Assembly: GCF_014180715.1 (NCBI RefSeq)
Contig: NZ_JACEFC010000009.1
Coordinates: 1-32,019 of the forward strand
Source of the DNA: Nocardioides stalactiti
GTDB taxonomy: Bacteria > Actinomycetota > Actinomycetes > Propionibacteriales > Nocardioidaceae
Direction of reading: 5' to 3'
Length of the DNA stretch: 32,019 bases
The translations under genes were made by a program, and so were the position numbers. Numbering within the stretch: the stretch's first letter is position 1; the number at the start of each line of letters is the position of its first letter. Shown one piece after another: positions 1 to 32,019 of this stretch. Below the pieces are notes generated by a model that was not told where the DNA came from, made no database searches, and worked only from the letters and a program-made list of their open reading frames with translations.

Positions 1-1
1 G

Positions 2-331
2 ACCGACTGGACCACCATCGCCCGGCTCTACGACGTCCTCGCCGAGGCGGCGCCCGGTCCGGTCGTCGAGGTGAACCGCGCGGTCGCCCACGGGCGAGCC
101 GCCGGCCCCGACGCCGGCCTGGCCGTGCTCGACGCGATCCCCGACGGCGCCCTCGCGGGCTCCCACCTGCTGCCGAGCGTCCGCGGCGACCTGCTCGCCC
201 GCGCCGGCCGGCACGCCGATGCCGCCGTCGCGTTCCGTGGGGCGGCGGCCCTCACCCGCAACGACAGCGAGCAGGTGCTGCTGCTCGGACGTGCGGAGGA
301 GTGCGAGCGGGCGACGTCGCCGGACTCCTGA
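2..331 (+). CDS. ECF-type RNA polymerase sigma factor, C-terminal part (5' end outside window)
   Basis: The reading frame is open from the window edge to TGA at 329-331, about 109 residues, so only the C-terminus is present. It reads as the helical, TPR-like tail found after the sigma2/sigma4 domains in SigJ/ECF42-like factors: a tryptophan-led helix (TDWTTIARLYDVL), the conserved block PGPVVEVNRAVAHG, then LLPSVRGDLLARAGRHADAAVAFRGAAAL. In this family the tail is thought to modulate the sigma factor; the DNA-binding domains lie upstream of the window. The family is inferred from the pattern of the tail alone. The next gene starts 47 bp downstream behind its own regulatory site, so they may not be co-transcribed. 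Confidence 0.75.
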   Translation, partial: TDWTTIARLYDVLAEAAPGPVVEVNRAVAHGRAAGPDAGLAVLDAIPDGALAGSHLLPSVRGDLLARAGRHADAAVAFRGAAALTRNDSEQVLLLGRAEECERATSPDS

Positions 332-371
332 CCGCAGCACCGGTCCCGGGGCCGGACGCATGGGCTATCGT

Positions 372-387
372 TCGAACATGCGTTCGC
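372..387. promoter_or_regulatory. LexA-type SOS box overlapping a start codon
   Basis: The sequence TCGAACATGCGTTCGC matches the mycobacterial/actinobacterial LexA operator TCGAAC-N4-GTTCGA at 11 of 12 defined positions. The ATG at 378-380 lies in the 4-bp spacer, so bound LexA would cover the translation start. A possible -10 hexamer TATCGT at 366-371 would place transcription initiation at or next to the ATG, suggesting a leaderless mRNA. The match is seen; LexA binding is inferred. Confidence 0.6.
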
Positions 388-858
388 ATGGCGAGGTCGC
401 AGGCCAGGAGCCGTTGCCGTTCGAGGCACCCGTCGGCGCGACCCGGCCGGACGGCGTACGGCGGCCGCCGCAGGGCGCCGTACGCCGTCCGGCCGGGTCG
501 CGCCGACGGCGTACGGCGGCCGCCGCAGGGCGCCGTACGTCCGCTGATCGTGGCCCTCGGCGGCGAGCTGGCGCGGGCCCGCGGCTGGCCGGCGGGGACC
601 GAGGTGCTCCTCGACCCGGCCCGACGCCCGCAGTGGGCAGACGTGGTCGTCGTCCGGGAGCGGGGCGCGCTCGTCGCCGGTGTCGTCGGCCGGCAGTTCG
701 GGCGGCCGGTCCTGCGCAACGACCGTGGCGTCATCTGGATCGGGCTGGGAGCCGAGGTCGTCGGCGTGGTCGAGGTGGTCGCGCCGGTGCTCGACGTCGC
801 GCGGCGCCCCGAGGTCCCCGAGGTCCCCGAGGTCCCTGAGGCCACGGCTCAGCGGTAG
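378..858 (+). pseudogene. small SOS-box-linked protein with LexA/S24-like fold pattern, frameshifted by a palindromic insertion
   Basis: The frame starting at ATG 378 gives MRSHGEVAGQEPLPFEAPVG and continues to about 484; the rest of the gene, from about 540 to TAG 856-858, lies in the next frame. The break is a 55-bp insertion bounded by 35-bp direct repeats; removing one repeat plus spacer restores one frame of about 141 residues. The C-terminal part has alternating strands (WADVVVVRERGALVAGVVGR, then EVVGVVEVVAP) that resemble the beta fold of LexA/S24 proteins, but I see no GDSM serine motif and no catalytic lysine. The tail carries three VPE repeats encoded by a 9-bp tandem repeat at 811-837. 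The SOS box makes a DNA-damage role attractive, but the function is unknown. The 3' end overlaps the convergent AraC gene by 10 bp. It may be a true pseudogene, an assembly artefact, or expressed from another start. Confidence 0.5.
430..539. repeat. 34-bp perfect inverted repeat nested with 35-bp direct repeat
   Basis: Positions 430-463 and 476-509 are perfect reverse complements with a 12-base loop at 464-475. Positions 450-484 recur unchanged at 505-539, an offset of 55 bp. The order is forward copy, reverse-complement copy, forward copy, as left by a two-step template switch. The starting hairpin would be the native 9-bp arms 455-463/476-484, and the switch back could use the 5-base microhomology GACGG (450-454 and 505-509). 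Confidence 0.9.
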
Positions 859-1847
859 GCGCTCGGCGGGCTGCCGGTCCAGCGACGGAACGCCCGGGTG
901 AAGGCGCTCGGCTCGGAGAAGCCGAGGCGTTCGGCGATCTCGGCCATCGACTCCTCGCCCGCGACGAGCGCCGCGACGGCCGCGTCGCGCAGCACGTCGT
1001 CCCGGAGGCGGCGCAGCGAGGTCTCCTCGGCGGCGAGCCTGCGGCGCAGGGTCTGCGGGCTCATCGCGAGTCGCTCGGCGATCTCGTCGCCGGTCGGCTG
1101 GTCGGCGCGCAGGCCCTGGACGACCAGTCGGCGCACCAGGTCGGCGGTGCTGGTCCGGTCGGCGGTCGGTCGCGCCAGCAGCCCGGCGGGGGAGCGGGCG
1201 ACGAACTCGTCGACCGCGGCCTCGTCACGCATGAGCGGCGCGGTCAACCACGAGGACTCGAGGACGAGGGCAGGCCGCGGCGCCTCGTAGACCTGGGGTG
1301 CGCCGAAGACCAGGTCCGGCATCTCCCTGCTGGCGGGCGCGTGGAACGGCAGCTCGACCCGGATGAGCGGGATCGGCCGGGCCACCGCCCAGCACATGAC
1401 GCGGTGGGCGACGGCCAGGCCGGTGAAGGTGACGAGGTGCTCCGGGTCGTCGAAGCCGCGTTCGACGTCGAGCACGATCCGAGCCTCGTCGTTGTCGACG
1501 TCGAGCTGGACCGGGGGGAGCGCCGGCATCGCCCGCCCGAAGCCACGCACGCGTTCCAGCGCGGTGCCGAGGTCCGGCGCACCGCTGGCGCCGTACAGGA
1601 GGAGCCGGAAGGAACCGCGCGGCAACGGGTGGGTGCCCATGCCGAGCGCCTCGTCGTCGGTGTGTGCCCACAGCGCCTGCACGATGCTCGTCGCCTGTGC
1701 CTCGGTGACCCGGGACCGCCCCTGGGCCAGCAGCAGCGGAGGGATCCCGGCCTCGTGGAGGATCGCGTTGACGTCCCACTCCTGGGCGATCGCGAACGAG
1801 ACGGCGGCCCGCACCAGCTCGATCGGCAGCGTGCGGTCGTCGGCCAT
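849..1847 (-). CDS. AraC-family transcriptional regulator (Arabinose_bd N-domain plus C-terminal HTH)
   Basis: A 332-residue DNA-binding regulator. The N-terminal two thirds match the ligand-sensing region of the OruR/ArgR-like AraC branch often found beside lipid-catabolism genes (start MADDRTLPIELVRAAVSFA, later GTHPLPRGSFRLLLYG). The last hundred residues carry the two helix-turn-helices: GDEIAERLAMSPQTLRRRLA and MAEIAERLGFSEPSAFTRAF, followed by the family ending RRWTGSPPSAYR. I chose ATG 1847; the frame is open further upstream but that part does not resemble the family. It is divergent from the thiolase operon across 98 bp, so control of that operon, probably in response to a CoA-linked or lipid ligand, is the natural inference. 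Its 3' end overlaps the convergent upstream gene by 10 bp. Confidence 0.88.
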   Translation of the reverse strand: MADDRTLPIELVRAAVSFAIAQEWDVNAILHEAGIPPLLLAQGRSRVTEAQATSIVQALWAHTDDEALGMGTHPLPRGSFRLLLYGASGAPDLGTALERVRGFGRAMPALPPVQLDVDNDEARIVLDVERGFDDPEHLVTFTGLAVAHRVMCWAVARPIPLIRVELPFHAPASREMPDLVFGAPQVYEAPRPALVLESSWLTAPLMRDEAAVDEFVARSPAGLLARPTADRTSTADLVRRLVVQGLRADQPTGDEIAERLAMSPQTLRRRLAAEETSLRRLRDDVLRDAAVAALVAGEESMAEIAERLGFSEPSAFTRAFRRWTGSPPSAYR

Positions 1848-1945
1848 GACGCGGAACGCTACACCCCGGTGGTGAGCGGTTCGGTTAAGCAAGTCGGCGG
1901 CTCGTGTCACCCCCGCCGGCGCCTCCGGGTGCGAGCGTTGCGGCC

Positions 1946-3151
1946 ATGAGCAACCGCGTGTTCGTCATCGGTGTCGGCATGACGAAGTTCGAGAAGCCGG
2001 GTCGCCGGGAGGGCTGGGACTACCCCCAGATGGCGAAGGAGGCCGGGACCAAGGCGCTCGTGGACGCCGGCGTGGACTACGCCGCGATCCAGCAGGCCTA
2101 CGTCGGCTACGTCTACGGCGAGTCCTGCAGCGGCCATCGGGCCGCCTACGAGCTCGGCCTGACCGGCATCCCGATCTTCAACGTCAACAGCAACTGCTCG
2201 ACCGGCTCCAGCGCGCTCTACCTGGCCGCGCAGGCGATCCGCTCCGGCCAGAGCGACGTGACCCTGGCCCTGGGCTTCGAGAAGATGCAGCCCGGCTCGC
2301 TCGGCACGACGTTCAACGACCGCGAGCAGCCGATGGGCGACCACATGCAGCTGCTCGCCGAGATCTCCGAGGTGAAGTTCCCTCCGGCGCCGTGGATGTT
2401 CGGTGCCGCCGGTCGGGAGCACATGGAGCAGTACGGCACCACGCCCGAGCACTTCGCCAAGATCGGCTTCAAGAACCACCGGCACTCGGTCAACAACCCG
2501 TACGCGCAGTTCCAGCAGGAGTACACCCTCGAGGAGATCCTCGGCTCACCGGAGATCTACTCCCCGCTGACCAAGCTCCAGTGCTCGCCGACCAGCGACG
2601 GCTCCGGCGCCGCGGTCCTCGCGAGCGAGCGGTACGTCGACGAGCACGGCCTCGCCGGCCAGGCCGTCGAGATCGTGGGCCAGGCGCTCGTCACCGACCT
2701 CCCCTCGACCTTCGAGAGCCGGACGGCACGCGACATCATCGGCTACGACATGAACGTCCACGCCGCGCGAGCGGCGTACGAGCAGGCCGGACTCGGCCCC
2801 GAGGACGTCCAGGTCATCGAGCTCCACGACTGCTTCTCCGCCAACGAGCTCTGGCTCTACGAGGCGCTCGGCCTCTGCGGCGAGGGCGAGGCAGGGAAGC
2901 TCATCGACAACGACGACACGACGTACGGCGGCCGCTGGGTCGTCAACCCGTCCGGCGGCCTCATCTCCAAGGGCCACCCGCTCGGCGCGACCGGCCTCGC
3001 CCAGTGCGCCGAGCTGACCTGGCAGCTCCGCGGCACGGCCGACGCGCGCCAGGTCGAGGGCGTCCTGCAACCGAGTGGGGCCGCTCTCCAGCACAACGTC
3101 GGCCTCGGCGGCTCCGCCGTGGTCTCCCTCTACCAGCGCGCCGAGCGCTGA
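1946..3151 (+). CDS. SCPx-type thiolase (acetyl-CoA acetyltransferase / lipid-transfer protein family)
   Basis: A 401-residue thiolase of the SCP2/SCPx class, expected to cleave 3-ketoacyl-CoA to acetyl- or propionyl-CoA and a shortened acyl-CoA. The nucleophile is Cys84 in [16 protein letters not shown]; the second half has [18 protein letters not shown] and the C-terminal [20 protein letters not shown] that holds the catalytic His. ATG 1946 gives the usual N-terminus [16 protein letters not shown]; no strong Shine-Dalgarno is visible. Members of this class handle bulky or branched substrates such as sterol side chains. No DUF35 OB-fold partner, which often accompanies such thiolases, is adjacent; an SRPBCC protein takes that place. 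It is the first gene of a five-gene operon with MaoC, SDR and acyl-CoA dehydrogenase. Confidence 0.9.
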
Positions 3152-3179
3152 GAACCCGACCCTCGAAAGGAAACCGACC

Positions 3180-3611
3180 ATGGGACAGCTCACCGCCACC
3201 CGCGACTTCTCCGCCTCCGCCGAGGACGTCTGGACCCTCGCCTCCGACCCCAACAACTTCGAGAAGTGGCTCACCCTCCACCAGAAGTGGAAGGGCGACA
3301 TCCCTGCCGAGCTCGCCGTCGGCACCCAGATGACGGAGGTGATCTCCATGATGGGGATGCCCAACACGATCACCTGGACGGTCGACGAGTACGACGCCCC
3401 GAGCACGTTGGCGATCTCCGGCACCGGCATGGCCGGCGTGCAGGTCGCGATCTCGCTCGCGGCGACGCCGACCGACAGCGGCTCCCGCTTCGACCTGTCC
3501 TGCTCCTTCGAGGGACAGATGATCGTCGGCGCGCTCGGCAAGGCGATCGAGAAGCAGGGCGCGGCCGAGCTCGAGAGCTCGCTCGACAACTTCGCCGCCC
3601 TGCTGGGCTGA
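3180..3611 (+). CDS. SRPBCC (START-like) protein of the Rv0910 type
   Basis: A 143-residue protein of the polyketide-cyclase/SRPBCC fold, a hydrophobic-cavity family. The pattern is ATRDFSASAEDVWTLASDP near the start, then WLTLHQKWKGDIPAELAVG, TITWTVDEYDAP and a C-terminal amphipathic helix. It resembles M. tuberculosis Rv0910, described as the toxin of a type II pair with Rv0909, but no small antitoxin gene is adjacent. A Shine-Dalgarno (AAAGGA) lies about nine bases before ATG 3180. It sits 28 bp after the thiolase and 3 bp before the MaoC gene, so a role in binding or presenting a hydrophobic acyl or ketone intermediate is more likely than toxicity. A paralogue with the same W-LHxxW-D-PAEL-VG pattern starts at 14278. 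Confidence 0.8.
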   Translation: MGQLTATRDFSASAEDVWTLASDPNNFEKWLTLHQKWKGDIPAELAVGTQMTEVISMMGMPNTITWTVDEYDAPSTLAISGTGMAGVQVAISLAATPTDSGSRFDLSCSFEGQMIVGALGKAIEKQGAAELESSLDNFAALLG

Positions 3612-3614
3612 CCC

Positions 3615-4520
3615 GTGACGCAGCAGAACGACCAGACGTTCAACCGCGACGGGCTCGGCGTCTGGACCGAGGAGTCCCGCTTCGAGGTCACCCGCGAGCG
3701 GGTGCAGGAGTACGCCGCCGCGACGAACGACCCGATCGAGGCGCATCGCGCCGGCGACGTCGCGAGCCCGGTGTTCGCGATCGTGCCGGTGTTCCAGTCG
3801 CTCATCGAGCCGGCGCTCGAGGTCGTGCCGATGGGGCTGATCGGCAAGATCGTGCACGGCGAGCAGGACTTCCGGTTCCACCGTCCCGTCCGGCCCGGCG
3901 ACGTGCTGGTGTCGCGGAGCCGGATGACCGGGTGGCAGGGCCTGCCCAACGGGACCGCGGCCTGTGTCCACATCGAGTGCCGGGCCGAGGGGACGGGAGA
4001 GCTGGTCAACGAGCAGTACGTGACGTTCTTCGTCCGCGGCTTCGACAACGGCGACACGGTCGGTGAGCTCGCACCCGAGCACCGTTTCGACGAGACGCTG
4101 CTCGCCACCGAGCCCGTCGCCGAGACCAAGCAGCACATCGACGACGACCAGACCTACCGCTACGGCCCGGCCGCCGGTGACCCGATGCCGATCCATCTCG
4201 ACGAGGAGTTCGCGAAGGAGATGGGGCTGCCGGGGATCATCGCCCACGGTCTCTGCACGCAGGCGTTCACGTCCTGGGCCGCGCTGACCGAGCTGGCCGG
4301 ATCCGACGTGGGCCGGTTGCGGCGCCACGCTGTCCGGTTCGCCAAGCCGGTCCTGCCCGGGCAGGACGTCGTCACCACCTTCTACCGGGTGGGCAGCCCG
4401 GACGGCGCCGACGGCGTGACGACGTACGCCTTCCAGAGCGCCGTCGACGGCGACCTGGTCATCAAGGACGGTCTCGTCGAGATCGCCGACACCACTGCCG
4501 AGAACGACAGGGAGAGCTGA
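3615..4520 (+). CDS. MaoC-family double-hotdog enoyl-CoA hydratase
   Basis: A 301-residue protein with two hotdog repeats, like hydratase 2 of peroxisomal MFE-2. The N-terminal half (about 10-150) has VTRERVQEYAAATNDP and the hotdog strands FHRPVRPGDVLV. The C-terminal half has the active-site region YGPAAGDPMPIHLDEEFA with Asp189 and His194, then IIAHG at 208-212. The Asn of the canonical G-D-x-N-P-x-H motif is Met here. Expected reaction: hydration of 2-enoyl-CoA to (3R)-hydroxyacyl-CoA. The start is GTG 3615, three bases after the preceding stop and without a clear ribosome-binding site, so translational coupling is likely. One base separates it from the SDR gene. The substrate is unknown. 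Confidence 0.87.
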   Translation: MTQQNDQTFNRDGLGVWTEESRFEVTRERVQEYAAATNDPIEAHRAGDVASPVFAIVPVFQSLIEPALEVVPMGLIGKIVHGEQDFRFHRPVRPGDVLVSRSRMTGWQGLPNGTAACVHIECRAEGTGELVNEQYVTFFVRGFDNGDTVGELAPEHRFDETLLATEPVAETKQHIDDDQTYRYGPAAGDPMPIHLDEEFAKEMGLPGIIAHGLCTQAFTSWAALTELAGSDVGRLRRHAVRFAKPVLPGQDVVTTFYRVGSPDGADGVTTYAFQSAVDGDLVIKDGLVEIADTTAENDRES

Positions 4521-4521
4521 C

Positions 4522-5400
4522 ATGGGTGCGCTGACCGGACGGGTCGCCATCATCACCGGAGCAGGCCGGGGGATCGGCCGCGAGCACGCGCTGCTCTTCG
4601 CCCGGGAGGGCGCGGCGGTCGTCGTCAACGACCTCGGCGGCAGCAACGACGGGTCCGGCGCCGACGCCGGTCCCGCGGCCGAGGTCGTCGCGGAGATCGA
4701 GGCCGCCGGCGGTCGCGCGGTCGCCAACACCGACAACGTCGCCACCTGGGGCGGCGCCCGCGCGCTGGTCGACCAGGCGGTCGCCGCGTTCGGCCGGCTC
4801 GACGTGCTCGTCAACAACGCCGGCATCCTCCGGGACGGCTTCATCGCCGGTCTCGAGGAGTCCCAGTGGGACGCGGTCGTCGACGTCCACCTCAAGGGCC
4901 ACTTCGCCCCGCTGCACTTCGCGGCGGCGTACTGGAAGCAGCAGGCGGCGGCCGGCGAGCCCGTCTCCGCCTCGGTGATCAACACCGCCTCGGCGAGCGG
5001 GACCACGATGCCCAACGCCGGGCAGGCCAACTACGGCGCCGCCAAGGCCGGCATCGCCGCGCTGACCCTCGTCGCCGCCGACGAGCTGTCGCGCTTCGGC
5101 GTCCGGGTCAACGCGATCGCACCGATCGCCCGGACCCGGCTCACGCTGGCCACCCCGGGCATGGGCGCGATCTTCGCCGTCGAGCCGGAGGAGGGCGAGG
5201 CGGACCTGTTCTCGCCCGCGCAGGTCGCGCCGCTGGTCGCCTGGCTCGCCACCGAGAAGTGCGACGTGACCGGCCAGGTCTTCGCGATCACCGGCGGTGC
5301 GGTGCAGCGCCTCCGGGGCTGGACGGTTGACAAGACCGCCGAGACCGACGATGACTGGGACCTCGACACCATCGCCGACGCCGTCAGGAGCTTCACGTGA
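4522..5400 (+). CDS. SDR-family (3R)-hydroxyacyl-CoA dehydrogenase, MFE-2/DHB4-like
   Basis: A 292-residue short-chain dehydrogenase. It has TGAGRGIG at 12-19, NNAG at 98-101 and the catalytic Tyr171/Lys175 in QANYGAAKAG. The segment VVVNDLGGSNDGSGADAG after the second strand, and GILRDGFIAGLEESQWD, are typical of the dehydrogenase half of the peroxisomal D-bifunctional protein. Expected reaction: NAD-dependent oxidation of (3R)-hydroxyacyl-CoA to 3-ketoacyl-CoA, between the MaoC hydratase and the thiolase of this operon. Start ATG 4522 follows AGGGAGAG at a good distance. The stop TGA overlaps the GTG of the next gene by 4 bp, indicating coupled translation. Confidence 0.87.
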   Translation: MGALTGRVAIITGAGRGIGREHALLFAREGAAVVVNDLGGSNDGSGADAGPAAEVVAEIEAAGGRAVANTDNVATWGGARALVDQAVAAFGRLDVLVNNAGILRDGFIAGLEESQWDAVVDVHLKGHFAPLHFAAAYWKQQAAAGEPVSASVINTASASGTTMPNAGQANYGAAKAGIAALTLVAADELSRFGVRVNAIAPIARTRLTLATPGMGAIFAVEPEEGEADLFSPAQVAPLVAWLATEKCDVTGQVFAITGGAVQRLRGWTVDKTAETDDDWDLDTIADAVRSFT

Positions 5401-6659
5401 TCGAGTGGTCGGAGACGGACCTGGCCGTCCAGGAGGCGGTCCGCCAGTTCGTCGACGCCGAGATCCGGCCGATCCGCGAGGAGCTGGAGTTCGGCGAGCT
5501 GCCGCCGTACGGCGTCCTGCGCAAGCTGTGGAAGACGTTCGGGCTCGACGCGATGCTGGGCGACAGCATCGACCAGCTCCTCGCCAAGGAGCGGGCGCGC
5601 GCCGAGTCGGGCGAGCCCGCGTCGCCGCGGGACGCCGGTGCCAGCAGCCCGATGGGTGCGCAGGGGAGCATGGGCGTCGTCCTCATCAAGGAGCTGTGCC
5701 GGGTCTCCCCGGGCCTCATCGGCGCGATGGGCGTCAGCCTCGGACTCGGCGCAGCCACGATCCTGGCGCGCGGGACGCTGGCCCAGAAGGAGCGGTGGGT
5801 CAAGGACATCGTCACCCTCGACAAGGTCGCGGCCTGGGCGCTGACCGAGCCGGGTGCCGGGTCCGACGCGTTCGGCTCGATGAAGACCTACGTGAAGCGC
5901 GACGGCGACGGCTACGTCCTCAACGGCTCCAAGACCTTCATCTCCAACGGCCCCTACGCCGACACGATCGTCGTCTACGCCAAGCTCGACGACGGCGAGG
6001 CCGACGCCCGCAGCCGCAAGGTGCTGACCTTCGTGCTCGACACCGGGATGGCGGGTCTCACCCAGGGTCGGCCGTTCCGCAAGATGGGCTTCCACTCCTC
6101 GCCGACCGGTGAGCTCTTCTTCGACGACGTCCGCCTCGAGCGCGACCGGCTGCTCGGTGAGACCGAGGAGCACGAGGGCGGCGACGGGCGCGACAGCGCC
6201 AAGACCGGCTTCGTCGCCGAACGCACCGGCATCGCGGTGATGGCGCTCGGGATCATCGAGGAGTGCCTCGACCAGTGCGTCCACTACGCGCGGACGCGGA
6301 TCCAGTTCGAGCGGCCCATCGGCGACTACCAGCTCGTCCAGCTCAAGCTGGCGCGGATGGAGATCGCCCGGGTCAACGTGCAGAACATGGTGTTCCGCAC
6401 GCTGGAGATGGCGGCCGCCGGCAAGCAGCCGACGCTCGCCGAGGCGTCCGCGATGAAGCTCTACTCGTCGGAGGCGGCGACCGAGGTGGCCATGGAGGCG
6501 GTCCAGCTCTTCGGCGGCAACGGCTACATGTCGGAGTACCCGCTCGAGCAGCTCGCCCGGGACGCCAAGTCGTTGATGATCTATGCCGGAGCCAACGAGA
6601 TCCAGGCGACCCACATCGCGAAGGGTCTGCTGGCCGGGGAGGCCCCCGCGTCTGCGTGA
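5397..6659 (+). CDS. acyl-CoA dehydrogenase
   Basis: A 420-residue FAD-dependent acyl-CoA dehydrogenase that introduces the alpha-beta double bond. Family signature AWALTEPGAGSDA is at 146-158, followed by YVLNGSKTFISNGP. The C-terminal signature is IYAGANEIQ, with Ala where MCAD/SCAD carry the catalytic Glu; the base is therefore more likely Glu275 in FVAERTGIAV, the position used by isovaleryl-CoA and long-chain dehydrogenases. A Gly/Ala/Ser-rich insert (about 66-92) before the middle domain is longer than usual. It starts at GTG 5397 overlapping the SDR stop. It closes the operon and with MaoC, SDR and thiolase gives all four beta-oxidation steps. The substrate is not evident. Confidence 0.88.
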   Translation: MIEWSETDLAVQEAVRQFVDAEIRPIREELEFGELPPYGVLRKLWKTFGLDAMLGDSIDQLLAKERARAESGEPASPRDAGASSPMGAQGSMGVVLIKELCRVSPGLIGAMGVSLGLGAATILARGTLAQKERWVKDIVTLDKVAAWALTEPGAGSDAFGSMKTYVKRDGDGYVLNGSKTFISNGPYADTIVVYAKLDDGEADARSRKVLTFVLDTGMAGLTQGRPFRKMGFHSSPTGELFFDDVRLERDRLLGETEEHEGGDGRDSAKTGFVAERTGIAVMALGIIEECLDQCVHYARTRIQFERPIGDYQLVQLKLARMEIARVNVQNMVFRTLEMAAAGKQPTLAEASAMKLYSSEAATEVAMEAVQLFGGNGYMSEYPLEQLARDAKSLMIYAGANEIQATHIAKGLLAGEAPASA

Positions 6660-6724
6660 GATGCGTCTCGTCGGCCGCGGGATCGCGCCGGGAGCACCCC
6701 TGGGTGAGTGAAAGAATGCGCGCC

Positions 6725-8170
6725 ATGTCGACGTACCTGGAGACCCTTGCTGAGTGGAACGGGCGGGAGGAGGTCGCCGAGGCGTCCATCCCGCTGATCG
6801 GCGCGCTCAACCGCGACAAGGGCGTGACCGTCGTCCTGCACAGCCGCTCGTTGGTCAACAAGGACGCCGTCCGGATCATCAAGACCCACCGCTTCGCCCG
6901 GCGGGTCAGCGGCGAGGAGCTGTCGGTCCGCGACACGTTCCCGTTCCTCCGGGCCGTCAGCGGGCTCGACATCGGTTCGGTCAAGATCGACCTCGCCCGG
7001 CTCCACGCGGCGTACGACGCCGACGACCGCGGCCTGAGCATCGAGGACTTCGTCGCGGACGCGCTCAGCGACATCAGTGGCGACAACAAGCCTGCCGGTG
7101 CCGAGCCGCGCGACGTCGTCCTCTACGGCTTCGGCCGGATCGGTCGGCTGGTCACCCGGCTCCTCGTCGAGAAGGCGGGCGCCGGCACCGGGCTGCGTCT
7201 CCGGGCGGTCGTGGTCCGCAAGGGCAAGGGCGACGACGACCTCGCGAAGCGCGCCTCGCTGCTGCGCCGCGACTCGGTCCACGGACAGTTCAACGGCACC
7301 ATCCAGATCGACGAGGCCAACAACCTCATCATCGCCAACGGCACCGCGATCCAGGTGATCTACGCGGGCTCGCCCGACGAGATCGACTACACCGACTACG
7401 GCATCAGCAACGCGATCCTGGTCGACAACACCGGCATCTGGCGCGACCGCGCGGGCCTGGAGAAGCACCTGCGCCCCGGGATCGCCAAGGTGCTGCTCAC
7501 CGCGCCGGGCAAGGGTGACATCCCCAACATCGTCCACGGCGTCAACCACCTCGGCGTCGACCCGGCCGAGCGGGTCCTGTCGTGCGCGTCCTGCACGACC
7601 AACGCGATCGTCCCCACGATCAAGGCGATGGACGACGAGTTCGGGCTGCTGCGCGCCCACGTCGAGACGGTGCACTCCTACACCAACGACCAGAACCTGC
7701 TCGACAACTACCACCCGGCCGACCGCCGCGGCCGCTCCGCACCGATCAACATGGTGCTCACCGCGACCGGTGCCTCGTCGGCCGTGAAGAAGGTCCTCCC
7801 GGACCTCGAGGCGTCGATCTCGGGCAACTCCATCCGGGTGCCCACGCCGGACGTGTCGATGGCGATCCTCAGCCTCCAGCTCAAGACCTCCACCACCCGC
7901 GACGACGTGCTGGCGCACCTGCGGCGTACCTCGCTCGAGGGCCCGCTCAGCCGTTGTCTCGACTACACGACCGCCAACGACGCCGTCTCCAGCGACTTCG
8001 TCGGCTCGCGCGCCTCCTCGGTGATCGACGCCAACGCGGCGCTCGTCGACGGCGACCAGGCGATGCTCTACGTCTGGTACGACAACGAGTTCGGCTACTC
8101 CTGCCAGGTGGTCCGCGTCGTCCAGAGCATCTCCGGCGTCGAGTACCCGACCTACCCGCTGATCGGCTAG
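6725..8170 (+). CDS. gap: glyceraldehyde-3-phosphate dehydrogenase, long form
   Basis: A 481-residue NAD(P)-dependent glyceraldehyde-3-phosphate dehydrogenase. The Rossmann motif GFGRIG is at 135-140 and the catalytic cysteine is Cys290 in SCASCTTNAIVP; VWYDNEFGYSCQ near the end is the usual C-terminal block. About 125 residues precede the Rossmann fold, rich in charged helices (RIIKTHRFARR), a length known in the ~480-residue Gap class of some bacteria but absent from the standard ~335-residue glycolytic enzyme. This class is often linked to gluconeogenic growth, which would suit an organism living on lipids; that link is inferred. ATG 6725 is chosen; an in-frame ATG at 6716 would add three residues. 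It converges on serA. Confidence 0.9.
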   Translation: MSTYLETLAEWNGREEVAEASIPLIGALNRDKGVTVVLHSRSLVNKDAVRIIKTHRFARRVSGEELSVRDTFPFLRAVSGLDIGSVKIDLARLHAAYDADDRGLSIEDFVADALSDISGDNKPAGAEPRDVVLYGFGRIGRLVTRLLVEKAGAGTGLRLRAVVVRKGKGDDDLAKRASLLRRDSVHGQFNGTIQIDEANNLIIANGTAIQVIYAGSPDEIDYTDYGISNAILVDNTGIWRDRAGLEKHLRPGIAKVLLTAPGKGDIPNIVHGVNHLGVDPAERVLSCASCTTNAIVPTIKAMDDEFGLLRAHVETVHSYTNDQNLLDNYHPADRRGRSAPINMVLTATGASSAVKKVLPDLEASISGNSIRVPTPDVSMAILSLQLKTSTTRDDVLAHLRRTSLEGPLSRCLDYTTANDAVSSDFVGSRASSVIDANAALVDGDQAMLYVWYDNEFGYSCQVVRVVQSISGVEYPTYPLIG

Positions 8171-8200
8171 GTGTAGGTCCTCGGCGACGGTCTCAGCCCG

Positions 8201-9394
8201 TCACCAGGTCCGCGCCCAGACGCAGGAGTCGGCGCTGACGAGGTGGTCGACGACCTCGGCGGAGATCGGCGCCGAGGTGCTGGTGACGACGTAGCCGAGC
8301 TGGTCGCGGGTCGCGAGGGTCTGGTCGACGACGTTGTCGCCCGCGGCGGCCAGCGCGGCGTTGAGCTCGGCGAGCACGCCCGGGACGCTGTGGTGGAGCA
8401 GCCCCAGTCGGTGGCCGGCGGTCAGCGCGGGCGGGAGCACCGCCGGCAGGTTGACCGAGAGGGCGGTGCTGCCCTCGAGGGCGAAGCGCGCGAGCTTCTC
8501 GGCCACGAACCAGCCGATCTCCTCCTGCGCCTCCTGGGTGGAGCCGCCGATGTGCGGGGTGAGGATGACGTTGTCGAGGCCGCGCAGCACCGAGTCGAAC
8601 GGGTCGCCCTGCGCCTTGGGCTCGGTCGGGAAGACGTCGACCGCGGCGCCGGCGATGTGCCCGGACTCCAGGTGGTCACGCAGCGACTTGTCGTCGACGA
8701 CCATGCCGCGCGAGGCGTTGATGAACAGCGAGCGCGCCTTCATCGCCGCGAACTCGTCGGCGCCGAAGAAGCCGGCGTTGCCGGGCCGCCCGTCGACGTG
8801 GAGGCTGACCACGTCGGCTGCGGCGAGCAGGTCGGCCAGCGACCTCGTCCGCCGCGCGTTGCCGTGGGCGGGCCGGTCCGCGGTGTCGTAGAACAGCACC
8901 CGCATCCCGAGCGCCTCAGCGACGGTGGAGAGCTGGGTGCCGATGTTGCCGTAGCCGACGATCCCGAGCGTCCGTCCGCGCACCTCGTGGCTGCCGCGGG
9001 CCGACTTGTCCCACACGCCCTCGTGCATGCGCTGCGTCTTCTCGGGGAGCCGCCGGGCGAGGGCGATGATCTCGCCGATCACGAGCTCGACGACGCTGCG
9101 CGTGTTGGAGTAGGGCGCGTTGAAGACGCCCACGCCCCGCTGCGCCGCGGCCGCCAGGTCCACCTGGTTGGTGCCGATGCAGAAGCACCCCACCGCCAGC
9201 AGGTCGGGCGCCTCCTCCAGGACGCGCGCGGTGACGGTCGTGTTGGAGCGGATCCCGAGCAGCTCGACGCCGGCCAGGGCCGCGACGAGCTCGTCCTCCG
9301 CCAGTGAGCCGGGCCGGAGCTCGACGTCGTAGCCGCGACCCTCCAGCACCTCGACCGCAGAGGGGTGGATGTTCTCCAGGAGAAGTGCCCGCAC
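8201..9394 (-). CDS. serA: D-3-phosphoglycerate dehydrogenase, E. coli-type short form
   Basis: It oxidises 3-phosphoglycerate to 3-phosphohydroxypyruvate, the first step of serine synthesis. About 397 residues. Hallmarks in order: VGCFCIGTNQVDLAAAAQRG, NAPYSNTRSVVELVIGE, the Rossmann block LGIVGYGNIGTQL, INASRGMVVD, DVFPTEP, active-site LTPHIGGSTQEAQEEIG, and a C-terminal ACT domain (HHSVPGVLAELNAALAAAGDN). It tracks E. coli SerA closely, including length, and lacks the extra substrate-binding domain of the ~530-residue form of mycobacteria and most actinobacteria. GTG 9394 matches the family N-terminus (RALLLENIHPSAVEVLEGRGY); ATG 9433 is an alternative giving 410 residues. Confidence 0.92.
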   Translation of the reverse strand: MRALLLENIHPSAVEVLEGRGYDVELRPGSLAEDELVAALAGVELLGIRSNTTVTARVLEEAPDLLAVGCFCIGTNQVDLAAAAQRGVGVFNAPYSNTRSVVELVIGEIIALARRLPEKTQRMHEGVWDKSARGSHEVRGRTLGIVGYGNIGTQLSTVAEALGMRVLFYDTADRPAHGNARRTRSLADLLAAADVVSLHVDGRPGNAGFFGADEFAAMKARSLFINASRGMVVDDKSLRDHLESGHIAGAAVDVFPTEPKAQGDPFDSVLRGLDNVILTPHIGGSTQEAQEEIGWFVAEKLARFALEGSTALSVNLPAVLPPALTAGHRLGLLHHSVPGVLAELNAALAAAGDNVVDQTLATRDQLGYVVTSTSAPISAEVVDHLVSADSCVWARTW

Positions 9395-9443
9395 CGGGCC
9401 ACCGTATCGACAGGGTGCCCACACCGCTGTCACCCGCCCTCGG

Positions 9444-11321
9444 TCAGCGGCGCGGGAGGGACTCGACGTAGGCGCGGGACAGGTCGATGAGGTCGAGCAC
9501 GTAGTCGTAGTCGTCGCGGAGACCGTCGATGCTCGTCTGCTCGCCGTCGTCGAGCCGGGCCGCCCGACCGTCCGCGAACCCGCGGCCCGGGCTGAACATC
9601 ACCTCATCGTTGACGAAGGTCCCGGTGGGCGCGTGGTAGGGCACCGAGAGCGCGTGCCGGTCGGTGTTGAGGAGGTCGACGCCGAAGGCGACGAAGCGTT
9701 CCTCTGCCAGCGAGACGCCGAGCAGGTTGGCCACCGTCGGCAGGATGTCGAGCTGGCCGGCCACCTGCGTCTCGACCGACGGCACCTGGCCGGGGACGTG
9801 GAACAGCAGCGCGGTGTTGAAGCGTCGCCCGAAGTCGTAGTCGGGCACGAGGCGCCGGACGTCCTCGACCGTGTCCTCGGTGTTCAGGCCGGCGTGGTCT
9901 CCGTAGACCACGAAGAGGCTGTCCTCCCACAGGCCGGTCTGCTTCAGACCCCGGATGAAGGTCCCCAGCGCCCGGTCGGCGTAGTTCTGGGCCTGCAGGT
10001 ACGCCCCGACGAGCGTCCCTCGGAGCTCGTCGGGGAGGTCGAGCCCGACGAGGTGGTCCGGCACGTCGAACGGACCGTGCCCGGAGGCGGTGACCAGCTG
10101 GGCGTAGAACGGTGCGCCCTCGGCGCGGAGCTGGAGGAGCCGGTACAGGCCACGCGCGTAGAGGACGTCGTCGGAGGCGCCCCACACGTTGAAGTCCGGT
10201 CCGGGGAAGTAGTCCTTCTCGTGCCACTGGTCGAACCCGACTGCCGCGAACAGCTTGTCGTGGTCCCAGAACTCGGCCCAGTTCACGTTGAAGGTCTCGG
10301 AGGTGTAGCCCCGCGACCGGAGCAGCTTCGGCAGGCTGGGGAGCTCACGATCGCCGTACGCGGTGGACATCGGGGTCTCGCCCACAGGGTAGATCGACGT
10401 GTTGGTCGCGAACTCCGCGTCGACGGAGTTGCCCCTTCCCACCTGTTGGTAGTGATGGGGAAAGGAGTAGCTGGACCTGGCGAGGTCGTTGAGGTGCGGG
10501 GTCACCTCCTGGCCGGCCACCTCCAGCCCGAGGACCCACTGCTGGAGCGACTCCATCTGCACCATGATGAGGTTCTTGCCTGCTGCAGCACCGAACCCCC
10601 GGGCGTCCGACGGGTCGGTGATGGTCGTGTGGTTGCCCGACTTGAGGGCTGCGACCTGGTCGTAGGCCGTGGCGAGGTCCAGTCGCGGGGGCGGCTGCCA
10701 CGACCTCAGCAGGGCGTCGAGCTCGTAGCCGATGACCCCGAGCTCCTCGGCGCGGTACTGCTCGTTGCGGACGTCGGCGTTGGCGTCGATCACAGCGGCC
10801 GTCGCCGAGGTCCCGATCAGGACGAGAGCGCCCAGGATCCGCAAGCGCGAGGGGAGGTCGATCGGGCGGGGCGGAAGCCAGCGCTCACCGAGGAGGAACC
10901 AGGCCGCGACGGCGGCGACCGGCAGGTCGGCGAAGAACAGGAGGAGGTGTGCGTCCAGCAGTTCGGCGATGCTGCTGCGGACGTCGTCGGCCTGGTCCGC
11001 CTCGTGCAGGGCGGTGAAGGTCGGGAGCGTCTGGAAGTAGCTGTAGTACACGACGATCGAGGCCAGGAAGATGCTGACGCCCGAGTTGAGCGCCCACAAC
11101 GCCGTCGACGTCGTGACACCGTGGGCGACGAGGCCCACCAGCCCGACGAGGACGGCGGCGGAAGCCAGGTCGGTGAGGACCATTCCCGGCGTCGGCCATC
11201 CGAACATCAGGACGCGCGCGAGCAGGAGCTTGAGGGTGATCAGGGCGAGGACCAGGGGGACCGGGTGGGGGCGCCGTCGGAGAGCCGGGGGGTCGTCGCG
11301 TCGGTCCGTTCGCGGCGGCAT
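9444..11321 (-). CDS. LtaS-like membrane sulfatase-family (phosphoglycerol transferase type) enzyme
   Basis: About 625 residues with five predicted membrane segments (roughly 20-42, 48-68, 78-97, 124-145, 160-180), then a large extracellular alkaline-phosphatase-fold domain, as in lipoteichoic acid synthase. Metal/active-site blocks: LIMVQMESLQQWV with Glu257, GRGNSVDAEFATNTSIYP with Ser299 where LtaS has its nucleophilic Thr, TASGHGPFDVP, and VVYGDHAG. The family transfers phosphoglycerol (or a related head group) from lipid to an acceptor outside the membrane; the acceptor here is unknown. ATG 11321 is chosen because the frame further upstream runs into the divergent acyl-CoA dehydrogenase gene. 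No operon partner; it converges on nothing and lies upstream of serA on the same strand with a 49-bp gap. Confidence 0.82.
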   Translation of the reverse strand: MPPRTDRRDDPPALRRRPHPVPLVLALITLKLLLARVLMFGWPTPGMVLTDLASAAVLVGLVGLVAHGVTTSTALWALNSGVSIFLASIVVYYSYFQTLPTFTALHEADQADDVRSSIAELLDAHLLLFFADLPVAAVAAWFLLGERWLPPRPIDLPSRLRILGALVLIGTSATAAVIDANADVRNEQYRAEELGVIGYELDALLRSWQPPPRLDLATAYDQVAALKSGNHTTITDPSDARGFGAAAGKNLIMVQMESLQQWVLGLEVAGQEVTPHLNDLARSSYSFPHHYQQVGRGNSVDAEFATNTSIYPVGETPMSTAYGDRELPSLPKLLRSRGYTSETFNVNWAEFWDHDKLFAAVGFDQWHEKDYFPGPDFNVWGASDDVLYARGLYRLLQLRAEGAPFYAQLVTASGHGPFDVPDHLVGLDLPDELRGTLVGAYLQAQNYADRALGTFIRGLKQTGLWEDSLFVVYGDHAGLNTEDTVEDVRRLVPDYDFGRRFNTALLFHVPGQVPSVETQVAGQLDILPTVANLLGVSLAEERFVAFGVDLLNTDRHALSVPYHAPTGTFVNDEVMFSPGRGFADGRAARLDDGEQTSIDGLRDDYDYVLDLIDLSRAYVESLPRR

Positions 11322-11348
11322 CCGCGTGCCCAGCAGCGTCCCACCCCC

Positions 11349-11370
11349 CACCACCGTGACACTAGTGGTG
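11349..11370. promoter_or_regulatory. dyad in the divergent LtaS-like / acyl-CoA dehydrogenase promoter region
   Basis: CACCAC (11349-11354) and GTGGTG (11365-11370) form a 6-bp inverted repeat with a 10-bp spacer, and the perfect palindrome CACTAGTG lies inside at 11360-11367. It sits 40 bp before the acyl-CoA dehydrogenase start and 28 bp before the divergent gene. Possible operator; no regulator is assigned. Confidence 0.3.
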
Positions 11371-11409
11371 TAAGGATGGGGTCCGCAGGCTATTCGCGAG
11401 AGGAACATC

Positions 11410-12561
11410 ATGCGTCGCAGCATCTTCACCGAGGAGCACGAGGACTTCCGCAAGACCATGCGGGCGTTCATCGAGGCTGAGGTCGTCCCGCACTACCAGG
11501 AGTGGTACGACGCCGGCCTGGTCGACAGGTCGCTCTACACCAAGGTCGGCGACCTCGGGGTGCTCGGCATCGAGGTGCCCGAGGAGTACGGCGGCGCCGG
11601 GGTCGAGTCCTTCAAGTTCTCCGCGATCCTCAGCGAGGAGTCCGCGCGCGCGGGCATCCACCTCGGCGGGGTCGGCGTCCACCTCGAGCTGTGCCTGCCG
11701 TACCTGAAGAAGCTCGCGACGCCCGAGCAGATGCAGCGCTGGATGCCCGGCTTCATCTCCGGTGAGGAGATGTGGGCGATCGCGATGACCGAGCCGGGCA
11801 CCGGCTCGGACCTCGCCGGCATGCAGAGCACGGCCAAGCGTGACGGCGACACCTACATCCTCAACGGTTCGAAGACGTTCATCACCGGCGGCGTCCTCGC
11901 CGACCGGGTGATCGTGTGCGCCCGCACCTCGCCGCCGCTGGAGAACAACCGGCGCCACGGCATCTCCCTCTTCGCGGTCGACACGAAGTCGCCGGGCTAC
12001 GAGGTCGGCCGCAAGCTCGACAAGATCGGCCTCAAGACCTCCGACACCGCCGAGCTGTCCTTCACCGACGTCGCCGTACCGGTGGCCGACCTGCTCGGCG
12101 AGGAGAACGAGGGCTTCTCCTACCTCGGCCAGAACCTCCCGCAGGAGCGGCTCGGCATCGCGGTCGGCGCCTACGCCCAGGCCAAGGCAGCGATCCGCTT
12201 CACCAAGGCCTACGTCGAGGACCGCAAGGTGTTCGGCACGACCGTGGCGTCGTTCCAGAACACGAAGTTCGAGCTCGCGGCCTGCCAGACCGAGGTGGAC
12301 GCGGCCGAGGCTGTCTGCGACCGGGCGATCGAGGCCCTCGACGCCGGCGAGCTCTCGCCCGTCGATGCCGCCTCGGCCAAGCTGTTCTGCACCGAGGTCG
12401 CCGGCCGGGTCATCGACCGCTGCCTCCAGCTGCACGGCGGCTACGGCTACATGAACGAGTACCCGATCGCGCGGCTCTACGCCGACACCCGGGTGACCCG
12501 GATCTACGGCGGCACCTCGGAGGTCATGAAGACGATCATCGCCAAGAGCATGGGGCTCTGA
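11410..12561 (+). CDS. acyl-CoA dehydrogenase (long-chain type)
   Basis: A 383-residue FAD-dependent acyl-CoA dehydrogenase. Signature 1 is MWAIAMTEPGTGSDLAG (about 121-137), then ILNGSKTFITGG. The C-terminal RIYGGTSEVM has Gly at the MCAD catalytic position, and Glu246 in NLPQERLGIAVGAY is the likely base, as in long-chain and isovaleryl enzymes. A Shine-Dalgarno AGAGGA precedes ATG 11410. The upstream divergent gap holds a dyad. Directly behind it lies a broken enoyl-CoA hydratase gene, suggesting the pair once formed a two-gene beta-oxidation operon. The protein is only distantly like the one at 5397, so different substrates are likely. Confidence 0.9.
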   Translation: MRRSIFTEEHEDFRKTMRAFIEAEVVPHYQEWYDAGLVDRSLYTKVGDLGVLGIEVPEEYGGAGVESFKFSAILSEESARAGIHLGGVGVHLELCLPYLKKLATPEQMQRWMPGFISGEEMWAIAMTEPGTGSDLAGMQSTAKRDGDTYILNGSKTFITGGVLADRVIVCARTSPPLENNRRHGISLFAVDTKSPGYEVGRKLDKIGLKTSDTAELSFTDVAVPVADLLGEENEGFSYLGQNLPQERLGIAVGAYAQAKAAIRFTKAYVEDRKVFGTTVASFQNTKFELAACQTEVDAAEAVCDRAIEALDAGELSPVDAASAKLFCTEVAGRVIDRCLQLHGGYGYMNEYPIARLYADTRVTRIYGGTSEVMKTIIAKSMGL

Positions 12562-12566
12562 GCGGC

Positions 12567-12730
12567 GTGATCGACCTGGTGCTGGTCCAGCGTGTCGACC
12601 GGGTCGCGATCCTCACCATGAACCGGCCGGAGGCTCGCAACTAGCGGAGGCGTGGGTCAGCGGGGGACAGGTGCAGGACCTCGAGGCCAACCGGCAGGCG
12701 GTCATCGCCCGCGGGCGCCAGCAGGCCTGA
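12567..12730 (+). pseudogene. enoyl-CoA hydratase (crotonase) relic
   Basis: GTG 12567, five bases after the acyl-CoA dehydrogenase stop, opens VIDLVLVQRVDRVAILTMNRPEARN and ends at TAG 12642-12644. The LTMNRPEARNA start is diagnostic for crotonase-family enoyl-CoA hydratases, which should run about 260 residues. Just after, in another frame, 12647-12730 reads EAWVSGGQVQDLEANRQAVI and on to a TGA, plausibly a remnant C-terminus of this or another gene. The middle is missing, so a large internal deletion is the simplest reading. The N-terminal assignment is firm; the C-terminal piece is tentative. Confidence 0.6.
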
Positions 12731-12751
12731 CTCGCACGAGGAGCGTCGGCG

Positions 12752-14212
12752 TCAGGCGGGAGTCGTCGTCTCGAAGGCGTCGTCGTCGATCGCCGCCAGC
12801 ATCGACCGGAACCGCTTCGGCGCCCAGGGGAACAGCTCGACGCGGCCGCCCTGACCGACGTACCAGCTGGTGCAGCCGGTCGCCCAGACAGTGGCCGGCA
12901 TGGCCGCGTCGACGTCGCGGTAGAAGGCGTCGGTGGCCTCGGTCGTCGGTGCCACGGTGTCGACCTCTCGGCGCCGCCAGCGCTCGATCCACGCGAGCAT
13001 GGCGCTGGCCTGCGCCTCGGCGATCGCCACGAGGGAGTAGTTGCCGACCGGTGAGTTCGGGCCCATGAACATGAAGAAGTTCGGGAACCCGGGGACGGCG
13101 ATGGTCCGGTAGGCCCGAGGTCCGTCCGCCCAAGCGTCGTCGAGCGTGAGCCCGCCCGGTCCGGTCATCGCGGCGGGACGCAGGTAGGCGTGGGAGTCGA
13201 AGCCGGTCGCCAGGACCAGCACGTCGCACTCGTGCAGCACTCCGTCAGCGGTGCGGACGCCTGTCGGCTCGACCTGATCGATGGCCTCCGTGACGACACG
13301 GACGTCGTCGCGCTGCACGGCGTCGTAGTAGCCGGTGGAGATGATCAGCCGGCGGCACATGGGCTCGAAGTCGGGCGTCAGCCGCGCGCGCAACGTCGGG
13401 TCCTCGATCCGTCTCAGCTGGCGCCTGATGAGCCACTGACCGAACCGCCGGGCGAGGCCGGGCCGCAGCAGCGCGGAGGAGAACGACTCGATGAAGAGAC
13501 GGCTGCCGTGGTAGGTCAGCGCGTCGTACCGGGGGAAGCGGCGGTGCAGCCACCGGGTGAGGCGGGAGAACTCGGGGTTGCGCATCTGCATCACCCAGTG
13601 CGGCGTGCGTTGGAACACCACCAGCTCCGCGGAGCTCCCGGCGAGGTCGGTGACGATCTGCGCCCCGGTGGATCCGGTCCCGATGACCCCGATCCGGCGC
13701 CCCTCGAGCGGGACCGCGTGGTCCCACCGGGCCGAGTGGAAGGCGGGTCCGGCGAACGTGTCGAGGCCGTCGAGGTCGGGGTAGCGGGGGTGGTGCAGGA
13801 TGCCGGTCGCCGAGATCACGAAGTCGTAGGCCGCGCTGGCCCCGGCAGTGGTGGTCACTGACCACCGCCCGTCGACCCAGTCGATGCGCGCGACCTCGGC
13901 GCCGTACTGGATCCGGTCGTGGACGCCGGTGTCGCGGGCGACCTTGGCGAAGTAGGCGTTGATCTCCGCGCCGGGGGCCATGGGCCGGCTCCAGTCCGGG
14001 TTCCGCGCGAACGTGTACTGGTAGAAGCGGGAGGGCACGTCGCAGGCGATGCCAGGGTAGGAGTTCTCGCGCCACGTCCCTCCCGCGGACGAGGCCTTCT
14101 CGTACAGCGTGAAGTCCTCGATGCCGGCGTCCGTCAGCAGCGCGCCGAGGCAGATGCCGGACATGCCGGCACCGATGATCGCGATCCTGGGCTGGCGCAG
14201 GGGAGTCCGCAC
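12752..14212 (-). CDS. flavin-containing monooxygenase, Baeyer-Villiger type
   Basis: A 486-residue NADPH/FAD monooxygenase. FAD Rossmann motif GAGMSG is at 14-19, with EKASSAGGTWRENSYPGIACD after it. The Baeyer-Villiger fingerprint F-x-G-x3-H-x3-W-D is present as FAGPAFHSARWD (153-164), and the NADPH Rossmann motif GTGSTG is at 178-183. LVLATGFDSHAYLRP and PNFFMFMGPNSPVGN are typical of the class. Expected chemistry: insertion of oxygen next to a ketone, or heteroatom oxidation. Start GTG 14212 gives a normal N-terminus. It faces the SRPBCC/arr pair across 65 bp. In an alkane- or steroid-degrading host a ketone-to-ester role is plausible; the substrate is unknown. Confidence 0.88.
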   Translation of the reverse strand: MRTPLRQPRIAIIGAGMSGICLGALLTDAGIEDFTLYEKASSAGGTWRENSYPGIACDVPSRFYQYTFARNPDWSRPMAPGAEINAYFAKVARDTGVHDRIQYGAEVARIDWVDGRWSVTTTAGASAAYDFVISATGILHHPRYPDLDGLDTFAGPAFHSARWDHAVPLEGRRIGVIGTGSTGAQIVTDLAGSSAELVVFQRTPHWVMQMRNPEFSRLTRWLHRRFPRYDALTYHGSRLFIESFSSALLRPGLARRFGQWLIRRQLRRIEDPTLRARLTPDFEPMCRRLIISTGYYDAVQRDDVRVVTEAIDQVEPTGVRTADGVLHECDVLVLATGFDSHAYLRPAAMTGPGGLTLDDAWADGPRAYRTIAVPGFPNFFMFMGPNSPVGNYSLVAIAEAQASAMLAWIERWRRREVDTVAPTTEATDAFYRDVDAAMPATVWATGCTSWYVGQGGRVELFPWAPKRFRSMLAAIDDDAFETTTPA

Positions 14213-14257
14213 CCGGCGAACCTAGCGCCTGCGGGTGGCGAGGTCCGGGTGCGCGCC

Positions 14258-14271
14258 GACCGGATACGGTC
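14258..14271. promoter_or_regulatory. short dyad before the SRPBCC-arr pair
   Basis: GACCG-GATA-CGGTC is a perfect 5-bp inverted repeat with a 4-bp centre, ending six bases before ATG 14278 in the divergent gap with the flavin monooxygenase gene. It could be an operator covering a leaderless or very short-leader start. The motif is short and may be chance in such GC-rich DNA. Confidence 0.25.
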
Positions 14272-14277
14272 TGCGGC

Positions 14278-14718
14278 ATGGCTCAGATCCGTGTGTCAGA
14301 GACCGTGCCGGTGCCGATCGACCGGGCCTGGGAGCTCGTGAGCGACCTCCAGCTGTTCGACGCGTGGCTCTCGCTGCACGACGGGTGGCGCAGCGACGTG
14401 CCGGCCGAGCTGTACGTCGGTCTGGAGGTCGCGTCCGTCGTCAAGGCGAAGGGACTGCGCAACCGGGTCACCTGGACGGTGACCGCGTTCGACCCGCCGT
14501 CGAACGTCCGGCTCTCCGGCGTCGGTGTCGGCGGGACGAAGGTGGCGCTCGAGTTCACGCTGAAGACCCAGGGCTCGGGGACCGCGGTGACCCTCAACGC
14601 CGACTTCTCGCACCCGTTGCTCAAGGGCCCGATGGGTTCGGTCGCGGGCCGCACGATCACCGGCGACCTCAAGGCCTCGATGAAGCGCCTGGTGGGGATC
14701 GCGGGGGAGCGCGGATGA
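14278..14718 (+). CDS. SRPBCC (START-like) protein of the Rv0910 type, second copy
   Basis: A 146-residue SRPBCC-fold protein: VSETVPVPIDRAWELVSDLQ, WLSLHDGWRSDVPAELYVG, RVTWTVTAFDPP and a C-terminal helix. It is clearly paralogous to the protein at 3180, sharing W-LxLHxxW-xxD-PAEL-VG and TWTV. Rv0910 was described as a toxin, but no antitoxin-like gene is adjacent. Its stop overlaps the ATG of arr by 4 bp (ATGA), so the two are almost certainly translated together. A binding or transfer role for a hydrophobic ligand is the family expectation; the actual ligand, and why it should be tied to rifamycin inactivation, is unknown. Confidence 0.78.
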   Translation: MAQIRVSETVPVPIDRAWELVSDLQLFDAWLSLHDGWRSDVPAELYVGLEVASVVKAKGLRNRVTWTVTAFDPPSNVRLSGVGVGGTKVALEFTLKTQGSGTAVTLNADFSHPLLKGPMGSVAGRTITGDLKASMKRLVGIAGERG

Positions 14719-15122
14719 CCGACGTCCTCGACGAGGGTCCGTTCTTCCACGGCACCAAGGCCGACCTGCGCGAGGGCGACCTGCTCGTCGCGGGGTTCCG
14801 CTCCAACTACCGGCCAGAGATCGTGATGAACCACATCTACTTCACCGCGCTGGTGAGCGGTGCCGGCCTGGCCGCCGAGCTCGCCGCCGGCGACGCCGAG
14901 CCGCGGGTCTACCTGGTCGAGCCGACCGGTCCGTGGGAGAACGACCCCAACGTGACCGACAAGAAGTTCCCCGGCAACCCCACCCGGTCCTACCGCAGCG
15001 CCGAGCCGATCCGGGTTCTGGGCGAGGTGACCGACTGGCCCCGGCTGGCTCCCGCGGAGCTCCAGGCCTGGCGCGACCGGATCGCGCAGATGAACGTCGA
15101 GCGCGCCGAGATCATCAACTAG
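14715..15122 (+). CDS. arr: rifamycin ADP-ribosyltransferase
   Basis: A 135-residue Arr enzyme, which inactivates rifamycins by NAD-dependent ADP-ribosylation at the ansa-chain hydroxyl. Family blocks are intact: GPFFHGTKADLREGDLL, HIYFTAL, YLVEPTGPWENDPNVTDKKF, PGNPTRSYRSAEPIRVLGEV. His12, Tyr42 and Asp77 fall at a constant offset of seven from the His19/Tyr49/Asp84 active-site set of the M. smegmatis enzyme as I recall it. The start ATG 14715 lies inside the stop of the SRPBCC gene, with GGGGGAG upstream. It is shorter at the N-terminus than plasmid Arr-2. No mobile element is nearby and base composition matches the surroundings, so it is an intrinsic chromosomal gene, probably giving low rifampicin susceptibility. 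Confidence 0.93.
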   Translation: MTDVLDEGPFFHGTKADLREGDLLVAGFRSNYRPEIVMNHIYFTALVSGAGLAAELAAGDAEPRVYLVEPTGPWENDPNVTDKKFPGNPTRSYRSAEPIRVLGEVTDWPRLAPAELQAWRDRIAQMNVERAEIIN

Positions 15123-15126
15123 GGGA

Positions 15127-15450
15127 TCAGCCGGGCAGCTGCTCGGCTTCGGACCACCGGGCACGGGCGAGCACCTCGCGGGTGCGGTCGGGAGCGACCC
15201 GGTGCGACGCGATGTCCTGCGGCCAGCCCTCGACCTCGCGGGTGGCCCAGTCCGCCCAGTCGGCGACGAGCTTGTAGTAGTCGGTGAGGAACGCCCCGAG
15301 CAGGAGGGTGGTCGCCCGGCGTTCGGCGTAGAGACCCTCCTGGGCAGCGACGAACTTCTCGGCGGCCTCGATGCTCCCGGTGTTCTGCTCGACGGCCCAC
15401 TGCCGCGCGCGGGCGATCGACGCGAGTGCGTCAGGGGTAGGTGAACGCGA
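15127..15450 (-). pseudogene. headless 3' fragment of an unrecognised gene
   Basis: On the minus strand a frame ending at TGA 15127-15129 reads as good protein for about 100 residues (ALASIARARQWAVEQN, YAERRATTLLLGAFLTDYYK, VADWADWATREVEGWPQD). It has strong third-position GC and amphipathic helices. The frame is closed upstream by TGA at 15451-15453, and I find no ATG, GTG or TTG at which it could begin. The first 20 bases overlap the 3' end of the neighbouring secreted-protein gene. The simplest reading is a gene that lost its 5' part by a rearrangement whose junction lies near 15430-15450. I do not recognise the family. Confidence 0.4.
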
Positions 15451-15736
15451 TCACGACCCGGTTCTTGGTGCAGGTCTGGCGCGGGTAGCCCTCGCAGGTG
15501 AAGCCGTCGAGGTCCATGCCGGGGAGGAAGTAGCGGCGGATCTTGCGCTTGGCCGTCGCGCAGGTCGTGTTCTTGGCCGTGATCTTCTTGGCCAGCACGT
15601 AGCCGTCGCTGCGGAGCGAGCCGCACTTCTTCACGGCCGCCTCAGCGGGAGAGCCGAGTCCGACGCCGGCGGTGAACGGCAGGACGATGCCGACGAGGGC
15701 GGCTGTGGCCCATCGGGCCAGGGGCGAAGACGTCAC
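15431..15736 (-). CDS. small secreted protein with four cysteines, unknown function
   Basis: Start GTG 15736 is supported by GGAGG eight bases upstream and gives 101 residues. The N-terminus is a clear Sec signal peptide (SSPLARWATAALVGIVLPF), with likely cleavage after the AEA that follows GVGLGSP. The mature part is short, basic (KKITAK, TAKRKIRR) and has four cysteines (KKCGS, TTCATA, FTCEGYPRQTC) that could form two disulphides. It ends RVVIAFTYP. I do not recognise a family; it resembles small exported actinobacterial proteins. The frame stays open upstream of 15736 but without signal-peptide character. Confidence 0.65.
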   Translation of the reverse strand: MTSSPLARWATAALVGIVLPFTAGVGLGSPAEAAVKKCGSLRSDGYVLAKKITAKNTTCATAKRKIRRYFLPGMDLDGFTCEGYPRQTCTKNRVVIAFTYP

Positions 15737-15760
15737 AGTGCGAACCTCCAGGAGCGGCGA

Positions 15761-15787
15761 CCGGCCGCCCTGCCCGAGACCGGCCGG
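15761..15787. repeat. 7-bp inverted repeat in the 194-bp divergent gap
   Basis: CCGGCCG (15761-15767) and CGGCCGG (15781-15787) are inverted copies with a 13-bp spacer, 25 bp before the secreted-protein start. It could be an operator, though GC-only motifs arise easily here. The rest of the 15737-15930 gap shows no clear promoter or RNA gene. Confidence 0.2.
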
Positions 15788-15930
15788 TGCGCGCACTCTA
15801 CGTCGACGGCGGGACGTCCGGGCCGGAACGAGGTGAGCACGGGTCGCGGTGCCGCACCCCTCCGTCACAACTGGGTCGCGGCATGCGCATTCCGGAGTCA
15901 AGAGGACGAGGTTCGGCTTACCGTCGGGCC

Positions 15931-16761
15931 ATGGGTTGGATTCTCGGGTTCATCGTGCTGAGCCTCGCGCTGTTCGCGGTCGTCGCGCGTCGGGTGATGG
16001 ATGCTCCGGTCGCGGTCGGCGCCGGCGCGCCGGAACGGCCGACGTCGCCCGAACCGCCGTCGGACCCGGCGTCGGACCACCTCCTCCGGAAGACGGAGGC
16101 GCGCATCGGCGCGATGGTGCCGCGGGGCAGCGGCCCGCCACCGACGCCGACACCGACACCGACACCGACTCCGGTGGTCCCGCCCGCCGCGGCACCCCCG
16201 GAGCCGGAGGTCGCCGGTCCGGTGCGTCGTACCGAGGTCCTCACCCCCGAGGAGGAGGCCGAGGCGCTCGCGCCCGGGCCCGACGGGTTCCCGGACGCGT
16301 GGTTGGAGCAGGTGGGGGACCGGCTGCTGGTCGTGACGCCCCGAGGACCGGTCAACCCGAGGAGCCGCACGGCCGCCAGCCGCGCCGGCCTGTGGTCGTT
16401 CGAGGTCCAGGTCGGTCCCGACCACGCCGAGGCCGCGCAGCGCGGTGACTTCAGCCCGGGCGCGCCGGTGCGGCTGGTGCGCGACCCGGACGACGCGGAC
16501 GACCCGAGCGTGATCGCGGTGCAGGCCGACGGCGCGGACGAGCTCGCCGGCCGGGTGCCGCGCGGCTACGCGAAGCGGCTGGCGAAGGTGCTCGACTCCG
16601 GTGCCGACCTGGTCGCCGTGTCCACGCGTGGAGCGACAGCCCACCAGAAGGGCGCCAGCCCGCAGGTGCTGGCCGTGGAGCGGAGCCTCTGGGACCACCT
16701 CAACCGGCGTGCGTCCATCGACGGCAACGCCGAGGGCGCTCCGGGGCCGAGCTCGCCGTAG
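15931..16761 (+). CDS. membrane-anchored protein with HIRAN-like domain
   Basis: A 276-residue protein. Residues 1-20 are one hydrophobic segment (MGWILGFIVLSLALFAVVAR) followed by a basic residue, so an N-terminal anchor. A Pro/Thr-rich linker follows (about 33-95), including a (PT)n run at 70-81 encoded by a 6-bp repeat at about 16141-16170. Residues 155-235 read as a HIRAN domain: FEVQVGPDHAE, GDFSPGAPVRLVRDPDDADD, PSVIAVQADG, GRVPRGYAKRLAKVLDSG, matching the family's pattern of a lipid-free beta barrel with 'P-x-N/D-x-x-D-P' and 'G-x-V-P-R'. HIRAN is best known from Rad5/HLTF, where it binds 3' DNA ends, and bacterial copies stand alone or with nucleases. An anchored copy with a long linker is unusual. 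Start ATG 15931; the ribosome-binding site is weak. Confidence 0.65.
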   Translation: MGWILGFIVLSLALFAVVARRVMDAPVAVGAGAPERPTSPEPPSDPASDHLLRKTEARIGAMVPRGSGPPPTPTPTPTPTPVVPPAAAPPEPEVAGPVRRTEVLTPEEEAEALAPGPDGFPDAWLEQVGDRLLVVTPRGPVNPRSRTAASRAGLWSFEVQVGPDHAEAAQRGDFSPGAPVRLVRDPDDADDPSVIAVQADGADELAGRVPRGYAKRLAKVLDSGADLVAVSTRGATAHQKGASPQVLAVERSLWDHLNRRASIDGNAEGAPGPSSP

Positions 16762-16803
16762 GCGGGGCGGGGCCGTGGCCGCATGGCGTGAGCCGCAGGG
16801 TCG

Positions 16804-16860
16804 CGCCACCTTCGTGGCGAGCCCGGACGGGGGTGCCTCGAGCGGATGTCGCCCCGTCCG
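16804..16860. terminator. two hairpins between convergent genes, possible bidirectional terminator
   Basis: CGCCAC-CTTC-GTGGCG (16804-16819) is a perfect 6-bp stem with a tetraloop. CGGACGGGG (16824-16832) pairs perfectly with CCCCGTCCG (16852-16860). They lie between the HIRAN-like gene and the end of cydDC. There is no U-tract, as is common in actinobacteria. Confidence 0.45.
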
Positions 16861-16866
16861 CCCGGC

Positions 16867-19197
16867 TCAGCTGGTCAGGTCGAGGACGTCGTCCACCAGG
16901 TCGAGCCCGGCGGTGCCGTGGGTGATCCACACGACGGAGCGGTCCCGGGTGCCCCCCAGCACCTCGCCGGCCAGCTCGGTGGCGGTGGCGTGGTCCAGGT
17001 GGGCAGCCGGCTCGTCGAGCACCAGGACCGGTTGGTCTGCCAGGAGCGACCGTGCGATCCCGATCCGCGCGCGTTCGCCACCGGACACCGCGGCGTGGCC
17101 GTCGCCCAGCCAGGTGTGGAGGCCGTCGGGGAGCGAGTCGAGCCAGCGCCCCAGGCGGGCCCGGCGCAGGGCGACCTCGACCTCGACGTCCGTGGCCGTC
17201 GGACGAGCGAGCCTGACGTTCTCGACGAGGGTCGTGCTGAAGACGTGGGGGTGGTCGTCGACGAGCCCGGTGAGTCGCCGTACGTCGTCGAGCGGCAGGT
17301 CGTGCAAGCGCTGCCCGCCCAGGCGCACGCTGCCCTCGACAGGGTCGAGGAACCGCACGAGGAGGGCCGCGAGCGTCGACTTGCCCGAGCCGGAGGCGCC
17401 GACGACGGCGACCCGGCCGCCGGGCTGGAGGCGCAGGTCAACAGGCGGCGTGAGGGGGGCGCCGCGCTCCCAGCTCGTCCGCGCATGCCGGACGTCGACC
17501 TCGGCGCTGCCCGCCGCCGCCGTCGCCACCGTCTCCCGCACGGCGGGCGCGGTCCGAGCCAAGCGGTGGAGGCGGCTCTCGGCAGCGCGGCACCGGACGG
17601 AGAGCGCACCGGCGTCGGCCACCGGTGCGACGACCTCGGCGACGGCGAGCGGAAGCAGGACGAGCAGGGCCATCATCGGACCGGACAGGGCTCCGTCCGC
17701 CACGGCTGCGCTCGTGATCGTCGCGACACCCGCGACGGCGACGCCCGTCAACCCGAGGACGAGGGCACGGCCCGCCGCGAGCCAGGTGGTCTCGGCGACG
17801 GAGGAACGTCCCATCCGGGCGCTGACCGCGGCGATCCGATCGGCTGTCCGGTCGACGGCTTGCCACATGCGCAGCTCGTCGCCGACCTGGAACGCTTCCA
17901 CCACCTGGGCCGAGAGTCGCGCTCTCAGCTCGACCAGGGTGTGCTCGGCTCGCTGCGCACCGTGCCGGGCAAGGAAGTAGGCACCCGGGCCGGCAAGGGC
18001 GAGGAAGCCTGCCACGACCAGACCTGCGAGCGGGTGGATGCTGGCGGCCACCAGCACGGTCAGGAGAGCCACGAGGGCGAGCTGGCGTACGGGCATCCGC
18101 ACCCGGAGCTCGCGGTCGACGACCGCATCCACGTCGTCGACCACAGCGCTGAGCAGATCGCCCCGCCGACGGCCGAGCCGGGCGGGCACCAGGGGCACGA
18201 GGGCGTCGTACACCTCGACGCGGCGGCGGGCGAGGAGGCGCAGGGCCGTGTCGTGGGAGCGGAGGCGCTCGACGTACCGCAGGACCGGGCGGGCGAGGCC
18301 GAACGTGCGGACCCCGACGATCGCCACGAGAAGCGTCAGCACGGCGGGACGGGTGGAGGCCTGCACGATCAGCCACCCGGCGGTCGCGGTGAGGGCCACG
18401 CCCGAGGCCGATGCCAGGGCACCGACGACGGTGCTGACGGCAAGCCCGCGGCTGCCGGTCGGGGGCTCGATCGCGTCCGGCAGGGGAGGCGGCGCCGCCC
18501 GCGTGATCGGGCGGTCCTCGTTCCGGGGTGTCGCGACTACCGGGAGATCGGCCCGGTCACGGTCGGGCGCGACCAGCTCGATGAGGTGATCGGCGGCGGC
18601 GATCATCGCGGCCTTGTGAGCGACCACCACGACCGCTGAGCGGCGACCCAGCGCGATGACGGTCTCGACGATGATCCGCTCCGTGAGGTCGTCCAGGTGG
18701 GCGGTCGGCTCGTCGAGGAGCACCCAGGGACGGTCGGCGAGCACCACCCGCGCCAGCGCGAGACGGGCGCGCTCGCCAGCGGAGAGGCTCACGCCGTCCT
18801 CGCCGAGCGGTGTGTCGAGGCCCTGAGGGAGCGTCTCGACACGGACCTCGAGCGCGACCTCGCGGAGTGCACGCCAGAGCTCGGCCTCGGACGCGTCCGG
18901 CCGGGCGAGCCGGAGGTTGTCCGCGATCGTGCCCTCGACGAAGTGTGGTTGCTGGGGGAGCCAGGCGACCTCCGCCTGCCAGGCGCGCCCTCCGATCGGC
19001 TCGCCCGCTGCGGTGATGGTGCCCGCCGTCGGAACCAGGCCGGCAACAGCGCCGAGGAGCGTGGACTTGCCGCACCCGGACGGACCCGAGACGGCGGTGA
19101 CGCCGGTCGCGGGGATCCGGGCATGCGCGACCGCGAGAGCCGGTACGGCGCGCCCGGGATAGGTGACCTCGATCCCGGTCAGCTCGAAGGGCTGCAC
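16867..19197 (-). CDS. cydC: CydDC fusion, downstream part: CydD ATPase domain plus CydC (thiol/heme ABC exporter)
   Basis: 776 residues as read from GTG 19197. Residues 1-210 are an ABC ATPase: Walker A GPSGCGKST (38-46), signature LSAGERARL (138-146), Walker B WVLLDEPTAHLD. A second exporter membrane domain follows at about 260-540 (GLAVSTVVGALASASGVAL, LALVALLTVLVAASI), then a second ATPase: Walker A GASGSGKST (600-608), signature VSGGERARI, Walker B PVLVLDEPAAHLD, and switch His in WITHG. CydDC exports glutathione/cysteine or binds heme and is needed to assemble cytochrome bd. The first ATPase belongs to CydD, whose membrane domain is encoded just upstream in another frame. No Shine-Dalgarno precedes GTG 19197, so it is probably not a natural start; see the frameshift at 19202-19206. 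Confidence 0.85.
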   Translation of the reverse strand: MQPFELTGIEVTYPGRAVPALAVAHARIPATGVTAVSGPSGCGKSTLLGAVAGLVPTAGTITAAGEPIGGRAWQAEVAWLPQQPHFVEGTIADNLRLARPDASEAELWRALREVALEVRVETLPQGLDTPLGEDGVSLSAGERARLALARVVLADRPWVLLDEPTAHLDDLTERIIVETVIALGRRSAVVVVAHKAAMIAAADHLIELVAPDRDRADLPVVATPRNEDRPITRAAPPPLPDAIEPPTGSRGLAVSTVVGALASASGVALTATAGWLIVQASTRPAVLTLLVAIVGVRTFGLARPVLRYVERLRSHDTALRLLARRRVEVYDALVPLVPARLGRRRGDLLSAVVDDVDAVVDRELRVRMPVRQLALVALLTVLVAASIHPLAGLVVAGFLALAGPGAYFLARHGAQRAEHTLVELRARLSAQVVEAFQVGDELRMWQAVDRTADRIAAVSARMGRSSVAETTWLAAGRALVLGLTGVAVAGVATITSAAVADGALSGPMMALLVLLPLAVAEVVAPVADAGALSVRCRAAESRLHRLARTAPAVRETVATAAAGSAEVDVRHARTSWERGAPLTPPVDLRLQPGGRVAVVGASGSGKSTLAALLVRFLDPVEGSVRLGGQRLHDLPLDDVRRLTGLVDDHPHVFSTTLVENVRLARPTATDVEVEVALRRARLGRWLDSLPDGLHTWLGDGHAAVSGGERARIGIARSLLADQPVLVLDEPAAHLDHATATELAGEVLGGTRDRSVVWITHGTAGLDLVDDVLDLTS

Positions 19198-19201
19198 CTG
19201 C

Positions 19202-20158
19202 GGGGGCGGCCCGCTCCGGCCCTGCGGGTCGCGGTTCGAGCACGCCGCTCGCGAGCTCGAACGTGGCCGTGCCCTCGGCCGCCGCGTGGAACTCGGCGCC
19301 GACCTTGCGCAGGGGCCAGTAGGCCTCGGGTGCGAGCAGGAGGACGACGAGCGCGGTGTGCAGCCCGACGCCTCCCGATGCCAGGCGGACCCCGATCGTC
19401 ACGGCCACCAGCGCCACCGAGAGGGTCGCCACCAGCTCGAGCACGGCCGACGACGCGAACGCGACGCGGAGCGTCCGGAGCGTCGCCCGGCGGTACCGAT
19501 CAGTGATCTCGGCGATCCGGTCCGACTGGGCCCTCGCCCGTCGGTGCGCGACGAGGGTCGGCAAACCGCGGACCACGTCGAGGAAGTGGCCGGAGAGTGC
19601 TGCCATCTCCCGCCACTGCTCCTGGGCGCGGTCCCGGGTGGCGAGCCCGACCAGGGCACCGAAGAGGGGCACGAGGGGCAGGGTCGCGAGCACGATCACC
19701 GCGCTCAGGACGTCTTGGGTGGCGATGGCGACGACGGTCAGCGGCGGGAGCACCACCGCCACGACCAGGGACGGCAGGTACCGGGTCAGGTACGGCTCGA
19801 TGGCGGCCACACCGCGCGTCGTCAGCACCGCCCGCTCGCCACCCCGGTCGACCTCGTGGCTGGCGATCGTCGCGAGCACCAGCCGACGGCGCAGGACCGT
19901 GCTGACGACATCGGCTGCGCGGGCTGCCCCTACGTCCCCGGCCCCGGTGACGATGCCACGGGCGGCCAGCAGAGCGGCTGTCGCGAGACCCCACCCGACC
20001 AGGTCGTCACCGCGCAGCGCGGCGACGACGAGCCCCGCGACCGCCCACGCCTGGGCGATCACGAGGATGCCGCTCGTGGCACCCATCGCGGCGACGCCGA
20101 CGAGCTGACGGCGTGCCGGAGCCAGGAACAGACGCAGCCGCGGGTCGGAGGGCCTCAC
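19202..20158 (-). CDS. cydD: CydDC fusion, upstream part: CydD membrane domain
   Basis: GTG 20158 overlaps the cydB stop by 4 bp and opens about 319 residues of ABC-exporter membrane domain: LVGVAAMGATSGILVIAQAW, IEPYLTRYLPSLVVAVVLPP, WREMAALSGHFLDVVRGLPT, EAYWPLRKVGAEFHAAAEG. After GVLEPRPAGPERAAP the frame no longer encodes the ATPase, which continues one frame over. The junction is a run of five C on the coding strand (19202-19206); four C would join both parts into one protein of about 1096 residues, the usual fused CydDC. As read, this frame stays open but meaningless to about 18557, so reinitiation downstream is unlikely. A sequencing error, a real inactivating mutation, or slippage could explain it. 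Confidence 0.85.
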
Positions 20159-21183
20159 GGCGCCGTCGGCACCGATGCCGGCGCGGTCGTCGGCGGGATG
20201 TGGTGAGCCGCGATCCGCTGCCGGAAGACCCAGTACGTCCACCCTTGGTAGGCGAGCACGAGCGGCGTGAACACGACAGCCACCACCGTCATGATCTTCA
20301 GGGTGTACGGCGTCGCCGCCGCGTTCGTGGTGGTCAGCCCGTCCCCGGCGGCCAGGGTCGTGGGCATCACGTCCGGGAAGAGCGCCAGGAACAGACCCGC
20401 CACCGCGAGCGCGATCGCGACGAAGGTGCCGATGAACGCCCACCCCTCGCGTCGTCGGATCGCAGCGAACAGGCCTCCGACCAAGGCCCCGGCCGCGGCG
20501 ACGAAGGCGATCGCTGAGGCGGCGGTCCCGGTCTCCGCCTGCGTCCACCCGAGGAAGGCGACCGATGCGACAGCGGCGGCCCCCGCGGTCGGCACGGCCA
20601 GCTTGCCGGCACGCTCGCGGATCGGGCCGTCGGTCTTGAGGGCCAGGAAGACAGCACCGTGCGTCAGGAACAGCAGCAGGGTCGTGACCCCTCCGAGCAG
20701 GGCGTAGGGGTTGAGCAGGTTGAAGAAGCCGCCGACGTACTCGTGGTCAGCGTCGATCGGCACGCCCCGCAGGATGTTCGCGAACGCGACCCCCCACAAC
20801 AGTGCCGGCACGAACGAACCGACGATGAGCGCCAGGTCCCACCGCTGGCGCCAGGTGTCGTCGTCGCGCTTGGCGCGGTACTCGAACGCCAGGCCGCGCA
20901 CGATCAGGGCGACTAGGATCAGCAGCAGCGGCAGGTAGAACCCGCTGAACAGCGTGGCGTACCACTCGGGGAAGGCGGCGAAGGTCGCGCCGCCCGCGAC
21001 GAGCAGCCACACCTCGTTGCCGTCCCAGACCGGGCCGATCGTGTTGATCATCACCCGCCGGTCGACGTCGCTCCTACCGAGGACCGGCAGCAGCATGCCG
21101 ACGCCGAAGTCGAAGCCCTCGAGGCAGAAGTAGCCGATCCAGAGGACCGCGATCAGGGTGAACCAGACGGTGGTGAGCTCCAT
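20155..21183 (-). CDS. cydB: cytochrome bd oxidase subunit II
   Basis: A 342-residue polytopic membrane protein, subunit II of the quinol oxidase that reduces oxygen to water with high affinity. It begins MELTTVWFTLIAVLWIGYFC and LEGFDFGVGMLLPVLGR, with INTIGPVWDGNEVWLLVAGG and FPEWYATLFSGFYLPL, all diagnostic of CydB; later GGVTTLLLFLTHGAVFL. About eight to nine membrane segments, normal length. Start ATG 21183 has a strong GGAGGAG seven bases upstream, in the 14-bp gap after cydA. The stop overlaps the cydD start, so cydA-cydB-cydDC form one transcription unit. Confidence 0.95.
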   Translation of the reverse strand: MELTTVWFTLIAVLWIGYFCLEGFDFGVGMLLPVLGRSDVDRRVMINTIGPVWDGNEVWLLVAGGATFAAFPEWYATLFSGFYLPLLLILVALIVRGLAFEYRAKRDDDTWRQRWDLALIVGSFVPALLWGVAFANILRGVPIDADHEYVGGFFNLLNPYALLGGVTTLLLFLTHGAVFLALKTDGPIRERAGKLAVPTAGAAAVASVAFLGWTQAETGTAASAIAFVAAAGALVGGLFAAIRRREGWAFIGTFVAIALAVAGLFLALFPDVMPTTLAAGDGLTTTNAAATPYTLKIMTVVAVVFTPLVLAYQGWTYWVFRQRIAAHHIPPTTAPASVPTAP

Positions 21184-21197
21184 GTCTCCTCCTGCTC

Positions 21198-22634
21198 TCA
21201 GTACGCGAACGCCAGCGGGCGGTCGTCTCCGGCACCGGCGTCGGGACCGTCGTCCACCAGCGGCTCGGCCCCCTTCGCGATGTAGGTCAGCAGCAGCCGC
21301 ACCTCGACGACCGCGAGGACGCCGTACACCGCGGTCAGCACGATCAGCGAGGTCAGCACCTCGGCCGCGCTGACGCCCGGCGACACGGCCTGCTCGGTGG
21401 TCATCAGGCCGAACACCGCCCACGGCTGGCGTCCGACCTCGGTGAAGATCCAGCCGAACGCGTTCGCGAGGAGCGGCAGGAAGGGCAGCGCGATCGCCGC
21501 CCACAGCACCAGTCGTCCCTGCGGGGTCCGATCCTGGCGGGTGGCCCACAGGATCCAGGCCGCGAGGACCGTGGCCACCAGCCCGAGGCCCATCATCAGT
21601 CGGAACGTCCAGTAGGTCAGCGGGATCACCGGCGTGTAGTCGCCGGGGGAGTAGTACTTGGCTCCCGGGTCCTGGCCGTAGGTCTCGATGTACTTCTCCC
21701 GCAGCGGGTTGATGCCCTCGACCTCGCCGTTGCTCGTGCCGGTCGCGAGGAGCGAGAGGAGGCCGGGGACCTTGACCGAGAAGGTCTCCTCCGTCCCGTC
21801 CAGGGTGCCGAGCTGGAAGAGGGAGAAGTCGGCCGGCGCCTCGTCCTCGTACAGGCCCTCCGCCGCCGCCATCTTCATCGGCTGGACCTCGGTCATGATC
21901 TTGCCCTGGACGTCGCCGCTGATCACCACGCCGATCCCGCTGACGATCACGATCGCGGCACCGGTGCGCACCGCCTTGCGGTAGAGCGCGCGGTCCTCGC
22001 TCGGTGCCTTGCGCAGCATCTGCCACAGCCCGACGCCGACGACGAACGCGGCACCGGTCATGTAGGCCGACAGCACGACGTGGGGGAAGGTCACGAGCTG
22101 CACCTTGTTGAGCAGCACCGCGGCGAAGTCGTTCATCTCGGCCCGGCCGGTCTCCGGGTTGTAGGCGTAGCCGACCGGGTGCTGCATCCAGGAGTTGGCC
22201 GCCAGGATGAAGTACGCCGAGAAGAGCGTGCCCACGTGGACGAGCGCGATGCAGGCGGCGTGGATCTTCTCGGGGAGGCGGTCCCAGCCGAAGATCCAGA
22301 GGCCGAGGAAGGTGGACTCGAGGAAGAACGCGAGCAGGCCCTCGACCGCCAGCGGGGCGCCGAAGACGTCGCCGACGAACCGGGAGTAGTCGCTCCAGTT
22401 CATGCCGAACTGGAACTCCTGGACGATGCCGGTGACGACGCCGATCGCGAAGTTGATCAGGAAGAGCTTGCCGAAGAACTTCGTCAGTCGGAGCCACTGG
22501 GGGTTCCGGGTGCGCAGCCAGGTGATCTCGTAGCCGGCGATGATCGCTGACAGCCCGATCGTGATGGGGACGAAGAGGAAGTGGTAGACGGTCGTGATGG
22601 CGAACTGCCACCGGGCGATATCGGTGGGATCCAC
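21198..22634 (-). CDS. cydA: cytochrome bd oxidase subunit I
   Basis: A 478-residue heme-bearing subunit of cytochrome bd quinol oxidase. Numbered from GTG 22634, His18 (TTVYHFLFVP), His185 (VTFPHVVLSAY) and Met347 (FRLMMGLG) match the heme ligands His19, His186 and Met393 of E. coli, and Glu98/Glu106 in AVEGLLAFFLESTF match Glu99/Glu107. EVGRQPWAVFGLM is the GRQPW family motif. The quinol-binding Q-loop is of the short type usual in Gram-positives. GTG 22634 is preferred over ATG 22649 because AGGAGAAG stands at proper distance and DPTDIARWQF is where the family begins. It heads the cyd operon; such operons are typically induced by low oxygen. Confidence 0.95.
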   Translation of the reverse strand: MDPTDIARWQFAITTVYHFLFVPITIGLSAIIAGYEITWLRTRNPQWLRLTKFFGKLFLINFAIGVVTGIVQEFQFGMNWSDYSRFVGDVFGAPLAVEGLLAFFLESTFLGLWIFGWDRLPEKIHAACIALVHVGTLFSAYFILAANSWMQHPVGYAYNPETGRAEMNDFAAVLLNKVQLVTFPHVVLSAYMTGAAFVVGVGLWQMLRKAPSEDRALYRKAVRTGAAIVIVSGIGVVISGDVQGKIMTEVQPMKMAAAEGLYEDEAPADFSLFQLGTLDGTEETFSVKVPGLLSLLATGTSNGEVEGINPLREKYIETYGQDPGAKYYSPGDYTPVIPLTYWTFRLMMGLGLVATVLAAWILWATRQDRTPQGRLVLWAAIALPFLPLLANAFGWIFTEVGRQPWAVFGLMTTEQAVSPGVSAAEVLTSLIVLTAVYGVLAVVEVRLLLTYIAKGAEPLVDDGPDAGAGDDRPLAFAY

Positions 22635-22636
22635 GG

Positions 22637-22644
22637 CTTCTCCT
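22637..22644 (-). promoter_or_regulatory. cydA: ribosome-binding site deciding the cydA start
   Basis: On the coding strand AGGAGAAG ends two bases before GTG 22634, with the AGGAG core five bases away. The upstream ATG 22649 has no such site. Confidence 0.6.
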
Positions 22645-22656
22645 GGCATGCGCGTC

Positions 22657-22674
22657 GTACGGACACGTTCACGC
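22657..22674 (-). promoter_or_regulatory. weak Rex-like operator candidate upstream of cydA
   Basis: On the coding strand GTGAACGTGTCCG matches one complete half (GTGAACG) of the streptomycete Rex operator TTGTGAACGCGTTCACAA; over 18 bases 11 agree and the second half is poor. Rex (NADH/NAD sensor) controls cydABCD in Streptomyces. Its location 22-40 bases before the start is suitable, the match is weak. Confidence 0.25.
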
Positions 22675-22716
22675 TAGGAGTCCTCCGGGGCGGCGGTGCA
22701 CGGCAACAGTGCCCCT

Positions 22717-22746
22717 GCCCGGGGGACCTTGGTCCCAGGACCGGGC
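22717..22746 (-). terminator. intrinsic terminator-like hairpin after the repeat-protein gene
   Basis: GCCCGG (22717-22722) pairs with CCGGGC (22741-22746), and inside it GGGAC (22723-22727) pairs with GTCCC (22732-22736) around a four-base loop, with a four-base bulge on one side. It lies 44 bp beyond the stop of the minus-strand gene at 22790 and before cydA. No U-tract is evident. Confidence 0.45.
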
Positions 22747-22789
22747 GTGGCGGAGTGGTGATGAGGCTTCCCGAGCCGAAGGGGCTTCC

Positions 22790-23629
22790 TCAGTGGATCG
22801 TGATGACCCGCACCGGCACCGTGAGCCCCGCCGTGGTGGCACCGGAGAGGTTGCAGACCTTGATGTGGACGACGTCGGTGAGCGCGCGCTGTGCAGTGAT
22901 CGTCATGCCGTCCGGGATCGTCCCGTTGATCGTGAGCAGGGCGACGTCACCGGCCTCTGCCCCGGAGACGTTGCCGCTGATGGTCGTGCACCTCCCGTTC
23001 GACAGGGAGCCGATGCTGATCGACCCGCTGCGGTCGGCGCCGTCGATGTCGTCCATGGCGACCGTGCGGTTCGCGATCTCCGAGCTCGTGACCGCCGAGG
23101 TGGCGATGAGGCTCGAGGTGATCGAGGAGGTGGCGAGGTCGGAGGTGCCGAGCGAGCCGTTGAGGACGTCGCTGCTCGTGATCGAGCCGTCGGAGATGTC
23201 GGCGCCGAAGATCGACGACGGGGCGATGTCATCACCCGTGATCGAGCCGTCGGAGATGTCGCTGCTGAAGATCGACGACGCGGCGATGTCCTCACCCGTG
23301 ATCGAGCCGGTGGCGATGTCGAGGCCGGTGAGGGTGGCGTTGAGGACCTCGCTGGTGGTGACCGAGTCTGAGGCGAGGTCGACGGCGGCCAGCCCGCCGT
23401 CGACCTCGGTGTCGTCGCGCACGTCGAGGGAGGAGACGTTGTTGTTGGTGATCTTCCCGCTCGTCACGTTGTTGTTGGCGAGGTCGGCGGTCTTGACCTC
23501 GCCGTCGACGATGTCGGTGCTGAAGATGGTGTTGGCCGCGTAGGCGGTGCCCGAGCCGAGGGCGATCGTCAGCGCGAGGAACGAGCACACGTTCGCGAAG
23601 GTGAATCCGTTGAGCAGCTTGCTGAGCAT
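22790..23629 (-). CDS. secreted protein with solenoid-like 10/20-residue repeats
   Basis: A 279-residue exported protein. Residues 1-32 are a signal peptide (FANVCSFLALTIALGSGTAYA, cut before AN). From about 35 to 195 there are short degenerate repeats of the form [S/T]-xI-[S/T]-xx-DI-xxSS: DGSITGEDIAASSIFSSDI, DGSITGDDIAPSSIFGADI, DGSITSSDVLNGSLGTSDL. The regular Ile/Leu spacing suggests a parallel beta-helix, as in phage tail-fibre and some cell-surface proteins. The C-terminal about 75 residues are a beta-rich domain (SNGRCTTISGNVSGAEAGDV, VPVRVITIH) with two cysteines. AAGGAG stands eight bases before ATG 23629. Similar repeat proteins are common in actinobacteria without a known role. 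It is divergent from the P450 operon. Confidence 0.75.
   Translation of the reverse strand: MLSKLLNGFTFANVCSFLALTIALGSGTAYAANTIFSTDIVDGEVKTADLANNNVTSGKITNNNVSSLDVRDDTEVDGGLAAVDLASDSVTTSEVLNATLTGLDIATGSITGEDIAASSIFSSDISDGSITGDDIAPSSIFGADISDGSITSSDVLNGSLGTSDLATSSITSSLIATSAVTSSEIANRTVAMDDIDGADRSGSISIGSLSNGRCTTISGNVSGAEAGDVALLTINGTIPDGMTITAQRALTDVVHIKVCNLSGATTAGLTVPVRVITIH
23177..23320 (-). repeat. 60-bp tandem repeat (2.3 copies) within the solenoid protein gene
   Basis: Successive 60-bp units starting near 23177, 23237 and 23297 are nearly identical for most of their length (shared segment GTGATCGAGCCGTCGGAGAT on the plus strand, and GAAGATCGACGACG). Each encodes 20 residues. The high DNA identity compared with the degenerate flanking repeats points to recent duplication. 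Confidence 0.8.
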
Positions 23630-23691
23630 GGCCTGGCTCCTTCGAGTGGGCCGGTCGCGGGGTGGCGCCGACGGTCGGGTTTGGCGAGTCC

Positions 23692-23697
23692 TATAAG
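23692..23697 (+). promoter_or_regulatory. candidate -10 element of the P450 operon
   Basis: TATAAG (5 of 6 to TATAAT) is the only AT-rich hexamer in the 212-bp divergent gap. It would give a leader of about 138 bases before ATG 23842. The -35 region (CGACGG at 23669) is poor. On the minus strand the same bases (TTATAG) could serve the repeat-protein gene. Confidence 0.3.
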
Positions 23698-23744
23698 ACG
23701 GATCGGGGAAGTTGTGCGAAAGGTACGAGAGTCGCGTCGCCCGG

Positions 23745-23778
23745 GGGTGCGAGTCTGACGACTCCGGCGACTCGACCC
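23745..23778 (+). promoter_or_regulatory. mutually exclusive hairpins in the P450 operon leader
   Basis: GAGTC (23751-23755) can pair with GACTC at 23760-23764 (four-base loop). Alternatively GGGT/CGAGTC (23745-23748, 23750-23755) pairs with GACTCG/ACCC (23769-23778), ten base pairs with one bulged G. The two structures share the same 5' arm. They lie 64 bases before the start codon. Whether RNA or a DNA operator is meant cannot be told from sequence. Confidence 0.3.
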
Positions 23779-23841
23779 GCGGTCTTCCTTGTTGCAGTGG
23801 TCGGGGTGTCCCACGAAACTAGCGGCGAGGAGGTCCAGACG

Positions 23842-26247
23842 ATGAGCGTTCTCGACCAGATCATCAACAAGGCCCAGGCGACGATCCCGATGGAGCGTCA
23901 GGTCCAGGGACTGCACCTGTTCCAGAAGGCCAAGAAGCTGGTGCTCGGTGACCGGCAGCCGGTCTTCATCGAGGAGGAGATCCCCGACGTCGACGACGTC
24001 CCGCTGACCGAGATCGATCTCAGCAACCCGTTCCTCTACGGCCAGGGTCAGTGGCTGCCCTACGCCAAGCGTCTCCGTGACGAGGCGCCGGTGCACTACC
24101 AGGCCAACAGCCCCTTCGGTCCGTACTGGTCGATCACCCGGTACGACGACATCGTCACCGTGGACAAGGACTTCTCGACGTACTCGGCCGAGCCGCAGAT
24201 CGTCATCGGCACCCCGCCGGAGGGCCTGGACATCGAGATGTTCATCGCCATGGACCCGCCGCGCCACGACCAGCAGCGCAACGCCGTCCAGGGTGTCGTG
24301 GCTCCGCAGAACCTCGAGGAGATGGAGGGGCTGATCCGCTCACGAGTGGCGGAGGTCCTCGACTCCCTGCCGGTCGGCGAGCCGTTCGACTGGGTGGACA
24401 AGGTGAGCATCGAGCTCACGTCGCGGATGCTGGCCACCCTGCTCGACTTCCCGTACGAGGACCGCCGCAAGCTCGTGTACTGGACCGAGCTGGCGGGCGC
24501 GAGCGCCTCCGCGACCGGCGGTGCGGTCGACATGGACGAGCTGTACACGGGCGTCGCCGACATGGCGAAGAGCTTCAGCACCCTCTGGCACGACAAGGCC
24601 GCCCGTCTCGCCGGCGGCGAGAAGCCGGGCTACGACCTGATCACCCTGATGCAGATGTCGGAGGACACCAAGGACCTCATCAACCGGCCGATGGAGTTCC
24701 TCGGCAACCTCATCCTGCTGGTCGTGGGTGGCAACGACACCACCCGCAACTCGATGTCGGGCGGGGTCTACGCGCTGAACCAGTTCCCGGACGAGTTCGA
24801 CCGCCTCAAGGCGAACCCCGAGCTCATCCCGAAGCTCGTCCAGGAGATCATCCGGTGGCAGACGCCGCTGGCCTACATGCGTCGGATCGCGACGAAGGAC
24901 ACCGTCCTCAACGGCCAGTTCATCCGGAAGGGCGACAAGGTCGTCATGTGGTACGCCTCGGCCAACCGTGACGAGCGCACGTTCGAGAACCCCGACGACT
25001 TCGTGATCGACCGTCACAACGGACGCCACCACCTCTCGTTCGGGATCGGCGTCCACCGCTGCATGGGGAGCCGAGTGGCCGAGATGCAGCTGCGGATCCT
25101 GTGGGAGGAGCTGCTCGCCCGGTTCTCGGACATCGAGGTCGTCGAGGAGCCGGAGTACCTGCAGTCGAACTTCGTCCGTGGCTACACGAAGATGATGGTG
25201 ACTCTCGCGCCGATCGGTCAGGAGCCTCGGCCCCGGACCCGCGCGGCGGCGGTGCCTCAGCCCACGCGCATCGAATCCCGAAAGGGCTGGGTCACCGGCA
25301 CCGCGGAGAGCGAGGTCGACCTGCAGGTCGCCGCCCGTCGCGAGGTGGCCGACGGGGTCGTCGAGCTCACGCTCGCCCCACCGAACGGCGCCCAGCTCCC
25401 GTCGTGGACCGCGGGCGCGCACATCGACCTCGTCCTCGAGCCGTCGCTGACGCGGCAGTACTCCCTGTGCGGCAGCGCTGCCGACGAGTCGTCGTGGAAG
25501 GTCGGGGTCCTCCTCGACCCGGAGAGCCGCGGCGGCTCGTCGTACGTCCACGAGAAGCTGACGGAGGGCGCGACCGTCCGGGTGCGCGGACCGCGGAACC
25601 ACTTCCCGCTCGTCGCGTCGCCGCGCTACCAGTTCATCGCCGGCGGCATCGGCATCACGCCGATCCTCGCGATGATCGAGGCGGCGGAGGCGCGCGGCGC
25701 CGAGTGGAGCCTGCTGTACGCCGGCCGCACCCGCGCGTCGATGGCCTTCCTCGACCGGTTCGAGGGGGATGCGCGCGTGACGCTGGCGCCGCGCGACGAG
25801 GGAGACCGGCTCGACCTCCCGTCGCTCCTGGCGACGCCGCAGGCGGGGACGCTCGTCTACTGCTGCGGCCCGAGCGGCCTGCTCGACGCGGTCGAGGACG
25901 CGTGCAGCGCCTGGCCGGACGGCAGCGTCCACCTCGAGCGGTTCGCCGCCAAGGAGGTCGTGGCGTCCGAGGACGCGCTCGACTCGTTCGAGGTGGAGTG
26001 CACGCGCACGGGAGTGACCGTGACGGTCACCGAAGGCGTCTCGATCTTCGAGGCGGTCGAGAAGGCCGGCGTCGACGTGCTCGGCTCCTGCATGGAAGGG
26101 ATCTGCGGCACCTGCGAGGCCGACGTCCTCCAGGGCACGCCCGACCACCGTGACTCGATCCTGTCCAAGTCCGAGCGCGAACGCGGCGACACGATCATGA
26201 CCTGCGTCTCCCGATCGCTCTCCAAGAAGCTGGTGCTGGACGTATGA
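23842..26247 (+). CDS. self-sufficient CYP153-type P450 fused to FMN/[2Fe-2S] reductase
   Basis: An 801-residue fusion. Residues about 55-458 are a P450 of the CYP153 family (terminal alkane/fatty-acid hydroxylases): FGPYWSITRYDDI, FIAMDPPRHDQQRNAV, FDWVDKVSIELTSRMLATL, I-helix GGNDTTRNS (296-304), ExxR at E335/R338 in QEIIRWQTPLAYMRR, heme loop FGIGVHRCMG with Cys407. A Pro/Arg linker (about 459-485) follows. The rest is a phthalate dioxygenase reductase/VanB-type module: FMN site RQYSL (538-542), NADH site GGIGITP (601-607), YCCGPSG, and a plant-type [2Fe-2S] domain with Cys750, 755, 758 and 788. So electrons can pass NADH-FMN-FeS-heme in one chain, as in CYP116B (P450RhF). CYP153 enzymes I know of are class I with separate partners. 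GAGGAGG precedes ATG 23842. Stop and next start overlap (ATGA). The first 50 residues are extra. Confidence 0.93.
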   Translation: MSVLDQIINKAQATIPMERQVQGLHLFQKAKKLVLGDRQPVFIEEEIPDVDDVPLTEIDLSNPFLYGQGQWLPYAKRLRDEAPVHYQANSPFGPYWSITRYDDIVTVDKDFSTYSAEPQIVIGTPPEGLDIEMFIAMDPPRHDQQRNAVQGVVAPQNLEEMEGLIRSRVAEVLDSLPVGEPFDWVDKVSIELTSRMLATLLDFPYEDRRKLVYWTELAGASASATGGAVDMDELYTGVADMAKSFSTLWHDKAARLAGGEKPGYDLITLMQMSEDTKDLINRPMEFLGNLILLVVGGNDTTRNSMSGGVYALNQFPDEFDRLKANPELIPKLVQEIIRWQTPLAYMRRIATKDTVLNGQFIRKGDKVVMWYASANRDERTFENPDDFVIDRHNGRHHLSFGIGVHRCMGSRVAEMQLRILWEELLARFSDIEVVEEPEYLQSNFVRGYTKMMVTLAPIGQEPRPRTRAAAVPQPTRIESRKGWVTGTAESEVDLQVAARREVADGVVELTLAPPNGAQLPSWTAGAHIDLVLEPSLTRQYSLCGSAADESSWKVGVLLDPESRGGSSYVHEKLTEGATVRVRGPRNHFPLVASPRYQFIAGGIGITPILAMIEAAEARGAEWSLLYAGRTRASMAFLDRFEGDARVTLAPRDEGDRLDLPSLLATPQAGTLVYCCGPSGLLDAVEDACSAWPDGSVHLERFAAKEVVASEDALDSFEVECTRTGVTVTVTEGVSIFEAVEKAGVDVLGSCMEGICGTCEADVLQGTPDHRDSILSKSERERGDTIMTCVSRSLSKKLVLDV

Positions 26248-27263
26248 GCTACCCCCAGGACTGCTGGTACGTCGCTGCCACCTCCGACGAGGTCGGCGAC
26301 GGGTTCACCGCTCGGCGCATCGTCGACCGGCCCGTCGTGCTCCTCCGCCTCGCCGACGGGTCGATCGCCGCGCTGGAGGACCGCTGTGCGCACCGGCCCT
26401 ACCCGCTGTCGGCCGGCCACCGCGAGGGCGACCTCGTCGTGTGCGGCTACCACGGCTGCACGTACGACGCCACCGGTCGCTGCGTGCGGGTGCCCTCGCA
26501 GGACAACCCGCCCTCAGGGGCGCAGGTGCGCGCCTTCCCGGTGGTCGAGCGCGCCCCGTTCGTCTGGGTCTGGACCGGCACGCCCGGGGGCGAGCGGTTG
26601 CGGCCACCGCCGGCCACGCCCTGTCTTCAGGGTGACGGCTGGAGCAGCGTGGGGGAGCGGCGCGACGTCGCCGCCAACCTGATGCTGCTGCACGAGCACT
26701 ACCTCGACCTGACCAACGTGTTCGCGATGCACCCGGAGATGGTGCCGCCGGGCATCGAGGCGCTGCCGCCGCTGGAGGAGGTCGAGGTGTCCGAGGTCGC
26801 CGTGTCCTACAAGCGCGAGCTGCCGAAGGCGCCGCTGGCGCCGTGGGAGGCGCAGGTCTCCGGCCTCGACGACGTCGCGTCGTACGGCCGCCAGGAGACG
26901 GGCGCGTTCGTGAGCCCTGGCCTGCACCGGCAGACCTACACGATCACCGGTTCCGACGGCCCCGTGCTGGAGCTCGTGCGGACCCACGGCTTCACCCCCG
27001 CGTCGGCGGGGTCGACCCACGTCTTCCTCCAGCTCTCCTGGCGCGGCACCGCGGTCTCGCCCGACGTGGGGGAGCGGCTCGCGGCCGTCTTCCACGAGAT
27101 GGCCACCCGCGACTTCGCCGTGCTGGAGACCATGCAGCGCTGCCTCGACGAGGACGCGACCCCGCGGCGCTACGTCAACGTCCAGGCCGACCGCGCCGCC
27201 CTCCGCGCCCGTCGCATCCTGACGTCGATGGTGGAGGACGAGCGCGGGACGCCCCACCCGTGA
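26244..27263 (+). CDS. Rieske non-heme iron oxygenase, VanA-like
   Basis: A 339-residue oxygenase component of the VanA type. The Rieske [2Fe-2S] ligands are Cys48/His50 and Cys67/His70 in CAHRPYPLSAGH and CGYHGCTYD. The catalytic-domain motif LLHEHYLDLTNVFAMH corresponds to D-x2-H-x4-H of the mononuclear iron site, with Asp155, Asn158 in place of the first His, and His163. Such enzymes O-demethylate or hydroxylate aromatic or other substrates and normally take electrons from a VanB reductase. Here the VanB-like module is fused to the P450 encoded by the overlapping upstream gene, so the two oxygenases may share it. Start ATG 26244 overlaps the upstream stop by 4 bp. Its stop abuts the convergent stop with no gap. 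Confidence 0.85.
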   Translation: MSYPQDCWYVAATSDEVGDGFTARRIVDRPVVLLRLADGSIAALEDRCAHRPYPLSAGHREGDLVVCGYHGCTYDATGRCVRVPSQDNPPSGAQVRAFPVVERAPFVWVWTGTPGGERLRPPPATPCLQGDGWSSVGERRDVAANLMLLHEHYLDLTNVFAMHPEMVPPGIEALPPLEEVEVSEVAVSYKRELPKAPLAPWEAQVSGLDDVASYGRQETGAFVSPGLHRQTYTITGSDGPVLELVRTHGFTPASAGSTHVFLQLSWRGTAVSPDVGERLAAVFHEMATRDFAVLETMQRCLDEDATPRRYVNVQADRAALRARRILTSMVEDERGTPHP

Positions 27264-27854
27264 TCAGAAGGGGCGGGGCGGGAGGGGCTTGATGAGCGGG
27301 TCGAGCAGCTGGGACGACTGCTCGACGGTGAGGACCTCGGACGGGTCGAGCGGGATGATCTGCCGCTGGGCCTCGTCGACCTCCCAGACGTCCTCGCCGA
27401 CCAGGCGGCCCTCGTCGTCGTAGGGCCAGATCATGTGCTCGACGTTGGCGACCAGGTAGTGGCTCTGGGGGTCCACGGGCGCCCCGGCCTCGACGAGGAG
27501 CCGGCCGGGGGTCTGTTGGTAGATGGTGGCCGTCGAGACGATCATGTTGTCGCCGACGGCGAGCTTCTCGTCGGTGGCGTAGAAGACGCACTGGGCCGTG
27601 CGGGACCACTCCTCGTAGACGGCCTGGACCGCCTCAGCGCCCTCGAGGACGGTGTTGATGCCGAAGACGTTGAAGTGGTACACGGGGTGCTCGACGGTCA
27701 TCTCCGGGGCGAAGATGTCCTTCCAGCGGCCGGCCATCTCCAGGTAGCGATGACGGTTGTAGGCCTGCAGCAGCCAGTGGTGCCGCGGGTTGGTGGTGGT
27801 CTCGAGCAGGCGCTCGACGGCGATGTTGGTCTGGGTGATGTCGAAACGACTCAT
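27264..27854 (-). CDS. SnoaL/NTF2-like protein
   Basis: A 196-residue protein of the NTF2-like (SnoaL/limonene-epoxide-hydrolase) fold: HHWLLQAYNRHRYLEMAGRW, MTVEHPVYHFNVFGINTVLE, GAEAVQAVYEEWSRTAQCVF, DNMIVSTATIYQQ and HMIWPYDDEGRLVGEDVWE, the helix-then-sheet pattern of the cone-shaped fold. Members include small hydrolases, isomerases, and non-catalytic binders. The conserved His/Glu-rich cavity (VEHPVYHFN, NVEHMIW) suggests a ligand pocket, but no family catalytic set is recognised. GGGAGAA stands before ATG 27854. It is convergent with the Rieske gene (stops at 27263 and 27264 meet in TGATCA) and divergent from the AraC gene. It may share the pathway and be controlled from the repeats at 27921-27958. 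Confidence 0.72.
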   Translation of the reverse strand: MSRFDITQTNIAVERLLETTTNPRHHWLLQAYNRHRYLEMAGRWKDIFAPEMTVEHPVYHFNVFGINTVLEGAEAVQAVYEEWSRTAQCVFYATDEKLAVGDNMIVSTATIYQQTPGRLLVEAGAPVDPQSHYLVANVEHMIWPYDDEGRLVGEDVWEVDEAQRQIIPLDPSEVLTVEQSSQLLDPLIKPLPPRPF

Positions 27855-27920
27855 GAGGTTCTCCCTTGGTGAGTGGCCCTGGCGGGCACTCAAGGGTCAC
27901 CCGGACCGCCGCACCAGGTA

Positions 27921-27958
27921 TTGACTCTCGACGACATCTTCTTGACTCTGGACGACAT
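27921..27958. promoter_or_regulatory. AraC-type operator candidate: two 17-bp direct repeats 21 bp apart
   Basis: TTGACTCTCGACGACAT (27921-27937) recurs as TTGACTCTGGACGACAT (27942-27958), one mismatch in 17. The offset is 21 bp, two helical turns, the same geometry as the 17-bp AraC half-sites araI1/araI2. The second copy ends within the ATG of the AraC-family gene (27957) and the pair lies 67 bp before the divergent NTF2-like gene. The repeat is seen; binding is inferred. Confidence 0.5.
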
Positions 27959-28955
27959 GTCGCTCATTCGAGGAACTGCCTTGCAAGGCTTCGTCGACCT
28001 CGCGAGCGACCTCGGTGCCGACCCGTACCCCCTGCTTCGCCGAGCGCACCTCGACCCGGCTGGCGTCGGCAGCCACGACAGCTACCTGGAGTACCGCGGC
28101 GTGATCGCGGCGCTCGAGGCTGCCGCACGGGCGACCGGCGCTGGTGACTTCGGCCGCCTGCTGGCGCACCGGCAAGGACTCGACATCCTCGGCCCGCTCG
28201 GCGTCGCCGCCAAGACCGCACCCTCCGTGGGTGCGGCGCTGGCGTCCATCGAGAAGTACATGGCGATCTACAGCCCTGCCATCTCGATCACCGTCACCTG
28301 GTCCGCGGGCGACGACCTGGCGAGGTTCGAGTGGCGCATCATCGCTGAGCGACCACCGGCGCACCGGCAGGCAGCCGAGCTCGCACTGGGTGTGTCCTGC
28401 CAGGTGTTCCGCCTCCTGGCAGGACCCGAGTTCCGTCCCACCCGGGTCCGGCTCCGGCACCAGGCGCTCACCGACGCCGACGCCTACGAGGAGTACTTCG
28501 GCTGTCCGGTCGAGTTCGCCGGTGACGCCTACGGCTTCTGGTTCCCCGCCTCGGTCCTCGCGCTGCCGATGGACGCCGACAGCGCAGTGCACGCCGTCGT
28601 CGAGGAGTACCTCGACACGGTCGCACTGCCCGACGCCACGAGCACCGGGGAGAACGTCCGGCGGTTGGTGCGCACGATGCTGCCGACCGGCGCCCTGACC
28701 CTCGAGCTGGTCTGCGCCCAGCTGGCGGTGCATCCCCGGACGCTCCAACGCGACCTGGCGAAGAAGAGCACCTCCTTCGCCGCCATCGTCGACGACGTAC
28801 GACGCGAGGAAGCCGAGCGATACCTGCGCGACACCGAGATGCCGCTCGGCCAGCTGGCCGGCGTCCTCGGTCTCAGCGAGCAGAGCGCGCTGACCCGCGC
28901 GTGTCGACGCTGGTTCGACCTGCCACCCTCCAAGGTCCGCTCCACAGCGCGGTAG
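27957..28955 (+). CDS. AraC-family transcriptional regulator (Arabinose_bd N-domain plus C-terminal HTH)
   Basis: A 332-residue regulator of the same class as the one at 849. The start MSLIRGTALQGFVDLASDLG is typical of the class, which supports ATG 27957 although the frame is open upstream. The ligand-sensing region runs to about 225. The HTH region has LVCAQLAVHPRTLQRDLAKK and LGQLAGVLGLSEQSALTRAC, ending RRWFDLPPSKVRSTAR. It sits between the P450-Rieske operon and the SDR/acyl-CoA synthetase pair. An AraC-family regulator (CypR) is reported to control a CYP153 gene in Dietzia, so control of the P450 operon, in response to alkane or fatty alcohol/acid, is likely. The direct repeats at its start suggest autoregulation. 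Confidence 0.88.
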   Translation: MSLIRGTALQGFVDLASDLGADPYPLLRRAHLDPAGVGSHDSYLEYRGVIAALEAAARATGAGDFGRLLAHRQGLDILGPLGVAAKTAPSVGAALASIEKYMAIYSPAISITVTWSAGDDLARFEWRIIAERPPAHRQAAELALGVSCQVFRLLAGPEFRPTRVRLRHQALTDADAYEEYFGCPVEFAGDAYGFWFPASVLALPMDADSAVHAVVEEYLDTVALPDATSTGENVRRLVRTMLPTGALTLELVCAQLAVHPRTLQRDLAKKSTSFAAIVDDVRREEAERYLRDTEMPLGQLAGVLGLSEQSALTRACRRWFDLPPSKVRSTAR

Positions 28956-29045
28956 GACGACCCTGGCACGTCGTTCGACCCGCGGCGCGAGACGATCCGC
29001 ATCCGCCTGGCATCGACGAGCTCGCTCCCGGCGTATCGGGTGCTG

Positions 29046-29945
29046 TCAGACGGCGTTCTTGCGGATCCGGTCACCCGCGCTCGGGCTCATCGCCTCGGCG
29101 ATGCTGATGAAGCGGGACGCCAACGGGCTGACCCGACGGGGGCGGTTGACGACTGCGCTGCAGACCACGGCCGCCGCCTCGTCCGGGGTCAGGGCGGGGA
29201 TCCGCCGGTAGATCTTGGTGGGCGCGATCATCGGCGTCCGCACCAGCGGCATCCGGACGTTCGTGAACACGACGCCGTCGTCGAGCACCTCGCCCTGCAC
29301 GCAGTCCGACCATGCCTCGAGCGCGGCCTTGGAGGCCGTGTAGCCGGAGAACCGCGACGGCCGCACCTGGACCGCCCAGCTGGAGATGTTGATGACCTGC
29401 CCGCTCCTCCGCGCGACCATTCCGGGCAGCACCCCGGTGACGAGGCGGATCGCAGCGAAGTAGTTCAGCGCCATCGGGCGCTCGAAGTCGTGGAACCGGT
29501 CGGCCGAGTGCTTGACCTTGCGTCGGATCGACAGCCCGGCGTTGTTGACCACGATGTCGACCCGGCCGTGCGTCTCCTGCACCTCCTTGACGAGCGCGTC
29601 CACGGCGTCGAGGTCGACCAGGTCGCACGGGTAGGCGTGGGCGACCCCGCCGTCGGCGGCCACCTCGCGGCACACGTCGTCCAGCAGGTCCTCGCTGCGC
29701 GCCACCAGCAGGAGGACAGCGCCGGCCGCACCGAGCTGGACCGCGGTCGCTCGCCCGATCCCGGACGAGGCACCGGTCACCAGGACCACCTTGCCGTCGA
29801 CCGCCTTGCGGAGCGCGGCGGCCCCGCCCGGGTCGCCGATCCGCTGGACCGCGCGCGTGAGCGATGCGCGCTCCACCGGAGTCACGCCGACCCGGTTGGC
29901 CGCTCGCGCGGCGGACCGCAGCAACGCGTTCCGGTTGAGCTCCAT
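29046..29945 (-). CDS. SDR-family oxidoreductase
   Basis: A 299-residue short-chain dehydrogenase with an N-terminal extension of about 50 residues. Cofactor motif TGASSGIG is at 57-64, NNAG at 134-137, catalytic Ser188 (NISSW), Tyr202 and Lys206 in SGYTASKAALEAW. The arrangement VLPGMVARRSGQVINISS and the C-terminal IYRRIPALTPDEAA resemble the DltE/DHRS7B-like class that acts on fatty alcohols, aldehydes or retinol-type substrates. The position beside an acyl-CoA synthetase and CYP153 suggests oxidation of a terminal alcohol, but the substrate is inferred. AGAGGAA precedes ATG 29945. It diverges from the acyl-CoA synthetase gene. Confidence 0.83.
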   Translation of the reverse strand: MELNRNALLRSAARAANRVGVTPVERASLTRAVQRIGDPGGAAALRKAVDGKVVLVTGASSGIGRATAVQLGAAGAVLLLVARSEDLLDDVCREVAADGGVAHAYPCDLVDLDAVDALVKEVQETHGRVDIVVNNAGLSIRRKVKHSADRFHDFERPMALNYFAAIRLVTGVLPGMVARRSGQVINISSWAVQVRPSRFSGYTASKAALEAWSDCVQGEVLDDGVVFTNVRMPLVRTPMIAPTKIYRRIPALTPDEAAAVVCSAVVNRPRRVSPLASRFISIAEAMSPSAGDRIRKNAV

Positions 29946-29998
29946 GTCGTTCCTCTCGATCCTGCACCGGGCCGGCAGACCCATCTCGTGGGACCGAC

Positions 29999-30027
29999 GG
30001 TTGCTGATACCTCTGTTACCGTCAACC
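29999..30027. promoter_or_regulatory. imperfect palindrome at the SDR / acyl-CoA synthetase divergent promoter
   Basis: GGTTG (29999-30003) and CAACC (30023-30027) bracket a dyad with 9 of 14 paired positions over 29 bp. An overlapping 6-bp inverted repeat, GACGGT (29996-30001) and ACCGTC (30018-30023), has a 16-bp spacer. The dyad ends two bases before GTG 30030, where no Shine-Dalgarno is seen. A repressor could control both genes here. Confidence 0.35.
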
Positions 30028-30029
30028 TC

Positions 30030-31634
30030 GTGGCGCACCCCCACGCAGGTCGCGCGACGAACCTGCTGCGGCGGGCGGCCGAGGAGACCCTCCACCTCTC
30101 CATCGTCGCTCGGTCGGGCCTGCTCGCACCGGCGTGGCCGCACCAGCTCGCCCAGATGGGCGAGGCGGTGGCCAGGTACGGCGGCCTCGGCGCGCTGGCG
30201 CGCATCGGTGCGATCCGCTACGGCGACCGCGCCGCGGTCATCGACGAGACCGTCTCCCTCTCGTTCCGGGACCTCGACCTCCGCTCCAACTCCATCGCTC
30301 ACGCGTGGCGGTCGGCCGGGCTGCAGCCCGGCGACGGCGTCGCGATCCTGGCGCGCAACCACCGCGGGTTCCTCGGCGCGGTGTTCGCCGCCGCGAAGTG
30401 CGGTGCGCGGATCGTGCTGCTCAACACCGACTTCGCCGGCCCTCAGATCCGGGAGGTCGCCGCCCGGGAGGGCGCCGCCCTGCTGGTGTGCGACGAGGAG
30501 TACGCCGCGCTCCTCGACGGGGTCGACCTCCCGCTCGGCCACGTCCTCACCGAGACGCTCCCGGTCGACGGCGACACCTCCCTGGCGCCGCGCGCCGGGA
30601 CCGCCGCCAGCATCGTCCTGCTCACCAGCGGGACGACGGGCACGCCGAAGGGAGCGACCCGGTCCGAGCCGCGGAGCCTGCAGCCGCTCGGCGGGCTGCT
30701 GGAGCGGGTCCCGTTCCGCACTCGCGAGGTCGTCGAGTGCGCGGCCCCGATGTTCCACGCGCTCGGGTTCGCGACGGCACTGCTCGCGCTGGCGATGGGG
30801 AACACGCTCGTCGTACGTCGCCGGTTCGACGCGGCGGCGGTGCTCGAGAGCCTGCACACCCACCGGCCGACGGTGCTGGTCGCGGTGCCCGTGATGCTCC
30901 AGCGGATCGTCGACCTGCCGCCGACGGCGTGGGGGGACAAGGACCTCTCCGCGCTGCGGATCGTCTTCCTGTCCGGGTCGCAGCTCGGCGCGGACCTGTG
31001 CCGGCGGGCCACGGACCGGCTCGGCCCGGTGCTCTACAACCTCTACGGATCCACCGAGGTCGCCTACGTCTCGTTGGCGACACCGGCCGACCTCGCGGCC
31101 GAGCCGGGCTGTGTGGGACGCCCGCTGCGCGGCACCGTCGTCCGGCTCTACGACGACGACGGCACGCGCGTGCCGCGCGGCGGCACCGGGCGGATCTTCG
31201 TCGGCAACCCCGCGCAGTTCGACGGCTACACCGGGGGAGGCGGCAAGCAGATGATCGACGGCCTGATGTCGTCGGGCGACGTCGGCCACTTCGATGCGGA
31301 CGGTCGGCTGTTCGTCGACGGACGCGACGACGACATGATCGTGTCCGGGGGGGAGAACGTTTTCCCGCGGGAGGTCGAGGAGCTGCTGGGCGGACACCCC
31401 GACGTCGTCGAGGCGGCCGTCATCGGAGCGCCGGACGAGAAGTACGGCGAACGGCTCGTCGCGTTCGTCGTCGCCCGCGACCCGGAGCTGTCGGCCGACG
31501 ACCTGAAGCAGCACGTCGCCGCCCACCTGGCGCGGTTCAAGACCCCCCGGGACGTGCACTTCCTCGACGTCCTGCCGCGCAATCCGAGCGGCAAGATCCT
31601 CAAGCGAGAGCTCCGCGAGCGCCTCTCCGGGTGA
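30030..31634 (+). CDS. AMP-forming acyl-CoA synthetase
   Basis: A 534-residue member of the ANL superfamily: ATP + carboxylate + CoA to acyl-CoA. P-loop ILLTSGTTGTPKGATRS (SGTTGTPKG at 200-208), adenine motif YNLYGSTEVAYVS, hinge SSGDVGHFDADGRLFVDGRDDDMIVSGGENVFP, and the C-terminal catalytic Lys522 in NPSGKILKRELR. The N-terminal 60 residues are hydrophobic-helical (LLRRAAEETLHLSIVARSG) as in FadD2/FadD12-like mycobacterial enzymes, which may associate with the membrane. GTG 30030 is chosen because coding character begins there; with no Shine-Dalgarno a leaderless start is possible. Role: activating the acid made by terminal oxidation; chain length is unknown. Confidence 0.9.
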   Translation: MAHPHAGRATNLLRRAAEETLHLSIVARSGLLAPAWPHQLAQMGEAVARYGGLGALARIGAIRYGDRAAVIDETVSLSFRDLDLRSNSIAHAWRSAGLQPGDGVAILARNHRGFLGAVFAAAKCGARIVLLNTDFAGPQIREVAAREGAALLVCDEEYAALLDGVDLPLGHVLTETLPVDGDTSLAPRAGTAASIVLLTSGTTGTPKGATRSEPRSLQPLGGLLERVPFRTREVVECAAPMFHALGFATALLALAMGNTLVVRRRFDAAAVLESLHTHRPTVLVAVPVMLQRIVDLPPTAWGDKDLSALRIVFLSGSQLGADLCRRATDRLGPVLYNLYGSTEVAYVSLATPADLAAEPGCVGRPLRGTVVRLYDDDGTRVPRGGTGRIFVGNPAQFDGYTGGGGKQMIDGLMSSGDVGHFDADGRLFVDGRDDDMIVSGGENVFPREVEELLGGHPDVVEAAVIGAPDEKYGERLVAFVVARDPELSADDLKQHVAAHLARFKTPRDVHFLDVLPRNPSGKILKRELRERLSG

Positions 31635-31691
31635 ACGACAGGTCAGGCCTCTGTGCCGGCGCGCCTCGTCGTGCAGTAGCAGCCGGGGCTG

Positions 31692-32019
31692 TCAGTCCCG
31701 GGTCCGGAAGCTGAGGGATCGGACCATCTGGCGGAGCTCGGCGACCGTGTCGGGCGGGGTGTCGGGGAAGTAGTGGGTCACGATCACCACGCGGAAGCCG
31801 TCGACGTCGACGACCCAGATGTCCCAGATGTTGCTCGGCCCCTGGGCATGGAAGCTCGGCTCCCACGGGCGCCAGAACTCGCAGCCGCTGATGTCGGCCG
31901 GCACGCTGAGGGTGAAGAACCTCGCGGGGTGGCCGCCGACCGATGCGTCCACCGCCGGGGTGACGTCGAGCCGCTTCCTGGCCTGGACCGCGTCGACGAA
32001 GTCGTCGGCGCCGGGCCCC
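31692..32019 (-). CDS. hypothetical protein, C-terminal part (5' end outside window)
   Basis: The minus-strand frame is open from the window edge to TGA at 31692-31694, about 108 residues (DDFVDAVQARKRLDVT near the edge, later FTLSVPADISGCEFWRPWEP, SNIWDIWVVDVDGFRVVIVT, ending RSLSFRTRD). Aromatic-rich beta strands and a short terminal helix suggest a small alpha/beta domain of an extracytoplasmic protein, but no family is recognised and no signal sequence can be judged as the N-terminus is missing. It is convergent with the acyl-CoA synthetase gene across 57 bp that hold no clear terminator. Confidence 0.6.
   Translation of the reverse strand, partial: GPGADDFVDAVQARKRLDVTPAVDASVGGHPARFFTLSVPADISGCEFWRPWEPSFHAQGPSNIWDIWVVDVDGFRVVIVTHYFPDTPPDTVAELRQMVRSLSFRTRD

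What the first reader, a model, noticed from the sequence alone, without database searches (positions are those of the whole stretch)
23842..26247. Natural CYP153 P450 fused to a PDR/VanB-type reductase
Seen: one unbroken 801-residue frame holds a CYP153-pattern P450 (GGNDTTRNS, EIIRWQTPLAYMRR, heme Cys407) and a complete FMN-NADH-[2Fe-2S] module with four Cys ligands. Known: CYP153 alkane hydroxylases are class I, using separate ferredoxin and reductase; the same reductase type is naturally fused in CYP116B, and CYP153-RhFRED chimeras have been built artificially. Inference: this is a self-sufficient terminal hydroxylase produced by evolution. I cannot exclude that similar fusions are already catalogued.
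Basis: partly seen in the sequence, partly recalled or inferred. Interest (0 to 1): 0.82.

Follow-up and report, generated by a model that had tools for sequence, protein, structure and literature searches.

The report
Naturally fused alkane-hydroxylase P450 with Rieske partner
A soil bacterium carries, as one protein, an alkane- and fatty-acid-oxidising type of P450 enzyme together with its whole electron supply, a combination I otherwise found only as laboratory constructs, and in most relatives it is encoded directly beside an unusual iron-sulfur protein that may share the same electron supply.

Summary
Window 23842-26247 is one intact 801-residue frame: a CYP153A P450 (66% identical to PDB 5fyf) fused to a complete phthalate-dioxygenase-reductase (PDR)/VanB-type reductase. 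It is no assembly accident: I found 34 distinct fusion loci, in Actinomycetota and in Solimonas. The fused P450s form one clade inside CYP153 and the fused reductases one clade apart from CYP116B reductases, so this is a P450-PDR fusion independent of CYP116B. None of 33 distinct fusion loci tested has a CYP153-type ferredoxin or ferredoxin reductase gene nearby; 22 of 31 unfused CYP153 loci have both. A self-sufficient terminal hydroxylase is the best reading; no chemistry was tested.

In 21 of 34 loci, including the window, a VanA-type Rieske protein follows the fusion, its start overlapping the stop codon in 20 of 20 loci inspected. PDR/VanB reductases normally serve such proteins. It keeps the Rieske ligands, but the usual Asn and first iron-binding His have exchanged places (HEHYLDLTN; canonical DNLLDLSH). 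All 30 homologues fetched from Pseudomonadota are canonical. Unfused relatives beside separate PDR reductases have lost metal ligands yet stay under purifying selection. New variant of a known kind, with a testable shared-reductase hypothesis.

The parts
23828..23833 (+). AGGAGG ribosome-binding site, eight bases before ATG 23842
   Evidence: sequence read
23842..25215 (+). CYP153A P450 domain, residues 1-458 (heme ligand C407)
   Evidence: 66.4% identity to 5fyf over 453 positions; nested in the CYP153 clade
25219..25338 (+). Variable linker, residues 460-499 (35-63 residues between the flanking invariant positions in 20 sequences)
   Evidence: mean identity to the window 42%, against 72-82% in the domains
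25339..25956 (+). FMN- and NAD(P)-binding part of the PDR/VanB-type reductase, residues 500-705
25975..26244 (+). C-terminal [2Fe-2S] ferredoxin domain, residues 712-801, Cys 750/755/758/788
26244..27263 (+). VanA-type Rieske protein (339 aa), start codon overlapping the fusion's stop (ATGA); Rieske C48 H50 C67 H70; iron-site positions H152 D155 N158 H163 D290, Asn and His exchanged relative to canonical members

Best explanation
The 801-residue protein is a natural, self-sufficient CYP153A monooxygenase. Electrons go from NAD(P)H to FMN to the C-terminal [2Fe-2S] cluster and then, within the same chain across a flexible linker, to the heme, which hydroxylates the end of a medium-chain alkane or fatty acid. 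It arose once, when an actinobacterial CYP153A gene joined a PDR/VanB-type reductase gene, probably from a Rieske-protein operon, independently of CYP116B. In the 21 of 34 loci with the overlapping or adjoining Rieske gene, the same reductase domain probably also reduces that Rieske protein, so that one reductase feeds two terminal proteins. Shown by sequence: architecture, conserved cofactor residues, single origin, absence of adjacent ferredoxin and ferredoxin reductase genes, gene overlap. Inferred: electron path, substrate class, self-sufficiency, donor operon, in-trans supply of the Rieske protein.
For: Intact frame and motif residues conserved in 20 sequences. Near whole-length match to the full-length CYP116B-type structures 6kbh and 6laa. 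Fused P450s one clade, 100/99 support, inside actinobacterial CYP153. Fused reductases one clade, 100/99, apart from the reductases of three CYP116B-type fusions, whose P450s match P450 RhF and its kin. Ferredoxin and ferredoxin reductase genes within 3 kb, as far as flanks were held: 0 of 34 fusion loci (33 distinct), 22 of 31 unfused loci; the host's two other CYP153 genes have both. Thirteen of 34 fusion loci lack the Rieske gene; of the 12 such genomes searched, 7 have no match at E <= 1e-10 and 5 only partial ones (at most 40% identity, at most 166 of 339 residues), so the fusion is kept without it. Where the Rieske gene is present, its start overlaps the fusion's stop in 20 of 20 loci printed, and no second PDR reductase showed in the flanks held, up to 6 kb.
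Against: No activity, cofactor or substrate data. The nearest unfused P450s (L052, L055) have no recognised redox genes beside them, so absence of ferredoxin genes is not by itself proof of self-sufficiency. AlphaFold models were too poor to judge domain contacts (mean pLDDT 52.9 and 45.1). The Rieske protein has a non-canonical iron site and may not be an oxygenase. No unfused reductase is resolved as sister to the fused ones, so the donor operon is a guess.
Confidence: 0.8

Rival explanations
1. The Rieske partner is a catalytically dead (pseudo-oxygenase) subunit that acts as scaffold or electron relay for the P450-reductase, not as a second oxygenase.
For: First iron His replaced by Asn in every fusion-associated copy read (19 rows, 8 of 8). 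Fourteen relatives directly beside unfused PDR reductases lost one to three of the four Rieske ligands and two or three of the three iron ligands but stay under purifying selection, dN/dS 0.095-0.222 in 4 pairs; they form a clade sister to the fusion type plus L134.
Against: In the fusion clade and L134 the Rieske ligands, second His and Asp are all kept, and a new His sits exactly where the canonical Asn was, which looks like ligand relocation rather than decay.
Confidence: 0.35
2. The reductase domain serves mainly the Rieske protein, and the P450 domain still relies on the host's separate CYP153 ferredoxin and reductase.
For: The host has two other CYP153 operons with ferredoxin and reductase. 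PDR/VanB reductases normally serve Rieske oxygenases (family knowledge).
Against: Thirteen of 34 fusions have no Rieske gene beside them, and the 12 such genomes searched hold at most partial relatives of 40% identity or less; yet the reductase motifs are conserved in those of them that were aligned.
Confidence: 0.1
3. The Rieske gene is an unrelated neighbour that merely shares the transcript.
For: It is missing from 13 of 34 loci.
Against: Start-stop overlap in 20 of 20 loci printed; its nearest relatives outside the fusion also sit directly beside a PDR reductase; it pairs Solimonas fluminis with Gordonia asplenii just as the P450 does.
Confidence: 0.12
4. The protein is simply a divergent CYP116B (class VII) enzyme.
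For: Same domain order; phmmer aligns it nearly whole with 6kbh and 6laa.
Against: P450 domain only 28-30% identical to three CYP116B-type fusions and 66% to a CYP153A structure; both halves lie outside the CYP116B-type clades.
Confidence: 0.02

Closest known systems
CYP116B class VII self-sufficient P450s (P450 RhF, CYP116B46)
   Same: P450 followed by FMN/NAD(P)H module and C-terminal [2Fe-2S] in one chain; near whole-length alignment with 6kbh and 6laa
   Different: Different P450 family and an independent fusion event. The two annotated CYP116B-type loci looked at (L138, L139) have no Rieske gene directly after them
CYP153A alkane/fatty-acid omega-hydroxylases (PDB 5fyf; that it is the Marinobacter aquaeolei enzyme is recalled)
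   Same: 66.4% identity, all P450 motifs
   Different: Known ones are class I with separate ferredoxin and ferredoxin reductase; here these are replaced by a fused reductase
Artificial CYP153A-Pfor and CYP153A-CPR chimeras (PMC3815936, passages read)
   Same: CYP153A joined to the CYP116B3 reductase is the laboratory version of the same design
   Different: Natural, with a reductase not from CYP116B and its own linker of 35-63 residues
VanAB-type two-component Rieske O-demethylases; dicamba O-demethylase (3gb4); 7qwt
   Same: Pfam Rieske and VanA_C; nearest structures 7qwt and 3gb4; partner reductase of PDR/VanB type
   Different: Reductase is part of a P450; canonical Asn and first iron His have exchanged positions
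P450 + PDR + VanA-like neighbourhoods, unfused (L134 Mycobacterium paragordonae plasmid; L014/L185 and L183, L184, L187-L189 in the window's genus)
   Same: Same reductase and Rieske families side by side, a P450 nearby
   Different: P450s of other families (nearest structures P450tol/P450terp for L134 and CYP125-ancestor/CYP124 for L183), separate genes, more degenerate Rieske proteins in the genus loci

Membership tests
CYP153 (CYP153A) | Sequence identity within family range (above 40%; subfamily above about 55%, thresholds recalled) | tested here: met
   66.4% over 453 positions to 5fyf; 66.6% over residues 1-472 to the plasmid CYP153 of M. chubuense NBB4
CYP153 (CYP153A) | Phylogenetic position inside CYP153 | tested here: met
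   63-row tree, CYP153 clade 100/100, fused rows nested beside actinobacterial unfused ones
CYP153 (CYP153A) | Class I: separate ferredoxin and ferredoxin reductase | tested here: not met
   0 of 34 fusion loci (33 distinct) have either gene within 3 kb, as far as flanks were held; genes elsewhere in the genome are not excluded
CYP153 (CYP153A) | Terminal hydroxylation of alkanes or fatty acids | not testable with these tools
   needs enzyme assay
Class VII self-sufficient P450 (architecture) | P450 fused to PDR-type FMN/NAD(P)H/[2Fe-2S] module in one chain | tested here: met
Class VII self-sufficient P450 (architecture) | Catalysis without added redox partners | not testable with these tools
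   needs purified protein
CYP116B | P450 and reductase domains fall with CYP116B | tested here: not met
   separate clades in both trees; the three reference fusions match P450 RhF 6ro8 and 6kbh/6laa
VanA-type Rieske oxygenase (gene 26244-27263) | Rieske and VanA_C domains | tested here: met
   68.9 and 141.3 bits, above the curated cut-offs
VanA-type Rieske oxygenase (gene 26244-27263) | Rieske cluster ligands C-x-H ... C-x2-H | tested here: met
   C48, H50, C67, H70 invariant in 16 sequences
VanA-type Rieske oxygenase (gene 26244-27263) | 2-His-1-carboxylate iron ligands at canonical positions | tested here: not met
   first His is N158 and canonical Asn is H152; H163 and D290 kept
VanA-type Rieske oxygenase (gene 26244-27263) | Oxygenase activity | not testable with these tools
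   needs assay; AlphaFold model too poor

The most novel reading that the evidence does not exclude
A two-oxygenase operon with a single, P450-borne reductase: the fused PDR domain reduces its own CYP153 heme in cis and, in trans, a translationally coupled Rieske oxygenase whose mononuclear iron site has been rebuilt, with the first His ligand moved six residues upstream onto the canonical Asn position (H152/H163/D290 instead of the canonical H-H-D positions).
Probability: 0.3. Interest if true: 0.82.

Novelty: new variant of a known kind. Interest (0 to 1): 0.62.

Why it matters
CYP153 enzymes are wanted for terminal C-H oxidation, but their three-component electron chain is a bottleneck. Laboratories have therefore built CYP153-reductase chimeras, with coupling of 22-73% where a value is given in the table seen. 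Here evolution has made the same design at least once and kept it across several actinobacterial families and in Solimonas. That offers about 34 natural linker and interface solutions to test. It also shows that P450-PDR fusion is not unique to CYP116B. The overlapping Rieske gene with exchanged Asn/His positions, and its metal-poor relatives beside separate PDR reductases, raise a directly testable question: can one reductase domain serve a heme and a Rieske protein, and can a Rieske iron site relocate a ligand?

Tried and rejected
Tried without gain. AlphaFold2 models of the Rieske protein (mean pLDDT 45.1) and of the fusion (52.9) were too poor, probably because the alignments held only 16 and 20 close sequences, so no fold search was run. 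The NCBIfam hits of the fusion were all below their cut-offs, best P450_SolI; no function was taken from them. The Pfam p450 match is limited to residues 327-429, although phmmer covers 5-460.

Considered and rejected. Assembly artefact: 34 distinct loci, including a complete Tsukamurella chromosome (L034) and a complete plasmid (L123). CYP116B membership. GTG 23662 as the start: one search shows the Met of 23842 conserved.

An earlier tally of 35 loci, 22 of them with the Rieske gene, held one repeat: L152 is 99.8% identical to L027 in its reductase part. The right figures are 34 and 21. L103, L105, L145, L147, L149, L150, L151, L196 and L197 are also second copies of scanned loci and are not counted. 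Of L146 only the last 157 residues of the P450 part lie in the DNA held; from there to the end of the reductase the frame is open.

Against my reading, told plainly. The reductase tree leaves most unfused rows in a polytomy, so the donor is not identified. The Solimonas row L033 sits with Gordonia asplenii in the P450 and Rieske trees but with Nocardioides marmorisolisilvae, unstarred, in the reductase tree. The other Solimonas row, L038, stands apart and has no Rieske gene. The window's AraC gene, SnoaL-like gene, SDR and acyl-CoA ligase are not conserved at the same place beside other fusions, so they give no substrate clue.

Literature. Ten searches, all answered, over open-licence PMC papers only. 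In what they listed, and in the passages I read, CYP153 fusions were artificial; I saw no natural CYP153-PDR fusion. Most listed papers were seen as listing only. Subscription papers, and the Nie et al. 2014 survey that I wanted (not held), were not seen, so this is no proof that it is not in print. Passages, not whole texts, were read of PMC12416667, PMC8784404, PMC3743902, PMC3815936, PMC7260179, PMC8449657, PMC8479775, PMC13288931 and PMC10511449.

Rows dropped. L032 and L049 were left out of the Rieske alignment; 82 rows of the 102 that passed the length filter; second copies and the wider copies L183-L191 were left out, and four further copies of the window and L032 before that; 63 rows, with 23 of the 34 fused loci and 12 of 43 proteobacterial loci; 45 rows, with 16 of 21 fusion-associated Rieske genes; the nine ligand columns were not removed from that tree.
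Full report
OBSERVATION. Window 23842-26247 (+) is an unbroken 801-residue frame with a good ribosome-binding site. Pfam reports p450, NAD_binding_1 and Fer2 above their cut-offs. phmmer matches residues 5-460 to CYP153A-type structures at E about 1e-211 and residues 77-800 to the full-length P450-reductase structure 6kbh. The reductase half aligns over nearly its whole length with phthalate dioxygenase reductase 2pia and with the reductase half of 6kbh. In 20 aligned sequences (window plus 19) the P450 signature residues, the FMN and NAD motifs and the four cluster cysteines are invariant or 19 of 20. The only loose part is the linker: 35-63 residues between flanking invariant positions, with 42% mean identity to the window against 82% (P450), 72% (FMN/NAD) and 82% (ferredoxin).

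HOW COMMON. One scan of species-representative genomes, capped at the best 80, returned 30 full-length fusions among 78 loci: Nocardioides, Marmoricola, Gordonia, Jongsikchunia, Tsukamurella, Williamsia, Rhodococcus/Rhodococcoides, Actinomycetospora, an unnamed Nocardioidaceae and two Solimonas. With the window, L104, a Tsukamurella tyrosinosolvens plasmid (L123) and one more genome of the window's genus (L146) there are 34 distinct loci, after repeats were removed. In an even draw of 393 genomes of the class, four including the window's own matched over the whole length; in the family of Solimonas 2 of 58, the same two as. It is rare but widespread. The plasmid copy is annotated 'cytochrome P450/oxidoreductase'.

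FAMILY AND ORIGIN. The P450 domain is 66.4% identical to 5fyf over 453 positions (that 5fyf is CYP153A33 of Marinobacter is recalled). In a 63-row tree the 23 fused P450 domains used form one clade (100/99), nested in actinobacterial CYP153, with unfused Skermania and Antrihabitans genes as nearest sisters; CYP116B-type P450s lie far away. In an 82-row tree the 33 fused reductases are one clade (100/99) and the reductases of three CYP116B-type fusions another (98/83). These three (L016, L138, L139) match 6kbh, 6laa and P450 RhF 6ro8. So the fusion arose once and independently of CYP116B. Solimonas fluminis groups with Gordonia asplenii in the P450 tree (99/91) and the Rieske tree (100/96), which suggests transfer of the pair between phyla; the reductase tree does not repeat this grouping.

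REDOX PARTNERS. Using the ferredoxin and ferredoxin reductase of the M. chubuense NBB4 CYP153 operon as queries, 0 of 34 fusion loci (33 distinct, L105 repeats L054) have either within 3 kb, as far as flanks were held, whereas 22 of 31 unfused CYP153 loci have both (NBB4 itself counted). The nine without are L052, L055, L057, L058 and five proteobacterial loci, where the query may be too distant. Among the frames beside L052 and L055 that were scanned, Pfam shows regulators, DNA ligase, a transporter, an enoyl-CoA hydratase and a luciferase-like protein, and no ferredoxin. The window's genome holds two further, unfused CYP153 genes, both in AraC-ferredoxin-P450-reductase order. The fusion is therefore an additional system in this host, not a replacement.

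THE NEXT GENE. 26244-27263 encodes a Rieske/VanA_C protein whose ATG overlaps the fusion's stop (ATGA). A Rieske orthologue follows the fusion in 18 of the 30 scanned loci, and in 21 of the 34 distinct loci with the window, L123 and L146. The overlap is ATGA or GTGA in 20 of 20 loci printed; in several the homologous part begins 6-36 bases further on, and for L123 the annotation starts at the overlap too. In the window's genome it is the only VanA_C match. Twelve of the 13 genomes lacking the gene were searched: 7 have no match at E <= 1e-10, 5 only partial ones of at most 40% identity. No second PDR-type reductase was found in the flanks held, up to 6 kb, of the fusion loci scanned. VanA-type oxygenases normally take electrons from this reductase family (family knowledge), so a shared supply is the natural hypothesis.

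AN UNUSUAL IRON SITE. phmmer alignments with 7qwt and 3gb4 run through the iron-site helix without gaps. Where canonical members have DNLLDLSHxxYxH, the window has EHYLDLTNVFAMH: the canonical Asn is H152, the first iron His is N158, and H163 and D290 are kept. Which residues bind iron in dicamba monooxygenase is recalled. This state is the same in the window and all 18 orthologue rows and in 8 of 8 rows L145-L152 (six of these repeat genomes already counted). H152, D155, N158, H163, D290 and the Rieske ligands C48, H50, C67, H70 are invariant in 16 sequences. Of 299 Pseudomonadota genomes, 42 gave 52 matches; the 30 loci fetched are 30 of 30 canonical, as are the 14 canonical-type loci read. 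Relatives beside unfused PDR reductases differ again. L134 (M. paragordonae plasmid; P450, aldehyde dehydrogenase, PDR, Rieske) has H-D-Y-H with all else kept. Fourteen loci in the window's genus have lost ligands: ten read DHSS|NDHD|V, one CHST|NDHD|V, one CHAT|NDHD|V and two CHCC|NDQA|V; a PDR reductase lies beside 14 of 14 and a P450 within the short flanks of 8 of 14. The tree puts fusion-associated proteins with L134 (100/97) and these degenerate ones as their sister clade (100/97), all in one clade apart from the canonical rows (99/96). dN/dS is 0.146-0.241 in seven pairs of fusion-associated genes, 0.095-0.222 in four pairs of degenerate ones and 0.097 in one canonical pair, so all are under purifying selection. 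In the fusion clade and L134 a His stands at the Asn position in the same lineage that lost the first His, which suggests relocation of a ligand. In the other clade ligands are simply gone, which suggests a structural or regulatory role. Both readings stay open.

A PORTABLE MODULE. The P450s near the unfused PDR-Rieske pairs are not CYP153 in the cases examined. Their nearest solved structures are P450tol and P450terp for L134 and CYP125-type ancestors and CYP124 for L183. The reductase-Rieske pair thus stands beside at least three kinds of P450, and was fused in one of them.

MECHANISM. [quoted passage not shown] Substrates are expected to be alkanes or fatty acids by family. None of this was tested. 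The role of the Rieske protein is hypothesis only.

PRIOR KNOWLEDGE. Ten searches over open-licence papers and the passages read showed CYP153 fusions only as laboratory constructs, for example CYP153A-Pfor and CYP153A-CPR (PMC3815936, passages). A review treats CYP153 as class I (PMC8479775, passages). I cannot exclude reports in papers not held.

VERDICT. As a P450 it is a new variant of a known kind. The adjoining Rieske gene is the more surprising part.

Noticed in passing
L153-L165, L167 and L183, L184, L187-L189 (window's genus): VanA-like proteins that have lost Rieske and iron ligands, conserved beside PDR reductases and often a P450; in several genomes also with glutamine-synthetase-like, permease, LigB-type dioxygenase and gamma-glutamyl-hydrolase-like genes, reminiscent of gamma-glutamylated amine catabolism.
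   Followed up: partly
L134:1142-6083: M. paragordonae plasmid operon P450 - aldehyde dehydrogenase - PDR reductase - Rieske protein, the last two overlapping by four bases, with a Tyr at the first iron-His position.
   Followed up: partly
L192:4289-6435: Rearranged copy with reductase and Rieske genes but without the P450 domain; the reductase frame runs upstream into unrelated sequence.
   Followed up: partly
L193:6453-6827: Remnant of the fusion-type Rieske gene (78% over 125 residues), with no reductase or P450 match in the 13 kb region.
   Followed up: no
L182:3920-6224 (window's genome, contig C25): A second P450 (about 31-34% to the window's) divergent from a separate PDR-type reductase (54-55%), without a Rieske gene detected in the 9.5 kb read.
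   Followed up: no
window 27873-28955: AraC-type regulator matching QhpR, GliR and CypR models below their cut-offs, close to the fusion but not conserved beside other fusions.
   Followed up: no
window 27264-27893 (-): 209-residue frame between the Rieske gene and the AraC gene with no Pfam or NCBIfam match; looks SnoaL/NTF2-like by eye only.
   Followed up: no
window 22790-23629 (-): Repeat-like 279-residue protein with no Pfam match, divergent from the fusion; looks secreted by eye only.
   Followed up: no
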